A DNA stretch of 64,000 nucleotides from an uncultured Selenomonadaceae bacterium (lineage in GTDB: Bacteria; Bacillota; Negativicutes; Selenomonadales; Selenomonadaceae). Positions 1-64,000 of the stretch are shown here, one piece after another. Under the pieces are notes generated by a model. The model was not told the DNA's origin and searched no databases. It saw nothing but the letters and a program-made list of their open reading frames with translations. The position numbers were made by a program, and so were the translations under genes. The stretch's first letter is position 1; each line of letters starts with the position of its first letter. Location of the stretch: assembly GCA_905234195.1 (NCBI GenBank), contig CAJOFR010000006.1, positions 1-64,000 on the forward strand. The letters are read 5' to 3'.

Positions 1-111
1 TATCACTGTTTGCAAGACACGTACCATTGATATTTGTTACACGTTTTTGTTAAAGCGGAAGGCTAACCGCTGTTTCAATTTTAAACTACGTATTTTTTAG
101 AGTCAATATTT

Positions 112-154
112 GCGGCTTATAGCCCCACAGCTAAAGCTAGGGGTTTTACGCCGC
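112..154. other. Nested hairpin, possible IS200/IS605-type end
   Basis: The first 179 bases hold no gene that I can support. They contain a nested stem: GCGGC (112-116) pairs with GCCGC (150-154), GCCCC pairs with GGGGT inside it, and AGCTAAAGCT forms the tip. Multi-stem ends of this look are known from IS200/IS605 elements and TnpB guide RNAs, but no transposase is in the window. It could equally be a weak terminator for the flagellar genes to its right, although no T-run follows on the minus strand. Confidence 0.25.
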
Positions 155-179
155 CTTTTGATAAATTTTTATTCCCCGA

Positions 180-638
180 CTAAACATTCGCGTCGAAGAT
201 GCGACGAGTGCGCTGACTGCCCGCCACCGCCTCCGCGCCGTAAGTGCCGCCCGCCGCCGTCTGCGATAAAACGTTCAGATTGAACGAAACAAAAGCACCT
301 CCGTTTTCCAGCAGACGACTTGCGCTTTCAGTCTGATTTTTCAGCCGAGCTTGCAAATTTTCCGCTTGATTCAAAAGCCGTCGCGCCACGTCCAATTTCA
401 CGCCCTGTTCTTGAAAATCGAGAAAATCGCCGAAAGTTTTTACCCCTGCTTTTTTTAGAAACAGCTGGGATTTTTCGGCGTTCCTTGAAAGTTCCGTTAT
501 AAGCGGCTCAATTTTTTTAATCGTTTCCGCCATTTCCAAAGAGTTGCTTTTTAAAATTATGATTAGGTCGGCGAAAAGTTTTAACAATCGACTGCAAAGA
601 ATGGTTTGTTCTCTTAAAAGGCTGATTGTCTCTTCCAA
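180..638 (-). CDS. Second FlgN-like flagellar chaperone (152 aa)
   Basis: This is a small, mostly helical protein and the last gene of the flagellar set. Its C-terminal segment (FNLNVLSQTAAGGTYG) resembles that of the upstream FlgN protein (FHLNRLSGATVQPTYG), so I read it as a diverged FlgN paralogue. FlgN proteins are cytoplasmic export chaperones for the hook-filament junction proteins FlgK and FlgL. The start is TTG at 636-638, because AGGAAG lies seven bases upstream and no ATG is available. It begins 11 bases after the stop of the first FlgN gene and is probably translated from the same mRNA. The chaperone role is inferred from the similarity and the position; the family assignment is only moderately sure. 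Confidence 0.6.
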   Translation of the reverse strand: MEETISLLREQTILCSRLLKLFADLIIILKSNSLEMAETIKKIEPLITELSRNAEKSQLFLKKAGVKTFGDFLDFQEQGVKLDVARRLLNQAENLQARLKNQTESASRLLENGGAFVSFNLNVLSQTAAGGTYGAEAVAGSQRTRRIFDANV

Positions 639-649
639 TTCAACACTTC

Positions 650-1135
650 CTAAGCTTTAAAGTCAAAATTTTTTTTGTGCGTGACGACGTCGCCGCCCCT
701 GTTGCCGTACGTCGGCTGAACAGTGGCACCGCTAAGGCGATTCAGATGAAATTTGACGGCGTCCAAAGCACCCTGCGCAAGAATCTGATTGTTATCACGG
801 ATTTTCAGCGCGCGGTCAACATTTTTCGTCAGCGTCTTGTGCAAACTGATCAATCTCTTTTCAATGGCAAGGGACGGAGCTTTTTGATAAAAATCCTCCG
901 CCTTTGTCGATTGATTAATTGTTGGATTAGTTTTCGCAAGTTCCTTGAGGACCGAACCGCGCTGTTTTTCCAGATTTTGAATCCTTGCGGCGAGGAGTTG
1001 TTCTTCGTCAAGAATTTTCGCGAGGCTTTCCATATCGACAACAACCAAAGCATTGCGTTTTCGTTCGCCGAGTTTCGCCAGGCTGTCGTAGGCCGCGCAA
1101 ATTTTTCCGAGTATGTCAATTAATCTTTGCCACAT
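650..1135 (-). CDS. flgN: FlgN flagellar export chaperone (161 aa)
   Basis: The protein is an all-helical, charged, coiled-coil-like chain of about the usual FlgN length. It has the C-terminal LNRLS...PTYG region that is common in Firmicutes FlgN. FlgN keeps the hook-associated proteins FlgK and FlgL soluble and hands them to the flagellar type III export gate. The ATG at 1133-1135 is preceded by AGGTGG. The gene lies 12 bases after flgM and 11 bases before a second FlgN-like gene, a normal flgM-flgN order. FlgK and FlgL would be expected to the left, but that region lies outside the window. Confidence 0.85.
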   Translation of the reverse strand: MWQRLIDILGKICAAYDSLAKLGERKRNALVVVDMESLAKILDEEQLLAARIQNLEKQRGSVLKELAKTNPTINQSTKAEDFYQKAPSLAIEKRLISLHKTLTKNVDRALKIRDNNQILAQGALDAVKFHLNRLSGATVQPTYGNRGGDVVTHKKNFDFKA

Positions 1136-1147
1136 AATCCGTCCACC

Positions 1148-1432
1148 TTAGAAACGGCTTGCGAGAATGCTTGCCGCGATATTTTCGGAAGCGATATTGT
1201 AAGTCCCGTTTGAAACTTGCGGCTCCAACTCTGCAACTTTTTCTTGACGAACTTCGGGAACCGCGTGCAATTTCTTGAGTATCGCGCTGAAACTCTGCGC
1301 CTGATTAGAAAGAGCGAGTTCGTCCCTTTTTTGAATGTTGCGTGCGCCCGTCGCGTTGTTGGCGTAGCGAGTTGCCCCCACTGCGTTTGAAGTGTAGAGG
1401 TTTGCTGCAGAATTTACGTTGTTGACAATCAT
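1148..1432 (-). CDS. flgM: FlgM anti-sigma-28 factor (94 aa)
   Basis: This short protein has a disordered, Asn/Ala-rich N-terminus and a C-terminal helical part with the pattern SAILKKLHAVPEVRQEKV followed by NGTYNIASENIAASIL. That arrangement is typical of FlgM, which binds and inhibits the flagellar sigma factor SigD/FliA until it is exported through the finished hook. The NGTY...I..E.IA motif is the sigma-binding helix region. The ATG at 1430-1432 has only a short AAAGG upstream. A strong terminator separates it from the YvyF-like gene, so it may have its own promoter in the roughly 90 bases upstream; I could not identify a convincing sigma-28 promoter there. Confidence 0.88.
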   Translation of the reverse strand: MIVNNVNSAANLYTSNAVGATRYANNATGARNIQKRDELALSNQAQSFSAILKKLHAVPEVRQEKVAELEPQVSNGTYNIASENIAASILASRF

Positions 1433-1523
1433 GACCTTTCACCGTCCAAAAAAATATTTTTACAGTTCGTTTCAACGAACCGACCGGAATTTTTAAAATT
1501 CCTTTCTTTCTAATTACATATCG

Positions 1524-1556
1524 AAAAAAAAAGCGCGGCACTTAAGCCCCGCTTTT
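1524..1556 (-). terminator. Rho-independent terminator after the yvyF-like gene
   Basis: AAAAGCG (1529-1535) pairs with CGCTTTT (1550-1556), with an inner GGC/GCC stem and an ACTTAA loop. Read on the minus strand it is followed by a run of T. It lies just past the stop of the YvyF-like gene and ahead of flgM, and could partly work in both directions. Confidence 0.75.
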
Positions 1557-1588
1557 AGAGTGTAATTGTTTTTTTGGAATGAGAAAAT

Positions 1589-2008
1589 TTAATTAGGAGT
1601 TTGCAAATTTCTTGAACGCATTCCGTGCCGCGCAGGAGTATCTTTTTTTTCTGCGGTGAACGAAATTTTAGATTGAACGCTTTTAATATTCGCCTGCATT
1701 GCCGAAAGACAATCTCCGCAGAATTGACCGGCGACAATCGGTTTGCCGCACTTCTTGCAGGGATAAGCGACCAGCCCGCCCATTTGAGTGAATCGACCGG
1801 TGTCCATCAGGTGACGAATGAGTTTTTCGTCCGCGCCGGTTCCTTCCTCTATATCCGTAATCGTACAGCCGGGGTTATTCTTAACAAAAGCGATAACTTC
1901 GGCTTCAAGATCCGCCTGCGCGTCCATGCAATCGCGGCAAATTTTTTCGTTGTTATTGGAAGTAAACAACTTGCCGCAACGTTGACAATTTCTAAGTTTT
2001 GCGCCCAT
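1589..2008 (-). CDS. YvyF-like flagellar-operon zinc protein (139 aa)
   Basis: The N-terminus has a zinc ribbon (CQRCGKLF...CRDCMD), then a winged-helix-like middle (EAEVIAFVKNNPGCTITDIE), then a second ribbon (CKKCGKPIVAGQFCGDC). This matches the small regulator called YvyF (TIGR03826) found next to flgM in Firmicutes, whose exact role is unsettled but which is tied to flagellar gene expression. I start at ATG 2006-2008, because AAGGAG lies upstream and the next gene ends at 2028; a longer frame would overlap it. The C-terminal tail is basic and probably disordered. Confidence 0.8.
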   Translation of the reverse strand: MGAKLRNCQRCGKLFTSNNNEKICRDCMDAQADLEAEVIAFVKNNPGCTITDIEEGTGADEKLIRHLMDTGRFTQMGGLVAYPCKKCGKPIVAGQFCGDCLSAMQANIKSVQSKISFTAEKKDTPARHGMRSRNLQTPN

Positions 2009-2027
2009 TTTAACAGCCGCTCCTTTC

Positions 2028-2927
2028 TTAGGTGTTTGGATTTGAAAAAATTTCCTCTGTGCCGATATAGAGATAAAAAATCCCGGCGTCGGCAAGCATT
2101 TTTATCATGTCGATTTTTTTCGTGACTCGGTCAAAACGCGGCGGCTCCGGCTCCTCTTCCAGCCCGAACTCTGACGCAATTTTCACCGTAAAGTGCCCCG
2201 TAAAAACATTCAGCATCTCGGCAAGCGCGTCGAAATCATCTTCCACAGTATCAGTGACAAATTTTTCGTAAGCAACCGCCAATTCGTGAAAAACTTTTCT
2301 GTTCGCAATAACCCCGATAACAAAAGGCATCGCGCCGGTAATTTTGACGCTGGTTCCTACCAAAAAATCTTCCTTCGTTTCAACAGCCGGCAACAAAATC
2401 ATCGTCATTCCGAGACTCTTCGACAAAAAATCATACAAACTTTTCATAACGTCCAACGCGAGCAAATAATTAGTGCGATATTTTTCCTGCAGGGCATCAT
2501 AATGCGCGGCGAAAGCCTCTTCAAGCGGCGGGATCTCCAAATGGTGATACGCCTTCAAAATCCTTTCCAGCTTAGCAAAATTTACGACACCGTCATCAAT
2601 CAATTTTTGCGCAAGACAAAGAGACTGACTTTCATCAAATTTTTTCACCTTGTCCAGTTGCCGCGCGTTTAACAAGTTCTTAACAATCTCATCATATTCA
2701 CTTTGCATCTTGAAGTTGTGCGAATGCAAATAGTCGTCAAGATTTTTGTCGACAAAGTTTTTCCGAAACAGCGTAGTCAATTCTTTTGCCGAAACAAGGC
2801 GCAGAAACAGTGCCTTAGTCGCAAGATTGGGAGTTGCTTTTTTTTTCGACGAAAGAATTTGCGCAAGTTGCCGTTCGTTCAAAATCGAAGCGTTGAAAAG
2901 ATATTGACCAAAGTCATGACTTTTCAT
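2028..2927 (-). CDS. CheX-like chemotaxis phosphatase-domain protein (299 aa)
   Basis: The C-terminal half (about residues 160-290) resembles the CheC/CheX fold, including the helix DDFDALAEMLNVFTGHF, where the family has an E..N motif for dephosphorylating CheY-P. The N-terminal half is helical and unlike standard CheX; it looks like two copies of a helical region (NERQLAQIL and NFAKLERIL) and may be a targeting or oligomer domain. The gene overlaps the upstream CheY-type receiver gene by four bases (ATGA), so the two are translationally coupled and probably act on each other. The phosphatase activity is inferred. The Asn of the motif is present, but the match is weak enough that it could be a non-catalytic adaptor. 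Confidence 0.6.
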   Translation of the reverse strand: MKSHDFGQYLFNASILNERQLAQILSSKKKATPNLATKALFLRLVSAKELTTLFRKNFVDKNLDDYLHSHNFKMQSEYDEIVKNLLNARQLDKVKKFDESQSLCLAQKLIDDGVVNFAKLERILKAYHHLEIPPLEEAFAAHYDALQEKYRTNYLLALDVMKSLYDFLSKSLGMTMILLPAVETKEDFLVGTSVKITGAMPFVIGVIANRKVFHELAVAYEKFVTDTVEDDFDALAEMLNVFTGHFTVKIASEFGLEEEPEPPRFDRVTKKIDMIKMLADAGIFYLYIGTEEIFSNPNT

Positions 2928-3424
2928 TTTACTTCCTCGCTCTCGTCAGGCGCAGAAATTTTCGCGGCTTCGGCTGCTTTTTGCAGGTTCTTCGCGCGCG
3001 TGCGACGTATCGCCTCAATCGCGCGGGCAATCTGCTCTTTCGTGTAGGGTTTCTGAATAAAATCAATCGCGCCCATTTTGAGCGTCTGCATCAATTTTTG
3101 CGGAGTGCCCGCCGAAGAAAGCATCACTATCGGAACATCCGGGCTTACTTCACGAATGACGCGCAATGCCTCTATCCCGCCGACTTCGGGCATGACAATA
3201 TCCAGAATAATTCCGTCCGGCTCATGCTCCAAATCAATTGTAATCGCCTCTTTGCCGTTCGCCGCCTCCATGACTTCGCAACCGAGTTTCTCAAGTTCGT
3301 CGCGCAGTTTTTTCCGCAACAATCTCGAATCGTCCGTAATCAAAATGCGCAATTTATCGCTATCAGATTTAATCGGCGCGACCTTTGAATTTTTATCGCC
3401 GCCGAGATTTTCTACACTGTCCAT
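2924..3424 (-). CDS. CheY-type response regulator (166 aa)
   Basis: This is a single receiver domain with a 25-residue N-terminal extension and a helical Ala/Glu-rich tail. The acidic pocket is Asp31-Asp32, the phospho-acceptor is Asp75 (ILDIVMP), the switch residue is Ser103 and the conserved Lys is Lys125 (QKPY). There is no DNA-binding domain, so it acts by protein contact, presumably at the flagellar switch or through the CheX-like protein encoded four bases downstream. ATG 3422-3424 has a perfect AAGGAGG seven bases upstream. It is the first gene of the leftward flagellar/chemotaxis unit and has a good promoter. Confidence 0.85.
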   Translation of the reverse strand: MDSVENLGGDKNSKVAPIKSDSDKLRILITDDSRLLRKKLRDELEKLGCEVMEAANGKEAITIDLEHEPDGIILDIVMPEVGGIEALRVIREVSPDVPIVMLSSAGTPQKLMQTLKMGAIDFIQKPYTKEQIARAIEAIRRTRAKNLQKAAEAAKISAPDESEEVK

Positions 3425-3466
3425 GGCTCATCCCTCCTTAAAAGCATTACTTTTCCTTCCGCTAAC

Positions 3467-3495
3467 ATTCTAACATTCACTGCAAAAATGTGCAA
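3467..3495 (-). promoter_or_regulatory. Sigma-A-type promoter for the cheY-like operon
   Basis: On the minus strand TTGCAC and TAGAAT are 17 bases apart. A TG precedes the -10 box by one base (extended -10). It lies 43 bases before the start codon of the response regulator. Confidence 0.6.
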
Positions 3496-3529
3496 GATTT
3501 TTTCACATTTATTTCATATTTTTTTTAGA

Positions 3530-3559
3530 AAAATAAAAAGCCGCTCAATCGTGAACGGC
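3530..3559 (-). terminator. Rho-independent terminator after the nhaC-type gene
   Basis: GCCGTTCA and TGAGCGGC form a stem around CGAT (3540-3559), followed on the minus strand by TTTTTATTTTT. It is placed 12 bases past the stop of the NhaC-type gene. Confidence 0.75.
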
Positions 3560-3571
3560 AGAAAAAATTTT

Positions 3572-5092
3572 TTAAGAATCTGCAGGCGGAGAAACTTTTG
3601 TTTTGACGACGAACATAACCAAAATCAAACAGGCGAGAGCGGTTGCGAGACCGAGCCAGCCGTTTTGCGTGAAGCCTGCCGCCAAAAAGCCGACAATGCA
3701 ACAAGCGGAAACGGTTATTACGTAGGGCACTTGAGTTTCGACATGCTCAAGGTGGTTGCACTGCGCGCCGGCAGAGGCGAGAATAGTCGTGTCGGAAATC
3801 GGAGAGGCGTGGTCACCGCCGACGGAGCCGGACAAAATCGCCGCAATGCAAATCACCAAAAGATTGGCGGCGTCGTCAGCGGGGAGGTTTACAAGAATGG
3901 ACATGCAGATAGGAATCAAAATGCCGAACGTCCCCCAGCTCGTGCCCGTAGCAAAAGCCAGCGCGATAGCCACGAGGAAAAATATCACCGGCAAGAAAAC
4001 GGCGATTGATAAATTATTTTGAACAATTTCGCCGACGTAGCCGCCAAGATTTAAATATTTGCCACTGCAGACGCCGGACAAGGTCCATGCCAAACACAAA
4101 ATAAAAATCGCGGGAACCATCGCCTTGAACCCTTGAGCAAAGCAATCGCAAAATTCGCTGAAGGTAATGACTTTTCGCGGCAGGTACAAGACCGAAATAA
4201 AAATCAGCGCGATAAATGCACCGAAGACCAAAGATTGAGCAGCGTCACAATCCGCGAAAGCATCGGCTACAGATTTTCCGTCGTGAATGCCGCCGGTGTA
4301 CAGCATGCCGTAAATGCAAACCGAAATCAAAACGGCAAGCGGCAAAACCAAATCGATAATCTTTCCGTTGCCGCCGAGATTCATTTCGTCTTTGACGGCG
4401 TCCTTGTATTCGTCCGGGATTTTAAATTCTTTTGCGTTATCGCGGACAACTTTTCCCATCGTGGCAAAATCTCTTTCGGTCACGACGATAAACGCCATAA
4501 AAATCATCGTCAAAATCGCGTAAAGGTTAAAAGGAATCGTCTGCAGGAAAAGCGCGAATCCGTCAATCAACGAGCCTTCGGGCAGTGACGAGCCGACCGC
4601 CGCCGCCCAACTCGAAACGGGAGCGATAATACAAATCGGCGCGGCAGTGGAATCGATAACGTAAGCAAGTTTCGCGCGGGCAATTTTAAATTTATCAGTG
4701 ACAGGACGCATGACAGTTCCGACAGTCAGACAATTAAAATAATCGTCGATAAAAATTAGAATGCCGAGCAACGCGGTGACACCGAGCGCGGATTTTTTTC
4801 CGGCAATAGTTCTGCGCGCCCATTCGCCGTAAGCCCGCGTAGCACCCGAACGAGTTATCGCCGCGACGAGTATTCCCAAAATTACGAGGAACGCCAAAAT
4901 ATTTACGTTGTCCCCGATCTTCATTGACATTATCTCAAAAAAAGTCAGAATCGCTTGCAAAAAATTTCCGCCGGTGAAAAGCATCGCGCCCGCGAAAATT
5001 CCGACGATTAGCGACAGATAAACTTCTTTCGTCAGTAGAGCCAACACGATTGTAATAATCGGCGGCAACATTGACAAAGCTGTTGTCTCCAC
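3572..5092 (-). CDS. NhaC-family Na+/H+ antiporter (506 aa)
   Basis: This is a polytopic inner-membrane protein with about 11-12 hydrophobic segments. The conserved core reads IDDYFNCLTVGTVMRP and DSTAAPICIIAPVSSWA, followed late in the chain by SGSVGGDHASPISDTT; these are hallmarks of the NhaC superfamily. Members exchange Na+ with H+ or with an organic acid such as malate/lactate, and the substrate here is not decidable. The start is GTG 5090-5092, with AGGAGG ten bases upstream. The reading frame stays open further, but that extension runs through repeat copy A and is not protein. It has no partner gene besides the YjiH-type membrane protein upstream. Confidence 0.85.
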   Translation of the reverse strand: METTALSMLPPIITIVLALLTKEVYLSLIVGIFAGAMLFTGGNFLQAILTFFEIMSMKIGDNVNILAFLVILGILVAAITRSGATRAYGEWARRTIAGKKSALGVTALLGILIFIDDYFNCLTVGTVMRPVTDKFKIARAKLAYVIDSTAAPICIIAPVSSWAAAVGSSLPEGSLIDGFALFLQTIPFNLYAILTMIFMAFIVVTERDFATMGKVVRDNAKEFKIPDEYKDAVKDEMNLGGNGKIIDLVLPLAVLISVCIYGMLYTGGIHDGKSVADAFADCDAAQSLVFGAFIALIFISVLYLPRKVITFSEFCDCFAQGFKAMVPAIFILCLAWTLSGVCSGKYLNLGGYVGEIVQNNLSIAVFLPVIFFLVAIALAFATGTSWGTFGILIPICMSILVNLPADDAANLLVICIAAILSGSVGGDHASPISDTTILASAGAQCNHLEHVETQVPYVITVSACCIVGFLAAGFTQNGWLGLATALACLILVMFVVKTKVSPPADS

Positions 5093-5133
5093 TAGAAAAC
5101 TTCCTCCTAAAAAAATTTTTAAGTAAGCATATA

Positions 5134-5232
5134 CCGCCGCCCATGGATGGGCGGCCGCCCGCATTTGGTCGCGTGATGCGACCTCTGCGGGCAGTTTTCT
5201 TTTGCTTCTTTTCTTTTGCGCCAAAAGAAAAG
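5134..5232 (+). repeat. Three-hairpin dispersed repeat, copy A
   Basis: Copy A has stem 1 CCGCCC/GGGCGG around ATGGAT (5137-5154). Stem 2 is CCCGCA/TGCGGG enclosing GGTCGC/GCGACC, and stem 3 is CTTTTCTTTTG/CAAAAGAAAAG. It lies between two minus-strand transporter genes and lacks the GGATTAGTATAAAA head that copies B and C carry. Translated on the minus strand it gives a spurious KRKLPAEVASRDQ peptide. Confidence 0.85.
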
Positions 5233-5286
5233 GATATTAAATTTCAAAAGAAAAATAGATGTCAAATTAGAAAACTAAATCCTAAA

Positions 5287-6660
5287 TTAACCGCCAAAAA
5301 TAATTCTGGCGGCAGGAGCGGCAATCAAAATGCTGATAATCGTACGCTCAAGAAACAGGATAAAAAGTTCGGGGAGGTTGACGGGGATTTTTGAACCGAG
5401 AATCAATCCGCCGACTTCCGACAAATAAATTAACTGCGTGACAGAAATTACCGCGACGATAAATTTTGACATGGGCACGGTAATTGTCTTCGCGGCGATT
5501 ATCGACGGCGTAAACATATCCGTGAAACCGACAATCATTGTTTTGGAAACTTCTGCCGCCTGCGGAACGTCAAGCAAATTTAACAGCGGCATGAAGGGCA
5601 TTCCCAGCGTCTCGAAAATTGTCGTGTGATTCGCCAAAACCAAAGCAAGCGTCCCTATGCACATGACGACCGGCAAAACTCCAAACCACATGCCCGCCGC
5701 GTTTTTGAAACTGCTCTCCAAAAATTGTTCGACGCCTCTAAATTCCGCGACGCGCTGTTTTGCAAGCGCAAGCCCGTACTGAAATGACGAGGTGTAGCCT
5801 TCGGGAAGAGTTTCGCCCATAGCTTTTCCTTCGACGAGAAATTCGTCTTTCTTCAGCGAAAGCGGCGGGATTCTCGGCAAAATTAACGCGCAGACAATTC
5901 CTATCGCACAAATCAAAAGATAATACGCGCCGAAATATTCCATTAGACCGACCTGCGCAAGAACAACGATTGAAAAAGTTATCGAGACCGCAGAAAATGT
6001 CGTCGAGATAATCGCCGCCTCACGTTTGGAATAATAGCCGCCTTCGTATTGGTTGGCAGTCAACATAACTCCCAAAGTTCCGTCACCAATCCACGACGTA
6101 ATACAGTCGACAGCCGCGCGCCCGGGGATCGTAAAAAGCGGGCGCATAATTTTCGTCAGCAACGCGCCGATAAATTCCAAAAGCCCGAAGTCCAAAAGCA
6201 ACGGCAATAAAAGTCCCGCGAGAAAAAATATCACGACGAGAACCGTCAGCAAATCATTCAGCACAAAGCCGCCGTTATCAGGCGAAGTTATCATGTGGAT
6301 AATTCCTTCGTCTTCGTCGCCCGCGTCAATTCCCAGATAAGTCAGCCAAAGAAAAATCGCGCCGACAATTCTAATCGCAACCCAAATTGCCGTCGTCGAA
6401 AAAGTGTTCGCAACAATAGGGTACGTCGCAATAAAATTTGGTCGTCCCAAAAAAATCACGCCGAGCACCGCCGACACCGTGACGATTATCAGACAGAGCA
6501 GCGGCAGAAAATCCCCAATGGCGTTGCTGATTAAATCGGCAACAATTTTTACAACAATCGTCCACTTGTCGTCGTACTGAATCGGAATCATGAAAAGTAT
6601 TATCCCGATGACGGAGGGAACCAGAAATCCCGCAAGCGAACCCTCTTTTTTTTGTTCCAT
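5287..6660 (-). CDS. YjiH-family nucleoside-recognition (Gate) membrane protein (457 aa)
   Basis: This is a hydrophobic protein with about ten membrane segments. It shows Gate-domain features: the segment FTIPGRAAVDCITSWIGDGT and a second copy around GFTDMFTPSIIA. This arrangement matches the YjiH family, related to nucleoside transporters and to spore-maturation SpmA/SpmB proteins, with no firmly proven substrate. The ATG at 6658-6660 has an AAGGAG 15 bases upstream, longer than usual, so initiation may be weak. It shares strand with the NhaC-type gene but the 194-base gap holds repeat copy A, so joint transcription is uncertain. Confidence 0.8.
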   Translation of the reverse strand: MEQKKEGSLAGFLVPSVIGIILFMIPIQYDDKWTIVVKIVADLISNAIGDFLPLLCLIIVTVSAVLGVIFLGRPNFIATYPIVANTFSTTAIWVAIRIVGAIFLWLTYLGIDAGDEDEGIIHMITSPDNGGFVLNDLLTVLVVIFFLAGLLLPLLLDFGLLEFIGALLTKIMRPLFTIPGRAAVDCITSWIGDGTLGVMLTANQYEGGYYSKREAAIISTTFSAVSITFSIVVLAQVGLMEYFGAYYLLICAIGIVCALILPRIPPLSLKKDEFLVEGKAMGETLPEGYTSSFQYGLALAKQRVAEFRGVEQFLESSFKNAAGMWFGVLPVVMCIGTLALVLANHTTIFETLGMPFMPLLNLLDVPQAAEVSKTMIVGFTDMFTPSIIAAKTITVPMSKFIVAVISVTQLIYLSEVGGLILGSKIPVNLPELFILFLERTIISILIAAPAARIIFGG

Positions 6661-6757
6661 AATTTTTTTCTCGTGCTCCTTTCAGCAAAAAATAAAATCC
6701 CCATAATTATATCAGCTACGTTTAAAAATGTGAAATAAAAATTTTTCCGCAACAAGA

Positions 6758-6886
6758 GGATTAGTATAAAAGAGGGAGTGGCCGCACAAGGACGTGCGGC
6801 CGCCCGCATTTGGTCGCGTGACGCGACCTCTGCGGGCAGTTTTCTTTTGCTACTTTTCTTTTGCGATCAAAAGAAAAGTAGAATGC
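6758..6886 (+). repeat. Three-hairpin dispersed repeat, copy B
   Basis: This is a full-length copy with head GGATTAGTATAAAA. Stem 1 is CCGCAC/GTGCGG around AAGGAC, stem 2 is GGTCGCG/CGCGACC inside CCCGCA/TGCGGG, and stem 3 is a perfect 14-bp CTACTTTTCTTTTG stem with a CGAT loop. It is nearly identical to copy C. It sits in the 404-base divergent gap between the YjiH-type gene and ilvH; the rest of that gap holds heptamer repeats and the ilvH promoter. Confidence 0.88.
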
Positions 6887-6905
6887 TCATTCAAAAGGGT
6901 TAAGG

Positions 6906-6924
6906 AACTAGGGGTTAGGGATTA
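6906..6924 (+). repeat. Heptamer array (TTAGGGA type)
   Basis: CTAGGGG, TTAGGGA and TTAG follow one another with a 7-base period, 20 bases after repeat copy B. A degenerate inverted counterpart (CTTATCTCTTGCCCC) follows at about 6932-6946, so the region could fold back on itself. Confidence 0.6.
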
Positions 6925-7003
6925 GAAAAAAACTTATCTCTTGCCCCTTAAGATGCTAAATTACAAAAAGAAGTTTAAATTAGAAATCAAAGAAAAATTT
7001 TTC

Positions 7004-7032
7004 TTGAAAGTTATACAAAAAAGTGCTATTAT
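7004..7032 (+). promoter_or_regulatory. Promoter of ilvH-ilvC
   Basis: TTGAAA (7004-7009) and TATTAT (7027-7032) are spaced by 17 bases, 32 bases before the ilvH start. The leader is too short for a T-box or leader-peptide attenuator, so control by amino-acid attenuation is unlikely at this promoter. Confidence 0.75.
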
Positions 7033-7064
7033 GCATGGCGGAAATTTTTTAAGGAGTTTTTAAG

Positions 7065-7595
7065 ATGAAGCACGTTTTATCCGTTTACGTCGAAAATCAG
7101 CCGGGCGTCCTCGTTCGCGTGGCGAGTATGTTCAGCCGCAGAGAATTTAATATCGACAGCCTTTCAGTCGGTATTACTCAATCGCCGGATTTTTCACGGA
7201 TAACCGTCGTCGTTCATGGCGACGCGAATTTAATCGAACAAATGATCAAGCAACTGGAAAAGATGCCTATCGTTAAAGCAGTCCAACGCCTCGATTCAGC
7301 AACCGCCGTCACGCGCGGGATGACTATGATAAAAGTTTCGGCGGACGACACAAATCGACTTGACGTTTTAAAAATGGCAGAACTTTTCCGCGCGCACGTC
7401 GTCGATGTTCAGCCGACGAACCTAATCTTTGAAATTACCGGAGACGACGAAAAAGTTACAGCGTTTACTCGTCTTTTGGCTCCTTATGGAATTTTGGAAA
7501 TCATCCGCACAGGTTTAATTGCACTTGAGCGCGGTGAAAACACTATCGAAAATTATCATCAAGTGAGGGAGTATTATGGCAAAAACTTATTATGA
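7065..7595 (+). CDS. ilvH: Acetolactate synthase small (regulatory) subunit (176 aa)
   Basis: An N-terminal ACT domain (about residues 3-75, starting [22 protein letters not shown] with NIDSLSVG) is followed by the C-terminal ALS small-subunit domain. This subunit binds valine and activates the catalytic IlvB subunit, which makes acetolactate for branched-chain amino acids. AAGGAG precedes the ATG. It overlaps ilvC by 20 bases, so the two are coupled. Oddly, the catalytic ilvB gene, usually immediately upstream, is not in the window; it must lie elsewhere on the chromosome. Confidence 0.95.
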
Positions 7596-8592
7596 CCAGG
7601 ACGTTAATTGGGAAATCATGAACGGCAAAACCGTCGCGATTATCGGCTACGGCAGTCAAGGTCACGCGCACGCGCTGAATCTCAAGGAAAGCGGCGTTAA
7701 TGTCGTCGTCGGTCTTTACGAGGGCTCGAAGTCCAAAGCAGTCGCCGAAAGTCAAGGCTTAAAAGTTTTGAACGTCGCCGACGCCGTCAAAGCAGCCGAT
7801 ATTACAATGGTTTTGATACCCGACGAAAAGCAAGCCGACGTCTACAAAAACGAGATCGCCCCGAATCTGAAGGACGGCTCCGCGCTTGCCTTTGCTCACG
7901 GCTTTAATATTCACTTCAAACAAATTATCCCGCCCGCAAACGTCGACGTATTCATGGTCGCCCCGAAAGGCCCCGGTCATCTCGTCCGCAGAACTTTTGT
8001 TGAAGGCGGCGGCGTCCCCGATGTTTTCGCGGTGGAGCAGGACGCAACCGGAAAATGTTTCGACATTGCACTTGCCTACGCGCGCGGTATCGGCGGAACT
8101 CGCGCAGGTGTTTTGCAGACAACCTTCAAGGAAGAAACTGAAACAGATCTTTTCGGCGAACAGTGCGTACTCTGCGGCGGCGTCACTCATTTGATTCAGG
8201 AAGGTTTTGAAACTTTGGTCGCGGCAGGTTATCAGCCGGAGATCGCCTACTTTGAAACTTTCCACGAAATGAAACTTATCGTCGATTTAATGTACGAAGG
8301 CGGCATGGCGAAAATGCGCAAGTCTATCAGCGATACCGCTGAATATGGCGACTACACGACCGGACCGAAAATTATCACGCCCGAAGTCCGCAAGGCAATG
8401 GAAAAAGCCCTCAAGGAAATTCAGGACGGATCTTTTGCGCGTAATTGGCTCGTCGAAAATCGCGCGGCAGGTCGTGCAAACTTCTTGGCACAGCGTCGCA
8501 TTCACGCCGAACACCAAATCGAACAGGTCGGCGCAAAACTTCGCGGCATGATGAGTTGGCTCAAAGACGGCAGCGATCTTTCCAAAGACTAA
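7576..8592 (+). CDS. ilvC: Ketol-acid reductoisomerase (338 aa)
   Basis: This is a short class I IlvC. It has the nucleotide-binding GYGSQGH motif (residues 24-30), a specificity loop around LYEGSKSK that suggests NADPH, a His in FAHGFNIHF (His108), PKGPGH, and the metal-ligand region ETDLFGEQ. It converts acetolactate to dihydroxyisovalerate in valine/leucine synthesis and acts on acetohydroxybutyrate for isoleucine. GAGGGAG lies just before the ATG, inside the ilvH end. A terminator follows, so the transcription unit is ilvH-ilvC only. Confidence 0.97.
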
Positions 8593-8617
8593 AATTTTTT
8601 TACGATAACAAAAAATG

Positions 8618-8650
8618 GCGGCTTGCTGAAAATTTCAGCAGACCGCTTTT
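8618..8650 (+). terminator. Terminator of ilvH-ilvC
   Basis: GCGG, then GCTGAAA/TTTCAGC, then CCGC form a nested stem followed by TTTTAATTTT. The downstream larE Shine-Dalgarno starts only seven bases later, so larE must be read either through this hairpin or from a start within it. Confidence 0.75.
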
Positions 8651-8668
8651 AATTTTGGAGGAATTGTT

Positions 8669-9457
8669 TTGCACGAGAAATACGAACGCTTGAAAAAAAA
8701 TCTGCGCGAACTCGGAAGTGTCGTCGTTGCATTTTCCGGCGGCGTCGACTCAACTTTTTTGCTGAAGGTCGCGCAGGAAGTTCTCGGCGAAAAAATTTTG
8801 GCGGTAACTGCAACGTCAGAATTTTTTCCTCAACGTGAAACTTCGGAGGCGAAAAATTTTTGTCGGCAGGAAAATATCCGGCAGATTTTTTTCCCCGCTA
8901 ACCAACTCGACGACGCGGAAATTTGCCGCAACCCGAAAAATCGTTGCTACCTCTGCAAAAAAAAATTGTTCACGAAAATTTTGGAGCTTGCCGCCGAAAA
9001 TAATTTTGCGCACGTCGTCGAAGGTTCCAACATGGACGATTGCGGAGATTATCGACCGGGCATGCAGGCCGTCACCGAGCTGAAAATAAAAAGTCCCCTT
9101 CGCGAAGTCGGCTTGTGGAAAAATGAAATTCGCGCGCTGTCGAAGGAAATGCATTTGCCGACGTTCGATAAGCCTTCGTTTGCTTGCCTTGCGTCCAGAT
9201 TTGTTTACGGCGAAATTATTTCCGCAGAAAGGTTGACGATGGTGGACGCGGCGGAAAATTTTTTGCTCGAACGAAATTTTAAACAGGTTCGCGTGCGCAT
9301 TCATGACAAGCTTGCCCGAATTGAAGTTTTGCCCGCCGATTTTGAACGCCTTCTAAAAATTCACGACGACGTTACGAAAAATTTTCACGCGCTCGGATTT
9401 TCTTACGTCGCTTTAGATTTGGACGGCTACAGTACAGGCAGCATGAATAGGGGCTAG
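8669..9457 (+). CDS. larE: LarE-type ATP-dependent sulfur transferase (262 aa)
   Basis: The PP-loop ATPase signature SGGVDS is at residues 23-28, and the LarE-type FACLASRF segment carries Cys173, the position of the sacrificial cysteine in LarE. A CYLC pair is at residues 93-96. LarE builds the nickel-pincer cofactor of lactate racemase and related enzymes by donating sulfur to a pyridinium precursor; LarB and LarC are needed too but are not in this window. The start is TTG 8669-8671 behind GGAGG. Its stop codon TAG (9455-9457) lies at the edge of a heptamer repeat array, so its last residues (NRG) may be repeat-derived. A neighbouring larA is absent, so the enzyme it serves is unknown. Confidence 0.85.
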   Translation: MHEKYERLKKNLRELGSVVVAFSGGVDSTFLLKVAQEVLGEKILAVTATSEFFPQRETSEAKNFCRQENIRQIFFPANQLDDAEICRNPKNRCYLCKKKLFTKILELAAENNFAHVVEGSNMDDCGDYRPGMQAVTELKIKSPLREVGLWKNEIRALSKEMHLPTFDKPSFACLASRFVYGEIISAERLTMVDAAENFLLERNFKQVRVRIHDKLARIEVLPADFERLLKIHDDVTKNFHALGFSYVALDLDGYSTGSMNRG

Positions 9458-9492
9458 TTTTTAGGGATTAGGGGTTAGAGGTTAGGGATTAG
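9447..9492 (+). repeat. Heptamer array overlapping the larE stop
   Basis: TTAGGGA, TTAGGGG, TTAGAGG, TTAGGGA and TTAG follow one another with a 7-base period, preceded by AATAGGGGCTAG that contains the larE stop. The right end merges with the GGATTAGTATAAAA head of repeat copy C. Confidence 0.8.
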
Positions 9493-9614
9493 TATAAAAA
9501 GGGGAGTGGCCGCACAAGGACGTGCGGCCGCCCGCATTTGGTCGCGTGACGCGACCTCTGCGGGCAGTTTTCTTTTGCTACTTTTCTTTTGCGGTCAAAA
9601 GAAAAGTAGATGCT
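9486..9614 (+). repeat. Three-hairpin dispersed repeat, copy C
   Basis: It is nearly identical to copy B: head GGATTAGTATAAAA, stem 1 CCGCAC/GTGCGG, the nested stem 2, the 14-bp stem 3 with loop CGGT, and tail GTAGATGCT. It lies between larE and ppaC, both on plus, so it is in the path of any larE transcript. Confidence 0.88.
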
Positions 9615-9646
9615 TATTCAAAAGAGGAAAAAATTTTTTAGAGAAA

Positions 9647-9675
9647 TAGACAGCGAAAAATTTTTTAGATATAAT
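9647..9675 (+). promoter_or_regulatory. Promoter of ppaC
   Basis: TAGACA (five of six to consensus) and a perfect TATAAT are separated by 17 bases, placed 32 bases before the ppaC start codon. Confidence 0.75.
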
Positions 9676-9707
9676 TGCGCCATAAATTTTTTTGGGAGGA
9701 TTTTTTG

Positions 9708-11363
9708 ATGAAAAGCAAAGGCACGAAACCTATTTACGTCATCGGGCACAGAAACCCCGACACCGATTCTATTTGCTCGGCAATAAGTTACGCTCACCTC
9801 AAACAGGCAATGGGCATTAACGCCGTCGCCGCCCGTTGCGGAAAAATTAACAACGAAACAAAATACGCGCTCGAATATTTCAAAATCGAACAGCCGCATC
9901 TTTTGACTGACCTTTATCCGCGCGTCAAAGATGTTACCCTCGAAGTCAAAACCGTCGTCCGTCAGCACGATACCCTGCGCCATCTCGGCGAAGTCATGCG
10001 CAAAAGTGAACTCCGCTCCGTCCCCGTCACCGACAGCAAAGGCGAACTCGTCGGTATCGTTACCGTCAGCGATTTGGCGAAACGTTACTTCCTCGAACTC
10101 GGCTTGCAAAGTCTGGTCGATATGCGCGTTCGTTACCGCGATATCATTCAAGCCACAGAGTCGAAAGTTTTGGTTGCCGGCGACGAAAATGAATTTATCG
10201 AAGGCGGCGTTAAAATCGCGGCGGGCAGTGTCGAAACGACGCTCATGACCCTTCAGCCGAAAGATATTGTCCTCGTCGGTGACCGCAGTGTGACCACGCT
10301 CAGAAAAATTTTGCATTCCGGCGTTTCGTGCATGATTGTTACCGGCGGTTGCAGAGTCGCGGCAGAAGCCCTTGCCGAAGCCGCCAACTTGAAAATTTTC
10401 GTGCTCGCTACACCCTACGACACTTACACCGTCGGCAGACTTTTAAATCAGTGCGTGCCCATTCGTCGAATCATGCACTCCGATCCAATTTGTTTCCGCC
10501 CGATGGATCTGCTCAGCGACATTAAAGGAATTATGGACGAACACCGGTTCCGCAGTTATCCCGTCGTAGAAAATAATAAACTCGTCGGAATTGTCAGCTC
10601 GGACAAAATTATGTTGCCCGACCGCGAAAAAGTTATTCTCGTCGACCATAACGAACGCGGGCAAGCTGTCGAAGGCATAGAGGATGCAAAAATCGTCGAG
10701 ATTATCGACCACCACAGACTCGGCGGCGTCCAAACTTCAGAGCCGATTTATATTCGTCAAGAGCCCGTCGGCTGTACCTGCACAATCGTCGCGAACATGC
10801 ATTGGGATAACGACATAGAAATTCCCCCGTCGATTGCCGGACTTCTCCTTTCGGCAATTATTTCCGATACTGTTTTGTTTAAATCGCCGACTTGCACGAA
10901 CAAAGACAGGAAGACTGCCGAACGTCTTGCTGAAATTGCCGGCGTCGACTTGAAAGAATACGGGCTTGCGATGCTCCGCGCGGGCGCAGGTATCGGCGGC
11001 AAAACTCCTACCGAGATTGCCAAAAACGACTTGAAAGAATTTAAAATCGGTGACTACAGAATTATCGTCAGCCAAATTTCCGTCATGGATCCTAACGAAG
11101 TTCTCAACATTGAAGAAAAATTAATCGAAGTCATGAAGGAAAATTGCGAGCGCGAAGGTTTCGATATGCATTTGCTTATGGTCACGGATATTTTGGAAGA
11201 ATCGACTTATCTGCTCTATTCCGGTTCGCCGAAAACTTTAATCGGCGAGGCGTTCAAGAAAGATGCCAGCGGCACGCACGTTTATTTGCCGGGCGTCATG
11301 AGCCGCAAGAAACAAATTATTCCGCCGCTGTCTGAAGCCGTCAAACGCATTAAGCCGCAATGA
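9708..11363 (+). CDS. ppaC: CBS/DRTGG-regulated manganese pyrophosphatase (551 aa)
   Basis: The order is DHH domain (GHRNPDTDS near the N-terminus), CBS motif (about residues 75-130), DRTGG domain, second CBS motif, remaining DHH motifs (DHNERGQ and IDHHRLGG), then DHHA2. This is the family II pyrophosphatase with a regulatory insert: it hydrolyses PPi using Mn2+/Co2+. In the family, CBS domains bind AMP/ADP (inhibition) and diadenosine polyphosphates (activation). The start is ATG 9708 behind GGGAGGA; a longer frame upstream lacks a Shine-Dalgarno sequence and would run into the promoter. It is transcribed alone. The enzyme class is quite sure; the ligands of the CBS pair are known only for the family. 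Confidence 0.93.
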   Translation: MKSKGTKPIYVIGHRNPDTDSICSAISYAHLKQAMGINAVAARCGKINNETKYALEYFKIEQPHLLTDLYPRVKDVTLEVKTVVRQHDTLRHLGEVMRKSELRSVPVTDSKGELVGIVTVSDLAKRYFLELGLQSLVDMRVRYRDIIQATESKVLVAGDENEFIEGGVKIAAGSVETTLMTLQPKDIVLVGDRSVTTLRKILHSGVSCMIVTGGCRVAAEALAEAANLKIFVLATPYDTYTVGRLLNQCVPIRRIMHSDPICFRPMDLLSDIKGIMDEHRFRSYPVVENNKLVGIVSSDKIMLPDREKVILVDHNERGQAVEGIEDAKIVEIIDHHRLGGVQTSEPIYIRQEPVGCTCTIVANMHWDNDIEIPPSIAGLLLSAIISDTVLFKSPTCTNKDRKTAERLAEIAGVDLKEYGLAMLRAGAGIGGKTPTEIAKNDLKEFKIGDYRIIVSQISVMDPNEVLNIEEKLIEVMKENCEREGFDMHLLMVTDILEESTYLLYSGSPKTLIGEAFKKDASGTHVYLPGVMSRKKQIIPPLSEAVKRIKPQ

Positions 11364-11367
11364 CCGG

Positions 11368-11393
11368 TTTAGGGATTAGTGGCAAGGGATTAA
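11368..11393 (+). repeat. Degenerate heptamer array after ppaC
   Basis: TTTAGGGATTAG and CAAGGGATTAAG form a loose 7-base array just past the ppaC stop and lead into repeat copy D. Here the stop codon (TGA) precedes the repeat and is not part of it. Confidence 0.55.
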
Positions 11394-11408
11394 GTTTAAG
11401 AGAAGAGA

Positions 11409-11530
11409 GAGGCCGCTCAAGGATGAGCGGCCGCCCGCATTTGGTCGCGTGATGCGACCTCTGCGGGCAGTTTTCTTTTGCTTCTTTTCTTTTGCGCCAA
11501 AAGAAAATTTTCAAAAGAAAAGTAGATGCT
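11409..11530 (+). repeat. Three-hairpin dispersed repeat, copy D
   Basis: Stem 1 is CCGCTC/GAGCGG around AAGGAT, a third version of the same covarying stem. Stem 2 is GGTCGC/GCGACC inside CCCGCA/TGCGGG. Stem 3 is altered: its right arm is partly duplicated (CAAAAGAAAATTTT, then CAAAAGAAAAGTAGATGCT). It lies between the convergent ppaC and rubrerythrin genes. Confidence 0.85.
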
Positions 11531-11572
11531 AAATAAAAAAAAATATTCCCTAAATCTTAGGGAAAAAACAAA

Positions 11573-11603
11573 AAGACCGCCCGCAATCGGACGGCTTTTT
11601 TTG
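11573..11603 (-). terminator. Terminator of the rubrerythrin gene
   Basis: On the minus strand GCCGTCCG and CGGGCGGT form a stem around ATTG, followed by TTTTTGTTTTTT. A-runs and T-runs flank both sides, so it can also serve plus-strand transcripts. Confidence 0.7.
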
Positions 11604-11624
11604 AGGAAAGAAGAATAACTTAAT

Positions 11625-12170
11625 TTATTTTGCAAAATAACGATCGAGCAAACCTTTGAATCCCTTTCCGTGACGCGCTTCATCTTTCGCCATCTCGTGA
11701 ACGGTATCATGAATCGCATCGAGATTGAGTTCTTTCGCAAGTTTCGCCAAATCTTTTTTGCCCTGACAAGCACCATGTTCAGCGGCAACACGCACCGCAA
11801 GATTTTCTTTCGTCGACGCGGAAACAACTTCGCCCAAAAGTTCCGCAAACTTCGCGGCGTGTTCTGCCTCTTCCAGCGCGTAACGACGGAACGCCTCGCC
11901 AATTTCGGGATAGCCTTCGCGGTGAGCTGCTCTACTCATCGCAAGATACATTCCCACTTCGCAACATTCGCCGTTGAAATTTTGGCGGAGACCTTCGATA
12001 ATGCGCGGGTCAACACCTTTCGCGACGCCAATAACATGTTCGTCAGCGAAAACCAATTCGCCCTCCTGCTTGATAAATTTTTCGGCAGGAGCTTTGCAAA
12101 GCGGGCACTCTGTCGGCGGCGCATCTCCCTCGTAAACGTATCCGCAAACACTGCAAACATATTTCGCCAT
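11625..12170 (-). CDS. Reverse rubrerythrin, peroxide-reducing (181 aa)
   Basis: The rubredoxin domain comes first (residues 1-40, [10 protein letters not shown] and CPLCKAP), before the ferritin-like diiron domain, which carries ExxH metal-ligand patterns (EEAEHAAKF and KDEARH). That inverted order defines reverse rubrerythrin, an NADH-linked peroxidase that protects anaerobes against H2O2 and O2. The iron-binding Cys pairs and the carboxylate ligands are present. AGGAGG precedes the ATG. It is a single-gene unit with promoter and terminator visible. Its expression is probably peroxide-inducible, but no operator could be recognised. Confidence 0.93.
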
Positions 12171-12212
12171 AACAGAAATACCTCCTAAAAAATTTTTTCA
12201 CACCTCGCTGAT

Positions 12213-12241
12213 ATTTTAACACAGAAAAAATTTTTTGTGAA
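12213..12241 (-). promoter_or_regulatory. Promoter of the rubrerythrin gene
   Basis: On minus, TTCACA and TAAAAT are separated by 17 bases, with TGT just before the -10 (extended -10). The spacer is an A6T6 tract, which is intrinsically curved and may add strength. Confidence 0.6.
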
Positions 12242-12306
12242 GAGACTTTCGCCGCAAAATTTTCTTCCTCCAAAAAAATAAAATACTTTCGTTAATCAAA
12301 TGTCCG

Positions 12307-12315
12307 TGTTATAAT
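12307..12315 (+). promoter_or_regulatory. Extended -10 promoter of the hexokinase gene
   Basis: TGTTATAAT is a perfect extended -10 element, 49 bases before the hexokinase start. The -35 position (TTTCGT) is poor, so the TG motif probably carries recognition. Confidence 0.6.
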
Positions 12316-12364
12316 TTGTCAAGACAATTTTTTTGAAAGTTTCGATTTTAAAGGGGGATTTTTT

Positions 12365-13666
12365 ATGGCATTTGAAGAGGGAAAATTTCAGGAAGTACTT
12401 TCAGAATTTAGCGCAACGAGCGAAATGCTCCGCGAAGTCGCCGCTAATTTCCGTCAAGATCTGCAAATGGGTCTGCGCGACCCTGCCAGCTCCTCTATGC
12501 GTATGCTGAAATCTTATGTCGGTCTTCCCAGCGGCAAGGAGAAGGGAGAATTTTTGGCGTTGGACTTCGGCGGCACCAATGTCCGCGTGCTCCGTATTCG
12601 TCTCGAAGGTGAAGGGCGTTACGAAGTTTTGAAGCGCGTCGGTGAACCGCTTATCATTCCCGGAAAATACGATTATATCGGCAAGGGCTCAACCGCCGTG
12701 CAAATGTTTGACTTCCTCGCGAAACTTATTGACGAGGCGATTGACGGCGACCACGACACGAAATTTTATCTCGGTCATACTTTTTCTTTCCCGTCCGACC
12801 AAGACGACCTCAACAACGCGCGGCTGATTATCTGGACGAAAGAATTTGCTACCGAAGGCGTAGAAGGAAAAGTCGTTAATGATTTGCTCACCGCTGCTCT
12901 GGAACGGCGCGGAATTAAAAATGTTGTGCCGGTTGCCGTCATTAATGACACGGTTGCGGTTTTGCTCTCGGCGGCGTACAAAAATCCCGATATTTATATC
13001 GGCTCGATTTACGCCACCGGTCACAACACCTGCTATCTTGAATCAAGTATTCACGACCCGAAAGGCTTTGGCGTGGGCGGCATGATTTTAAATCTGGAGT
13101 GCGGCGGATTTATGAAACTCACTCCCAACCGTTTTGACGTGGAGCTTGACAAAAATTCCGAAAAGCCCGGCGAACAGCGTCTCGAAAAAATGGTTTCCGG
13201 TCGTTATATGGGCGAACTTCTTTCGATGGCCATTGCCGAACTCCTCGACGAAAAAGATAAAAAATATGATTTGACTTCTGTCGATATGTCGATGATTATC
13301 ACTGACGACACGCCGGAACTTAAAAAGGCTACGGAGATTCTTGCCGAAAAAGTCGGGCGCAAACTCGAACTCAAAGACGTGAAGAGAATTAAGGAATTGA
13401 CGACGGCTATTGCGGTGCGTTCCGCGCGTTTGGTTGCCTCGTCTTACGTCGGAATAATTTGGCAGCGCGCCGGCGAAGGAAAAATTCAGCCGCAACACGT
13501 TGCAGTTGACGGCTCTGTTTACGAAAAAATGCCGCTTGTCAAAGAAAATATCGCGCGTGCTCTAAGTGAACTGCTCGGCGAAGATGCGGCGGGCGTCGAT
13601 ACGGTTTTGGACAACGGCGGCTCCGGATTGGGCGCGGCTATCGCGGCGGCTATGGCTGTTCAATAA
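12365..13666 (+). CDS. Eukaryotic-type hexokinase (433 aa)
   Basis: The sequence has the actin-fold phosphate loop LDFGGTNVRV (residues 66-75), the sugar-binding FSFPSDQ (140-146), LIIWTKEF (154-161) and INDTVAVL (193-200), where Asp195 is the catalytic base, and a late NGGSGLGAA segment. These match the eukaryotic hexokinase family rather than the bacterial ROK or GlcK glucokinases. It would phosphorylate glucose or related hexoses with ATP at the entry of glycolysis. It is about 30 residues shorter than yeast enzymes. It has its own promoter and terminator. A hexokinase of this family is uncommon in bacteria, though seen sporadically in gut anaerobes; lateral transfer is possible but its base composition matches its neighbours. 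Confidence 0.88.
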   Translation: MAFEEGKFQEVLSEFSATSEMLREVAANFRQDLQMGLRDPASSSMRMLKSYVGLPSGKEKGEFLALDFGGTNVRVLRIRLEGEGRYEVLKRVGEPLIIPGKYDYIGKGSTAVQMFDFLAKLIDEAIDGDHDTKFYLGHTFSFPSDQDDLNNARLIIWTKEFATEGVEGKVVNDLLTAALERRGIKNVVPVAVINDTVAVLLSAAYKNPDIYIGSIYATGHNTCYLESSIHDPKGFGVGGMILNLECGGFMKLTPNRFDVELDKNSEKPGEQRLEKMVSGRYMGELLSMAIAELLDEKDKKYDLTSVDMSMIITDDTPELKKATEILAEKVGRKLELKDVKRIKELTTAIAVRSARLVASSYVGIIWQRAGEGKIQPQHVAVDGSVYEKMPLVKENIARALSELLGEDAAGVDTVLDNGGSGLGAAIAAAMAVQ

Positions 13667-13706
13667 TTTTTGCGGCAGAATAAAAAATTTCTGCTTGAAT
13701 GAAAAA

Positions 13707-13750
13707 GCATTGAGGGTTGATTTTTTTTCGACACTCAATGCTGATTTTTT
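13707..13750 (+). terminator. Terminator of the hexokinase gene
   Basis: GCATTGAG pairs with CTCAATGC (13707-13741) around a T-rich loop, followed by TGATTTTTT. It ends just before the chemoreceptor gene. Confidence 0.75.
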
Positions 13751-13774
13751 CTTGCGGTGTTGGAGGATGGGGAG

Positions 13775-15460
13775 ATGGGTCTAAAAAGCAAGGCGGTTAT
13801 CGTCCTAAACGTGGCTGTCATTATCACCTGCATAATTATGAGCGTGCTCGGTTACATGAGCGCGAGCAACGGTTTTTCTAAAGCGTTGGAGATGAAAGCC
13901 GAAGCCGACGTAAAATCTTTGACGGAAATTTTAAATTATCGTTTCGAGGGCGATTGGAATTTGCGGGGCGGCGTCCTCTACAAGGGCGATAAAAATATGG
14001 AGGACGCTGACGACGTCGTGGATTATCTTAGCGAAATTTGCAGCGGCAAGGTCACGATTTTCAGGGGCGATACTCGCGTTACCACGACCGTTAAAGACGC
14101 AAGCGGCAAGCGTTCAGTTGGCACGAAAGCCTCTGAAGAAGTTATCAGCCGCGTTTTGAACGGCGGGAAAAATTTTCTCGGCGTCGCAAATGTCATGGGC
14201 GAAAAACATCACGCCGCCTATCGCCCGATTAAAGATTCTTCCGGAAAAATAATCGGCATGCTCTTCGTCGGGTTGAGTGTTCACGAAATGGACGACGTTA
14301 CCCAAAAATTTATTTTCTCGATTATAATCACGGCGGCAATCATTGTCGTGCTGTGTGTCCTCGTGTCGAATTTTATTATCGGCAAGGCGGTTGGCATGCT
14401 TGACGAAGTTGTTTACGCGATGCAAAAAATTTCTGTCGGGAATTTGCGCATGGACGATTTGCCGATACGCACGAAGGACGAAATTGGAACCTTAGCGGAA
14501 GGCGTCAACGCTATGCGTAAAGAATTGACTGACCTTTTGAAAAATATCGTGCACAGCTCGGAACAAGTTGCGGCGTCCTCCGAAGAACTCACCGCCAGCG
14601 CGCAGGAAGGCGCAAGTTCCATTCATCTTATGGCGAAAGATACGGCGGCGATGAGTGAGGACGTGAATGACCAAACCGCCGTCGTTAATGAGCTGAAAGA
14701 AACGATTAGAAAAATGCGCGACAACATGAACGAATTGCACGCAAGCGCGCAGATTATGGACGAGGCGTCGAAGAGCAGCACGAAGAGTGCCGCCGAAGGA
14801 AAAGAAAAAGTTGACTACGCGATAGAGATGATGAAAAAAATTTCCAGGCAAGTAAATTCTTCGGCGGAAGTCGTGGGGAATCTCGGCAAGCGTTCGGACG
14901 AAATCGGGCAGATTGTCAATACCATTTCCGAAATTGCTGAGCAGACAAATTTGCTCGCGCTGAATGCGGCGATTGAGGCGGCGCGTGCGGGAGAACACGG
15001 GCGGGGTTTTGCCGTCGTCGCTGAAGAAGTCCGCAAACTTGCCGAACAGTCCGCGCAAGCCGCCGCAAATATTTCACAGCTGATAACTTCGATTCAAAAG
15101 GACACTGAATCCGCTGTCAGTTCGATTGAGGACGGGAATCACGGCGTAAAAGAGGGCACCGATTCTGTTTTGTCCACCGGCGAGGCTTTTCATAGTATCG
15201 AAGAGCAAATCGAGAAACTTAATTCAAATGTCCGGCGCAGTATGAGCCACATTGACGCGGTTAATAAAAACAGCGAAGAAATTTTGCAGGAAATTGAGCA
15301 TGTTTACGAGATAACAAAAAAATCCGGCGAAGTTGCCGGCGAAATTAAATCAGCCGCCGAAGTTCAAAGCACTTCCATTCATGAAATTGCCGAGTCCAGC
15401 AAAAGTCTTGCGGAACTTGCCGAAGATATGCGCTCCGAAGTCGCGAAGTTTAGTATTTAG
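13775..15460 (+). CDS. Methyl-accepting chemotaxis protein with Cache sensor (561 aa)
   Basis: The order is TM1 (about 8-28), an extracytoplasmic single-Cache-type sensor (about 35-175, ending [18 protein letters not shown]), TM2 (about 180-202), HAMP (203-255), and a coiled-coil signalling domain with the hairpin tip [20 protein letters not shown]. It senses an external ligand, probably a small carboxylate or amino acid, and signals through CheA/CheW to CheY. I start at ATG 13775, because GGAGG is eight bases upstream; an in-frame GTG at 13757 lies ahead of the Shine-Dalgarno. The ligand is unknown, and the gene stands alone between the hexokinase gene and recG. Confidence 0.92.
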
Positions 15461-15510
15461 AGTTTAGCATCTTCTTTTCTTTCTAAAAAATTTTTTTTCT
15501 TTTTAAACCT

Positions 15511-15643
15511 AGCATCTACTTTTCTTTTGGAGCAAAAGAAAAGTAGCAAAAGAAAACTGCCCGCAGAGGTCGCATCACGCGACCAAATGCGGGCGGCCGC
15601 CCATCCTTGGGCGGCCACTCCACTTTTTATACTAGTCCCTAGT
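15511..15643 (-). repeat. Three-hairpin dispersed repeat, copy E, overlapping the recG stop
   Basis: This copy is on the minus strand: head ACTAGGGACTAGTATAAAA, stem 1 CCGCCC/GGGCGG around AAGGAT, nested stem 2, a 14-bp stem 3 with loop CTC, tail AGTAGATGCT. It lies between the convergent chemoreceptor and recG genes. The heptamer-like head supplies the last codons and the TAG stop of recG (15632-15634). Confidence 0.87.
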
Positions 15644-17725
15644 TATTTGGGAGAATTTGTCTCCGTAAGCAAGAGCAAGATTTTTTCTAAGCTCGACAAA
15701 ATAATTTAAGTCCGCCTCTTCCGTGACAAATTTTTCTGCCGCGTCACGAGCCGCAATCAAAGTTTCGACGTCGCGAAAAACATCCGCGACTTTTAAATCG
15801 GGCAATCCGTGTTGAGCCTCCCCAAAAAATTGTCCGGGCCCGCGCATTTTTAAATCTTCTTCAGCAAGTTTAAAACCGTCGTTCGTCGACTGCAACAGCT
15901 CCATTCTCTCCTGCGAATGGTCAGTTTTGTTGTTGCTCAACAAAATGCAGTAAGATTTTTCGGAGCCGCGCCCGACCCTCCCGCGCAGTTGGTGAAGTTG
16001 CGCCAGCCCAAACCTGTCAGCATTTTCGACAACCATAACCGTCGCGTTCGGAACGTCGACGCCAACTTCAATAACCGTCGTCGAAACAAGCAGACGAGTT
16101 TCTCCCGCGCGAAAACGTTCCATAATTTCATCCTTGTCCTTCGGTTTCATCTTGCCGTGTAAAATATCGCAGGGCACGTCGCGAAAAATTCCTTCGCTCA
16201 ACATTTCGTAAACTTCAACGACGGGATCAATGTGTTTCAAAGTTTCCGAATCACTCCTGGAAATCAGCGGGCAGACGACGTAAGCTTGACGCCCTTTCAA
16301 AATTTCTTCGCGGACAAATTCATAAACTCTCTTGCGGCTGCGAATACTCTTGAACGTCGTTTCAATCGGCTTTCTTCCCGGCGGCATCTCCTTTATCAGC
16401 GAAACATCAAGGTCGCCGTAAACCGTCAAACTCATCGTGCGCGGAATCGGTGTCGCCGTCATTACGAGCATGTCGGGAATTAACACCGAACGCTTTTCGA
16501 GTACCGAACGTTGCACGACGCCGAAGCGGTGTTGCTCGTCAGTGACGACGAGTCCGAGTTTTGCGAAGCGGACACCTTCCTGAATTAACGAGTGCGTGCC
16601 AACCACTATATCCAGTTCGTGTTCGGAAATTTGTTTATAAATTTCGTCGCGCATTTTTTTTGTGCGCGTGACTTTCGCGCTCAAAAGTCCCACGCGTATT
16701 CCGAACGGAGATAAAAATTTTGAAAATTTTTCGTAGTGCTGGTTCGCCAAAATTTCTGTAGGAGCCATCATCGCGCCTTGATAGCCGCCCTGCACAGCCT
16801 TGACGAGTGCCAACAACGCAACAGCAGTTTTTCCGGAGCCGACGTCCCCTTGAATCAGCCGGCGCATCGGCAATTTATCTTCCATGTCCCGCGAAACTTC
16901 CGCGAAAATATTTTTCTGGTCGTTCGTCAATTCAAAGGGCAGGCTGTCAAAAATTTTATTGACAAGCTCACCATTTTTTTCGTGCTGAATTCCGAGCCGG
17001 TTATATTTTGTTTGACGCTTGATTAACATTAATCCGCACTGAATCAAAAAAAGTTCGTCGAAGGCAAGCCGCCTGCGCGCCGCGTCCAAATAACGCTGAT
17101 CCTTCGGAAAATGAATCGAGTGCATCGCCAAATCCAGCGGCATTAATTTTAGTTGCTTGAGTATCACCTGCGGCAAAATTTCCGGCAAAGGCGGCATCTT
17201 ATCCAAAAGATTTTTCATTGCCGTGCGGAAAAAAGATTGTGGCAAACTTGAAGTCGAAGGGTAAACCGGCATTATTCCCAGCGACGGTTGTTCATGCGCG
17301 CCCAAAATCGTGGAGTTTATGACTTGTCCGACGACGAGTTCATTTCTCCAATCGTCCCATTTAATTTTGCCGATAATCATCATTCGCGTGCCGTATTCCA
17401 ATTTTCTCATCAGATAATCTTGATTGAACCACATGACTGTTATTCTGCCGGTGTCGTCGTCGAGCGTGCCTTCGATAATCGACAAATTATGACGAATGAC
17501 GCGTTGTTCGAGGTGATACATTCTTCCGACAAGCACGACAGTTTCTCCGGCGTCGACGTCAGCAATTTTAGAAACGGTGCTGTAATTTTCGTAGGCGCGC
17601 GGATAATGCGTCAAGAAATCGTACATTGTGAAGATGTCCAATTTTTTCAGCATGTCAGCCTTGCGCGGACCCACGCCCTTCAAATACATTATGTTATCCG
17701 TAAATTCAAACCTGGTGCTACTCAT
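15632..17725 (-). CDS. recG: ATP-dependent DNA helicase RecG (697 aa)
   Basis: The wedge/OB domain (residues about 50-150) is followed by helicase domains with Walker A GDVGSGKT, DEQHRFGV (motif II as DEQH), motif III TATPIPRT and the late QLRGRVGRG motif, and a C-terminal TRG region. RecG remodels stalled replication forks and Holliday junctions. A GTG at 17732-17734 overlaps the lysA stop and could be the start; I prefer the ATG at 17723-17725. The 3' end is unusual: the last residues (ITRD) and the TAG stop are encoded by the heptamer head of repeat copy E, so the gene's original end was replaced or extended when the repeat arrived. Confidence 0.93.
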   Translation of the reverse strand: MSSTRFEFTDNIMYLKGVGPRKADMLKKLDIFTMYDFLTHYPRAYENYSTVSKIADVDAGETVVLVGRMYHLEQRVIRHNLSIIEGTLDDDTGRITVMWFNQDYLMRKLEYGTRMMIIGKIKWDDWRNELVVGQVINSTILGAHEQPSLGIMPVYPSTSSLPQSFFRTAMKNLLDKMPPLPEILPQVILKQLKLMPLDLAMHSIHFPKDQRYLDAARRRLAFDELFLIQCGLMLIKRQTKYNRLGIQHEKNGELVNKIFDSLPFELTNDQKNIFAEVSRDMEDKLPMRRLIQGDVGSGKTAVALLALVKAVQGGYQGAMMAPTEILANQHYEKFSKFLSPFGIRVGLLSAKVTRTKKMRDEIYKQISEHELDIVVGTHSLIQEGVRFAKLGLVVTDEQHRFGVVQRSVLEKRSVLIPDMLVMTATPIPRTMSLTVYGDLDVSLIKEMPPGRKPIETTFKSIRSRKRVYEFVREEILKGRQAYVVCPLISRSDSETLKHIDPVVEVYEMLSEGIFRDVPCDILHGKMKPKDKDEIMERFRAGETRLLVSTTVIEVGVDVPNATVMVVENADRFGLAQLHQLRGRVGRGSEKSYCILLSNNKTDHSQERMELLQSTNDGFKLAEEDLKMRGPGQFFGEAQHGLPDLKVADVFRDVETLIAARDAAEKFVTEEADLNYFVELRKNLALAYGDKFSQITRD

Positions 17726-17726
17726 T

Positions 17727-18986
17727 TTAATCACCGAAATTTAACGTGGCGAAATAATCTTCAAGAGTTTCGGCGCGGCGAATCATTTCGACCTTGCCAT
17801 TTTCGCGCAGGAGAAGTTCCGCGCTACGCAGTTTGCCGTTGTAATTAAATCCCATAGCGTGCCCGTGCGCGCCCGTGTCGTGGATAATCAAAATGTCGCC
17901 GACAGAAATTTTCGGCAAGCGTCTGTCAATCGCGAACTTGTCATTATTTTCGCAGAGGGAGCCCGTCACGTCGTAAACATGGTCGCGCGGAAAATTTTCC
18001 TTGCCGACAACGGTAATGTGGTGATACGCGCCGTAAAGAGCGGGGCGCATCAAATTCGCCATGCAAGAATCCAGCCCGATATAATTTTTGTAAGTATTTT
18101 TTTCGTGCAGGACAGTCGACACGAGCCAGCCCGCGTCGCCGGTCATTGCGCGCCCGCTTTCCGTAGCGATACGAATTTTTTCGAGCCCGTTCGCCACGAG
18201 AATTTTTTCATAGAGTTCGTGAATACCTTCGCCGATTTTTTTATAGTCGACAGGTTTTTCTTCGGGGCGATAGGGGATCCCGAAACCGCCGCCCAAATTT
18301 ACAAACTCCAAATTAATTCCGAGACGGTTTTTAATTTCGGCGGCAAGTTCAAACATAATTTTCGCGGTGTACAAAAAAGTTTCTGTCTTGCGTTCGTTCG
18401 AGGCAATCATCGTGTGCAAGCCGAAGCGTCTAACTCCTTTGTCCTGCGCGATTTTGTAAGCGTCGAAAATTTGCTGACGAGTGAGCCCGTACTTCGCCTC
18501 TGCGGGTCGCCCGATAATGTCATTGCCCTCGTTCATCAAATCGGCGGGGTTGTAGCGGAAGGAAAGGCATTGCGGCAAGCCGGCATTTTTTTCGAGATAA
18601 TCAATGTGCGTTATGTCGTCGAGATTAATAATCGCGCCGAGCTGAATTGCCTTTTGAAATTCGTCAGCGGGGGTGTCGTTTGAAGTCAGAATAATTTTTT
18701 CACCGACGACGCCCGCCCTTTCGCTGATAAAAAGTTCGGCGAGTGAGCTACAATCCGTGCCCGCGCCGTCTTCGGCAAGAATTTTTACAATGTGCGGATT
18801 CGGCGTCGCTTTTATCGCAAAATGTTCGCGGAAATCCGGAGCCCAAGAAAAAGTTTCACGAAGGCGGCGAAAATTTTCGCGGATAGTTTTTTCGTCGTAC
18901 AAATGAAAGGGCGTCGGAAATTTTTTAATGACTTCGCGCAGTTCGTCCGTGTCGAGCGGAAATTTTTTTGTCGAATCGATTATCAA
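17727..18986 (-). CDS. lysA: Diaminopimelate decarboxylase family, PLP-dependent (419 aa)
   Basis: This is an alanine-racemase-like fold III barrel with PLP Lys59 (FAIKATPNPHI), a glycine-rich NLGGGFGIPY phosphate-binding loop, and the C-terminal VTGSLCENNDKF and IHDTGAHGHAMGF segments with the catalytic Cys of the other protomer. It would decarboxylate meso-diaminopimelate to lysine. The sequence belongs to the less-studied LysA branch, and a related substrate cannot be excluded. The start is TTG 18984-18986 behind AAGGTGG; a longer frame would start upstream of this ribosome site. It precedes recG, with overlap or nearly so, and both are minus. Confidence 0.85.
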   Translation of the reverse strand: MIIDSTKKFPLDTDELREVIKKFPTPFHLYDEKTIRENFRRLRETFSWAPDFREHFAIKATPNPHIVKILAEDGAGTDCSSLAELFISERAGVVGEKIILTSNDTPADEFQKAIQLGAIINLDDITHIDYLEKNAGLPQCLSFRYNPADLMNEGNDIIGRPAEAKYGLTRQQIFDAYKIAQDKGVRRFGLHTMIASNERKTETFLYTAKIMFELAAEIKNRLGINLEFVNLGGGFGIPYRPEEKPVDYKKIGEGIHELYEKILVANGLEKIRIATESGRAMTGDAGWLVSTVLHEKNTYKNYIGLDSCMANLMRPALYGAYHHITVVGKENFPRDHVYDVTGSLCENNDKFAIDRRLPKISVGDILIIHDTGAHGHAMGFNYNGKLRSAELLLRENGKVEMIRRAETLEDYFATLNFGD

Positions 18987-19095
18987 AATGCAGTACCACC
19001 TTTTCAAAAAAATTTTTTCTTCATGACGAAAAAATTATATCAATTTTTCAAGAGTATTGCAATTTTCACGCGCCGCAAAAAATTTTTTTATAAAA

Positions 19096-19124
19096 CCAAA
19101 AAAGCCCCGGAAAACTTCCGGAGC
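19096..19124 (-). terminator. Terminator of tRNA-Thr
   Basis: GCTCCGGAA and TTCCGGGGC form a 9-bp stem around GTT, followed on the minus strand by TTTTTT. It lies 12 bases past the tRNA 3' end. Confidence 0.8.
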
Positions 19125-19136
19125 GTTAATTTCTTG

Positions 19137-19212
19137 TGGAGCTGGTTAAAGGACTTGAACCTTCGACCTGCTCATTACGAATGAGCTGCTCTACCAACTG
19201 AGCTAAACCAGC
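19137..19212 (-). tRNA. tRNA-Thr (CGU anticodon)
   Basis: The 76-base cloverleaf starts GCTGGTT and ends AACCAGC, then T and an encoded CCA. The anticodon arm GCTCA/TGAGC holds the loop TTCGTAA, giving CGU, which reads ACG. The D loop (TAGCTCAGTTGGTAGAGC) and the T arm (AGGTTCAAGTCCT) are complete. Confidence 0.97.
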
Positions 19213-19329
19213 AAAATTTTTTCAAACAACACTGAAATAATATCACTTTCCAAAATTTTTGTCAAGGGTTGTTTTATAATTTACCTTGTAGTAAACTGAA
19301 AACAATTTTCTGGAGGAGATGCAGTTTTC

Positions 19330-20562
19330 GTGAAAAAATTTTTCCCGTTTCATTACGGATATGTTGTTGCCGCGTGTTGCACCTTAGTTACGATTTTTAA
19401 TATCGGGTTGGTGATGAGTTGCGCCGGCATTTTTTTCGTCCCGATAAGCCAAGAACTCAACGTGCCTGTCGGGCGCGTGGGCATGCTACTTTCGTTCAAC
19501 CTGCTTGCCTCGACGATAGTTTTATCTTTCGCCGGAAAAATAATCGACAAGTTCGGCGCGCGGCTGACTATGACAATTTCTTCAGTCGTCATGGGAATTT
19601 GTCTGCTGTGCATGTCGCGTTTCGACGAGCTGTGGCAATTTTACGTCGCGGGCTCCATCTTCGGAATAACCTTTGCGTTCCTGCTTTATCTCGGTTTCCC
19701 GACAATTATCCCGCGTTGGTTCAAAAAAAGAGTGGGGCTTTTAATCGGAATTTGCAGCGCGGGTTCGAGCATAGGCGGCGCGATTTTCAATCCGGTTTGC
19801 GGAAAATTGATAACCGACTACGGCTGGCGAATGACCTACGTAATTTTCGGTGTGGTGATTTTATTTTTTGTGTCGCCGCTGTTGGGAATTTTTCTGCGGA
19901 ATAATCCTGCGGACGTCGGCTTAAAACCGTTCGGGGAGGGCGAAAAAATTTCCGCGCGCGCAAATCAAAAGGACGGTCCCGAATATCGCGCGGTAATAAA
20001 AATGCCGATATTCTACGGGCTTTTCGCCTTCGCGTTTTTGATGAGCGCGACCGCCGGAATTTTTCACTACATCCCGAAATACGCGGAGACTCTGAATTTT
20101 TCGCTGGAGCAGGCGTCATTTGCGGCGGCGGCGGCGATGATCGGTTCGACAATCGGAAAAGTCGGGCTCGGCTTAATCAACGACAGAAGTATCGCGCTTG
20201 GAATTTCGGCGACAATCGGTTTGGGTATCGGCGGATTAATTTTGATGCTCATGGGAAATTTCGGGCTGGCAGTTTTAATCGGCGGCGGATTTTTATTTGG
20301 CTGGGCTTACGCGGGAGTTTTCGTGCAGACACCGCTTTTGGTCCGTTCGGTTTTCGGCGGGCGCAGTTACAATCAAGTTTACTCAAATATCTCTATAGCT
20401 TTCACACTCTCGGCGGCGGCGGCGGTCGTCGTCTGGGGATTTTTGGCGGACAGCGGCGGCTATAACGTCGTCTTAATTATCGGCTCAATCCTTTTGGCAA
20501 TTTGCGGCGCGATTGGATTTACCGCGCTGAAGGTCGGAAAAAATATCCGCGCACAAAATTAA
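19330..20562 (+). CDS. MFS transporter, oxalate/formate-antiporter-like (410 aa)
   Basis: There are twelve predicted membrane segments with a central hydrophilic loop (about residues 195-225). The N-terminal half has FAGKIIDKFGARLTM, the usual MFS loop 2-3 motif, and LIGICSAGSSIGGAIFNPVCG. The overall pattern resembles the OFA-type or monocarboxylate MFS carriers, so a small organic acid is the likely substrate, but I cannot name it. The start is GTG 19330 behind GGAGGAG with 11-base spacing. The gene is alone and I see no operator. Confidence 0.85.
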   Translation: MKKFFPFHYGYVVAACCTLVTIFNIGLVMSCAGIFFVPISQELNVPVGRVGMLLSFNLLASTIVLSFAGKIIDKFGARLTMTISSVVMGICLLCMSRFDELWQFYVAGSIFGITFAFLLYLGFPTIIPRWFKKRVGLLIGICSAGSSIGGAIFNPVCGKLITDYGWRMTYVIFGVVILFFVSPLLGIFLRNNPADVGLKPFGEGEKISARANQKDGPEYRAVIKMPIFYGLFAFAFLMSATAGIFHYIPKYAETLNFSLEQASFAAAAAMIGSTIGKVGLGLINDRSIALGISATIGLGIGGLILMLMGNFGLAVLIGGGFLFGWAYAGVFVQTPLLVRSVFGGRSYNQVYSNISIAFTLSAAAAVVVWGFLADSGGYNVVLIIGSILLAICGAIGFTALKVGKNIRAQN

Positions 20563-20614
20563 CAGCTCCACGAAAAATTTTTTATTGTAATCTGAAAATA
20601 AATTGAAAATACTC

Positions 20615-20644
20615 TTTACAAATCGTTATGATTTATGTTAAAAT
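20615..20644 (+). promoter_or_regulatory. Candidate promoter of sepF
   Basis: TTTACA and TAAAAT are spaced by 18 bases, about 50 bases before the sepF start. This is a good but not perfect sigma-A match. Confidence 0.5.
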
Positions 20645-20696
20645 TAGCTAGCTTGTAGAGTGTGTGAAATGACTTTTTATCGGAAGGACGATTTTT

Positions 20697-21287
20697 ATGT
20701 TTATGGATTGGCTCAGAAAGGTGACTGATATAATTATGCCTTTAGAGAATTTGCCGGAGGAAGAGGTTGAGCAGACAAAAAAAGTTGAACCTCAAAAAAT
20801 CGAGAGCAAGCAGGCGGAAATGCAGACGATAAGTGAGATGCCTATGAAACGTGTTGCGGCAGGCGGCGGCGCGTCTATGGTCGCCCCGAACTATGGTTCG
20901 CAGAGTTTTATCAGCACTTCCAACAGCGGCACAATTTCTATGGACGGCGTTCGTTATACAGCGCATGCTGACAGCGCGGTAAGAGCCACAAAGCCCAACC
21001 TAAAAGTTGTCAAAGCCCCTGACCTTGCCGTGAGAATTTACGTTCCGAGAAATGCCGATTCCGTTATGTCGATAGCGGAGGACGTGCTTGCTCAAAGGGC
21101 GGTTATCGTGAACTACGAATACATTAACCCCGAAGAGCAAAGAAAAATTTCCGATTTCATGGACGGCGTGCGCTTTGTTGTCGACGGAACTATAACCGAA
21201 ATATCCGAAAAAATTTTAATGTACGTTCCTTTTGGCGTGGCCGCCGGCGATATAGCTGCGTTCACGGCTTCGATGAGGTTTCGTTAA
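20697..21287 (+). CDS. sepF: SepF cell-division protein (196 aa)
   Basis: The amphipathic N-terminal helix MFMDWLRKVTDIIM suits membrane binding. It is followed by a disordered linker rich in Ser/Gly/Glu (about 20-100) and the C-terminal SepF fold (about 105-196, KVVKAPDLAVRIYVPRN and MDGVRFVVDGTITEI). SepF anchors FtsZ to the membrane in Firmicutes and Actinobacteria, where FtsA is often absent or redundant. The linker is longer than in Bacillus SepF. A GGAAGGA precedes the ATG and a terminator-like hairpin follows. It is not in the usual ylmD-E-F-G-H division cluster. Confidence 0.9.
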   Translation: MFMDWLRKVTDIIMPLENLPEEEVEQTKKVEPQKIESKQAEMQTISEMPMKRVAAGGGASMVAPNYGSQSFISTSNSGTISMDGVRYTAHADSAVRATKPNLKVVKAPDLAVRIYVPRNADSVMSIAEDVLAQRAVIVNYEYINPEEQRKISDFMDGVRFVVDGTITEISEKILMYVPFGVAAGDIAAFTASMRFR

Positions 21288-21313
21288 GAAAAAAAGTTAT
21301 GGTTGAAATAAAC

Positions 21314-21350
21314 GGGCTCTCTTCTGCGGGGTAGCCCCTTTATTTTTTTT
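21314..21350 (+). terminator. Probable terminator of sepF
   Basis: GGGCT and AGCCC form a short stem around a 14-base loop, followed by CTTTATTTTTTTT. The stem is weak, so confidence is moderate. Confidence 0.45.
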
Positions 21351-21379
21351 ACGGAAAATTTTTCAAAGGAGGTTTTTCT

Positions 21380-24300
21380 TTGAATAAATACAGCATCATT
21401 CCGGGGGATTTAAAAATTTTTCACACGCTTTTTGCGGAAATGGATCTCGACGACGATGCGCGACAAACTTTTCAAAATTCTCTCGTCACTAAAGTTATTG
21501 TCATGCCCGACGAAAATATTTGGGAGATTGCGGTTACATCCGAAAAGAATATCGACGGGGAAATTTTACGCCGCGCAGAAAAATTCTTGACGGAAAAATT
21601 TTCTGAAGAAAATTTAATCGTGAACGTTAAAATAAATTTTGGTATCAGGGAAAATAAAAATCTTATTCCAATGATAAAAGAGCAGCCCACTCAAAAAATT
21701 TTTCACTCTTCAAAAATTATTCCCTTCCGAGAAAATCCCAAGCCCACCGAATCAAACGGCAGTAAAATAATATCGAAACAGATTAAAGGCGAAATTACGA
21801 AGATTGCCGATTTAAAAAACAGCGCGGAAAATATTATCATCTACGGCGAAATTTGCAACGACGAAAAAAACGGCGTCAACCTGCGCGAATTTGAAAAAGG
21901 TTCCTGCGTCGTGACTTTTGGTGTTGTTGACGATACAGACGGCATCCTTTGCAAAAAGTTTTTTAAAAACGGCTCGAAGGACTCCGCCGAAAATATCTTC
22001 GCCCAACTTCAAGCCGCAAAGTTCGTCAAAGTTAAAGGCAATGTCAAACACGACGACTACTTGAAGGAAAATATTATCGCCATTGAAAAAATTGAGCTTG
22101 CTGAAAATCCTGCCGAGCGCGAAGATACTGCCGCAGTCAAGCGCGTCGAACTCCACGCCCACACGACGATGAGCGCAATGGACGCCGTTATTTCTCCGGA
22201 AGAACTTATCACGACCGCCGCGAATTGGAATTGGTCAGCCGTCGCGATAACGGATCACGGCGTTGTCCAGGCTTTTCCGGAGGCAATGCAGGTCGCCGAA
22301 AAGCTCGCCAAAAAAGGAAAGCACATTAAAGTTATCTACGGCATGGAAGGCTACCTCGTCACGGAAGAAAATCAGAAACATTCTAATCACGTCATCATTC
22401 TCGCGAAAAATAAAACCGGTTTGGATAATCTTTATCGCCTTGTTTCTATCAGTCAGCTGAAATATTTTCAGAGGACGCCCCGCATTTTGAAAAGTATGCT
22501 TGCGAATTTGCGCGAAGGTCTGATAATCGGTTCGGCTTGTGAGTCAGGCGAATTGATTCGCGCGATTGTCGAAGGAAAGCCCGAAGAGGAGATAGAAGAG
22601 ATTGCCGGATTTTACGATTATCTGGAGATCCAGCCGATTCATAACAACGAATTTTTGATTGACAGCAACAAGTTTCCGAACATAAACAACGACGACGATT
22701 TGATAAACGTAAACAAGCGCGTCGCTGAACTTGCCAAAAAATTAAATAAACCTCTCGTCGCAACTTGTGACGCCCATTTTTTGAACGAGAACGATTGGAT
22801 TTATCGCGCGATTTTGATGACGGGTCACGGCTTTAAGGATACGAAAAAACAACCGCCGATTTATTTGCGGACGACTGAAGAAATGTTGCGCGAATTTGAT
22901 TATCTCGACGAGAAGACAGCTTACGACGCCGTTATCACAAACCCGAATAAAATTGCCGATTTGATTGAGAATATGAAGCCCATTCCCGACGGACTTTATT
23001 CGCCGTCGATGCCGGGCGCAAATTTTGAAATTCGTGATATGTCCTACAGGAAGGCGCGCGCTCTTTACGGCGAAAATCTTCCGCAGCTTGTCGAAGAACG
23101 TTTGGAGCAGGAGCTCACCCCGATTATCGGTCATGGTTTTTCTGTGCTCTATTTGATTTCGCAAAAACTTGTGAAAAAATCCAACGACGACGGCTATCTT
23201 GTCGGCTCGCGCGGATCTGTCGGCTCTTCGTTCGTCGCCGCCATGACCGGAATTACTGAAGTTAATCCCCTGCCGCCGCATTGGCGTTGCCCGAAATGTC
23301 AGTATAACAAATTTGTGACGGACGGTTCGGTTAATTGCGGCTACGACCTCGAAGACAAGGACTGCCCCGTTTGCGGGTATCCTCTTGTCAAGGACGGGCA
23401 TGACATTCCCTTCGCGGTGTTTCTCGGATTCGACGGCGATAAAGTTCCCGATATTGACTTGAATTTTTCCGGAGATTACCAGGCCGCCGCGCACAAGTAC
23501 ACTGAAATTTTGTTCGGCAGGCACAATGTTTATCGCGCAGGAACAATTTCGACGGTCGCTGAAAAAACTGCTTACGGTTTCGTCAAAAAATATCTCGAAG
23601 AAAAGAATATCAAAAAAAATTCCGCGTATATCTCGAAACTCGCGCAGGGTTGCATTGGCGTCAAGCGGACGACCGGGCAACACCCCGCCGGAATTATGGT
23701 TGTGCCGCGCGATATGGATATTCATTATTTCACGCCGATTCAACACCCCGCCGACGATAAGGACTCGAAAACTATCACGACGCATTTTGATTATCACTCT
23801 ATCAGCTCCCGCCTCGTCAAGCTCGATATTCTCGGTCACGACGACCCGACGGTTATTAAGATGCTCGAAGACTTGACGCACAAGGACGCGCAGACGATTC
23901 CCCTTGACGACAAGGCGACGTTGAGTTTGTTTTCGTCGACGAAGGCAATTAATTTGACTCCTGCTCAAATCGGAAATAATTCCGGCACGTTCGGGATTCC
24001 GGAGTTTCGCACGCATTTTACGCGCATGATGATTGACGACACTCACCCCGATTGTTTCAGCGACCTTGTCAGGATTTCCGGCTTTTCTCACGGAACTGAT
24101 GTTTGGCTCGGCAATGCGCAGGACTTGATTAAAAATAAAACCTGCACGCTGAAAAACGCGATTTCCGCCCGCGATGATATTATGATGTATCTGATTCACA
24201 GCGGGGTTGACGCGCTGAAGTCTTTCAAAATTATGGAGAACGTCCGCAAGGGAAAAGGGATTGCCCCCGACGCCGTCGAAGATTTAAAATCGCACGATGT

Positions 24301-24883
24301 GCCCGATTGGTACATTGATTCTTGCCAAAAAATTAAATATCTTTTTCCGCGCGCGCATGCGACGGCTTATGTTATCATGGCTTATCGGATTGCCTATTGC
24401 AAGGTGCATTATCCGCTTGCCTACTACGCGGCGTATTTTTCCATTCGCGCGGACGAGTTTAACGCGACTGAAATTGTCAAGGGCGAAAAATATATCAAGT
24501 CTCAAATTGACGAGCTGGAAAAATTATCTGCGGAAAGAAAACTTGACTTGAAGGAAAGCGGAACTCTTGCGGTGTTGCAGCTTGCCCACGAAATGTATCT
24601 GCGCGGATTCAAAGTGGAAAGGGTTGACTTGTACAAGTCGGACGCAGAAAAATTTATCATGCTGGAAAATTCTTTGTTGCCGCCGCTGGCGTCGATTGTC
24701 GGCGTCGGTCACGTGGCGGCGCGTGGGATTGTTGAGGCGCGGAAGAAGGGAAAATTTTCTTCGATTGAAGACTTGCGGACACGTTCGGGCGCGAACAGGT
24801 CTAACGTTGCCGCGCTAAGGGAACACGGCTGCCTTGACGGTATGGAGGAGTCTAATCAAATTAATTTGTTTGGATTTTTTTAA
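21380..24883 (+). CDS. polC: PolC-type DNA polymerase III alpha subunit lacking the exonuclease domain (1167 aa)
   Basis: The protein has an N-terminal region (about 1-130), an OB-like segment (about 135-240), a PHP domain beginning VELHAHTTMSAMDA (residue 257), the palm with catalytic Asp691 and Asp693 (VPDIDLNFSG), a zinc-binding CPKC...CPVC insert, and a C-terminal helix-hairpin-helix/clamp-binding end (NQINLFGFF). It is the replicative polymerase typical of Firmicutes. In standard PolC a DEDD 3'-5' exonuclease of about 180-190 residues interrupts the PHP domain after YG.E..LV; here the PHP halves run together at residues 327-337, with only about ten residues between LV and HVIIL. The start is TTG 21380 behind GGAGG. 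Proofreading would have to come from another protein. Confidence 0.95.
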   Translation: MNKYSIIPGDLKIFHTLFAEMDLDDDARQTFQNSLVTKVIVMPDENIWEIAVTSEKNIDGEILRRAEKFLTEKFSEENLIVNVKINFGIRENKNLIPMIKEQPTQKIFHSSKIIPFRENPKPTESNGSKIISKQIKGEITKIADLKNSAENIIIYGEICNDEKNGVNLREFEKGSCVVTFGVVDDTDGILCKKFFKNGSKDSAENIFAQLQAAKFVKVKGNVKHDDYLKENIIAIEKIELAENPAEREDTAAVKRVELHAHTTMSAMDAVISPEELITTAANWNWSAVAITDHGVVQAFPEAMQVAEKLAKKGKHIKVIYGMEGYLVTEENQKHSNHVIILAKNKTGLDNLYRLVSISQLKYFQRTPRILKSMLANLREGLIIGSACESGELIRAIVEGKPEEEIEEIAGFYDYLEIQPIHNNEFLIDSNKFPNINNDDDLINVNKRVAELAKKLNKPLVATCDAHFLNENDWIYRAILMTGHGFKDTKKQPPIYLRTTEEMLREFDYLDEKTAYDAVITNPNKIADLIENMKPIPDGLYSPSMPGANFEIRDMSYRKARALYGENLPQLVEERLEQELTPIIGHGFSVLYLISQKLVKKSNDDGYLVGSRGSVGSSFVAAMTGITEVNPLPPHWRCPKCQYNKFVTDGSVNCGYDLEDKDCPVCGYPLVKDGHDIPFAVFLGFDGDKVPDIDLNFSGDYQAAAHKYTEILFGRHNVYRAGTISTVAEKTAYGFVKKYLEEKNIKKNSAYISKLAQGCIGVKRTTGQHPAGIMVVPRDMDIHYFTPIQHPADDKDSKTITTHFDYHSISSRLVKLDILGHDDPTVIKMLEDLTHKDAQTIPLDDKATLSLFSSTKAINLTPAQIGNNSGTFGIPEFRTHFTRMMIDDTHPDCFSDLVRISGFSHGTDVWLGNAQDLIKNKTCTLKNAISARDDIMMYLIHSGVDALKSFKIMENVRKGKGIAPDAVEDLKSHDVPDWYIDSCQKIKYLFPRAHATAYVIMAYRIAYCKVHYPLAYYAAYFSIRADEFNATEIVKGEKYIKSQIDELEKLSAERKLDLKESGTLAVLQLAHEMYLRGFKVERVDLYKSDAEKFIMLENSLLPPLASIVGVGHVAARGIVEARKKGKFSSIEDLRTRSGANRSNVAALREHGCLDGMEESNQINLFGFF

Positions 24884-24898
24884 GGAAGGATGATTATT

Positions 24899-25444
24899 TT
24901 GAAGAGGGAAATTAACGCGCTCGAATACGCCGGCGAATTTTTGAAGGCTCTGCCGAAGGGGATTTTGTTGACGAGCGAGGCGGAGGACTGCATTAACGCG
25001 ATGACCATCGGCTGGGGAACTGTCGGCATCGAATGGGGCGTGCCGATTTTCACCGCGTACGTTCGCGAGAGTCGTTTCACTTATGAGCTTATGGAGCGCA
25101 CGGGGGAGTTTACGATTTGCGCGCCTTACGGAGAAATTTCCAAAGAGGCGACAAAAATTATTGGCATGTGTGGAAGTTTGAGCGGGCGCGATACGGACAA
25201 ACTTGCGAAGGCGGGCGCGCACCTGGTTGAGGCGGAAATAGTTCGCCCGCCCGCGATTAAGGAGTTGCCGCTAACTTTGGAATGCCGCGTTGTTTTTGAG
25301 CAGGTTCAGCCCGTAAAAAAAATTTCCCACCGCTTTAAAAAGTTTTATCCGGAAATTTCCGACCCTTACAGCGATGAGAAAACTTACGATCAGCACGTTG
25401 CCTACTACGGAGAAATTTTGAAGGCTTACATTATTGAAAGCTGA
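24899..25444 (+). CDS. Flavin reductase / flavoredoxin-like protein (181 aa)
   Basis: The flavin-reductase-like split-barrel fold is seen in AMTIGWGTVGIEWGVPIFTA (FMN-binding N-terminal half) and AYVRESRFTYELM. Members bind FMN and reduce it or serve as electron carriers. The start is TTG 24899 behind GGAAGG; the nearer ATG at 24890 has almost no spacing. It follows polC by 15 bases, so co-transcription is likely but functional linkage is doubtful. It overlaps the convergent cbiJ gene by 19 bases at its 3' end. The exact substrate is not clear. Confidence 0.75.
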   Translation: MKREINALEYAGEFLKALPKGILLTSEAEDCINAMTIGWGTVGIEWGVPIFTAYVRESRFTYELMERTGEFTICAPYGEISKEATKIIGMCGSLSGRDTDKLAKAGAHLVEAEIVRPPAIKELPLTLECRVVFEQVQPVKKISHRFKKFYPEISDPYSDEKTYDQHVAYYGEILKAYIIES

Positions 25445-26193
25445 ACGAAATTTAAAACTTCCTCGAAAGTTGCCGCGACGTTGGGATAAAAAATTTTCGG
25501 GCGGTCAATCATGACAACCGGAAGATTTAAAATTTCAGCGGCGGCAATTTTTGTGTCCGCGCCGCCGATTTGCCCGCTGTTTTTTGTGACGACAACTTCG
25601 GCGTTCGCGTGGCGAAAAAGTTCGACGTTCAGCGCGGTGGAGAACGGACCTTGCACGGCGATAATCTGTTTAGGCGTCAAGCCAATTTTTTCGCACTCGG
25701 CAATAACTTCGGCGGTCGGCAAAATCCGCGCGGTAATGTTGCAATTTTTCAGCGCGTCGGACTGCAAAAAAATTTTCAAATTGCGGCTGCCCGTCGTGAG
25801 AAAAATATTTTTGCCCAGCTCGGCAGATTTAACCGCCGCCTCCTCGTAACTTTCGACGCGGTGAATTTTTTCGTAGGACGTCTTAATTTCGGCGCGCTCG
25901 TAGCGAACATAAAAAATTTGCGCGCCGTGACAGGCGTCAATCGCGTTTTGTGAAACATTCGCGGCGTAAGGGTGGCTTGCGTCGACGAGAATATTAAAAT
26001 TCCCTTCGCCCAAAATTTTTTCAAGTTCGGCGGCGTCCAATTTTTTATCGTTGATTTTAATTTTGTCGTACTGCTCCAGAATTTTCCTGCCGTATTCGCT
26101 GACAACGGACGCCGTGACGTCGTGCCCGTGCCCCGCCAAAAATTCAGCAAGCTTGCGCCCATCTTCAGTGCCGGCTATCAAAAAAATTTTCAT
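25426..26193 (-). CDS. cbiJ: Precorrin-6A / cobalt-precorrin-6A reductase (255 aa)
   Basis: An N-terminal nucleotide-binding segment (KIFLIAGTEDGRKLAEFL) is followed by the family motifs DASHPYA (about 72-78), TTGSRNL and TKNSG, which define the CobK/CbiJ family. It reduces the C18-C19 double bond of (cobalt-)precorrin-6A with NADPH during corrin-ring synthesis. It is the last gene on this side of the cobalamin cluster. The DUF2442 gene overlaps its start by four bases, so translation is coupled to that unrelated gene. No promoter lies between them. Confidence 0.93.
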   Translation of the reverse strand: MKIFLIAGTEDGRKLAEFLAGHGHDVTASVVSEYGRKILEQYDKIKINDKKLDAAELEKILGEGNFNILVDASHPYAANVSQNAIDACHGAQIFYVRYERAEIKTSYEKIHRVESYEEAAVKSAELGKNIFLTTGSRNLKIFLQSDALKNCNITARILPTAEVIAECEKIGLTPKQIIAVQGPFSTALNVELFRHANAEVVVTKNSGQIGGADTKIAAAEILNLPVVMIDRPKIFYPNVAATFEEVLNFVQLSIM

Positions 26194-26486
26194 GCTATTC
26201 CCTTCGCGGTGTACGCATAACTTTTGGAATAAACAGTTTCAGGCGCGATGTCTATGTTGCCGTTGTCCCACGTTATTACCCCGTGAAACACGGCAGGATT
26301 ATTAAAAATTTTTTCGTCGTCAAGAATTTTAAACGCCGCACCTTTCAATTCTGTTGTATCAAACAAACGCTTTTCGCCTGTCGAAAACGTCACCAACATT
26401 ATCCTGCCGCGCATAGGCTCGGCTTTCGTAACTTTTATACCGTCGACCAACGAACCGGCATAACAAACGTCGTCAATTATATACAC
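26190..26486 (-). CDS. DUF2442 domain protein (98 aa)
   Basis: The chain shows the DUF2442 pattern: a beta-rich segment IKVTKAEPMRGRIMLVTFSTGEKR, DTTELKGAAFKIL, and VFHGVITWDNGNIDIAPETVY. These proteins usually follow a DUF4160 gene, as here, and the pair is suspected to be a toxin-antitoxin-like module without clear experimental proof. The start is GTG 26484-26486, without a strong Shine-Dalgarno. The DUF4160 partner is damaged. Its stop overlaps the cbiJ start (ATGA), so the module sits within the cobalamin operon. Confidence 0.8.
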   Translation of the reverse strand: MYIIDDVCYAGSLVDGIKVTKAEPMRGRIMLVTFSTGEKRLFDTTELKGAAFKILDDEKIFNNPAVFHGVITWDNGNIDIAPETVYSKSYAYTAKGIA

Positions 26487-26495
26487 AAACTCAAC

Positions 26496-26762
26496 TCATT
26501 TCATAGGAGAAATTTTTTCAAAATGCTCGCCTCTTACGGCAAGATTCCACGCCTTGTAGACTTCTTCCTCGTGGAAGGCAAGCCAGCCCTATACAATTTT
26601 AAGTTGCTTTCTCGGCAATGAACCTGCCAAAAGCTCCCCGTCAACAGCCACTGCCGCTCCGTATTCGCCGTAATAAACATGAACATGAGGTTTATTATGC
26701 TGACCGGTATCACAGAAAAGCATATAGATGACCATGCCGCCAGAGCGGCTTAATTCCGGCAT
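26496..26762 (-). pseudogene. DUF4160 protein interrupted by an in-frame amber codon
   Basis: Reading on minus from ATG 26760-26762 gives MPELSRSGGMVIYMLFCDT, then a HNKPHVHVYYGEYGAAVAV segment typical of DUF4160. After residue 57 (RKQLKIV) codon 58 is TAG (26589-26591). The frame then continues with GWLAFHEEEVYKAWNLAV to a TGA at 26496-26498, where the family expects exactly such a tail. A single change from CAG (Gln) to TAG would explain it. GAGGAGGG precedes the start. It lies 12 bases after cbiH and 9 bases before the DUF2442 gene. Whether read-through or a truncated product exists is unknown. Confidence 0.75.
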
Positions 26763-26774
26763 AAAATTCCCTCC

Positions 26775-27518
26775 TCAAAATTTATTTTCGTAACCTCGCG
26801 GAGTGATCATAAAATTCGACTTGACAAAAGTTTTGGAGTTGCCGATAAGCACCAGCGAAAACATATTTATTTCTTCGCGCGTGAAATTTTCCAGCGTGGA
26901 AATAATTTTGCGCTCGTCATTTCGTCCGGCGTTCGTGACGATACCGACGGGCGTATTTTTTTCGCGATACTCCAGCAGAATTTTTTGCACCTCAAAAATA
27001 TTTTCGACGCGCCTTTTGCTTTTCGGGTTGTACAGCGCGATAACAAAATCACCTTCCGCCGCGCAACGGACGCGCCTTTTTATCAGCTCCCAATCCGTCA
27101 GAAGATCGCTCAGGCTGATAACCGCGAAGTCATGCATTAACGGCGCACCAAGAATCGCCGCCGCCGCATTGACGGCAGAAATTCCCGCGACAATCTCAAA
27201 TTTCGGCTGAAGATTTTCCGGCAACTTCAAAATCATTTCGATAATCAAGCCCGCCATTCCGTAAACCCCCGCGTCACCGCTCGAAATAACCGCGACATTA
27301 AAACCCCGTTGCGCCGCGTCAATCGCCATTTGACAGCGGTCGACCTCCTGCATCATCGCCGTGCCGATAATTTTTTTACCGGCAACAAGTTCGGGGATAA
27401 GCTGAATGTAAGTGTTGTAGCCCGCGATAATTTCTGCGGACTCAATCGCCCTGCGCGCGCGCGGAGTCATGTCAAAAATATTTCCGGGCCCCATGCCCAC
27501 CACAATTATTTTTCCCAT
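26775..27518 (-). CDS. cbiH: Cobalt-precorrin-3B C17-methyltransferase (247 aa)
   Basis: The SAM-dependent tetrapyrrole methylase fold is seen in GKIIVVGMGPGN, SSGDAGVYGMAG (residues about 80-90) and VAGISAVNAAAAILGAPLMHDF. It methylates C17 and contracts the corrin ring. I use ATG 27516-27518 (MGKIIVVGMG), as the longer frame runs through the end of cbiG. The gene overlaps cbiG by 13 bases and has a weak Shine-Dalgarno, suggesting coupled translation. The damaged DUF4160 gene follows 12 bases downstream. Confidence 0.94.
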   Translation of the reverse strand: MGKIIVVGMGPGNIFDMTPRARRAIESAEIIAGYNTYIQLIPELVAGKKIIGTAMMQEVDRCQMAIDAAQRGFNVAVISSGDAGVYGMAGLIIEMILKLPENLQPKFEIVAGISAVNAAAAILGAPLMHDFAVISLSDLLTDWELIKRRVRCAAEGDFVIALYNPKSKRRVENIFEVQKILLEYREKNTPVGIVTNAGRNDERKIISTLENFTREEINMFSLVLIGNSKTFVKSNFMITPRGYENKF

Positions 27519-28396
27519 ATCAAAGCTACCGTCACTCCTCGAAATTTTGTTTTGGGCAGGGCGAATTTCGCACCGCCGACGCAACACAACGCCGACGCCT
27601 CGCAAATATTTCCGACGCCGATAATTTTTTTCACGAAGTCCGATTCTTCCAGCTTGTACTCGGAAATTTTTTTCGCAAGCTCGTCGACGCCAAAGAATTT
27701 TATTTCAAGCCCGAAAGTCTTCGCGAAATCCAGCAGACCAATTTCGTCGCGCTTTACGTCGACGCTCGCCAAAAGATTTATCCGTTGCGGAGGCTGATTA
27801 ATCAAATCACAGGCGGCAGTTATCGCGCGGGAAATTTCCGCCGCAGAAGTGCCACGCCTGCAACCGATACCCGCGATTAGTTTTTGCGGAAAAAGATTCA
27901 GCCGCGCATTGCCCGCCGTCAAAAAAACTTCCTCGCCGCGCAAAATCGCAGTGTTAATCGCCTGAATCATCTCCTTCGGTTCGGGACGAAGACCAAGACG
28001 ATTGGCAAGCCCGTCCGCCGAAAATTTTTCCTCAACGTCCGTCGCCGTCGTGATAACCGGATTGGCGTTAATGGCGCGCGAAATTTTCAGCGTCAAATCA
28101 TTCGCGCCGCCCACGTGCCCGCTCAAAAGGCTGATAACATTTTTCCCGCGCTCGTCGATAACAATCACCGCAGGGTCGCTCAACTTGCTGACAATCAGCG
28201 GCGCAATCACCCGCACGACAATTCCCGCCGCACAAATAAAAATCAGCGCGTCGAAACTTTTAAAAACCTCCCCGACAAAAATTTTTAGCTTGTCGAAATC
28301 TCGCCCCTTGATAAAAATTTTCCCGCCGATATTCGACGAAATTTTTTCGGCAAGCTCCAAACCTTTATCAGTCACCGCAAAAATTGCCGCCCGCAT
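27506..28396 (-). CDS. cbiG: Cobalt-precorrin-5A hydrolase CbiG (296 aa)
   Basis: CbiG opens the lactone of cobalt-precorrin-5A and removes the two-carbon fragment as acetaldehyde in the anaerobic pathway. The family signature is seen in FICAAGIVVRVIAPL, SLLSGHVGGAND (about 100-110), and a C-terminal IGCRRGTSAAEI domain. Its presence marks the oxygen-independent, cobalt-first route. It begins 15 bases after the tyrosine recombinase gene on the same strand. It is slightly short for the family but complete. Confidence 0.93.
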   Translation of the reverse strand: MRAAIFAVTDKGLELAEKISSNIGGKIFIKGRDFDKLKIFVGEVFKSFDALIFICAAGIVVRVIAPLIVSKLSDPAVIVIDERGKNVISLLSGHVGGANDLTLKISRAINANPVITTATDVEEKFSADGLANRLGLRPEPKEMIQAINTAILRGEEVFLTAGNARLNLFPQKLIAGIGCRRGTSAAEISRAITAACDLINQPPQRINLLASVDVKRDEIGLLDFAKTFGLEIKFFGVDELAKKISEYKLEESDFVKKIIGVGNICEASALCCVGGAKFALPKTKFRGVTVALIWEK

Positions 28397-28411
28397 AATT
28401 TTTCCACTGCC

Positions 28412-29359
28412 TCAAAATCCAAACGCTTCCGCCGCCAAATCTTCGGCGCGGTTGTCGTAACGTGTCAGCTCGTGCAAATAAATTTGAGTGACGGCGATAT
28501 TTTTGTGGCGCAACATCTGCTGAACTTCGCGCAGACTTGCGTGGTTGCGGAGCGCGGTCGTCGCGGCGGTGTGTCGCAGAGAATGAGCCGTCAGAGTTTT
28601 CGAGTCAAAGCCATTCGCGCGAAAAGTTTCCTTCACGATTCGGCTAATCGAAGTCGACAGCATGCGCCCGTCAAAATTTCTGCAGGAGACGCTTGCAAAA
28701 AGAGCGTCGGTACCTTCGGGAGTTTTTCCGGAAACTTTGCCGCGCATCTTCAGATAATCTTGAATCAGATTATAAACGCCCGTCGGAATGTGCACAGTCG
28801 CAGTTTTATCGTCGCGCCCTTTGCCCTGCACGTGCAGAAAATATTTTCCCATGCTGTAATCAATGTCACCAACGTCCGCACGAACAATTTCAATCGTTCG
28901 CAAACCCGCCGTCGCCATCAACGCGATCATCGCCTTGTTTCTTTTGCCCTTAAGCGTGGAAGTATCAAAACTGTCGCTGATTTTTTTTATTTCCGCAGGA
29001 GCAAACGCCGCCTTCTTGTGCCCCTCGTCGATTTTAAAACCCTTGATTCGGTCTCCAATATTAATCGGGATAATTCCTTCAGTCGCCAGGAACTCAAAAA
29101 AAAGTTTCGCGGCGGTAAGATAAAGATTCGCGGTATTCGCCAGATATTTTTTGCCGAGATAGTCACGATAGGCGAAAAGGTCTTCGCGCGTCGGCATGGA
29201 AATCCCTTCGCGCGTGAGATATTCGCTCAAGCGTCTAATCCCCTTCATGTAAGTTTTTAAACTGCTCGGCTTAACCTGCGCGTGGGCAACCCATTTTTTT
29301 ACAAGATCCGGGTCGATAACGGTCCTGTGAAATTTTTCTACGGCAAATACTTCCGCCAT
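28412..29359 (-). CDS. Tyrosine recombinase, XerC/D-like (315 aa)
   Basis: An N-terminal core-binding SAM-like domain (about 15-105) is followed by a catalytic domain with Arg154 (AGLRTIE), Lys180, His259 and Arg262 (HSLRHTA), His285 (LRHKN) and nucleophile Tyr294 (IYLH): the complete RKHRHY set. It could act in chromosome-dimer resolution like XerC/XerD or be an orphan integrase. No att sites, tRNA target or phage genes are nearby. A very strong AAGGAGG precedes the start. It is placed directly upstream of cbiG, which is functionally unrelated, so the association looks incidental. Confidence 0.85.
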   Translation of the reverse strand: MAEVFAVEKFHRTVIDPDLVKKWVAHAQVKPSSLKTYMKGIRRLSEYLTREGISMPTREDLFAYRDYLGKKYLANTANLYLTAAKLFFEFLATEGIIPINIGDRIKGFKIDEGHKKAAFAPAEIKKISDSFDTSTLKGKRNKAMIALMATAGLRTIEIVRADVGDIDYSMGKYFLHVQGKGRDDKTATVHIPTGVYNLIQDYLKMRGKVSGKTPEGTDALFASVSCRNFDGRMLSTSISRIVKETFRANGFDSKTLTAHSLRHTAATTALRNHASLREVQQMLRHKNIAVTQIYLHELTRYDNRAEDLAAEAFGF

Positions 29360-29459
29360 ACCGAGAGCACCTCCTTTTTTCCTTTCATTATATCAAAATA
29401 TTTTTTTTATGCAAACTAAAAGAGCCGCCGAAAAAATCAGCAGCTCCCCGACAAAATTT

Positions 29460-29636
29460 TTACGCGAAATTTTCTTTGGAAAGATTTTCTTTGTGCGCCC
29501 TGCAGTGTTCACAACAGCCCGCGCAACTTCCACTGTCACAACAAGCGGGCTCCCCTTTAAAGTTTTTGTAAATCGTACGGACACCGTAGCCAAAAGCTCC
29601 GGCGATTAAAATTCCAAGTACAGTCGTTGCCAACAT
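29460..29636 (-). CDS. FeoB-associated Cys-rich membrane protein (58 aa)
   Basis: It has one membrane segment (LATTVLGILIAGAFGYGV) followed by a basic stretch and a Cys-rich tail (CCDSGSCAGCCEHC). This is the small membrane partner often encoded after feoB in Firmicutes and thought to assist Fe2+ uptake. I start at ATG 29634-29636 behind GGGGTG; an in-frame GTG at 29643 is the alternative. It begins 18 bases after the feoB stop. Cys-mediated iron binding is plausible but inferred. Confidence 0.75.
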   Translation of the reverse strand: MLATTVLGILIAGAFGYGVRTIYKNFKGEPACCDSGSCAGCCEHCRAHKENLSKENFA

Positions 29637-29654
29637 GATAATCACCCCGAAAAA

Positions 29655-31556
29655 TTATTCAAAGCCCAAAATTTTGCCGCCTTGATAAACCAAAAGCGAC
29701 GCTATCCACGCGACCGCGCAGGTGTAGAAAAATGCGAACGCCATCCATTTCCAGCTGTGAGTTTCCTTTTTGATTGTGCCGAGTGCGGTGACGCAGGGCG
29801 AATAGAGTTGCGTGAAGACTATAAACGCCAGCGCGGAAAGAGGTGTGAACGCCGCGCCCATTGACGTTGCCAAAAGTGTTGCGGAAGTTTCTTCGGCGTC
29901 GTCCACTTCCGTAGAAATATCGTCAGCTCCGTACAAAATTCCCAGCGTCGAGACAACCGCCTCTTTAGCAAGCACGCCGGTAACAATCGCCGCGCCTGCT
30001 TCCCATGTATCGTAGCCCTGCGGCGCAAAAATCACGGACGTCGCCGAGCCGATACTTGCGAGATAACTTTCATTCATTTCGTCGGTCATGCCGTCCGAAT
30101 TGAAACTGCTCAAGAACCAAATCGCAACGGACATCGCGAAAATAATTGTGCCTGCCTTGACGAGATAGCCTTTGCCCTTTTCCCACGTCTCAAGCAAAAC
30201 GGTTTTAATGTCGGGGATTCTGTACGGGGGCAATTCAAGCAGGAAGGTTGATTCTTGTCCTTTGAAGGTCGTTGAGCCCAAAACTTTTGCCATTAAAATT
30301 GCTACTGCCAAGCCGACGAAATACATTGCGAAAACTATATTCGCCGCGTTGTCCGGGAAAAACATTACCGCGAAGAGCGCGATTATCGGCACCTTCGCAT
30401 TACAGGTCAAAAACGGTGTCACCAAAATCGAAATCATTCTGTCCTTGTGGGTGTCGAGAGTGCGCGCGCCCATAATCGCCGGAACGCCGCAACCGAATCC
30501 CATAATCAGCGGCATAATTCCCTTGCCGCTAAGCCCTGCGCGACGCATAATCGGATCCATGACGAACGCCACGCGCGCCATGTAGCCGGTGCCGTCGAGG
30601 AAACTCAAGCAGAAAAACAGCGTGAAAATAAGAGGCACGAAACTCAAGACCGCACCGACGCCCGCGATAATGCCGTCGGAAACAAGAGACTGCATCCAAT
30701 CGGCGACGCCCGCAGAAATCATCGCTTCAGTTGCCCAGCTTGCGACGTTCTCCTCAAAAAATTCTCCGAGCATATCTGCCAGCGGTTGCCCAATCCAATT
30801 GAACGCAATTTGGAACATCAAATAAAACATGGCAAGCATTATCACGAGAGCGGAAACCCCGTCCGAAAGATAATTGTCAAGCTTGTCGACAAAACTTTTG
30901 TCCGCCGCATTAATCGTCACCGCTTCAGCCATAACCTTATCAATAAAATCGTAACGCGCGGTTATAATGTCCTCTTCCATTTTTTCCGGCGTGCGGTCAC
31001 TCGTTCTAATCGCGTGAATTTTTTCAATGTGCTCCTGCAAAATTTTGCTCGGCTTGTAATTTGACATGCGCGTATTCGTGAAGACGTCGAGGAGAGTCCG
31101 AACGCTGGCGTTGCTCCTGCCGATTGTGTTCGTCACCGGCATCCCGAAAGCTTTTTCCAGAGCCTGCTCGTCGATTTTAACGCCGTGCCGCTCCGCCTCG
31201 TCCATCATGTTCAGATTTATAATCAGCGGAATATTTTGCTCAAGGAGTTGCACCGTCAAAAAAAGATTGTGCGCCATGTTCGAGGCGTCGACGACGTTCA
31301 CGACGATATCGGGCTTGCTTTCGCTAAGATAATCGCTGACTACCTGTTCTTCCTGCGAGCGCGCATTAATCGAATAAGTTCCGGGCAAATCGACAACAGA
31401 AATTTTTCTGCCCTTGTATTCCACGATACCAACTTTCTTGTCGACGGTCACACCGGGCCAATTCCCGATTTTTTGACGTGCGCCGGTAAGTTCATTAAAA
31501 ATTGTAGACTTGCCGGTATTCGGATTACCGGTCAAGGCAACGGACAAAGACGCCAT
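29655..31556 (-). CDS. feoB: FeoB ferrous iron transporter (633 aa)
   Basis: The N-terminal G domain has GNPNTGKS (residues 10-17), DLPGTYS (56-62) and NMMD (116-119). It is followed by an insertion helix region, then about ten membrane segments with the two Gate motifs of the FeoB core. It takes up Fe2+ across the inner membrane, driven or gated by GTP hydrolysis. I start at ATG 31554-31556 behind AGGAG. It is the second gene of feoA-feoB and is followed by a small Cys-rich partner, so the unit is a compact feoABC-like operon placed inside the cobalamin cluster. Confidence 0.95.
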   Translation of the reverse strand: MASLSVALTGNPNTGKSTIFNELTGARQKIGNWPGVTVDKKVGIVEYKGRKISVVDLPGTYSINARSQEEQVVSDYLSESKPDIVVNVVDASNMAHNLFLTVQLLEQNIPLIINLNMMDEAERHGVKIDEQALEKAFGMPVTNTIGRSNASVRTLLDVFTNTRMSNYKPSKILQEHIEKIHAIRTSDRTPEKMEEDIITARYDFIDKVMAEAVTINAADKSFVDKLDNYLSDGVSALVIMLAMFYLMFQIAFNWIGQPLADMLGEFFEENVASWATEAMISAGVADWMQSLVSDGIIAGVGAVLSFVPLIFTLFFCLSFLDGTGYMARVAFVMDPIMRRAGLSGKGIMPLIMGFGCGVPAIMGARTLDTHKDRMISILVTPFLTCNAKVPIIALFAVMFFPDNAANIVFAMYFVGLAVAILMAKVLGSTTFKGQESTFLLELPPYRIPDIKTVLLETWEKGKGYLVKAGTIIFAMSVAIWFLSSFNSDGMTDEMNESYLASIGSATSVIFAPQGYDTWEAGAAIVTGVLAKEAVVSTLGILYGADDISTEVDDAEETSATLLATSMGAAFTPLSALAFIVFTQLYSPCVTALGTIKKETHSWKWMAFAFFYTCAVAWIASLLVYQGGKILGFE

Positions 31557-31583
31557 AAAAAACCACCTCTCCTGCAAAATTTT

Positions 31584-31808
31584 TCAATCGACCGGCGAAA
31601 CTTCTATCCTTGCCGCGTCGTCTTTCCTTATCGCCAAATTGTAAGCGCGCAACCGAATCGCTATGGGGTCGCCCAGCGGAGCCGAGCGCAAAACTTCCAC
31701 GCGCGTTCCAGGAATTAATCCCATTGTCATCAAACGAGGCGTCAAGACCGATTCTTCAATTGAATTAATTCTTACGACTGAACCTATTTTAGCTTCACTC
31801 AACGTCAT
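31584..31808 (-). CDS. feoA: FeoA ferrous iron transport protein (74 aa)
   Basis: This is a small SH3-like barrel with the FeoA pattern MTLSEAKIGSVVRI, LMTMGLIPGTRVEVLRSAPLGDP and AIRKDDAARIEV. FeoA is cytoplasmic and needed for FeoB function. AAGGTG lies seven bases upstream of ATG 31806-31808; I reject a longer frame to 31826 that lacks one. It is the first gene of the feo unit and has a promoter with a palindrome at the -35 box. Confidence 0.92.
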   Translation of the reverse strand: MTLSEAKIGSVVRINSIEESVLTPRLMTMGLIPGTRVEVLRSAPLGDPIAIRLRAYNLAIRKDDAARIEVSPVD

Positions 31809-31853
31809 AAAATTCACCTTCGTCAAAAAATTTCTCCAGTAGTTTATGGCGAT

Positions 31854-31882
31854 AGTTTATTCTTATTGATTATATTTGTCAA
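31854..31882 (-). promoter_or_regulatory. Promoter of feoAB with a TTGACAAATATAATCAA palindrome
   Basis: On minus, TTGACA and TAAACT are spaced by 17 bases. TTGACAAATATAATCAA (31866-31882) has TTGA/TCAA ends that form an imperfect inverted repeat covering the -35 box, a plausible site for an iron-responsive repressor (Fur- or DtxR-type). It does not match the Fur consensus well, so the regulator is unknown. Confidence 0.5.
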
Positions 31883-31902
31883 CAAAAAAAATTTTCCCCT
31901 AC

Positions 31903-31934
31903 AAAAAAAATAGAACCTCGCGGCTCTATTTTTG
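31903..31934 (-). terminator. Terminator after cbiF
   Basis: AAAAATAGA and TCTATTTTT form a stem around an 11-base CG-containing loop. It is symmetric and probably acts in both directions. It ends the cbiD-E-T-F unit and lies upstream of the feoA promoter. Confidence 0.65.
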
Positions 31935-31956
31935 GGAAGAAAATATTTTTTTAAAG

Positions 31957-32718
31957 TCACTTTGCAGATCTGAACATGTGGCTAAATTTTGGCGAATAGA
32001 GTTGAGATTTTTCGTAGTGTTCTTTTCGCGCGTTCAGGCATTGCCCGACGATAATCATAGCGGTGCGCTCGATTTTTTCTGCCTTGACTTGTTCGACGAT
32101 TGTTTCAAGGCGACCTTTGATAATTTTTTCGTCCGGCCAAGATGCTTTTTGAACGATAGCGATTGGAGTTGAGGATTTGAAACCTGCCGACATTAAATCG
32201 CGCACGACTTCTTGAATCAAACCGATTGAGAGGAAGATACAAAGCGTCGTTTGGTGTTGCGCGAGTTTTTTCAGAGATTCTTTGTCGGATACGGGAGTTC
32301 GTCCGCCGCGCCGCGTGATTATGACTGATTGCGTTATACCAGGCAGCGTGTATTCTTGCTTGAGGGCGGCAGCCGCTGCCAAAAATGAACTGACACCCGG
32401 CACGACGTCGAAGTCAATATTTTTTTCTTCGAGCAAATCCATTTGTTCTTGAATCGCGCCGTAAATGGACGGGTCGCCGGTGTGCAGTCTGACGATTTCT
32501 TTTCCCTGCGCGTCAGATTTTTCGATAACGTGAATAATTTCGTCCAGCATCATTTCCGCAGAATTATAAATTTCCGCGTCGGGCTTGCAAAATTTTAAAA
32601 GTTCGGGGTTGACGAGTGAGCCGGCGTAGATAACGACGTCTGCCGCGCTCAAAAATTTTTGTCCTTTTACTGTAATTAATTCGGGGTCTCCAGGTCCCGC
32701 GCCGACTATGTGAACCAA
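31957..32718 (-). CDS. cbiF: Cobalt-precorrin-4 C11-methyltransferase (253 aa)
   Basis: It has the SAM tetrapyrrole methylase motifs HIVGAGPGDPELITVKG, RLHTGDPSIYGAI and VVPGVSSFLAAAAAL. It methylates C11 of cobalt-precorrin-4. The start is TTG 32716-32718, eight bases after AAGGAG. It is the last gene of cbiD-E-T-F. Between it and cbiT lies a heptamer repeat array, the same family found beside larE and recG. Confidence 0.94.
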   Translation of the reverse strand: MVHIVGAGPGDPELITVKGQKFLSAADVVIYAGSLVNPELLKFCKPDAEIYNSAEMMLDEIIHVIEKSDAQGKEIVRLHTGDPSIYGAIQEQMDLLEEKNIDFDVVPGVSSFLAAAAALKQEYTLPGITQSVIITRRGGRTPVSDKESLKKLAQHQTTLCIFLSIGLIQEVVRDLMSAGFKSSTPIAIVQKASWPDEKIIKGRLETIVEQVKAEKIERTAMIIVGQCLNARKEHYEKSQLYSPKFSHMFRSAK

Positions 32719-32762
32719 CTCTTACACTCCTTTTTAAGGGAAAAGCGGTAAGATTTTTTCCC

Positions 32763-32804
32763 TAAAAACTAATCCCTAATCCCTAGTCTCTAATCCCTTT
32801 AATT
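32763..32804 (-). repeat. Heptamer array overlapping the cbiT stop
   Basis: Read on minus, GGGATTAGAGACTAGGGATT and further TTAGGGA-like units follow one another with a 7-base period. The cbiT TAG stop (32783-32785) lies inside the array. It occupies about 42 bases of the cbiT-cbiF gap. Confidence 0.75.
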
Positions 32805-33439
32805 TGAACGGGTTGAGCGTTTCGGATTTTCGCATCGGAAATACTGATAACGTTCGCCGCTTGATTGTGCCGAAATTTTTTCGCCGTCACGATATGCACA
32901 GGATTAATCGCCCGCGCCATATCGTAAAAGCCAAGATTTTGCAGGCGGTTAATCTGAACTTGAATAGCCTCGTACTTATAATTATTATGACTTTTGAGCC
33001 AATTCAGACAAGACGCCAGAGATTGGACGGTAATAAAATTTAAAACAATGCGCCCGCCGATTTTTAGTTTCGCGTCGACGGCAGTTAAAATTTCGTCGAT
33101 AAGCCCGCCGCTGCCGCCGACAAGTGCCACGTCAATTTTTTTGACTTGTTCGAGAGCTTCGGGGGCTTCGCCGTTTATCGTCACGATATTTTCCACTGAA
33201 AACTTTTCGGCGTTTTGCGTGATAAGATCGATAGCTTCGGGGTCTTTGTCAATCGCGTAGACACAGCCGTTTTCGGCAATCTTCGCCGCCTCAATCGAAA
33301 GCGAACCCGTGCCCGCGCCTATGTCAACGACGTAATCTTCTGCACCTATGTCCGCCTTAGCAATAGTCAAAATTCTAATCTCCTGCTTTGTCATGGGGAC
33401 ATTGCCGCGAATAAATTTTTCGTCCTCAATTCCTATCAT
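32783..33439 (-). CDS. cbiT: CbiT cobalt-precorrin-6B C15-methyltransferase / decarboxylase (218 aa)
   Basis: It is a Rossmann-fold SAM methyltransferase with VVDIGAGTGSLSIEAA (residues about 38-53) and ALVGGSGG. It methylates C15 and decarboxylates C12 of cobalt-precorrin-6B. The ATG immediately follows the TGA of cbiE, so the two are translated together. Its final residues (GIRD) and the TAG stop are encoded within a heptamer array, the same oddity as in recG. Otherwise it is a normal CbiT. Confidence 0.93.
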   Translation of the reverse strand: MIGIEDEKFIRGNVPMTKQEIRILTIAKADIGAEDYVVDIGAGTGSLSIEAAKIAENGCVYAIDKDPEAIDLITQNAEKFSVENIVTINGEAPEALEQVKKIDVALVGGSGGLIDEILTAVDAKLKIGGRIVLNFITVQSLASCLNWLKSHNNYKYEAIQVQINRLQNLGFYDMARAINPVHIVTAKKFRHNQAANVISISDAKIRNAQPVQIKGIRD

Positions 33440-34090
33440 TCAATTCACCTCTTTATTTTCAGTGACGATTAAAATGCAATGCTTAATCGGCTCGGAGTTC
33501 GCCGCGTCCGCAAGCGTCGTGCGGATAATTTTTTCGTCGGGGTAAGAAAGTTTCGCGCAGATTGTCAAATTTGAATCTCCTGCCCACCCGCAACCCAAAA
33601 GTATTTTTGAAATCGTCGCGGAATTAAATTCGGCGTCTGTCAACAATCCCAAAACTTTTCCCGCCGCGAAATTCAATTCGGATTTTTCCGGCTGCCTCCC
33701 GTGAAAACTCAAAAGCGTCGCCGCGTACCACGACATTGAAATTTTTGCGAAGGCAAGTTGCATTGCGCTGATTGACGGTACGACTTCGATTGACTCCGGC
33801 GGAAAATTTTTCCTCAACAAATCCAGCATCGAATAATATCCCGGGTCGCCGCTGACCATCACGACGACTTCACCGAGCAAAATTTTTTCGCGAATGAAAT
33901 TTATTGCCGCGTCGAGATTTTTTGTTATCGTGCAGGTAATTTGGTTCGGCGTCGAAAATTCTGCCAGCGCGCGCCGCCCGCCCACTAAAAATTTTGCCGC
34001 ACGGATTTTTTTCAGCGCGGCGGGAGTTATGAAATCTTCGCCGCCCGGTCCGATACCCGCGACTATTATTTTATTCCGCAATTTTTCCAT
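33440..34090 (-). CDS. cbiE: CbiE cobalt-precorrin-7 C5-methyltransferase (216 aa)
   Basis: It has the tetrapyrrole methylase fold with NKIIVAGIGPGGEDFI, VMVSGDPGYYSML and VVPSISAMQLAFAKI. It methylates C5. Some organisms fuse CbiE and CbiT into CobL; here they are separate but adjacent. I use ATG 34088-34090 (MEKLRNKIIVAG), because the longer frame lies inside cbiD. It overlaps cbiD by 20 bases, and its TGA directly abuts the cbiT ATG. It is the second gene of the cbiD-E-T-F unit. Confidence 0.93.
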   Translation of the reverse strand: MEKLRNKIIVAGIGPGGEDFITPAALKKIRAAKFLVGGRRALAEFSTPNQITCTITKNLDAAINFIREKILLGEVVVMVSGDPGYYSMLDLLRKNFPPESIEVVPSISAMQLAFAKISMSWYAATLLSFHGRQPEKSELNFAAGKVLGLLTDAEFNSATISKILLGCGWAGDSNLTICAKLSYPDEKIIRTTLADAANSEPIKHCILIVTENKEVN

Positions 34091-35186
34091 AGTCAAATTC
34101 ACAGCCCAAAATTTTTGAAATTTTTTTCGCCGCGTCGTCGACGCCCAAAATTTTCCCCGCGTAGTCCGCCAAAATCGTACCGACTTCAGCCTTGCCGAAA
34201 AGATAACGCTCCGCACGAAAACTTGCACGAGCGGCAATTTTTTCGTAGACGCGTTCAAGGTGATTGTCGGAAATAATCTGCGCGGCATTTTCCGTCGTTG
34301 CGGCGTCGAGAATTTTTTGGACTTCGTTCGCGGGCAGACCCTCCGCCGCCGAATAAGCCGCCAAAGTTTCAAGGCGCGCGTCGGCAATTCTGTTATGCGT
34401 GTGAAAAATCCCCGCCGCAACCTTAATCAGCTTGCCAATATGTCCGCATAAAATTATTTTTGAAATTCCGCGCTCCGCCGCCGCCTCCAACATGTACCCG
34501 ATAAAATTACTCGTCTGAATAATCGCGGTATCGGGCAAGCCAATTTTTTTCGCGATAGTTTCGCCGATTTTTCCCGGAACAAAAATTAAAACGTCGTAGC
34601 CCGCCGCAATGGCAACTTCAATTTGCGGGACGAGAGATCTTTTGAAGGCGTCTTCGGACATCGGGCGCAAAACCCCTGTCGTGCCGATAATCGACAGCCC
34701 GCCTTCGACGCCGAGAATAGGATTCAAAGTTTTTTTCGCAAGCTCGACGCCGGCGGGAATAGAAATTTCAACTTCAAGACCGACGACGCCAAATTCAGCG
34801 GCAACATTTTTTATCAGCTGACGCGGACCCGGATTAATCGCGGGCTCACCGATTGGCAACTGCAAGCCGGCTTTGGTGATTTTGCCGACGCCGAGACCTG
34901 CGCGAAAAATAATTTCGGTGGCGGGAATTTTTTTGACGGTCGTGAAAATCGAAACGCCGTTCGTAATATCGGGATCATCTCCGGAATTTTTCACGACTTC
35001 GACGCGAATTTTATCGCCGTCAATTTTTTCGAGACTTGCGACGGGAATTCTTAGAGGCGTCCCGTCCAGCGCGGTTACTTCGACTTCGTCAACAACTTCG
35101 CCCGTCGAAAAATAAATCAACGCCGCCTTGACACCCGCCGCCGCACTTGCGCCCGTCGTAAATCCTCCGCGCAAAAATTTTTTCAC
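34071..35186 (-). CDS. cbiD: CbiD cobalt-precorrin-5B C1-methyltransferase (371 aa)
   Basis: The N-terminal GFTTGASAAAGVKAAL motif and the NPGPRQLIKNVAAEF and GTTGVLRPMS motifs are typical of CbiD. It methylates C1 with SAM in the anaerobic pathway. The start is GTG at 35184-35186, overlapping the hicB stop (GTGA); AAGGG lies seven bases upstream. It therefore depends on hicB translation or on the hicAB promoter. The gene is complete. Confidence 0.94.
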   Translation of the reverse strand: MKKFLRGGFTTGASAAAGVKAALIYFSTGEVVDEVEVTALDGTPLRIPVASLEKIDGDKIRVEVVKNSGDDPDITNGVSIFTTVKKIPATEIIFRAGLGVGKITKAGLQLPIGEPAINPGPRQLIKNVAAEFGVVGLEVEISIPAGVELAKKTLNPILGVEGGLSIIGTTGVLRPMSEDAFKRSLVPQIEVAIAAGYDVLIFVPGKIGETIAKKIGLPDTAIIQTSNFIGYMLEAAAERGISKIILCGHIGKLIKVAAGIFHTHNRIADARLETLAAYSAAEGLPANEVQKILDAATTENAAQIISDNHLERVYEKIAARASFRAERYLFGKAEVGTILADYAGKILGVDDAAKKISKILGCEFDYGKIAE

Positions 35187-35503
35187 GCCGCGCCCTTCGA
35201 TTTTTCAGCGGACTCTTTTGCCTTCATTTCGGCAAGCATTTTTCTGTAAGCGTCGGTGTCCGCCTTAATCAGCGTGACAAATTCCTTTCCTGTAAGTTTA
35301 ATTTCAGTCAAGGGTGTCGGTTGCGGAATTTCCCTTTTGTCATCTTCTTCACTCATCAAAATTCCTGCCAGGGCGTCTTCTGCCATAAGAATCGCATCAT
35401 AGAGGTCGACGCCTTGAGTAATTGCGCCGCTGACGTCAGGAAAATTTACCGAGTAGCCGTAACCCTCCTCAAATTCTAAAACGCAAGGAAAAACATATTT
35501 CAT
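35183..35503 (-). CDS. hicB: HicB-like antitoxin (106 aa)
   Basis: The N-terminal partial RNase H-like fold EFEEGYGYSVNFPDVSG with DAILMAEDALAG matches HicB. A Lys/Glu-rich C-terminal helix follows, where other HicB proteins have a DNA-binding domain; I see no clear ribbon-helix-helix. HicB blocks HicA mRNA interferase. The gene is 20 bases after hicA, and its stop overlaps the cbiD start by four bases, so a toxin-antitoxin pair feeds directly into the cobalamin genes. Confidence 0.85.
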   Translation of the reverse strand: MKYVFPCVLEFEEGYGYSVNFPDVSGAITQGVDLYDAILMAEDALAGILMSEEDDKREIPQPTPLTEIKLTGKEFVTLIKADTDAYRKMLAEMKAKESAEKSKGAA

Positions 35504-35523
35504 GAAGATCCCTCCCGTAAAAT

Positions 35524-35718
35524 TTACTTGAGCCCAACCTTTTTCAAAATACTACTTAAAGTTTTGGGATGAATTTTTTGAGATTTATGACGTGGCACAG
35601 TAACTTTTTCTTTCGTCAACGGATTTATCCATTCATCATGATTCGCAAGATGTTTTGAAAATCTGAAATTTGTTTCCCTCCGTATGAGCCTTTCAAGTTC
35701 CGCGTACGTCACCTTCAT
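35524..35718 (-). CDS. hicA: HicA-like mRNA interferase toxin (64 aa)
   Basis: This is a small dsRBD-like fold with SKHLANHDEW carrying the family His (His27) and the C-terminal VPRHKSQKIHPKTLSSILKKVGL. HicA cleaves mRNAs until neutralised by HicB. It is 64 residues, within the usual range. A good AGGAGGG precedes the ATG. It comes 24 bases after the rfbB stop, with no terminator between. The gene is not obviously damaged, so the toxin may be active. Confidence 0.83.
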   Translation of the reverse strand: MKVTYAELERLIRRETNFRFSKHLANHDEWINPLTKEKVTVPRHKSQKIHPKTLSSILKKVGLK

Positions 35719-35742
35719 TACCCTCCTATCATTCCAATTTTC

Positions 35743-36762
35743 TCAACGGTTGTCGTACATTTTTGAATAATATTCTTTGTACTCCCCGCTGATAATTTTT
35801 TCCCACCAGCCGCGATTTTCAAGATACCACGCGACAGTTTTTTGAATACCGTCGTCAAATTTCGTCGTGGGGTTCCAGCCGAGCTCCGTTGAAATTTTCG
35901 TCGGGTCAATCGCGTAACGCTGGTCGTGCCCTTTCCTGTCAGTGACGAACTCTATTAAATCTTCGCCCTTGCCTAAAATTTTTAAAATCGTCTTGACAAC
36001 TTGAAGGTTAGTCCGCTCGTTGTGCCCGCCGATATTGTAGACTTCGCCGACTCTTCCCTTGCGAATAATCAAATCAATCGCCGCGCAATGATCCTCCACG
36101 TAAAGCCAATCACGAACATTTTCGCCGGTGCCATAAACCGGCAACTTCTTTCCGTTCAGCGCATTGATAATCATGAGCGGAATTAATTTTTCGGGGAAAT
36201 GATACGGCCCATAATTATTCGAGCAGCGGGAGATTGTCGCGGGAATTTGGTAGGTGCGCTGATAAGCCTGTACGAGTAAATCGGCAGAGGCTTTGCTGGC
36301 GGAATAGGGGCTGGACGTGTGCAAGTTCGTCGTCTCGGTGAAAAATAAATCGGGGCGGTCAAGCGGCAAGTCGCCGTAAACTTCGTCGGTAGAAACTTGA
36401 TGAAAACGCTTTATCCCAAATTTTTTGCAGGCGTCAAGCAAAATACTCGTGCCGATAATATTTGTGCGCAAGAAAAGTTCGGGGTCTTCGATAGAGCGGT
36501 CTACGTGACTTTCCGCCGCAAAATTCACAATGACTTCCGGCTTTTCCTCCTCGAAAAGTTTGTAGACTTCGGCGCGATTAGAAATATCCCCGCGAACAAA
36601 TTTAAAATTCGGGTTATCCTGCGCGTCGGCAAGTGTTTCGAGATTGCCGGCGTAAGTCAGTTTGTCGTAGCAGATAACTTTGTCGTCAGGGTGATTCTTC
36701 AAAATGTAGTAGACAAAATTCCCGCCAATAAATCCTGCGCCGCCGGTAACAACAATCGTCAT
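35743..36762 (-). CDS. rfbB: dTDP-glucose 4,6-dehydratase (339 aa)
   Basis: It is an extended SDR enzyme with Rossmann GGAGFIGGNFV (residues 7-17) and Tyr-x3-Lys YSASK (about 152-156). It converts dTDP-glucose to dTDP-4-keto-6-deoxyglucose on the route to dTDP-rhamnose or related sugars for surface polysaccharide. It follows rfbC by three bases. rfbD (the final reductase) is absent from the window, so the end product is not certain. Confidence 0.95.
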   Translation of the reverse strand: MTIVVTGGAGFIGGNFVYYILKNHPDDKVICYDKLTYAGNLETLADAQDNPNFKFVRGDISNRAEVYKLFEEEKPEVIVNFAAESHVDRSIEDPELFLRTNIIGTSILLDACKKFGIKRFHQVSTDEVYGDLPLDRPDLFFTETTNLHTSSPYSASKASADLLVQAYQRTYQIPATISRCSNNYGPYHFPEKLIPLMIINALNGKKLPVYGTGENVRDWLYVEDHCAAIDLIIRKGRVGEVYNIGGHNERTNLQVVKTILKILGKGEDLIEFVTDRKGHDQRYAIDPTKISTELGWNPTTKFDDGIQKTVAWYLENRGWWEKIISGEYKEYYSKMYDNR

Positions 36763-36765
36763 TTG

Positions 36766-37338
36766 TCACGCCTCCTCAAAAATAAAATTCAGTTCGCCGC
36801 GCTCAAGTCTCTCTTTCAAAGTGGGAGCGTTCGCATCTTTTTCGGCAAGAATCGTCGGCTCGGCAGTCCAGTCAATCCCAATTTGCGGATCGTCCCAACG
36901 AATATTCCCGTCGCATTGCGGAGCGTAAAAATTATCTGCCTTGTACTGAATCTCAACGTCGTCAGTCAACGTGATAAACCCATGAGCAAAACCGCGCGGG
37001 ATTAAAAGTTGGCGTTTGTTTTCGGCGGAAAGAATTGCGCTCGTCCATTTTGCGAACTGCGGGGAATTTTTGCGAATATCAACGGCAACATCAAGCAGAC
37101 TTCCGCGCGTGCAACGGACAAGTTTTGCCTGCGCCATAGGATTTGTTTGGTAGTGAAGCCCGCGCAGAGTTCCCTTGTGCGCCGAATAAGATTGATTGTC
37201 CTGCACAAAATCAAAGTGCAAATTCGCCGCCTCAAGTTTCATTTTTGACCAGGTCTCCATAAACCAGCCGCGCGCGTCGCCAAAAACTTTCGGCTCAATG
37301 ATAAAGACGCCCTTCAGGTTTGTTTCGATAACATTCAT
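36766..37338 (-). CDS. rfbC: dTDP-4-dehydrorhamnose 3,5-epimerase (190 aa)
   Basis: This is a cupin epimerase with GVFIIEPKVFGDARGWFMET at the start, TLRGLHYQTNPMAQAKLVR (catalytic His) and DVAVDIRKNSP. It inverts C3 and C5 of dTDP-4-keto-6-deoxyglucose. The order rfbA, YbjN-like gene, rfbC, rfbB suggests one transcription unit reading leftward. It is of normal length. Confidence 0.95.
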   Translation of the reverse strand: MNVIETNLKGVFIIEPKVFGDARGWFMETWSKMKLEAANLHFDFVQDNQSYSAHKGTLRGLHYQTNPMAQAKLVRCTRGSLLDVAVDIRKNSPQFAKWTSAILSAENKRQLLIPRGFAHGFITLTDDVEIQYKADNFYAPQCDGNIRWDDPQIGIDWTAEPTILAEKDANAPTLKERLERGELNFIFEEA

Positions 37339-37356
37339 GAAAAAATTTCCTCCATT

Positions 37357-37860
37357 TCAATCTTCGGGACCGTGCACGCGATCATACGCGTCTTTTGCCG
37401 AAGAAATACCCATAACGACTTCCAGCAAACTATTTGCGTAGCGGCTAACCATTATCGTCGGGACAACCCAAAGATCTTCAATCGCATCTTTGCCGGGCAT
37501 CGTGTCGACGCAGTTCAGTGACATCTTGTAACGAATTTCTCCGTCATTAAAATCCAAGTCAAAATTTCCGAAACTCGTTCCGAAATTTATTCTGTGCAAA
37601 AGTTCCGCTACCTCTTGAACGCAATCCGCATCAGCCCTAAGCCCGACAAATCCGAGACTGACAATTTTTGCGCAGTCTTCCGCGCCGGGACTTGAAGGCA
37701 TAAGGTGAACGCGAATGTTCACCGAACGCAATTTGGTATTCCTCAAGGGGAAAGTCAAAGAAAAAGTCGGCGTCATTTCCGAATAAAATTTGTAGCTCAG
37801 GTCTTGGCTTTCCATTATTTCCGTCAGCCTTTCGATCACATCTTGCATTAAAACTGCCAT
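37357..37860 (-). CDS. YbjN-like protein (167 aa)
   Basis: The fold resembles the YbjN / type III secretion chaperone-like family: two helices flanking a sheet, MAVLMQDVIERLTEIMESQDLS then a beta-rich middle and YANSLLEVVMGISSAKDAY at the C-terminus. YbjN proteins are linked to regulation and stress in enterobacteria but the molecular role is unknown. AGGAGG precedes the ATG. It lies between rfbA and rfbC, an uncommon place, and may be co-transcribed. Confidence 0.65.
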   Translation of the reverse strand: MAVLMQDVIERLTEIMESQDLSYKFYSEMTPTFSLTFPLRNTKLRSVNIRVHLMPSSPGAEDCAKIVSLGFVGLRADADCVQEVAELLHRINFGTSFGNFDLDFNDGEIRYKMSLNCVDTMPGKDAIEDLWVVPTIMVSRYANSLLEVVMGISSAKDAYDRVHGPED

Positions 37861-37880
37861 AACAATCCCTCCTGTTTTAA

Positions 37881-37924
37881 TGGTTAGTGGTTAGAGATTA
37901 GTGGTTAGCGTTTTCTAATCCCTA
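37881..37924. repeat. Heptamer array with an inverted arm, overlapping the rfbA stop
   Basis: GGTTAGT, GGTTAGA, GATTAGT and GGTTAGC are four 7-base units, then GTTTT, then CTAATCCCTA in the opposite direction. The two arms can pair, giving a hairpin. The rfbA stop TAG (37922-37924) is in the inverted arm. Confidence 0.8.
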
Positions 37925-38803
37925 TACGCTGGCACGCGCAAGGCGTTGTAAATATTTTCCGTAATCATTTTTCGCCAGCGGCTCGGCAAGTTTCAAAAGT
38001 TGCTCCGCGTCAATATAGCCCATGCGATACGCAATTTCTTCGATACAGGAAATTTTCAAGCCCTGTCGAGTTTGAACGGTATGCACAAAAGAACTCGCCT
38101 GCAAAAGTGATTCATGCGTACCGGTATCCAGCCACGCATAACCGCGCCGCATTTTTTCTACGCGCAATTTCCCGCGCTCAAGGTAAACTTTGTTGACGTC
38201 GGTAATTTCCAGCTCGCCGCGCGCCGAAGGTTTAATCGACTTGGCAACGTCAACAATATCCTTGTCGTAGAAATAAAGACCGGTGACCGCGTAATTGGAG
38301 CGGGGATTTTTCGGCTTCTCCTCCAGACTAATCGCTTGCCCTGTTTCGCGATTGAATTCAACGACGCCATAACTTTCCGGATCGTTCACGTAATAGGCGA
38401 AGACCGTCGCGCCGTCGTCATGAGTTGCCGCGCGCTGAACGAGTTTTGCAAAATCCGAGCCGTAAAAAATATTATCGCCCAAAACCAAAGCGCAACTGTC
38501 GCCGACGATAAATTCTTCGCCAATCAAAAACGCTTGCGCCAATCCTTCGGGCTTAGGCTGGACGGCGTAACTTATTTTCAGACCGAGTTGGCTGCCGTCG
38601 CCGAGCAACGCCTGAAAAAGATGGCTGTCCTGCGGCGTGTTGATTATCAAAATTTCGCGAATACCCGCAAGCATCAAAGCCGACAGCGGGTAATAAATCA
38701 TCGGCTTGTCGAAAACCGGCATGAGTTGTTTCGATACGACTTCTGTCAGCGGATAAAGGCGCGTGCCCGAACCGCCCGCCAAAATAATTCCCTTTTTAAT
38801 CAA
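37922..38803 (-). CDS. rfbA: Glucose-1-phosphate thymidylyltransferase (293 aa)
   Basis: The nucleotidyltransferase motif [37 protein letters not shown] and [13 protein letters not shown] are complete. It makes dTDP-glucose from dTTP and glucose-1-phosphate, the first step for dTDP-rhamnose. The start is either ATG 38807-38809 or TTG 38801-38803; I prefer TTG, because the GGAGG is only two bases from the ATG but eight from the TTG. It overlaps the 3' end of cca by a few bases. Its TAG stop comes from a heptamer repeat. Confidence 0.94.
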
Positions 38804-40055
38804 GTTCATCGCCTCCAAAATTTTTATCACGAAGTTCAACAAAACGGCGAATACGTTCCGCGTGAAGCCAATCGCCTATTTCTGCACCGACAAGATTTTT
38901 CGGCGCGGAACGCCCACTAATTTTAAAAAGTTCACCGATAATAAATTCTGCGTGCTCCAAATGCGGCGGCAACCCGCCATGATCAGCACGAATCACGTCA
39001 TTAAAATCGGCGACCGAAATTTTCGAGCTGTGAATTTTTTCCAGCAGGGTGACAATTTTTCCGGCGGTCATTAACATTGGCGCGCGCATGTGTTCGGAAA
39101 TAACGAACGCCGCAAATTTTTTCCAATCGCCGGGCAATTTTATCCGCCTGTCCATTTCGTTCAGCACGTCAAGCCCGCGTTTGTCATGCCCGTGATGATG
39201 CGGAAGTTTTTCCGGCAACGTCGTGCCCTTTCCCAAATCGTGAGCAAGCGCGGCGAAACGAACTATCGGCTTTGAATTTACTTTCGCCACGTCGTCAACA
39301 ATTTTCAGCGTGTGTTCGTAAGCATCGCCCTCCGGATGATGTTCGACCGAGTGAATTTTTCCGCGCATTTGCGAAATTTCCGGGAAGGTCACCTCCAAAA
39401 TCCCTGCGCGCTCCAAACTTCTGAAAAAAATCGACGGCTTATCGGTTTTCAGCGCGTTTTTCAGTTCGGCAAAAATTCTTTCGCCAGCCTCTTTTTTGAG
39501 TTCGTCCGCGCAAAAATTCATCGCCTCCAAAGTTTCTTGAGTGATTTCAAAATCGAACTGCGCGGATTGTCTTGCCGCCCGCAACGCGCGAACGGGATCT
39601 TCCACAAAATGTTCGGAGACCGCGCGAATTTTTTTGCCGACGACATCTGCGCGCCCGCCGAAAGGGTCAATCAGCTCCCCGCCGAGAATTTCAATCGCCA
39701 TTGCGTTAATCGTGGTGTCGCGTCGAAATAAATCCTGCACAATGGTGACGTTCGGAGAAAATTCCACGCTGAAACCGCGATACCCTTCGCCGATTTTTTT
39801 TTCGGTGCGCGCGAAGGCAACCTCGCATTTTTTGCCGTCAATTTCGACGGAATAAACGGGAAAAGATTTTCCGAACTTCGCCGCGTCCGGAAAACTTTTT
39901 ACAAAATCCGATTCGACGACGCCCGCAACGCAATAATCTCTGTCGTGGGCAATGACGCCGCGAATTTTGTCACGAACCGCACCGCCGACAAGATAAGCGA
40001 CGCCGCCAATTTCAGAAATTTTTTTAGCAAACTCCAGCTCCGTCACGTTTATCAA
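38796..40055 (-). CDS. cca: CCA-adding / poly(A) polymerase-type nucleotidyltransferase with HD domain (419 aa)
   Basis: The nucleotidyltransferase head has GGAVRD (24-29) and the catalytic pair Asp38/Asp40 (HDRDY). The [13 protein letters not shown] motif, the RNA-binding helical region and an HD phosphohydrolase domain ([10 protein letters not shown]) follow. It adds CCA to tRNA 3' ends. It could alternatively be a poly(A) polymerase, as the two are hard to tell apart. Since tRNA-Thr and tRNA-Leu here encode CCA, the enzyme is mostly a repair activity. The start is TTG 40053-40055 (a GTG nine bases later is possible). It lies ten bases after guaB. Confidence 0.87.
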
Positions 40056-40065
40056 GCTCTTTCAT

Positions 40066-41568
40066 TCAATTTGAAAATTTATCGCGGAGAATAACGTCGT
40101 GGCTACCGCCCTCAACAATACTTGTCGCGGAAACCAAAGTAATTTTCGCCTTGTCGCGCAGCTCCGACAAATTCAGCGCGCCGCAGTTGCACATGGTCGA
40201 ACGAATTTTCGCCAGCGTCGCCTCAACATTATCCTTGAGCGCGCCGGCGTAAGGAACATAAGAATCGACGCCCTCTTCAAAGGAAAGTTTTTTGTCGCCG
40301 CCGAGATCGTAGCGTTGCCAATTTCTTGCGCGGTTGGAGCCTTCGCCCCAATATTCTTTGTAATAGGTGCCGTTGATTCTGACTTTGTCGGAAGGAGATT
40401 CGTCGAAGCGCGAAAAATATCTGCCGAGCATGAGAAAATCCGCGCCCATTGCAAGCGCAAGTGTCATGTGATAATCGTGAACAATCCCGCCGTCGGAGCA
40501 AATCGGAATGTAAACGCCCGTCCGCCTGAAATATTCGTCGCGCGCGTTGCAGACGTCGATAACCGCAGTCGCCTGCCCGCGCCCAATCCCTTTTGTTTCG
40601 CGCGTAATACAAATAGAGCCGCCGCCAATTCCAACCTTAACAAAATCCGCGCCGGCGTCCGCAAGAAAATTAAATCCGTCCGCGTCGACGACATTGCCCG
40701 CGCCAACTTTAACTTCCGCGCCAAAATTTTTGTGGATATATTCGAGAGTAATTTTTTGCCACTCGGTGAAGCCTTCCGAAGAATCGATACAGAGGACGTC
40801 CGCGCCCGCCTCCAAAAGCGCGGGGACTCTTTCGGCGTAATCGCGCGTGTTAATTCCCGCGCCGACAATGTAGCGTTTTTTCTTGTCGATAAGTTCAAGC
40901 GGATTGATTTTGTTATCGGTGTAATCTTTTCGGAAAACCATGTAACGCAACCGTTGATTTTTATCGACGAGCGGCAACATATTCAGCTTGTGCTGCCAAA
41001 TAAGATCGTTCGCCATTGAAAGGGTGGTACTTTCGGCGTCGGCGTAAATCAATTTTTCAAACGGCGTCATAAAATCTTTTGCCTGTTCGTCGCCGGTCAT
41101 TCGGGAGATGCGGTAGTCGCGGCTGGTGATAAGCCCCAAAAGTTTGCCTGTAGGTTTTCCGTCTTCGGTGACGGGCATTGTAGAGTGTCCGGTTTTTTCG
41201 AGGAGCGCAAGAATTTCTTTGAGCGTCGTCGTCGGTTTTACGTTGGAGTCGCTGGAAACGAAACCGGACTTGTAATTTTTCACGCGCCGCACCATTTCCG
41301 CTTGAGATTGAATGGACTGCGAGCCGAAGATAAACGAGACGCCGCCTTCCTTAGCAAGAGCGATAGCCATTGTGTCGTTTGAAACGGACTGCATAATTGC
41401 CGAAGTCATCGGGATATTCAAATGAAGAGTCGGATTTTCGCCGCGATTAAATTTCACGAGCGGCGTCGCAAGATTTACGTTGGAGGGAATGCAATCCGTT
41501 GAAGAATAGCCGGGCACGAGAAGATATTCTCCAAAAGTGTGTGATGGTTCTTTGTAATAAAATGCCAA
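40066..41568 (-). CDS. guaB: IMP dehydrogenase (500 aa)
   Basis: The barrel has the catalytic loop [19 protein letters not shown] with the active Cys, the CBS (Bateman) insert (about residues 105-230), and the C-terminal flap with [12 protein letters not shown]. It oxidises IMP to XMP, the committed step to GMP. It belongs to the branch with [10 protein letters not shown] rather than the usual GPGSICTTR. The start is TTG 41566-41568, seven bases after AAGGAGG. It is followed by cca, ten bases away. Confidence 0.93.
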
Positions 41569-41588
41569 GTTAATTCCTCCTTATCTCA

Positions 41589-41677
41589 GTGACCGGTTGT
41601 TAGTTGTTAGAGATTAGTTGCTGGAGATTAGCGGCCGGAAAAACTAATCCCTATTCCCTAAAAACTAGTCACTAGAA
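41589..41677. repeat. Long heptamer array with inverted arm, overlapping the lipoprotein stop
   Basis: Left arm: TTAG units (GTTGTTAGTTGTTAGAG, then GATTAG and GGAGATTAG). Centre: GCGGCCGG. Right arm, inverted: CTAATCCC, TATTCCC, TAAAAACTAGTCACTAG. The arms can form a long imperfect hairpin in the gap between guaB and the lipoprotein gene. The TAG stop of the lipoprotein gene (41672-41674) is in the right arm. Confidence 0.78.
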
Positions 41678-42340
41678 AAAAGTTACCCAGACGAGTTCCG
41701 CCTTATCGACAAGCGGCGGCGTCAATTCGTCGAGATTTTCAATTTTTGTAAGACGCCATTTCCCAGCGTCGTCCTTGTCAAAACCAAGCTTGAAAGTGAA
41801 CTGCCCGATAAACATTCCGCGCAGAGAACTGTCACCTTGAATTTCAAGAGTCATCGTCGCTTGATTTTTATCAACGGAAGTATCTTTGATTTTGGAAATT
41901 GAAGCAAGACGAATTTTTTCAAACTCGTTTGCAACATAAGCGTAGGGGTTTTCTTCAGGGGTGTCGGGTTCAGGAATTCTCGCAAAGTACGCCGTCAAAA
42001 CGTCGTGCAAAAATTTCAAATGCAAGTCGCGGTGTTCGGCATTGTACTGTTTCAAAAATTCGGCGTCGTGCTGAAAATATGGGTCGTTCGGATATTTAAT
42101 CCTGTACTCCTCATAATTTTTTACGAGTTCAATCGTCGCGTCGTCATAAATATGCGCGAAAAATTTATCCAAGTCGACGCGCTCGGAAAGTTTTTTCAAA
42201 TCTCGTTCGGACAGAGCCAATTGCATTTCGGAGAGCGCGCCTTCAGGTGAATCAGACTTCCCACAACCGGAAAATAAAACCGACACCGCGAAAAAAATCA
42301 GAATCACCAAAGTAAAAATTTTTAATCTTGTCGTTTCCAT
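41672..42340 (-). CDS. Lipoprotein, DUF2939-like (222 aa)
   Basis: It has a type II signal peptide with hydrophobic TLVILIFFAVSVLFSG and lipobox LFSGC, the lipidated Cys being Cys26. The mature part has a helical start (LSEMQLALSERDLKKLSERVDLDKFF), a pattern seen in DUF2939-like proteins and also in the membrane-anchored protein at 51.7 kb. Its function is unknown. It overlaps the Rpn pseudogene by 19 bases. The TAG stop is in a heptamer repeat. Confidence 0.7.
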   Translation of the reverse strand: METTRLKIFTLVILIFFAVSVLFSGCGKSDSPEGALSEMQLALSERDLKKLSERVDLDKFFAHIYDDATIELVKNYEEYRIKYPNDPYFQHDAEFLKQYNAEHRDLHLKFLHDVLTAYFARIPEPDTPEENPYAYVANEFEKIRLASISKIKDTSVDKNQATMTLEIQGDSSLRGMFIGQFTFKLGFDKDDAGKWRLTKIENLDELTPPLVDKAELVWVTFF

Positions 42341-43120
42341 TCAACTGCCTTTAAAATTTTTTCCTCGTCCCAGCCGGTCGCCTGCGCGATATATTTAATC
42401 GGCGTCTTCGCGAGCAAAAGATTTTTCACCAATTCAATCTTGCCCTCAATCTTGCCTTTGGCCTCTCCTTTGGTCTCTCCTTCGGCTCTTCCTTCTTCCC
42501 TGTAATAATCGCTCAAGACCCTGCGCGCCTCGTTGGCATCGTATTCAAAACCTAACATGCTCGCAACCTCCTTTTTCCTGACCATAAGATATTTTGCCAT
42601 AACATCGTGATTTATGCAATAATCAATCGCTTCAGCTATGGCGTGCTCCGTATCCATTCCCGCCTTTATACTACTTTCGACACGGTTCACAAAAACGCAA
42701 TAATTGTTCAAGTACGGACTACCCGAAATAAAATCGTCGTTCATTCCCCTGTTAAGATTGTAAACCTTGACGGTAAGTTCAAGGGGAGAATTTCCGCCAA
42801 AAGCATCCGACAAACGCATTTCCCTGCGCGGCAATTCTTTCTGTCTGCCGTTATAAAGCACGAAAAATTCCGGACGCGGCAACGCAATAGCTGCAGGTCT
42901 GTAAACAAGTTCTTTAAAAGGCGCAACGTGTTGCCGCAAGAGTTCCGTGACGTAGAAAAGAGCGCGCAACGGCATATTTTCATTAATCGTACTTTGGTGT
43001 TCAACTACCACCAAAAATCTGCCGCGATACAAGCAGGAAATATCATTTTTAAATTCGTCGAAAAACAATCCGTCCAAAGTGATAATCTCTGAACAAACCG
43101 TCTCTGTATTTTTTAGTCAT
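42322..43120 (-). pseudogene. Rpn-family PD-(D/E)XK nuclease, internally deleted
   Basis: Reading on minus from ATG 43118-43120 gives MTKKYRDGLFRDY, the usual Rpn N-terminus, but the frame then ends after FGRIVFRRI. A second frame from about 43080 gives ITLDGLFFDEFKNDISCLYRGR and VVVEHQSTINENMPLR, the catalytic core, to the stop at 42322. In intact Rpn proteins about 40 residues lie between these pieces, so a deletion of roughly 100-odd bases that also shifted the frame is the simplest reading. The C-terminus has Glu/Gly/Lys repeats (GETKGEAKGKIEGKIE). A short product could start at the TTG near 43077. Intact Rpn proteins are DNA nucleases that promote recombination. Confidence 0.75.
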
Positions 43121-43121
43121 A

Positions 43122-44660
43122 TCAACCAACCACCAAAGTTACAAGATAAACCGCAACCGGAATCGTCACGCAGGCAATGCCGATAAAATCAATGTAAACC
43201 CCCGTCGAAATCATTTTGGTTATCGGGACATAGCCGCTGGCGTAGACAATCGCATTAGGCGGCGTGGAGACCGGCAACATAAATCCCAACGACGCGCTTA
43301 AGGCAATTCCGACTGACACGGGCACGGGACTAATTCCCGCGCTGACTGCGGCCGTTATCGCCAAAGGTCCGATTAAGTTCGTGGACGCCGTGTGCGAAGT
43401 CAATTCGGAAAGCAACAACGCCAAAACCGAGAACACCGCCACGAAAAATATTTGCGACGTCACTCCGCCCATTCCGTGTATGATTAATTCGCCAACCCAC
43501 TGCGATAACCCTGTTTTGTACATCATCGAACCCATAGCTAAGCCGCCGCCAAAAAGTATCAGCGTGCCCCATTCTATTCCCTCTAACGCTTCCTTCCAGG
43601 ACAAAGTAAATTTGCGTTCGGAAAAATTCACCGGCAGGACGAAGAGCAACAGCGCGCCTATCATTGCCGCTATCGCCTCCGGAAAAAGTCTGCTGTAAAT
43701 CTGAACGATCGGATTATGTAACGGCAAAAAAATTTCCAAAATTCCCGGCAAAATCCACAAAATCACCGCGACTGAAAACGCGAAGAGCGTATTTTTTTGC
43801 GCGCGTGTCCAGCCGCCCAACTCAACCATTTTTGCCTTGATAAAATCCGCCGCGCCGTCAATTTTTTCGACGTCCGGAGGAAACAATTTCGACAAGACAA
43901 GGTACGCTATGACGAAGTAGCATACCATAACAACAGAGCCCCAAATCATCCACTCGAAGAAGGAGATTTCGATTTTTTCCATCTCGTTCAAAAATCCGAT
44001 CATGATTAAATTTGGCGGCGTCCCTATCGGCGTCAAAACCCCGCCGATTGAGGCAGCGTAAGCCGTCATTAGCATTAAGCCCGTCGCGTATTTGTAGTTC
44101 GACAAATCTATTTCGCGCCCGTTTGCTTTTAACATTTCTTTTATCGAAACCAAAAGCCCTAAGCAAATCGGAAACATCATTGCCGCCGTCGCCGTGTTGC
44201 TCACCCAGCCCGAACAAAGAGCCGTCGCAAGACCTACCGCCAAAAAAATTCTGCGCGGATTAGAGCCGACCCACGAGCGCGAAAGCAACCAGTAGGAAAA
44301 TCTTTTGTCCAGGTTGTGCGTCATCATCGCCTTCGCCAAAATAAATCCGCCCATGAACAAAAATATCATCGGGTTAGCGAAGGACGCAAACGCCGTACCA
44401 ATCGGCACGACTCCCGTCACGACGGCAAGCGTCGGTCCGATTAACGAAGTCACAGGTATCGGCACCGGCTCCGTTATCCACCAAAAGGCAACGAGAGTCA
44501 TTATCGCCAAAAGTTTGTGCGCAACAAGGGTCAATCCGTCGAAGGGAATTAAAAGAATTATAATCGCCAGCAATGGTCCGCCAAAAATTCCAATCGTCTT
44601 TCTTTTGCGGTCGAAAGTAGCCGTAGTCTCCTTAACTCGTTGTGTCTCGTCAGTTTCCAT
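43122..44660 (-). CDS. DASS-family sodium/dicarboxylate or sulfate symporter (512 aa)
   Basis: There are about 12 membrane segments in two repeats, each with the sodium-binding hairpin motif: SNTATAAMMFPI (SNT) and TSHTASTNLIGPL (the second, with THT-like variation). A loop with GGVLTPIGTPPNLIM matches the SLC13/DASS family that brings in C4-dicarboxylates, citrate or sulfate with sodium. In an anaerobe succinate or fumarate is plausible but not shown. It ends one base before the start of the Rpn remnant on the same strand. Confidence 0.9.
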   Translation of the reverse strand: METDETQRVKETTATFDRKRKTIGIFGGPLLAIIILLIPFDGLTLVAHKLLAIMTLVAFWWITEPVPIPVTSLIGPTLAVVTGVVPIGTAFASFANPMIFLFMGGFILAKAMMTHNLDKRFSYWLLSRSWVGSNPRRIFLAVGLATALCSGWVSNTATAAMMFPICLGLLVSIKEMLKANGREIDLSNYKYATGLMLMTAYAASIGGVLTPIGTPPNLIMIGFLNEMEKIEISFFEWMIWGSVVMVCYFVIAYLVLSKLFPPDVEKIDGAADFIKAKMVELGGWTRAQKNTLFAFSVAVILWILPGILEIFLPLHNPIVQIYSRLFPEAIAAMIGALLLFVLPVNFSERKFTLSWKEALEGIEWGTLILFGGGLAMGSMMYKTGLSQWVGELIIHGMGGVTSQIFFVAVFSVLALLLSELTSHTASTNLIGPLAITAAVSAGISPVPVSVGIALSASLGFMLPVSTPPNAIVYASGYVPITKMISTGVYIDFIGIACVTIPVAVYLVTLVVG

Positions 44661-44680
44661 GAATTAAACCTCTTTTCCTG

Positions 44681-45826
44681 TTATGATAGACGTGCTTTAA
44701 AATTTTCGTACCCGAAATTTTTTACAAGTTTTAAATTGAAATTTAAATCAAGCGCATAAATCGCAGGAAGTTTCATTCCGTTGAAGGTATTATTTTTAAC
44801 CATTGTATAAATCGCCATGTCGCGGAAAATAATTTTGTCGCCTTCGGCAAGCGGAGTATCGAAACTGTATTCGCCAATAACGTCGCCGGCAAGACACGTC
44901 GCGCCGCCGAATCGATAATTAAATTTTTTCGCACCGAGTTCAGCCGCGCCGATAATTTCCGGACGATACGGCATTTCCAAAACGTCGGGCATATGACAGG
45001 CCGCACTCGCGTCGATTATCGCGTTGCGGACTCCTGCGCGCTCGTCTTGAATTTCCAAAATCGTCGAGACCAAAAATCCGGCGTCCAGCGCAACAGCCTC
45101 GCCCGGCTCAAGATAAATTTCAAGCCGGTAATTTTTTTGCAGACGACGAATAATTTTCTTCAGCCTGTCGACGTCGTAATTTTTTTTCGTGATATGATGA
45201 CCGCCGCCCAAATTCAGCCACTTGACTTGCCGCAAATAATCGCCGAAATTTTTTTCGACAACCTCGACAGTTTCTTCCAACGCGTCGGAATTTTGTTCGC
45301 AGAGCGTGTGAAAATGCAAGCCATCCAAAATTTTTATCAGCTCCGGCCGCGCAGATTTAAACTCTTCAAGACGAACACCCAGCCGAGAATTTTCAGCGCA
45401 AGGGTCGTAAATTTTCGTTGCCTGCGTCGAATGTTCGGGATTAATCCGCAAGCCGACACCGTGCCCAAAATTTTTCACAACCTGCGCGAATTTTTCAACC
45501 TGCCGAAAAGAATTGAAAATCACGTGGTCGCAAATTTCCGCCAGCTTAAAAATTTCCTTCGCGTCGTAAGCAGGAGAATAAACATGATTCTCGCCGCCGA
45601 AAAATTCCCGACTCAATCGCGCTTCGTACAGCCCCGACGCCGCAGTTCCGCGCAGAAAATTTTTTATCAGCGGGTAAAAATAAAACATCGAGAAACATTT
45701 TTGTGCAAGGAGGATTTTCGCGCCCGTCGACTGTTGCAATTCGGACAGCGTTTCTAAATTCCGCGTCAAAAGTCTTTCGCTGACGACGTAAGCCGGAGTT
45801 TCAGCCTGCAATAAAAATTTTTCCAT
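44681..45826 (-). CDS. nspC: Carboxynorspermidine decarboxylase (381 aa)
   Basis: It is a fold III PLP decarboxylase with Lys43 (LLAQKCF), the NLGGGHHITKKNYDVD loop and the C-terminal GATCLAGDVIGEY, which fits NspC. It converts carboxyspermidine or carboxynorspermidine to spermidine or norspermidine. I use ATG 45824-45826, one base after the stop of the synthase gene upstream; a longer frame would overlap it. The pair forms the alternative polyamine route that bypasses decarboxylated SAM. Confidence 0.9.
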   Translation of the reverse strand: MEKFLLQAETPAYVVSERLLTRNLETLSELQQSTGAKILLAQKCFSMFYFYPLIKNFLRGTAASGLYEARLSREFFGGENHVYSPAYDAKEIFKLAEICDHVIFNSFRQVEKFAQVVKNFGHGVGLRINPEHSTQATKIYDPCAENSRLGVRLEEFKSARPELIKILDGLHFHTLCEQNSDALEETVEVVEKNFGDYLRQVKWLNLGGGHHITKKNYDVDRLKKIIRRLQKNYRLEIYLEPGEAVALDAGFLVSTILEIQDERAGVRNAIIDASAACHMPDVLEMPYRPEIIGAAELGAKKFNYRFGGATCLAGDVIGEYSFDTPLAEGDKIIFRDMAIYTMVKNNTFNGMKLPAIYALDLNFNLKLVKNFGYENFKARLS

Positions 45827-45827
45827 G

Positions 45828-47030
45828 TCAATCAACCAAAGCGGGGAAGAAATTTTCTTGCCAGGGCAAACCAAATTTATTCAGCGCGTCCATAAAAGGA
45901 TCCGGGTCGAATTCCTCAACATTGCGGACGCCCTTCAAATTCCACGTGCCGTCAATCAAAAGCGCCGCGCCAATCATCGCGGGGACGCCCGTCGTGTAGG
46001 AAATTGCTTGAGAACCGACTTCGCGATAAGCCGCCTGGTGGTCGCAGACGTTGTAGACGTAATAATTTTTCGGCTGACTGTCCTTTTTCCCCGTGATAAC
46101 GCAACCGATATTTGTTTTGCCGACAGTGCGCGCGCCAAGACTCGCGGGATCGGGAAGGACGGCTTTCAAAAACTGCAACGGAACAATTTTTTGCCCGTTA
46201 AAGTCAATCGGCTCAATCGAAGTCATTCCCACATTTTCCAGGCACTTCAGATGCGTCAAGTAACTCTGTCCAAACGTCATGAAAAATCTGATTCGCTTGA
46301 CGTCGGGAATATTTTTCGCCAGCGATTCTATTTCCTCGTGATACAAAAGATACATATCGCGTTCGCCGATTTCGGGGAAATTGTACACGCGCTTAATTGC
46401 AAGCGGCTCCGTCTCAATCCAATTCCCGTTTTCAAAGTACTCGCCCTTCGCGGTGACTTCGCGGATATTTATTTCGGGATTAAAATTCGTCGCGAAGTGG
46501 TGACCGTGTTCGCCGCCGTTGCAGTCAAGAATGTCAATCGTGTCGATTCTGTCGAAATAATGTTTCAGCGCGTACGCAACAAAAATCCCGCTGACACCCG
46601 GGTCAAATCCGCAACCCAAAAGCGCAGTCAATCCGGCGCGTTTAAAATCTTCGTCCAAAGCCCACTGTTGCTTATACTCGAAGTAAGCGGAATTTTCAGG
46701 CTCGTAGTTCGCCGTGTCAAGATAATTTTTTCCGGTCTTGAGGCAAGCCTCCATGATTTTTAAATCGTGATACGGCAGAGCAAGATTCATCACAACATCA
46801 GGTTGAAAATTTTCAATCAAAGTCACGAGTGCGCCCACGTCATTAGCGTCCACTTTCGCGGTAGAAATTTTCGTCGTACTCTTGCCGTCGAGTTTCGCTT
46901 TAAGCGCATTACATTTTTCTATCGTTCGACTCGCAATACAAATCTCCTCAAAAATTTTGCTGTTCTCTACGCACTTATGAATAGCGACGCTGGCCACGCC
47001 GCCGCAACCAATGATTAATGCTTTGCCCAA
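45828..47030 (-). CDS. Carboxynorspermidine synthase, saccharopine dehydrogenase-like (400 aa)
   Basis: A Rossmann domain with IIGCGGVASVAIHK at the start is followed by a saccharopine dehydrogenase-like domain (GCGFDPGVSGIFVAYAL). It condenses aspartate semialdehyde with putrescine or diaminopropane, using NADPH, to form carboxyspermidine or carboxynorspermidine. The annotation rests on the adjacent nspC gene, with which it shares a strand and a one-base gap. Which diamine is used cannot be told. Confidence 0.88.
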   Translation of the reverse strand: MGKALIIGCGGVASVAIHKCVENSKIFEEICIASRTIEKCNALKAKLDGKSTTKISTAKVDANDVGALVTLIENFQPDVVMNLALPYHDLKIMEACLKTGKNYLDTANYEPENSAYFEYKQQWALDEDFKRAGLTALLGCGFDPGVSGIFVAYALKHYFDRIDTIDILDCNGGEHGHHFATNFNPEINIREVTAKGEYFENGNWIETEPLAIKRVYNFPEIGERDMYLLYHEEIESLAKNIPDVKRIRFFMTFGQSYLTHLKCLENVGMTSIEPIDFNGQKIVPLQFLKAVLPDPASLGARTVGKTNIGCVITGKKDSQPKNYYVYNVCDHQAAYREVGSQAISYTTGVPAMIGAALLIDGTWNLKGVRNVEEFDPDPFMDALNKFGLPWQENFFPALVD

Positions 47031-47122
47031 TTTTTCGCCCTCCTAAATTTTAATGCAAATATTCTATTCGCGCCGCGCCAAAGTGTCAAGCAAACTTATT
47101 CTTGCGCAGAAAATTTTTAGTC

Positions 47123-47151
47123 TTGACAATTTTAACGGCAGGTGTTATCAT
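47123..47151 (+). promoter_or_regulatory. Promoter of tRNA-Leu
   Basis: A perfect TTGACA (47123-47128) and TATCAT (47146-47151) with 17-base spacing end 12 bases before the tRNA. Confidence 0.8.
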
Positions 47152-47163
47152 TATCCCCGCAGT

Positions 47164-47250
47164 GCCGAAGTGGCGGAATTGGCAGACGCAGCAGACTCAA
47201 AATCTGCCGTTGGCAACAACGTGCCGGTTCGAGTCCGGCCTTCGGCACCA
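47164..47250 (+). tRNA. tRNA-Leu (CAA anticodon)
   Basis: This is an 87-base type II tRNA: acceptor GCCGAAG/CTTCGGC, anticodon arm GCAGA/TCTGC with loop CTCAAAA (CAA, reads UUG), a long variable arm, T arm GCCGGTTCGAGTCCGGC and an encoded CCA end. Confidence 0.97.
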
Positions 47251-47286
47251 TTTTTTGCGAAAATTATTCCGAGATAAAAAAATTTT

Positions 47287-47316
47287 CCCGATTGATTCAC
47301 TCAGTCGGGATTTTTT
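47287..47316 (+). terminator. Terminator after tRNA-Leu
   Basis: CCCGATTGA and TCAGTCGGG pair around TTCAC, followed by ATTTTTT. It also lies at the 3' end of the convergent acyl-CoA synthetase gene. Confidence 0.75.
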
Positions 47317-47333
47317 GTTGGAAAATTTTTTAA

Positions 47334-48974
47334 TCAGCTTCTATTTTCGAGAGCAACAAGTTTTTCTGCTCCGTAACGTTTCCTCAACGCGGGCTTTTCA
47401 ATTTTTCCGGTGGCGTTTCGCGGAATATCGGCGAAGATAATTTTTTTCGGGCGTTTGTATCTGGGCAGCTCCAGGCAGAATTTATTAATCTCCTCTTCCG
47501 TGCAAGTCATGCCCTCTTTAATTTCGATAATCGCCGCGCTAATTTCACCGAGCCGCCTGTCAGCCAAACCGATAACCGCCACGTCCTTAACCTTGTCGAA
47601 TTTGTGCAGGAAGTCTTCAATTTGAACGGGATAAATATTTTCGCCGCCGCTGACTATGACATCTTTTTTGCGGTCAACGAGAAAATAAAAGCCGTCCTCG
47701 TCCTGCATCGCCATATCGCCCGTCAAAAGCCAGCCGTCCTTCAAAACTTCGGCGGTAGCTTTTTCGTCGTTGTAGTAGCAGGTCATGACGCCGGGACCTT
47801 TCACGCAGAGTTCGCCGACTTCTCCGCGCTGAACTTCCGCGCCGTTCTCGTCGATAATCTTGCACTGCCAACGATAGCCCGGCACCCCGATAGCCCCGAC
47901 CTTGTTAATATTTTCCAGCCCAAGATGAACACAGCCGGGCCCCGTCGATTCTGAAAGCCCGTAGTTCGTATCGTAATCGTGGTGCGGAAAATATTTTTTC
48001 CAGCGTTTAATCAAGCTGGGCGGCACGGGTTGCGCGCCGATATGCATCAATCTCCACTGCGAAAGTTCATAATCCTCAAGTTTTAATTTGCCGCTGTCCA
48101 GCTCGTCAAGAATATCCTGCGCCCAAGGAACGAGCAGCCAAACAATCGTGCAGTGTTCCTTTGAAATCGCCTCCAAAATTACGTCGGGTTGCACGCCCTT
48201 CAACAAAACTGCGCGGCTACCCGCAACCAAACTCCCCATCCAATGAAATTTCGCGCCGGTGTGATAGAGCGGCGGCATGCACAGAAAACAATCGTCGCGG
48301 CTCGTCAAGTGATGCTTTTGTTCCATTTGCGCCGCCTGCGTCAAACTCCGGTGTTTGTGCAGAATCGCTTTGGGAAATCCCGTCGTTCCCGAAGAAAAAT
48401 AAATCGCGCCAAAATCGTCGTCGGTTATAATTTCGTGGATGTGCGGTTTGTGGCTGGGACAATTCGCAACCAAAAGATGATAGCTTTCCGCAAAACTCGG
48501 ACAGTTATCGCCAACGTAAATTAAAAGTCTGCCGCGCGAAAGTCTTTCGGCGTTGACTTCAAGCCTGCCGATAAATTCCGGACCAAAAATTATTACGTCG
48601 ACTTCGGCAAGCTCCGCGCAGTACAAAATTTCCGCCGCGTCGTACCGAAAATTAAAAGGCACGGCAATGGCTCCGGTTTTCAAAACCCCAAAATAAATCG
48701 GCAACCACTCCAGGCAGTTGTACATGATAATCGCAACTTTGTCGCCCTTCTGAACGCCGCGCTCAAGCAAAAGATTCGCGCAACGATTCGCCTTTTCGTT
48801 AAAAACACTCCAGGTAATTTCTCGGCGGTAAGGTTCAAAACGATTCGGCTCAATCAAACTAAATTCCTTCCACGTCATTCGCTGATTGTTCGGCAACGCG
48901 GGATTTAATTCCACCAGCGCAATTTCGTCGCCATAAAGTTCGGCATTGCGCTCCAAATAATCCATTATAGGCAT
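47334..48974 (-). CDS. AMP-forming acyl-CoA synthetase (546 aa)
   Basis: The ANL superfamily motifs are present in order: FSSGTTGFPKA (P-loop), NYGLSESTG, GWLLTGDMA, DRKKDVIVSGGENIYP and the late Lys RNATGKIEK. It activates a carboxylic acid to acyl-AMP and then acyl-CoA. Chain length cannot be read from the sequence, so a medium- or long-chain fatty acid or an aromatic acid is possible. The gene stands alone, converges on tRNA-Leu, and has no visible operator. Confidence 0.9.
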   Translation of the reverse strand: MPIMDYLERNAELYGDEIALVELNPALPNNQRMTWKEFSLIEPNRFEPYRREITWSVFNEKANRCANLLLERGVQKGDKVAIIMYNCLEWLPIYFGVLKTGAIAVPFNFRYDAAEILYCAELAEVDVIIFGPEFIGRLEVNAERLSRGRLLIYVGDNCPSFAESYHLLVANCPSHKPHIHEIITDDDFGAIYFSSGTTGFPKAILHKHRSLTQAAQMEQKHHLTSRDDCFLCMPPLYHTGAKFHWMGSLVAGSRAVLLKGVQPDVILEAISKEHCTIVWLLVPWAQDILDELDSGKLKLEDYELSQWRLMHIGAQPVPPSLIKRWKKYFPHHDYDTNYGLSESTGPGCVHLGLENINKVGAIGVPGYRWQCKIIDENGAEVQRGEVGELCVKGPGVMTCYYNDEKATAEVLKDGWLLTGDMAMQDEDGFYFLVDRKKDVIVSGGENIYPVQIEDFLHKFDKVKDVAVIGLADRRLGEISAAIIEIKEGMTCTEEEINKFCLELPRYKRPKKIIFADIPRNATGKIEKPALRKRYGAEKLVALENRS

Positions 48975-49081
48975 TCAAAAAACTCTCCTTTTATTTTTTC
49001 CTATTATAGCCGCGCCCGCCGATTTTGTCGACAAATTTATCAAAGGATTTTTTTTCAGCGCGTGTACTTTTTCAAAAAGAA

Positions 49082-49110
49082 TTGCTTTTCTTGAAATAGT
49101 CATGTATAAT
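49082..49110 (+). promoter_or_regulatory. Promoter of the rodZ-like gene
   Basis: TTGCTT (49082-49087) and a perfect TATAAT (49105-49110) are 17 bases apart and lie 25 bases before the start codon. Confidence 0.65.
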
Positions 49111-49134
49111 ATTTTTCGAAAGGGGATGTGATCC

Positions 49135-50037
49135 ATGATAGGTGATACGCTTCGTGCAGAGCGTGAGCGTCAAAAATTGACCATTCAGGATGTGGAAAAA
49201 GAAACGAGTATTCGGGCTCTTTACCTTGAGTCTTTGGAAACAGGCGATTATGAAAAATTGCCCGGCACGGTTTACGTAAAGGGATTTATAAAAAATTATG
49301 CCGAATTTTTGGATTTGGACGGCGCGGCTTTGGTGAGGGAATACCTCAGCGAAATTTCCGGCGCGCCCCCCGTAGCAGAAAAGCCGGCGGAAAATCCTAA
49401 ACCCGCTGAAAAAATTCCTGAGACCGAAAAAATTCCTCAAGCCGAAAAAATTTCCAAAACTGAAAAATCTTCTGCCCCCGTTCCTTCGCGCAGTAAACGC
49501 CAAGCAGATTCAAACACGGGCGATAAATCCGGCTCGAAGATGTTTTTGGTAGCGGCGGCTGTCGTTTTGGTGTTCGTAGTCGCGGGATTTTTATTCCACA
49601 ATCAAAATTCCGAAGACGTCGCCAAAGTCAATGGGGAGCAAACTCAACAAACTCAATCGGCGCAAAATCCCAACAGTCAGCAAATTGCGCAGGCGGTGAA
49701 CGTCGGGGATAATCCCGCGCCGGAATCTGTAGCCCAGCCCGCAGAAAATGTTGCGCCGCCGACCGAACAGCAACCCGCCGCCGCGCCGGCTTCCGCAAGC
49801 AATGACGTCAACGTTCAGGGAAAATTTAACGACGATTGTTGGACGCGGGTGACTGCCGATGGCGCGGTTGTCTACGAAGGGACTGCCGTCGCCGGTCAAG
49901 TTCTCGATTGGAAGGGCAATGAAAAAGTCAGCGTGCTTGTCGGCAATGCCGGTGCGGTTGAATTTGTCGCGAACGGGGAAAATGTCGGGCATCCCGGCGC
50001 GAACGGCGAAGTTATCGAAAAAACTTTCACTCGTTGA
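49135..50037 (+). CDS. RodZ-like membrane protein with HTH and DUF4115 (300 aa)
   Basis: The cytoplasmic helix-turn-helix domain (about 1-70, starting IGDTLRAERERQKLTIQDVE) is followed by a charged Lys/Glu/Pro linker with repeats of the type AEKIPETEKI, one TM segment (about 136-154), a Gln/Ala/Pro-rich periplasmic linker and a C-terminal DUF4115 beta domain (about 225-300). This is the RodZ architecture; RodZ links MreB to the membrane to set cell width. AAAGGGG precedes the ATG. It is followed 16 bases later by a radical SAM gene and is the first gene of that unit. Confidence 0.82.
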   Translation: MIGDTLRAERERQKLTIQDVEKETSIRALYLESLETGDYEKLPGTVYVKGFIKNYAEFLDLDGAALVREYLSEISGAPPVAEKPAENPKPAEKIPETEKIPQAEKISKTEKSSAPVPSRSKRQADSNTGDKSGSKMFLVAAAVVLVFVVAGFLFHNQNSEDVAKVNGEQTQQTQSAQNPNSQQIAQAVNVGDNPAPESVAQPAENVAPPTEQQPAAAPASASNDVNVQGKFNDDCWTRVTADGAVVYEGTAVAGQVLDWKGNEKVSVLVGNAGAVEFVANGENVGHPGANGEVIEKTFTR

Positions 50038-50053
50038 TTTTTTGGTGTGTTGA

Positions 50054-51742
50054 ATGTCACGAAGACAGGAAGTCGAATTAAAATCCATACTCGCAAAAGA
50101 ATCGGGTTTCGTCGTTAAAGACGCAGGCGGGCGGCTGAAATTTGCGCTGGTCTACCCGAATTTTTACCGCGTCGGCATGTCGAATTTAGGTTTGCACATA
50201 ATCTACGAGCTTTTGAACGCGCGAAAAGATGTTTCGTGCGAAAGGTTTTTTTTGCCCGAACCAAAAATTTTATCCGAACTCGAAAGAAATAATCAGCCGC
50301 TGTTGAGCCTCGAAACTCAAACGCCGCTGAATAAATTTCAAGTCGTCGGGTTTTCAGTGTCGTTCGAGCAGGATTATTTTAACGTCGTGAAAATTTTGCG
50401 GCTGGGAAAAATAAATCCGCGCGCAAGCGAACGAACAAATTTTGACCCGATTTTAATCGCCGGCGGACCTTGCGCGACGTTCAATCCGGAGCCGCTGTCA
50501 AAAATTTTCGATGCGTTCGTGATTGGCGAAGGCGAAGTGATTTTGCCGCCGCTGATTGATATTTTGGCGGAAGGAAATTTTTCGCGGGAGGAGTTACTCA
50601 AAAAAATTTCGCAAGTGCCGGGAATTTACGTCCCGTCGCTTTTTAGTCATGTCTACAATTCTGACGGTACGCTGGAAAAAATTATCGCGCCAAAAAAAAT
50701 TTCACGGCAGTGGCTGAAAAATCTCGACGAACACCCCGCGCATTCCGTCATTATCACCGACGACACCGAATTTAATATGTTCCTTATCGAAACGGCGCGA
50801 GGCTGCGGGCATCACTGCCGTTTTTGCATGGCGGGTTATTGTTTTCGCAAGCCGCGTAACCGTTCGTTTGCCGTGATTAAATCCGAAGTCGAACGCGCAA
50901 AAATTTTCGGGAAAAAAATTGGGCTGATGGGCGCGGCGATTTCCGATTATCCGCAGATTAATCAGCTTTGCAAATTTATTCTCGAAAAAAATCTTCCGAT
51001 GTCCGTTGCATCCTTCCGCGCCGATTCGGTGACGCCCGAACTTGTCCGCGCTCTTGCGGAAAGCGGGCTGAAAACTTTGACGGTTGCCCCTGAAGTCGGC
51101 AGCGAAAAAATGCGCGCCGTCGTCAACAAGTCAATCACCGAAGAAAATGTTTTCGCGGCGGTGAAGCTCGGACTTGACGCGGGGATAAAAAATTTCAAAC
51201 TCTACTTTATGATCGGTTTGCCGTTCGAGGAAATGTCGGACGTCGACGCGATAGCAGATCTCACCATTCGGCTGAAAAATTTCGCGGGCGCAGGAAAATT
51301 AATTTTGAGCGTCAACCCGTTCATTCCAAAACCGTTCACGCCGTTTCAGTGGGCAAAAATGGCGGACAAAAAATATTTGAGCGCGGCAATGAAAAATCTG
51401 CGCGACAGGCTGAAAAATTTGCGAGGCGTCGAAATAAATTCGGAGTCTTTGAAATCTGCGGAGACACAAGCAATTTTGGCAAGAGGCGACAGAAAAATAG
51501 CCGGACTCGTCGTTCAATCTGATTCGCCGCAAAAATTTCGTGAGCTGTTCAAAAAATCAGACCTCGACGAAAATTTTTATCTGCGCCGCGAAATTTCCGC
51601 AGACGAAATTTTTTCGTGGGACGCGCTGGACATGGGCTTTTCCAAAAAATATCTCTACGCAGAATTTGAGAGGGCGGCGCAACTAAAATCAACCGCGCCT
51701 TGTTCCGAAGGCTGCAGACGTTGCGGAGTTTGTAAAGAATGA
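50054..51742 (+). CDS. B12-binding-like radical SAM protein, TIGR03960 family (562 aa)
   Basis: An N-terminal cobalamin-binding-like Rossmann half is followed by the radical SAM core with CGHHCRFC: Cys251, Cys255 and Cys258 bind the 4Fe-4S cluster. A C-terminal Cys-rich end (CSEGCRRCGVC) may hold a second cluster. This family is found in many anaerobes next to rodZ/rng genes and its reaction is unknown. It overlaps the next gene by four bases (ATGA). The start codon follows a modest GGTG. Confidence 0.85.
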   Translation: MSRRQEVELKSILAKESGFVVKDAGGRLKFALVYPNFYRVGMSNLGLHIIYELLNARKDVSCERFFLPEPKILSELERNNQPLLSLETQTPLNKFQVVGFSVSFEQDYFNVVKILRLGKINPRASERTNFDPILIAGGPCATFNPEPLSKIFDAFVIGEGEVILPPLIDILAEGNFSREELLKKISQVPGIYVPSLFSHVYNSDGTLEKIIAPKKISRQWLKNLDEHPAHSVIITDDTEFNMFLIETARGCGHHCRFCMAGYCFRKPRNRSFAVIKSEVERAKIFGKKIGLMGAAISDYPQINQLCKFILEKNLPMSVASFRADSVTPELVRALAESGLKTLTVAPEVGSEKMRAVVNKSITEENVFAAVKLGLDAGIKNFKLYFMIGLPFEEMSDVDAIADLTIRLKNFAGAGKLILSVNPFIPKPFTPFQWAKMADKKYLSAAMKNLRDRLKNLRGVEINSESLKSAETQAILARGDRKIAGLVVQSDSPQKFRELFKKSDLDENFYLRREISADEIFSWDALDMGFSKKYLYAEFERAAQLKSTAPCSEGCRRCGVCKE

Positions 51743-52752
51743 AAAAAGTTTTGCTGATTCTAATCCCAATTTTTTTGATAATCGCGGTTGCCATCGGGTT
51801 TCTGCGCGCGCGAATGCAAATGAGCGGCTTGCCGATGAACTCGATAAAAATTATTCGCCAGGCAGTCAAGGAGCACGACCGCGAAACTTTTTACGAACTT
51901 GTTGACGTCGACGCGATTCTTGGGACGGCGGCGGAAGAAATTTTGACGGCGCAAATTAACAGCACGCTGGCGAAAACTGCCTACTCCACGCAACAACTTT
52001 CCGACGCTTATGAAAATCTCAAGCCGCAATTTATTTCGGACACAAAAGCCGCCGTTGACGATTATATTTCGACGGGCGAGATAAATTTTCCCGACAACTT
52101 GACGGAGACGCAGCGGCAAATTAAAAATTCCGAGCTGGATTCTTGCGCGATTCAAAGTATTTCAAAACCCGTCGTGAATGAAGGAATTGCCCGCTCGAAA
52201 ATCGAATTTTACAACGCCGATCTGAAGTTCAGTTTCGATTTAGAAATTGAGCTTGAAAAAATTGATAACTCGACGTGGAAAATTGTCCGCGCGAAAGGTT
52301 TTGAAAGTTACTTGACCGGACTGAATCGCGCCTTGCAGAAAAAATTGGAGGAACTTAACGCGCCTGTCCGCGAAAGTATCGACGAGATTTTTATCCTGAA
52401 AGGTTTTGACGCGAAGGTCGGCGAAGGAGACGAGTACGGATTTTCGCGGACGTTGCAGCTGACGATTAAGGCGGACATTCAATCCGAAAAGCCTCTTGAA
52501 AAAATTATCGGGCAGATAGTTATTGACGGGCGCGACGGCGAAGAGGGTATCACGCCTTTTGAAATTGACATGGTTGACCGTCCGCAAGGCGAGCAGATTT
52601 TTGACGTCGACAAGGTTTTGAATCCGTTCGTGCAGGAAGATTCTGACGTAATGAAACACGGCTTGAAGAGGAGCGCGATTCATATTCGTATCACCGAAGT
52701 TGATTACCTTGACGGCACGAATTTAAAACAGCTTGACGATTTGCCCGATTGA
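51739..52752 (+). CDS. Membrane-anchored DUF2939-like protein (337 aa)
   Basis: One N-terminal membrane segment (VLLILIPIFLIIAVAIGFL) is followed by an exported region with a helical N-terminal part (HDRETFYELVDVDAIL) and beta-rich remainder. The start segment resembles that of the lipoprotein at 41.7 kb (RDLKKLSERVDLDKFF), suggesting a shared DUF2939-like fold. No catalytic motif is evident. It is coupled to the radical SAM gene by a four-base overlap and precedes the glycosyltransferase gene by 30 bases. Confidence 0.65.
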   Translation: MKKVLLILIPIFLIIAVAIGFLRARMQMSGLPMNSIKIIRQAVKEHDRETFYELVDVDAILGTAAEEILTAQINSTLAKTAYSTQQLSDAYENLKPQFISDTKAAVDDYISTGEINFPDNLTETQRQIKNSELDSCAIQSISKPVVNEGIARSKIEFYNADLKFSFDLEIELEKIDNSTWKIVRAKGFESYLTGLNRALQKKLEELNAPVRESIDEIFILKGFDAKVGEGDEYGFSRTLQLTIKADIQSEKPLEKIIGQIVIDGRDGEEGITPFEIDMVDRPQGEQIFDVDKVLNPFVQEDSDVMKHGLKRSAIHIRITEVDYLDGTNLKQLDDLPD

Positions 52753-52782
52753 AAATTTATCGCGAACGAAAGGAAAAAATTC

Positions 52783-53757
52783 ATGGCAAAATTTAAAAAA
52801 CCTCAACCGAAGAAAGATACTTCACCTGCGGCGGAAGAAAAAGATGCCCCGCTCGTTTCTATTATCGTCCCGATGTACAACGACGAAGAATATATTTCCG
52901 AGCTGCTGGAAAGTGTCCTTGCTCAAACTCTGGAAAATTTTGAGCTGATTATTGTCGACGATTGTTCAACGGATAATTGTTGCGGGGTTGTCGAAAGTTA
53001 TGCGACAAAATTTGGCGGGCGGCTTAAACTGATAAAATCTATGAACAACAAGGGAGCCGGTGCCCAACGCAACAAGGGCTTGGGAAAATCCTGCGGCAAG
53101 TATGTTTTTTTCATGGACAGCGACGATATTTTGACGAAGACCGCGCTGGAAGAGATGCACGATGTCGCCGAAGAATTTCAAGCCGACGTTATCTACTGCG
53201 AAAAATATTATATGTCTAAAGGCAAGGGCGAAGAGTTTGTAAAAAATATGCACATTGCCACTACCAGGATACAGAGCGGCGGTTTCGTCGAAAAACCTAC
53301 CGCAATATCTGACGATTTGGCTGTACGGGTAAAAGAATGGCTTAACGGTCGTTTTTGGATGACTCCTTGGCTTAGATTTTCTCTTCGCAGTTTTTTGGTT
53401 GAGAATAAAATACACTTCCAGCCGCTTGCTCACCAAAACGATTACGGCTGGACCTTAGAGGAGCTGTGTCTTGCGAAAAAATTTGTCAGGGTTCCAAACG
53501 TGTGTTATGTAAGGAGAATGCGCGACGATTCCCTTTCCGCCAAAAAGAAGACGCTTAACAACCATATCCACCGGTACATGGAAAAAACTGTTCGCGGCTT
53601 AAAAATGATTGACGATTTTATTGGCAACATAGATTTTTTCAAGGAGCACCCCGGAATTTCGCTACGCTATCCTTCAAAAATGGATTATGGACGATTTAAA
53701 GAGCGCGCAAAATTCTTCCGGAAAAATTCCTCCGCACATTATTCGACAGACCTTTGA
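52783..53757 (+). CDS. GT-A glycosyltransferase family 2, C-terminus frameshifted (324 aa open frame)
   Basis: The GT2 fold has SIIVPMYNDEEYISELLESV, NKGAGAQRNKGLGKSCG and the DSD metal site (FFMDSDD, Asp112-Asp114). It transfers a sugar from a nucleotide donor, probably to a surface polysaccharide or glycoprotein. After about residue 289 the frame breaks: CACCCCGGAATTT carries one extra base, and the last 35 residues (GISLRYPSKMDYG and on) look unlike the family. Removing a single G restores EFRYAILQKWIMDD and a further tail to 53890. The change could be a real mutation, an assembly error or a phase-variation site. The N-terminal 285 residues are intact. Confidence 0.8.
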   Translation: MAKFKKPQPKKDTSPAAEEKDAPLVSIIVPMYNDEEYISELLESVLAQTLENFELIIVDDCSTDNCCGVVESYATKFGGRLKLIKSMNNKGAGAQRNKGLGKSCGKYVFFMDSDDILTKTALEEMHDVAEEFQADVIYCEKYYMSKGKGEEFVKNMHIATTRIQSGGFVEKPTAISDDLAVRVKEWLNGRFWMTPWLRFSLRSFLVENKIHFQPLAHQNDYGWTLEELCLAKKFVRVPNVCYVRRMRDDSLSAKKKTLNNHIHRYMEKTVRGLKMIDDFIGNIDFFKEHPGISLRYPSKMDYGRFKERAKFFRKNSSAHYSTDL

Positions 53758-53890
53758 AAAAGAGTTCAAGGACGAGCTGGGCGAACATGCCACGCTGATT
53801 TCTTACCTCTTCAGCATGAATATCGCGATGATTAAATCTTTGAGGGAAGCTAAACGCGTTCCGGCTAAGATCATTACTAAAGGAAAATAA
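53655..53890 (+). pseudogene. Out-of-frame C-terminal part of the glycosyltransferase
   Basis: In the restored frame this stretch encodes EFRYAILQKWIMDDLKSAQN, then IPPHIIRQTFEKEF, then ATLISYLFSMNIAMIKSL and a basic tail ending at TAA 53888-53890. That is the expected helical C-terminus of this GT2 subfamily, so the upstream frame and this one form one gene of 368 codons. Confidence 0.7.
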
Positions 53891-53893
53891 ATT

Positions 53894-56152
53894 ATGACGT
53901 ACAACATAAAAGTTTTTGGGATCGTTCAAGGCGTCGGCTTTCGACCGTTTATCAGTCGGCTTGCCGGCAATTTTTTTATTTCCGGCTCCGTCGCGAACAA
54001 AGGTTCTTACGTCGAAATTTTTGCGCAGGGCACGGAAAATAATCTGCAGAAATTTATCGCCGCTATTCGTGACCAAGCCCCGCCGCGCTCCGCAATTTTG
54101 AAAATCGACGCCGTAAAAATCGACGACGAAAAAATTTTCACGCGCTTTGAAATTATCGACAGCGAACACGAAGTTGGAGATATTTTTGTTTCGCCGGATA
54201 TTGCCATTTGCGAAAATTGTCAAGCCGAACTTTTTGACCCGAATGACCGCAGATTTTTGCACCCGTTCATAAATTGCACGGCTTGCGGTCCGCGCCTGAC
54301 GATTTTAGAAAATATGCCTTACGACCGCGAAAGGACTGCCATGCGCGATTTTCCCATGTGCAGTTCTTGCGCGGAAGAATATTTTAATTCGAGTTCCCGC
54401 CGCTACGACGCCCAGCCGATTTGTTGTAACGATTGCGGCCCCGAAGTTTTTATTCTGGGCAAAAATATTCGAGGCGGCGCGGCAATTAGTCATGCGCGAA
54501 AAATTTTGACGGCGGGCGGTGTTGTTGCGATAAAGGGTATCGGCGGTTTTCATCTTGCCTGCGACGCGAAAAATTTTGCCGCCGTCCGACGCCTGCGCGA
54601 AAGTAAAATCCGTCCGACGAAACCTTTTGCCGTCATGTTCAAGAATCTCGACGCCGTTCGACGCGAATGTTTTTTTTCGGACGTGCAGAAAAATTTTCTC
54701 GACAGCCCGCAAAAACCAATCGTCCTCCTGAAAAAAAATCCCGACACAAAAATTTCCGCGAACGTCGCGCCAAAAATAAATCGTCTCGGTGCGATGCTCC
54801 CCTACACGCCGCTACACCTGCTGATTTTCGATTATCCCGACGCGATTAAAAATTTTCCCGACGCGCTCGTCATGACAAGCGGCAACCCTTCCGGCGTGCC
54901 TATCGCGATAACCGACGACGACGCGCGGGAAAGTTTCGGCGATTTTTGTGACGCGATTTTGACGCACAACAGAAAAATTTTGCTCCGCGCCGACGATTCC
55001 GTTATGGATTTTGTGGACGACGCGCCGTCAATGATTCGCCGAAGTCGCGGCTACGCCCCCCTGCCGATTTTTTACGGCGGCAAAAAAAATCAGCCCGCCC
55101 TTGCGATTGGCGGCGAACTCAAGAATACTTTTTGCCTGGCGAAAAATAATTTGCTGTACCCTTCGCCGTATATTGGCGACGTCAGCGATTTGCGCACCGT
55201 CGAAGTTTTGAAAAGTTCCGTCCGCAGAATGAGTGACCTTTTGGAAATTTCGCCGGCGGTTGTTGCCTGCGACCTGCACCCGCGCTATCACACCGCCGAA
55301 GTTGCCGCAGAAATTGCCGCGCGTCTCGAAGTTCCTCTGATAAAAATTCAGCACCACTACGCGCACATTTTGAGTTGTCTTGCTGAAAATAATTTTCACG
55401 AAGAAGTTATCGGCGTGGCGTTCGACGGCACGGGCTACGGCGACGACGGCACGATTTGGGGCGGGGAAATTTTTATTTGCGACGCGAAAAATTATCGGCG
55501 CGTCGGATCTATCGCGAAGTTCACGCAAGGCGGCGGGGATTTTTCTGCGCGCGAAGGCTGGCGGATTGCGCTGGCGATGATGAAAAATTTTGACGACGCC
55601 GAAAAAATTAATCTGACTTCCGCCAAAAATATTTCCGCGCAGATTTTTTTGCTGAAGAATAATTTAAATTGCGTGACGTCGACGAGTTGCGGGCGGCTCT
55701 TCGACGCGGTGAGCGCGATTCTTGGGATTTGCGCGGCGTCGAGCTACGAAGGGGAGGCGGCGACGAGGTTGCAGACTGTTGCCGAAAACGCGGCGGAAAA
55801 TTTTTGCGGGACGTTCGATTTTGAAATTGGGGACGATTTTATTTTGCCGACGGACAAACTTTTTGACGAGATTTTAAATCGGCGGCTGGACGGTGAAAAT
55901 ATTTCGACGCTTGCAAAATTTTTTCACGAACAGCTTGCGGAAATGGTGGCGGCGGCTTGCGAAAAAATTTCTTGCCGGACAAAAATAAAAACCGTCGCAT
56001 TGAGCGGCGGAGTTTTTCAAAATTCGCTGTTGACTTCGTTGACACGCGAAAAATTATCCCGACGCGGGCTAAAAATTTTACTCAACAAAATGATTCCGCC
56101 GAACGACGGCGGGCTTTGCGTCGGGCAAGCACTTTTCGCAATACCAACTTAA
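53894..56152 (+). CDS. hypF: HypF carbamoyltransferase for NiFe hydrogenase maturation (752 aa)
   Basis: The order is acylphosphatase domain (VQGVGFRPFI, residues about 11-20), two zinc-finger pairs (CENC...CTAC and CSSC...CNDC), a YrdC-like domain and a Kae1-like domain (GFHLACDAKN, VALSGGVFQNSLL). It carbamoylates HypE to build the CN ligands of the NiFe active site. No other hyp gene or hydrogenase is in the window. It starts four bases after the glycosyltransferase tail. Its 3' end overlaps the convergent MsrA-like gene by four bases. Confidence 0.93.
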   Translation: MTYNIKVFGIVQGVGFRPFISRLAGNFFISGSVANKGSYVEIFAQGTENNLQKFIAAIRDQAPPRSAILKIDAVKIDDEKIFTRFEIIDSEHEVGDIFVSPDIAICENCQAELFDPNDRRFLHPFINCTACGPRLTILENMPYDRERTAMRDFPMCSSCAEEYFNSSSRRYDAQPICCNDCGPEVFILGKNIRGGAAISHARKILTAGGVVAIKGIGGFHLACDAKNFAAVRRLRESKIRPTKPFAVMFKNLDAVRRECFFSDVQKNFLDSPQKPIVLLKKNPDTKISANVAPKINRLGAMLPYTPLHLLIFDYPDAIKNFPDALVMTSGNPSGVPIAITDDDARESFGDFCDAILTHNRKILLRADDSVMDFVDDAPSMIRRSRGYAPLPIFYGGKKNQPALAIGGELKNTFCLAKNNLLYPSPYIGDVSDLRTVEVLKSSVRRMSDLLEISPAVVACDLHPRYHTAEVAAEIAARLEVPLIKIQHHYAHILSCLAENNFHEEVIGVAFDGTGYGDDGTIWGGEIFICDAKNYRRVGSIAKFTQGGGDFSAREGWRIALAMMKNFDDAEKINLTSAKNISAQIFLLKNNLNCVTSTSCGRLFDAVSAILGICAASSYEGEAATRLQTVAENAAENFCGTFDFEIGDDFILPTDKLFDEILNRRLDGENISTLAKFFHEQLAEMVAAACEKISCRTKIKTVALSGGVFQNSLLTSLTREKLSRRGLKILLNKMIPPNDGGLCVGQALFAIPT

Positions 56153-56682
56153 AAACGCAAGGAAGTTTTCAATTTCGTGAAGTCAATATCGGTTTTGACT
56201 TCGGGATTTTTTTTAAGGTAGTGCTGATGATTTTCGGCGGCGGCAGAAAAATTCGTGAGACGCCCCGCCGCGACGTAACATTTTCGCGAAAAATTCGGGT
56301 TGTTGTTCGGATCGTTAATCGTGAGGCGCGCGGAAGTGGCGGCGGGCTGTTTTCCGCGATTGGCGATAAAATTCATGTGCAGTTCAACCTGCGGCTCGTC
56401 TTCGCCCGTCGCGTAATAGACGCCGAGATTATTTTCGCTGTAAGGATTCAGCACGCTGAAAAGAATATCCATCAGCATGGAGAGATCCATTTTCTTCGGA
56501 TTAAATTCGACTTCTATGCCGGAAATATTTTCGACGGTTCGCGGCTCCGGATTGACATAACTTTTCACGCCGCGCGCACTGATATAGCCGGCGACGACAT
56601 TCAGCACGCCGGGCACACCGTCAAAAACTTCTTGCAGCTCGTGAAAATCGCCGCCGCTGAAATAAATTTTTTTCGTGTACAA
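56149..56682 (-). CDS. MsrA-fold protein lacking the catalytic cysteine (177 aa)
   Basis: The chain follows MsrA: YFSGGDFHELQEVFDGVPGV, VVAGYISARG, GIEVEFNPKK, the NPYSENNLGVYYATGEDE segment where MsrA has GTQYRS, and the late AAENHQHYLKKNP. In true methionine-S-sulfoxide reductases the first motif is GCFWG with the nucleophilic Cys; here it is GGDFHE, with Asp in its place, so the normal chemistry is impossible. I start at TTG 56680-56682 because a GGAGG sits five bases upstream; a longer frame exists to 56748. It follows the DUF2225 gene by 16 bases. The role may be binding rather than catalysis. Confidence 0.75.
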   Translation of the reverse strand: MYTKKIYFSGGDFHELQEVFDGVPGVLNVVAGYISARGVKSYVNPEPRTVENISGIEVEFNPKKMDLSMLMDILFSVLNPYSENNLGVYYATGEDEPQVELHMNFIANRGKQPAATSARLTINDPNNNPNFSRKCYVAAGRLTNFSAAAENHQHYLKKNPEVKTDIDFTKLKTSLRF

Positions 56683-56698
56683 AATTTCCTCCTCGAAA

Positions 56699-57955
56699 TT
56701 ATCTTCGGCTGGCTCTGATTTCCTGCCAAATGCCCTGCGCCTTTTCAAAAAGTTTCGGGAAAGATTTTCTAAGCCCCTGATTTCCCATGACGCGGCTCAA
56801 ATATTTTGTTGCCTTGTCGACGTCGCCGAGCATGTAATAAAGCGCGCCGGTTATGTACAAAGCCAAGTCGTCAGAAATTCCGCCGATAGGGTAGCGTTCT
56901 TCTTCCAGCGATATGCTGTAAAGTTCCGCCGCCTGCTCCATATATTTCCGCTCGTCTTCTTTTCTGCCTTCGTAGCGACAAATCCACGCCATTTGCTGAT
57001 AAAGAAAAGCCTGTCTGCCCGGCGAAGGGTCGAAGATTTTTGAAAAGATAATCGCTATTTCAAAGAAAGACAAGGCGTCGTCGGGAGTGCGGTCTTCGGT
57101 GAAGGGGATAGCCATATTATTTTCTTCGAGGAACTCTTCAATTCTCTTGCGGTGACGCCAAACCGCCTTGCTTTGGAATTTTCCTTCCTCCGCCGCGTAG
57201 CCGCAATGCTCGCAAGCCAAAATCGTGTAGAGGTACGGATTAAAATCTTTGAACTTTTTGCAGAGGTCAAGGTCTTGGCTTTCGGGGACGACGTCGGCTT
57301 TAACTTTAACGACGTGCGTTTTTCTTTCGCATATCGGGCAGGTTCGGTCGATAACGAAAGTATTTTTCTGCGGCGGCGCGGGCTCCTCATTAGCGGCTGC
57401 AGCGGGGACAGGTCTGCCTTTAGCGGCGGCCTCCTTTGCTGCTTCTTTCGCCTTAAGTTCTGCTGCCTTAGCTTCTTCGGCGGCTTTGGTGGCGGCAAGT
57501 TTTTCTTCGGCGATTTTTCTTTCCTGGTCGCGCAGATGTTTGAGTTTTTCGCTCATGGATTGTTTTCTTTCGGCCTCCGCCTGTTCCGCTGTCTGTGTCT
57601 CCGTCGTGATAATTTTCGACAACGCCGCATCTATCGCCGCCACGCTTTGTTGCGGAACACTTCCCTGTTTGCCGGCGACTGCCCGCATCATTTTTTCGCG
57701 CAACGCCAAATATTTATCCTTATCGGCTGCCGCCGCGTCCACTGACAGCACGGGGGGTTTCTGTACGACGGGAGCCGGCGGGGGTGCAGGTCTTCCGCGC
57801 TTGAACGCCTCTATAATCTCCCTGCAAACTTCTGCGTCCCTCAAAAGAGGCGGTCCCGCCATTGCGGAAGGTTTTCCGCCGCGCCTGACTACCTCAAAAA
57901 TTTCCCGACAAATTTCGGGATCTCTCAGCAAAATAAGAAATTCTTTTTTTTGCAT
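56699..57955 (-). CDS. DUF2225 protein with zinc-ribbon and TPR-like end (418 aa)
   Basis: Two copies of a short motif (LRDPEICREIFEVVRRGGKP and LLRDAEVCREIIEAFKRGRP) at the N-terminus are followed by a Pro-rich linker, an Ala/Glu/Lys coiled coil (about 120-200), then the DUF2225 zinc region CPIC...CEHCGYAA and a helical, TPR-like end (RQAFLYQQMAWICRYEGRK). The function is unknown; DUF2225 proteins occur widely in Firmicutes and Bacteroidetes. The ATG at 57953-57955 is preceded by GGAAGTGG. The MsrA-like gene is co-directional and 16 bases downstream. Confidence 0.75.
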   Translation of the reverse strand: MQKKEFLILLRDPEICREIFEVVRRGGKPSAMAGPPLLRDAEVCREIIEAFKRGRPAPPPAPVVQKPPVLSVDAAAADKDKYLALREKMMRAVAGKQGSVPQQSVAAIDAALSKIITTETQTAEQAEAERKQSMSEKLKHLRDQERKIAEEKLAATKAAEEAKAAELKAKEAAKEAAAKGRPVPAAAANEEPAPPQKNTFVIDRTCPICERKTHVVKVKADVVPESQDLDLCKKFKDFNPYLYTILACEHCGYAAEEGKFQSKAVWRHRKRIEEFLEENNMAIPFTEDRTPDDALSFFEIAIIFSKIFDPSPGRQAFLYQQMAWICRYEGRKEDERKYMEQAAELYSISLEEERYPIGGISDDLALYITGALYYMLGDVDKATKYLSRVMGNQGLRKSFPKLFEKAQGIWQEIRASRR

Positions 57956-58022
57956 CAAATTACCACTTCCTCACGTTGGGAAAGGGAGCGGGGAGAAATT
58001 TTTTAGCCCGCCCCCAAATTTT

Positions 58023-60671
58023 TTATTTTGAACTTCCGACAACAGCTTTACGAACCAAATCAACAGGAATAATTGTAATCGCCATTGCAAGAACAAAAAT
58101 CCATTCCGTTGCAGTCAACCCGAAACAACGCAGAATCACGCCGCCAAAATACGTCATAATAATCTGCACGACAACAATTATGCCCATGACTTTCAAAAAG
58201 CCGGTGTTGCCTCCGATATTATCGAAGAGATTCATTTTCTCGGTGCGCGCGTTAAACGCATTAAACACCGCCGTAAAAATGAAGAACGCGAAATATCCCG
58301 TCATCAGATACATATTTGCATCTTCTTCGCCGACTCTGAAATGTTGGTGTGAAAATTCGGTGAGCAGGAAAACCAAACCCATCGCGAAAGTCCACAACGC
58401 GCCAATCCCAATCGCGCTGTACATGTAGTTGTTGATAATCTTTTCGTCGCGGCGTTTAGGCTGCTCCTCCATGTACCTATCGAGCGCGGGTTCACCGCCG
58501 AACGCAAGCGCGGCAAGAGTATCCATAACGAGATTGACCCACAAAATTTGCGTTATCGACAGCGGATTTTCTATGCCGATAAGCGGACAGACAAAAGAAA
58601 TCATAACCGCCGTGACGTTTATCGTCAGCTGGAAGATTATAAATTTGCGGATGCTGTTAAAAATCGTGCGCCCGTAGAGAATCGCGCGACCAAGAGAGTT
58701 AAAATTATTGTCGAGGATAACAATTTCGCTTGCCTCTTTTGCAACTTCGGTGCCGTCACCCATTGCAAAACCGACGTCAGCTTTTTTCAGTGCGGGCGAA
58801 TCATTGACGCCGTCACCCGTCATGCCGACAACCAAATTCAATTCCTGCGCGATACGAACGAGCCGGCTTTTATCAGTCGGCAGGGCGCGCGCGATAACCC
58901 GAATATCTTTCAGTTTCGTTTTAACTTCCTCGTCACTCATCTTGTTGAGTTCGTCCGAAGTCATGACAATATCTGTAGGATTTTTAATCAAGCCCGCTTC
59001 CTTCGCGATAGCTTGAGCAGTTTCGCGCCTGTCACCGGTTATCATGATAACCTGCACGCCCGCATTTTGAACTTGCTCGATAGCTTTAACGGAAGTGGGA
59101 CGAACTTCATCGCGGATACCTACCGCGCCGACGAAGATTAAACCTTTTTCCGGAAGTTTATCGCCTTCGATTTTGCCTTCGTAGGTGGCAAGAGCAAGGA
59201 CACGAATCGCGCGTTCGGCAAGCCCGTCAATTTCCGCGTTAATCGCGGCGGTACTCGTGAGCGGCTTTTTATTTCCCTGCGCGTCGTAATAAAAGCTGCA
59301 ACGATCCAGCAGACGCTCCGGCGCGCCCTTAGCCAAAGTCAAATTATAATCTCCGGTGACTTCCGCAAGAGAAAATTTATTTTTGCTGTTGAAAGGCAAC
59401 GTATCGCCGACAGTGATATTCAGTTCCTTGTCCTTGCCGAGCACGAAACCCAAAAGCGCGCGGTCGGTGGAGTTGCCGCCGACTGCCTTCCCGTCGCTGA
59501 TAACCGCCGCCGTGTTGTAACGAACAGTAAGCGAAACCATTTCCGCAAGTTTTTGCGGGAGATCCGAATAGCCGCCGTAGGATTTCGCCGTGCCGTCAAG
59601 GAAACTCACCGCCTCAAGTTGTCCCTTAGTTATCGTTCCGGTCTTGTCGCTGAAAAGCAAATTCAAACTGCCCGCCGTCTCGATACCGGAAATTTTTCTG
59701 ACAAGGACGTTATCTTTCAGCATCTTACCCATGTTCTGCGCGGAGACGATAGCAATCATCAGCGGCAAACCTTCAGGCACCGCCATGACGATAATTATCA
59801 CGCCGAGCATGATAGCTTCGACGAGACTGTTTAAAACATTCATCCAATCGGAACAGTACGCCGCAATCAACGCGCCGTCAAAATTGTTGTGGATAACGAT
59901 TCTCTGGAACATGAACGCAACCGCAATCAAGCCGCCGCCGATATAACCGAATTTTGAAATCTGCGCGGCAAGGTCGCCGAGCTTTAATTTTAACGGGGTG
60001 TCGCGGTCTTCGTCAATCTGCAACTCTTCGGCGATTTTCCCGTAAAAAGTATTATCGCCCAAAGTCACCGTGCGCATGACAGCATTCCCGCCGGCAACAA
60101 CCGCGCCGCGAAAAACTTTGTGCGGATTCAAAAGATCCTCGCTCTTCGCGGATTCTTCGTCGGTCGCCGCGTCAGGCGCAGGGGCTTTAGTTTCTTCCTT
60201 CGCCTCGCCGTTCAAAATCGATTGGTCAACAGTAATCGTGCCGTCGATAATCACGCCGTCCGCCGGAATTTTGTCGCCGCTCTGCAAAAGAACGCAATCG
60301 CCCATTGTAATATCATTAATCGGAATTTCAGCAACCGCGCCGTTACGATAAACTTTACATTTAATCATCGACGCTTCGCCCTGCAATTTTTGGAACGCGC
60401 TTTCGTTTTTGTACTCCGAAAAAGTAGAAACGAACGTCGCCAACAAAACTGCCATAGCTATGCCGACGGATTCATACCACTCGGATTTTCCCATGAACGC
60501 GAAAAAAACGTTCAGTATCAACGCGAAAATCAAAATCTTTATAATCGGGTCGTCGAAGTTCCCCTTCAACTTATCCCAAAAACCTTCGCGCGCCTGTTCG
60601 GTGATTGAGTTATCGCCGAACTTAGCCTTAGCCTCCTGTACTTGCGCGTCGGTCAGTCCTGTAATTTTCAA
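58023..60671 (-). CDS. P-type Ca2+-ATPase (882 aa)
   Basis: The order is N-terminal cation domain, actuator domain, M4 motif VPEGLPL, phosphorylation site SDKTGTIT (about residue 340), TGDRRETA, MTGDGVND and C-terminal membrane domain with NLVMDTLAALAFG. This is the PMCA-like P2B type and pumps Ca2+ out of the cell. The actuator loop, normally TGES, reads ILNGEAKEE, keeping the Glu but changing Thr to Asn and Ser to Ala. No regulator is visible. A G/C-rich hairpin follows the stop, 57972-58010. Confidence 0.92.
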   Translation of the reverse strand: MKITGLTDAQVQEAKAKFGDNSITEQAREGFWDKLKGNFDDPIIKILIFALILNVFFAFMGKSEWYESVGIAMAVLLATFVSTFSEYKNESAFQKLQGEASMIKCKVYRNGAVAEIPINDITMGDCVLLQSGDKIPADGVIIDGTITVDQSILNGEAKEETKAPAPDAATDEESAKSEDLLNPHKVFRGAVVAGGNAVMRTVTLGDNTFYGKIAEELQIDEDRDTPLKLKLGDLAAQISKFGYIGGGLIAVAFMFQRIVIHNNFDGALIAAYCSDWMNVLNSLVEAIMLGVIIIVMAVPEGLPLMIAIVSAQNMGKMLKDNVLVRKISGIETAGSLNLLFSDKTGTITKGQLEAVSFLDGTAKSYGGYSDLPQKLAEMVSLTVRYNTAAVISDGKAVGGNSTDRALLGFVLGKDKELNITVGDTLPFNSKNKFSLAEVTGDYNLTLAKGAPERLLDRCSFYYDAQGNKKPLTSTAAINAEIDGLAERAIRVLALATYEGKIEGDKLPEKGLIFVGAVGIRDEVRPTSVKAIEQVQNAGVQVIMITGDRRETAQAIAKEAGLIKNPTDIVMTSDELNKMSDEEVKTKLKDIRVIARALPTDKSRLVRIAQELNLVVGMTGDGVNDSPALKKADVGFAMGDGTEVAKEASEIVILDNNFNSLGRAILYGRTIFNSIRKFIIFQLTINVTAVMISFVCPLIGIENPLSITQILWVNLVMDTLAALAFGGEPALDRYMEEQPKRRDEKIINNYMYSAIGIGALWTFAMGLVFLLTEFSHQHFRVGEEDANMYLMTGYFAFFIFTAVFNAFNARTEKMNLFDNIGGNTGFLKVMGIIVVVQIIMTYFGGVILRCFGLTATEWIFVLAMAITIIPVDLVRKAVVGSSK

Positions 60672-60692
60672 TTTAAAGCCTCCAAAAAAATT

Positions 60693-61640
60693 TTATTTCT
60701 TCAGCACGTCGCGAATATAATTTTCAACGACGAGCAAGACAAAATTTTGACAAGTCACCGCCGTGTACGCGTCGTAAGTCTCGCCATTGGTAACGTTATC
60801 GGAAATTACGCGAACACCAACGAAAGGAATATCCGCGCTGTGACAAATTTGCGCGACGGAACAAGTTTCCATGTCCTCGCAAATTGCGCCGTACTTATTG
60901 AACAAAAAATTTATGTGGTCAACGTCTTTTATCCAAGCATCTTCAGAACCGATTATCCCCGTTACAACATTAAAATTTTTGTTCGACAAGCCGGTCTGTC
61001 CGGAAATTTCTACAAGCTTTTCGTCGGAAAAATATCCGGCGTTCGGCTGAAACTTGCCGGTGTCTTTGTCGTAAGCATAGGTGCCGCGCATTTCCTGTTT
61101 CGTGATATCAATCACTCCGTCCGCCGGATTATGATCAGTTACGTACGCGGAAAGATTTACACTTAACGCGCCGATAACAATATCATGATTTTTCATAGAA
61201 ACCAAATGCCCGCCGGCAGTCCCCTGATTTATCACGGCAACCGGATTAAAAAAATTTATGGCGAGAGCCGTCGACGCCGCCGCATTTGTCATGCCCTGTT
61301 CGGTGCGCAGGACGACAACCGGATAATCTTTGTAAGTGCCCGCAACATAAAGATAATGCGCGTGGCGATAAGTCACGGGATTTTCCAGCGCGCGCGCCAA
61401 AACTCCGACTTCAGAATTCATCGCGCCTTCAATCAAAATCGGACGCTGACGACTTTTGTAATTGCCCTTAGCTTTCGGCAAGGTCGCAAAAAATTTTTCT
61501 GCGGATTTACCGAGCTCTTCGGCGGCATTATCTTCGTCACCCAGTTCAGCTTGTATACTTTGGGCGGCGTAAACCTGCAGGGCAGTTGCTGCGAATATTG
61601 CCACGATTAGAAGCGCAAAAATTTTTCTCACAAAATCCAT
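60693..61640 (-). CDS. Exported 5'-methylthioadenosine/SAH nucleosidase-like protein (315 aa)
   Basis: The N-terminal signal peptide (MDFVRKIFALLIVAIFAATA, cleaved after about residue 25 at VYA-A) is followed by a phosphorylase-fold domain with GTAGGHLVSMKNHDIVIGA and EDMETCSVAQICHSADIPF, VRVISDN, including the conserved Met-Glu and Asp of MTA/SAH nucleosidases. The predicted activity removes adenine from MTA or SAH, but such enzymes usually act in the cytoplasm, so the substrate outside the membrane is unclear. It is the first gene downstream of the TerD genes on minus. Confidence 0.8.
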   Translation of the reverse strand: MDFVRKIFALLIVAIFAATALQVYAAQSIQAELGDEDNAAEELGKSAEKFFATLPKAKGNYKSRQRPILIEGAMNSEVGVLARALENPVTYRHAHYLYVAGTYKDYPVVVLRTEQGMTNAAASTALAINFFNPVAVINQGTAGGHLVSMKNHDIVIGALSVNLSAYVTDHNPADGVIDITKQEMRGTYAYDKDTGKFQPNAGYFSDEKLVEISGQTGLSNKNFNVVTGIIGSEDAWIKDVDHINFLFNKYGAICEDMETCSVAQICHSADIPFVGVRVISDNVTNGETYDAYTAVTCQNFVLLVVENYIRDVLKK

Positions 61641-61666
61641 TTAAATTCCTCTGCTACAAAAAATTT

Positions 61667-62269
61667 TTACTGGAAACGTCTGCTAAGTTCGGTGAGACCG
61701 GGATCTTTCGTGCCGCTGCCAATCGCGTTAAATTTCCACTCGTTGCCGCGTCTGTAAACTTCACCGGTAATCATCGCAAGCATCCCGTTGTAATCGTCGC
61801 TAAGATTAAATCTGCAGAGCTCCTCGCCCGTGTCCTTGTCGACGATACGAATAAAAGCGTTGGCAATCATTCCGAAATGTTGTTTGCGCTCGACGCCCTT
61901 GTATATGTTCACGACGAAAACAAGTTTGTCATATTCTGCGGGTAGCTTGTCGAGGTTGACCAAAATTTCTTCGTCGTCGCCTTCGCCGTCTCCGGTGAGA
62001 TTATCGCCCATGTGTTCGACCGCGCCGCTTTTGTGAGTCAAGTTGCCGAAATAAACAATATCGTTGACGTTTGTGAGCTTGCCGTCCCTGCAAAGAAAAA
62101 CAGATGCGTCGCAGTCAATATCTTTCTTGCCGCTGAAAAGTTTTTTAAAAAATCCGCCGCTTGGTTCTGCCGCCGCGTCCCAGCCGAGACCGACCATCAA
62201 GTTTGTTAATTTTTTCCCGTCAGCTTTTACAAGACTAATCTTCTGTCCTTTTTTCAGATTAACAGCCAT
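61667..62269 (-). CDS. TerD-family stress protein (200 aa)
   Basis: The TerD fold is seen in the start AVNLKKGQKISL, the calcium-binding loop CDASVFLC and the GNLTHKSGAVEHMGDNLTG segment. It has an insertion with SGGFFKKLFSGKK between the first strands. TerD-type proteins bind Ca2+ and are induced by tellurite, oxidative or envelope stress; tellurite resistance itself is not implied. It follows a second TerD gene by 84 bases, with a terminator-like hairpin between. Confidence 0.92.
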   Translation of the reverse strand: MAVNLKKGQKISLVKADGKKLTNLMVGLGWDAAAEPSGGFFKKLFSGKKDIDCDASVFLCRDGKLTNVNDIVYFGNLTHKSGAVEHMGDNLTGDGEGDDEEILVNLDKLPAEYDKLVFVVNIYKGVERKQHFGMIANAFIRIVDKDTGEELCRFNLSDDYNGMLAMITGEVYRRGNEWKFNAIGSGTKDPGLTELSRRFQ

Positions 62270-62285
62270 CTAAAAGTTCCTTTCT

Positions 62286-62325
62286 CAAAAAATGGGAGCA
62301 GGGAAAATTTTTTGTCCCTACTCCC
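62286..62325 (-). terminator. Terminator between the two terD genes
   Basis: GGGAGTAGGGA and TCCCTGCTCCC pair around an A/T loop on minus, followed by ATTTTTT. The stem resembles the heptamer GGGATTAGGGA. It follows the first TerD gene (62354-62932). Confidence 0.65.
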
Positions 62326-62353
62326 TGTTGTATCGAATATTTTTAAAATCTTT

Positions 62354-62932
62354 TTAAACGTTCACGCCGAAGTTGCGACCGAGAGACGCGAGCCCGCCCT
62401 CGAAGCCGCTGCCAATTGCGTTAAATTTCCATTCGCCTTTGTTGCGATAAAGTTCGCCGACAACAACCGCAGTTTCTATCGAAAAATCTTCGCCGAGATC
62501 GTAGCGGATAAGCTCCTTGCCGTTCGCCGCGTCCATTACGCGAATAAAAGCATTCTCGACTTGACCGAAATTCTGTTTGCGCTGTTCCGCCTCGTAAATT
62601 GTAACGGTGAAGTCAATTTTTTCGACATTCGCCGGAACTTTGTCGAGGAAGACTTTAATTTCTTCGTCGTCGCCTTCGCCCTGACCGGTGAGGTTGTCGC
62701 CGAGATGTTCGACTGCGCCGGATTCGTGTTTCAAATTCCCGTAGAAAACAAAATCAGCGTCGGAATTAACTTTGCCGTTCGCTCCGAGCAGAAAAACGGA
62801 AGCGTCCAAGTCAAAATCCTTACCGCCGTCGTATTTGTTAGTATCCCAACCCAAACCTATTAAAACTTCTTTCAAGCCGGGATTTGTTTTCGTGAGATCA
62901 ACTTTTTGACCCTTTGCCAAGCTAATTGCCAT
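62354..62932 (-). CDS. TerD-family stress protein (192 aa)
   Basis: The canonical TerD sequence has [19 protein letters not shown] at the start, [11 protein letters not shown] calcium loop, [19 protein letters not shown] and [20 protein letters not shown]. It is closer to the classic family than its neighbour, which has an extra loop. AAAGGAGG precedes the ATG. A strong promoter lies upstream. The two genes probably arose by duplication. Confidence 0.94.
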
Positions 62933-62965
62933 AGAGAAAATCCTCCTTTAAAAAAGTCTGATCGT

Positions 62966-62994
62966 ATCTTATCACAAGAATCAACTATTTGCAA
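62966..62994 (-). promoter_or_regulatory. Promoter of the terD pair
   Basis: On minus, TTGCAA and TAAGAT are spaced by 17 bases, with TGA before the -10 (extended -10). It lies about 34 bases before the start codon. Confidence 0.6.
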
Positions 62995-63003
62995 TAATAT
63001 TTT

Positions 63004-63561
63004 TCATTGCGCGGGTTTTTCCGCATAAATAAAAAATTCTAAATCGCAATTCAAAAAATTATTTTCTTCGCCGGTGATTAAAGTATTTTCGAGCGTGGTG
63101 AGCCTTTCGCCGTCCGCAACTTCTCTAATAAAATTCAGCAGGGGAATGTATTCCGATTCAAGCTGAACTTTCACGGACTGCCGCAAAATTTCCCGCGAAG
63201 AATTTTTTTCATCGAGTTTGACTGTAGAAATTTCGCCGACCTGCACGGAATTTATGCGCACGTTATTATTTTCCGCCGCCTTGTAAATTTCGACAATAAA
63301 TTTATCGTGATTCATTTCCTGCGGCAAAAAATTCTGCGCATCCTGAAGTCTGTCGCCTGTCAAACCGACGAACTTATCAAAATTTTTGTAGCGGATGACT
63401 ATTTCTTTCAGCTTGTACTCGATTTCTCTGAGGCGGCGGATTTCTACTTCGATATTTGAAATTTCTTGACGGACGGGCTTGCCGACGAACTGCCAATAAA
63501 AAAGAATGAACGCCGCGCAGAACGAGAGCACCACGACCAATAAAATTTTTCCTCTAACCAT
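63004..63561 (-). CDS. PilO-like type IV pilus protein (185 aa)
   Basis: One N-terminal membrane segment (ILLVVVLSFCAAFILFYWQF) is followed by a coiled coil (EISNIEVEIRRLREIEYKLKEI) and a ferredoxin-like domain, which is the PilO layout. PilO with PilN links the inner-membrane pilus platform to the secretin. No pilM, pilN or pilQ gene is adjacent. The ATG lacks a Shine-Dalgarno; a TTG 24 bases inside the frame has AGAGGA upstream, so the true N-terminus is uncertain. Confidence 0.7.
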   Translation of the reverse strand: MVRGKILLVVVLSFCAAFILFYWQFVGKPVRQEISNIEVEIRRLREIEYKLKEIVIRYKNFDKFVGLTGDRLQDAQNFLPQEMNHDKFIVEIYKAAENNNVRINSVQVGEISTVKLDEKNSSREILRQSVKVQLESEYIPLLNFIREVADGERLTTLENTLITGEENNFLNCDLEFFIYAEKPAQ

Positions 63562-63579
63562 AAAATTTATTTGAAATAA

Positions 63580-63646
63580 AAAAAGTGGCAGTGGAAAGTT
63601 GAAAGTGACGAAAAATTTTCACACTAACCCCAACCACTTGCCACTT
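63580..63646 (-). terminator. Terminator of the ssb-rpsR unit
   Basis: AAGTGGCAAGTGG and CCACTGCCACTT pair around a 40-base loop, followed by TTTTTTT on minus. It is placed six bases after the rpsR stop. Confidence 0.7.
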
Positions 63647-63652
63647 AGCAAC

Positions 63653-63883
63653 TTACTCTGCGGTGAACGGCAAGAGCGCGATATTGCGCGCGCGTTTTAT
63701 CGCGACAGTAACTTGACGCTGATGTTTGGCGCAGTTGCCGGAAATACGACGCGGCAAAATTTTTCCGCGCTCGGTAATAAAACGACGAAGTTTCGCCGCA
63801 TCTTTATAATCTATCTGTTCGACCTTATCGACGCAAAAAGCGCAAACCTTTCTGCGCGGGCGTCGACCTCTTTCTCTACGCAT
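63653..63883 (-). CDS. rpsR: 30S ribosomal protein S18 (76 aa)
   Basis: S18 signature: [51 protein letters not shown]. It binds 16S rRNA with S6 on the small-subunit platform. I use ATG 63881-63883 behind AAGGAGGG; a TTG six bases upstream is less likely. The downstream end of ssb lies 28 bases upstream on the same strand, the usual rpsF-ssb-rpsR order. The N-terminal Cys pair suggests a zinc-type S18. Confidence 0.97.
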
Positions 63884-63911
63884 CTTCAACCCTCCTTAGG
63901 GTAAACCAAAA

Positions 63912-64000
63912 TCAAAACGGGATATTGTCTTCGTCGAGACTTTCCCCTGCAAAATCGCTGCTGGCATCTTCGCCGCCGGAACTGTTGCGCCCGCCGTAAT
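63912..64000 (-). CDS. ssb: Single-stranded DNA-binding protein, C-terminal end (partial)
   Basis: Only the last 28 or so codons are in the window. They encode a Gly/Ser-rich linker (YGGRNSSGGEDASSDF) and the acidic tip SLDEDNIPF, the protein-interaction peptide of SSB. The N-terminal OB fold lies beyond the right edge. The order with rpsR is that of the rpsF-ssb-rpsR operon. Confidence 0.9.
   Translation of the reverse strand, partial: YGGRNSSGGEDASSDFAGESLDEDNIPF

Follow-up and report, generated by a model that had tools for sequence, protein, structure and literature searches.

According to the available portions of PMC3733652 and PMC12306157, REP elements are found mostly in convergent and unidirectional gaps, often less than 20 bp from the 3' ends of genes. 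CGTC-tagged REP families without a dedicated transposase are described in the former, the accessible part of which names no Firmicutes for either the GTAG or the CGTC tag, while REP predictions for some Bacillota are tabulated in the accessible part of the latter. A second relevant class is formed by RNAs bound by CsrA, for which a flagellin leader that titrates the protein constitutes a published precedent, as far as the excerpts available describe it. The repeat reported here comes from a Quinella-like Selenomonadaceae genome of an uncultured rumen genus whose abundance, according to the part of PMC9585023 available, is raised in some low-methane sheep. Among the matches listed in the open-licence PMC literature, neither this repeat nor any CsrA-binding dispersed repeat was described, and a word find in the text of the Quinella genome paper returned neither "palindrom" nor "CsrA".

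Identification and distribution of the repeat family

The window analysed was the whole stretch of 64,000 nucleotides presented above (assembly GCA_905234195.1, contig CAJOFR010000006.1, positions 1 to 64,000). The original prediction, made from the sequence alone, was of five copies of a dispersed repeat with the order head, stem 1, nested stem 2 and long A/T stem 3, the last copy lying on the minus strand. All five were present in that order and on those strands, and the stem 1 readings proved right: copies B and C have CCGCAC/GTGCGG, copy D has CCGCTC/GAGCGG, and copies A and E share CCGCCC/GGGCGG. Every one of the five was intergenic, as had been claimed, according to gene calls made with our own script. 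The repeat is about 110 bp long and contains three hairpins; the core coordinates of the five copies below are placements by model R1.

Copy A, 5128..5237, plus strand: between two minus-strand genes and antisense to both; stem 3 side faces the stop of the gene at 5287-6660
Copy B, 6773..6883, plus strand: between divergent genes and between promoter-like sites at 6734-6706 (minus) and 7004-7032 (plus)
Copy B stem 1, 6780..6801, plus strand: GGCCGCAC/GTGCGGCC, with CsrA-type hexaloop AAGGAC at 6788-6793 and a C-G closing pair; from RNA folding and loop conservation
Copy B stem 2, 6802..6837, plus strand: nested hairpin with apical GTGAC; from RNA folding and covariation
Copy B T-tract, 6840..6849, plus strand: TTTTCTTTTG 3' of stem 2, terminator-like on the plus strand; a repeat of the 5' arm of stem 3
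Copy B stem 3, 6850..6881, plus strand: CTACTTTTCTTTTG/CAAAAGAAAAGTAG; from RNA folding
Copy C, 9501..9611, plus strand: between larE (8669-9457, plus) and a promoter-like site (9647-9675, plus) of a Mn-dependent inorganic diphosphatase gene; in sense orientation relative to the gene upstream
Copy D, 11404..11513, plus strand: between the convergent diphosphatase (plus) and rubrerythrin-like (minus) genes
Copy E, 15514..15623, minus strand: between convergent chemotaxis-receptor-like (plus) and recG (minus) genes, 9 nt beyond the stop codon of recG, in sense orientation relative to that gene
TAG-heptad array, 9448..9496, plus strand: beside copy C, seven TAGs at a spacing of 7

The earlier statement that no copies occur after 16 kb held for full copies within the window, the next one listed on the contig lying beyond it at 66771. 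A search of the genome and its relatives with the model confirmed the repeat as dispersed: at least 58 copies were present in the host genome, all 58 scored candidates were matched, and the family was carried by 59 of 66 congeneric genomes. Further copies were found, with stem changes that were compensated (covariation score 0.299, see below). Across the Selenomonadaceae, the repeat was detected in 85/189 genomes and 7/30 genera, and in an even draw of 150 genomes from the class, all nine with matches belonged to this family. Occupancy at individual sites was patchy. Of 30 loci fetched for recG, 2 had a copy directly after the gene and another ends about 50 nt past it, and a copy scoring above 25 bits was found around the diphosphatase gene in 4 of 30 fetched relative loci, several of which were short. 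No Rfam match was obtained for the repeat, no exact match to the type-I core pattern was seen in viral contigs, and a single G197 copy used as query returned no match among phage records.

Folding and covariation

The stems covary, as had been proposed. Across 46 copies from several genomes, the covariation score of 0.299 compared with a shuffled mean of 0.083 and was reached by none of 500 shuffles, while slid control versions gave at most 0.071; 95.3% of cells were paired, and 16 of 27 pairs showed two-sided change. Folding z-scores for the five window copies ranged from -4.8 to -7.5 on the strand originally read, where none of 200 shuffles was equally stable, and from -9.4 to -10.2 on the opposite strand (copies B, C and E only). 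Within the host genome, stem 2 was near-identical between copies. The further claim that the folded form is selected calls for caution, since pairing in the stems is Watson-Crick almost throughout and the strand bearing GGA shows no excess of G-U wobbles (stem 1: one TG and one CA; stem 2: no GT and four CA). Either a folded RNA or a folded single-stranded DNA would fit the data. Assignment of the functional strand by G-U asymmetry was dropped, as the wobbles were too few.

Placement relative to genes and the terminator-like element

Copies were almost wholly intergenic and often adjoined stop codons, with just 7/117 overlapping called genes, by 3-95 bp, in loci chosen for holding copies and with gene calls of our own making. 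In the host genome, convergent gaps held 23 of 54 copies against 1.3 expected by bp (p=3e-23), and divergent gaps held 8 of 54 against 15.2 expected (p=0.03); divergent placement was found for 6/37 copies in Quinella-like relatives, 0/11 in genus g18 and 0/15 in g28. Like REP elements, the repeat is therefore extragenic, near 3' ends and rarely between divergent genes. When tandem copies from four groups were pooled, antisense orientation prevailed over sense (44 vs 16, p=4e-4), and all 19 distinct sampled copies of g18 were tandem-antisense, with the GGA strand antisense to both neighbours. A stop codon lay within 20 nt on the stem 3 side in 15/19 copies of g18 and 20/37 of Quinella-like relatives, but in just 2/54 host copies and 2/15 of g28.

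Gene ends followed by a sense copy had another terminator in 2/29 cases, compared with 44/162 controls (p=0.018). Other terminators were likewise fewer beside antisense copies, non-significantly so (3/20, p=0.29), by a crude detector that overlooked an imperfect hairpin 3' of copy D. Stem 2 followed by AGTTTTCTTTTG was conserved, and a strict pattern of stem 2 plus T-tract fitted 48 of 55 host copies. A generic terminator scan returned 27 sites, compared with 21.3 in shuffles; it listed stem 1 of copy D (reverse strand) and stem 3 of copies A and C, and stem 2 of none of the five copies. Stem 2 with its T-tract looks like an intrinsic terminator, a function to which the statistics of gene ends indirectly point. 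Of the roles originally suggested, that of an mRNA-end stabiliser is accordingly supported as regards a structure at mRNA ends, through both the position of the copies and the terminator test.

The stem 1 loop and CsrA

The loop of stem 1 is constant, reading C-A(N)GGAN-G with the N positions free, and is borne by 19 distinct 6-nt arms across three genera. When hairpins were found without reference to the motif, C[A(N)GGAN]G was present in 74 of 83 distinct stem 1 hairpins, 14 rows having been dropped beforehand. The available part of PMC4894983 describes a loop of this kind as the CsrA/RsmE hexaloop, CANGGANG on a short stem, and the stem 1 sequence carries this motif apically on a stem as such a site does. 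Among 55 host copies, the motif was on a stem of at least five pairs in 42, on a shorter stem in 6 and missing in 7 (one of them cut by a contig end), so that 12-13 had no intact stem 1. The stem 2 loops of Quinella-like genomes were mostly GTGA and not GGA; in G197, CANGGA was also found in stem 2 in 8 of 16 rows, the eight in which stem 2 was detected. In g18 the stem 1 loop was conserved despite the antisense orientation of all 19 copies.

The host encodes csrA, as do 59/66 genomes of the genus and 14/14 of the high-quality ones, and also fliW, with FliW present in 10/10 genomes tested. Five of 14 flagellin-family leaders (L184, L192, L193, L186 and L188) were predicted to fold an ANGGAN hexaloop hairpin, closed by C-G in two and G-C in three, and the Shine-Dalgarno sequence CAAGGAGG was present in 9 of 14. 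Other hexaloop hairpins of the host loci provided a background of 0/26 for the CsrA loop, a sample too small to be useful, and no known Csr/Rsm RNA family was matched within the window. Stem 1 is a plausible candidate for binding by CsrA.

Mobility

The GTAG or CGTC tag was not conserved within 6 nt of the stem 1 feet, GTAG being found in 9/101 and CGTC in 6/101 rows of the host genus and neither in any of the 24 rows from g18 or the 16 from g28 (GACG, the complement of CGTC, occurred in a single g18 row). By eye, stem 3 has a paired GTAG at its foot, which is altered in other genera. The transposase or Rayt-like gene suggested as a possible mobiliser was sought through the Y1 family PF01797 (Y1_Tnp) alone, mostly in incomplete drafts. 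It was matched in 7 of 66 genus genomes; matches were present in G065 and G073 and, partially, in G000 and G002, but not in five copy-rich drafts (G010, G011, G015, G021 and G023) nor in the carriers G154, G137 and G162; the match in the host genome was a truncated tnpA next to a tnpB-like frame. As PF01797 was missing from these eight copy-carrying genomes, a Y1/RAYT transposase as the mobiliser was not supported, and this search, largely of drafts, yielded no mobilising enzyme. The MITE-like option was not supported by the ends of the repeat, which are not inverted repeats, identity between the first 20 and the reverse-complemented last 20 bases averaging 0.28 (best 0.45). Among the relatives compared, none was near enough to offer a clean empty site in which a target-site duplication would show. 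As to an autonomous small RNA, inspection by eye revealed no promoter conserved upstream of the copies, and no Rfam match was found. That the repeat is mobile is inferred.

Interpretation

The reading we favour, with somewhat better than even confidence, is of a non-autonomous dispersed Selenomonadaceae family of about 110 bp that works in a REP-like manner, supplying hairpins to the 3' ends of transcripts, with stem 2 as a putative terminator and, in sense copies, a CsrA-type loop. Lying between genes and often by stop codons, the repeat would provide hairpin structure for transcript 3' ends. Read in the order stem 1, stem 2, T-tract and stem 3, stem 2 with TTTTCTTTTG would act as an intrinsic terminator for the upstream gene, and sense copies would therefore be tolerated after the last gene of an operon or in convergent gaps and avoided within tandem pairs, where the reverse orientation prevails. 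As stem 1 exposes C-A(N)GGAN-G, transcripts running into a sense copy would bear, at the 3' end, a putative docking hairpin for CsrA. It is a tentative and rather unlikely extension that the family has made CsrA recognition a dispersed element, each genome's tens of copies at 3' ends, of which many have a CANGGANG hairpin, jointly forming a distributed CsrA sponge where the known type of antagonist is the FliW protein.

Stem 1, joined by stem 2 in some lineages, might also have been kept because transcripts that carry it bind and titrate CsrA, providing an RNA antagonist beside FliW. The constant loop on 19 arms in three genera and its agreement with the hexaloop of PMC4894983, the CANGGA in stem 2 of G197, the presence of both csrA and fliW, the ANGGAN loops and CAAGGAGG of the flagellin leaders and the published titrating leader are all consistent with this. 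However, the uniformly antisense g18 copies, the lack of a visible conserved promoter, the prevalence of GTGA in stem 2, the fact that among host copies stem 1 is disrupted more often than any other part, and G-U counts and folding asymmetry that do not favour the GGA strand make it doubtful, if slightly less so than the two explanations that follow. If CsrA does bind stem 1, repeat copy number would determine how much of a global regulator is free, and the spread of the repeat would be tied directly to regulation.

Strict Watson-Crick pairing without G-U asymmetry, the near-identity of host stem 2 sequences, as after recent spread, and the patchy presence at the recG and diphosphatase loci would also suit a selfish hairpin whose loops and stems are conserved through recognition of folded single-stranded DNA by some enzyme, its placement reflecting tolerated insertions only. 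No such enzyme was identified, PF01797 being absent from the eight genomes named above, and neither defined ends nor duplications were demonstrable, which leaves this explanation improbable. Similarly unlikely is a role for the opposite strand, by which the mRNA of tandem genes would carry stem 3', stem 2' and stem 1' immediately after the stop and slow ribosomes or exonucleases. No ligand is known for the conserved loop on that strand. The few wobbles favour it (five CA vs one TG), as do the folding z-scores of three of three copies, and the close stem 3-side stops of g18 and Quinella-like relatives agree with it, but those of the host genome and g28 do not. The part of PMC12306157 available offers a precedent in those REPs of E. 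coli that lie no more than 15 nt from a stop.

Comparison with known systems

In being dispersed, structured and about 100-170 bp in size, the small mobile repeats RUP, Correia/NEMIS, CIR and RPE, as described in the accessible portion of PMC2229807, resemble the present family, which differs in having three separate hairpins and no terminal inverted repeats. The stem 3-like motif TTTTCTTTGGTTACTTTCTTTG...CAAAGAAAGTAAC of Ilyobacter, Caballeronia and Variovorax replicons forms the same AT-rich hairpin with a duplicated 5' arm, but the likeness is confined to stem 3 and the flanks are unlike. This motif occurs at several sites per record in some replicons, and in Pseudoalteromonas it was seen at match level only.

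By sequence, the hexaloop on its short stem resembles the CsrA/RsmE-binding hairpins of CsrB/RsmZ RNAs and flagellin leaders. Unlike these, the repeat is dispersed, is neither an RNA gene nor a leader, has one such loop in most copies and matches no Rfam family. A likeness to REP elements had been raised in the original prediction (REP/BIME-like), and it stands as regards high copy number, extragenic siting, palindromic structure and position adjoining 3' ends, but not as regards a conserved GTAG/CGTC foot or a link to RAYT, neither of which was found. The repeat further departs from REP elements in its length and its three hairpins (about 110 bp, against 20-40 bp). Whether or not CsrA is involved, the family is REP-like, covaries clearly, is clearly placed and falls outside the REP classes defined by tags, in an uncultured rumen genus. 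It also differs from REP elements in having a fixed CsrA-type loop on freely varying arms, and this constancy of the stem 1 loop is the new point of the present analysis.

Extent and folded form of the repeat family

All five copies originally predicted in the window were present, on the strands and with the stem-1 variants described:

Copy A: 5128-5237, plus strand
Copy B: 6773-6883, plus strand
Copy C: 9501-9611, plus strand
Copy D: 11404-11513, plus strand
Copy E: 15514-15623, minus strand

When folded as RNA of the strand on which the stem-1 loop reads GGA (the GGA strand), the five copies gave z-scores of -4.8 to -7.5, and none of 200 shuffles was as stable; the other strand of copies B, C and E gave z-scores of -9.4 to -10.2. 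The genome containing the window (a 2.09 Mb draft, 88% complete; the own genome) yielded 67 matches by DNA search, some of them short stem-3 matches. Searches of the whole genome and of relatives, both proposed with the original prediction, were performed with a covariance model (R1) drawn from 46 copies, which matched 58 of 58 scored candidates in the own genome (at least 58 copies). The repeat was found in 59 of 66 genomes of the genus (E <= 0.001), here called Quinella-like because the relatives of one window gene's protein, Selenomonadaceae/Selenomonadales MAGs of mostly ruminant origin, included two named Quinella sp. Within the family it was found in 85 of 189 genomes and 7 of 30 genera (E <= 1e-4), and an even class-wide draw of 150 genomes gave matches in nine, every one from Selenomonadaceae.

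The predicted covariation was borne out in the 46-copy alignment: its score of 0.299 was reached by none of 500 shuffles (mean 0.083), and slid structures scored no higher than 0.071. Pairing was seen in 95.3% of cells and two-sided changes in 16 of 27 pairs, with most of the covariation coming from stem 1 (helix 1) and inner stem 2 (helix 3), and stem 3 nearly invariant. As the stems are almost strictly Watson-Crick (549 pairs versus 9 mismatches in stem 1, including one TG and one CA; 289 versus 8 in inner stem 2, including four CA and no GT), RNA of the GGA strand is not favoured over single-stranded DNA or the opposite strand.

Turnover and neighbouring repeats

A copy lay directly 3' of recG in 2 of 30 fetched loci (the own genome and G021); many other recG loci carried a plain terminator at that place, and locus L148 ends about 50 nt past the gene. 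Copies at one shared position 3' of the diphosphatase gene in two relatives (L078 and L079) had wholly different stem-1 and stem-2 arms and the same loops (stem-1 ACGGAC, stem-2 GTGAT). A Y1 transposase search revealed no mobilising enzyme, matches being absent from five copy-rich genomes and three carriers of another genus, g18; matches did occur in some other genomes. On contig C37 of the own genome (L009/L018), a 5'-truncated Y1 transposase frame is followed by a 372-aa frame resembling tnpB, beside a cut-off frame that we read as amidohydrolase-like.

A stem-3 hairpin with a duplicated 5' arm, lacking stems 1 and 2, also occurs in Fusobacteriota and Proteobacteria replicons (L142, Ilyobacter; L143 and L145, Caballeronia; L144, Variovorax). 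Quinella-like intergenic DNA additionally carries TAG-heptad arrays, (TAGNNNN)n, several with a CTA arm giving a hairpin:

Window: 9448-9496, 6909-6926, 32792, 37885 and 41601-41674
Locus after recG: L170
Loci after the diphosphatase gene: L074, L075 and L082

The examined own loci held 114 TAG pairs at spacing 7 versus 2-10 at non-multiples of 7, a peak absent in g18 and a further genus, g28. Heptads were seen in a flank of 30 of 58 own repeat matches and, as 7 is coprime to 3, such arrays place stops in all frames. The TAACTGA repeats of giant Beggiatoaceae offer a comparison (excerpt of PMC4679880).

The stem-1 loop and CsrA

With detection blind to the loop motif, A(N)GGAN closed by C-G was found in 74 of 83 distinct stem-1 hairpins, on 19 different 6-nt arms from three genera. 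The nine exceptions comprised four damaged or contig-edge copies, two in which an alternative hairpin was picked despite the motif and three weak reverse-strand matches. Fourteen rows had been dropped before this count, three without the T-tract pattern and 11 without a stem-1 hairpin (eight own copies whose stem was damaged or short, one diverged g18 copy and two weak reverse matches). A second count, in which C-A-(N)NN-A-N-G was imposed, gave GG at the free positions in 77 of 77. Among 55 own copies, the motif sat on a stem of at least five pairs in 42 and on a shorter one in six; it was absent in seven, including one truncated at the end of a contig.

High-affinity CsrA/RsmE targets are described as apical hexaloops containing CANGGANG, and the Campylobacter flaA leader as having ANGGA motifs in loops (excerpt of PMC4894983). 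csrA (PF02599) was detected in 59 of 66 genus genomes, including 14 of 14 high-quality ones, and FliW in 10 of 10 tested. The own CsrA starts MLVLTRK and contains IYRGEIYRAI, its gene lying directly downstream of that for FliW. Fourteen flagellin-family leaders from eight genomes were folded; CAAGGAGG preceded the start in nine, and the predicted fold held an ANGGAN hexaloop in five, which in four of these appears as a tetraloop with a closing A-U pair.

Loops in the flagellin-family leaders
L184, L192 (own genome): AAGGAT, closed by G-C
L193 (G006): AAGGAA, closed by G-C
L186, L188 (g18): AGGGAT, closed by C-G
L185, L187: GGGA in pentaloops
L189: GGGA in an octaloop
L190: CAAGGATA between complementary arms, a pairing absent from its predicted fold
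L191, L194-L197: nothing similar

The leader ANGGAN loops thus do resemble that of the repeat, though less closely at the closing pair, which is G-C in some leaders and C-G in others. Put as a bold case and not a verdict, CsrA binding accounts for the stem-1 loop better than any alternative known to us; it is so put because the g18 orientation and the broken stem 1 of some own copies are left unexplained.

Placement and probable terminator behaviour

Genes were called with our own caller, leaving out four weak own matches and four from relatives; 7 of 117 copies overlapped a called gene. Of the 54 own copies, 23 lay between convergent genes (1.3 expected), 23 between tandem genes and 8 between divergent ones (15.2 expected), expectations being taken from intergenic length within the same loci, whose background gaps share the copies' neighbourhoods since the loci were chosen for holding copies. 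Convergent, tandem and divergent counts were 15, 16 and 6 for the 37 copies of Quinella-like relatives, 0, 11 and 0 for g18, and 5, 10 and 0 for g28. Tandem copies of all four groups were antisense in 44 cases versus sense in 16 (p=4e-4). On the stem-3 side, a stop codon was found at 20 nt or less from 2/54 own, 20/37 relatives', 11/11 g18 and 2/15 g28 copies; the corresponding stem-1 figures were 16/54, 13/37, 0/11 and 1/15. With eight more distinct copies, g18 was tandem-antisense in 19 of 19, and 15 of those had a stop codon no more than 20 nt away on the side of stem 3.

The sequence 3' of stem 2 is AGTTTTCTTTTG; stem 2 itself was not among the sites listed by a generic terminator scan of 4800-16000. 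Another terminator was detected at 2 of 29 own gene ends with a sense copy within 60 nt versus 44 of 162 controls (p=0.018), and at 3 of 20 with an antisense copy (p=0.29), the detector being conservative, since it overlooked GACCGCCCGCAATCGGACGGCTTTTTTT, an imperfect hairpin that follows copy D. That sense copies are scarce within tandem gene pairs is consistent with a terminator on the sense strand. REPs are placed mainly between unidirectional and convergent genes, often less than 20 bp from 3' ends (excerpt of PMC3733652), and the safest reading of the repeat is as a family of REP-like hairpins at 3' ends whose terminator behaviour depends on orientation.
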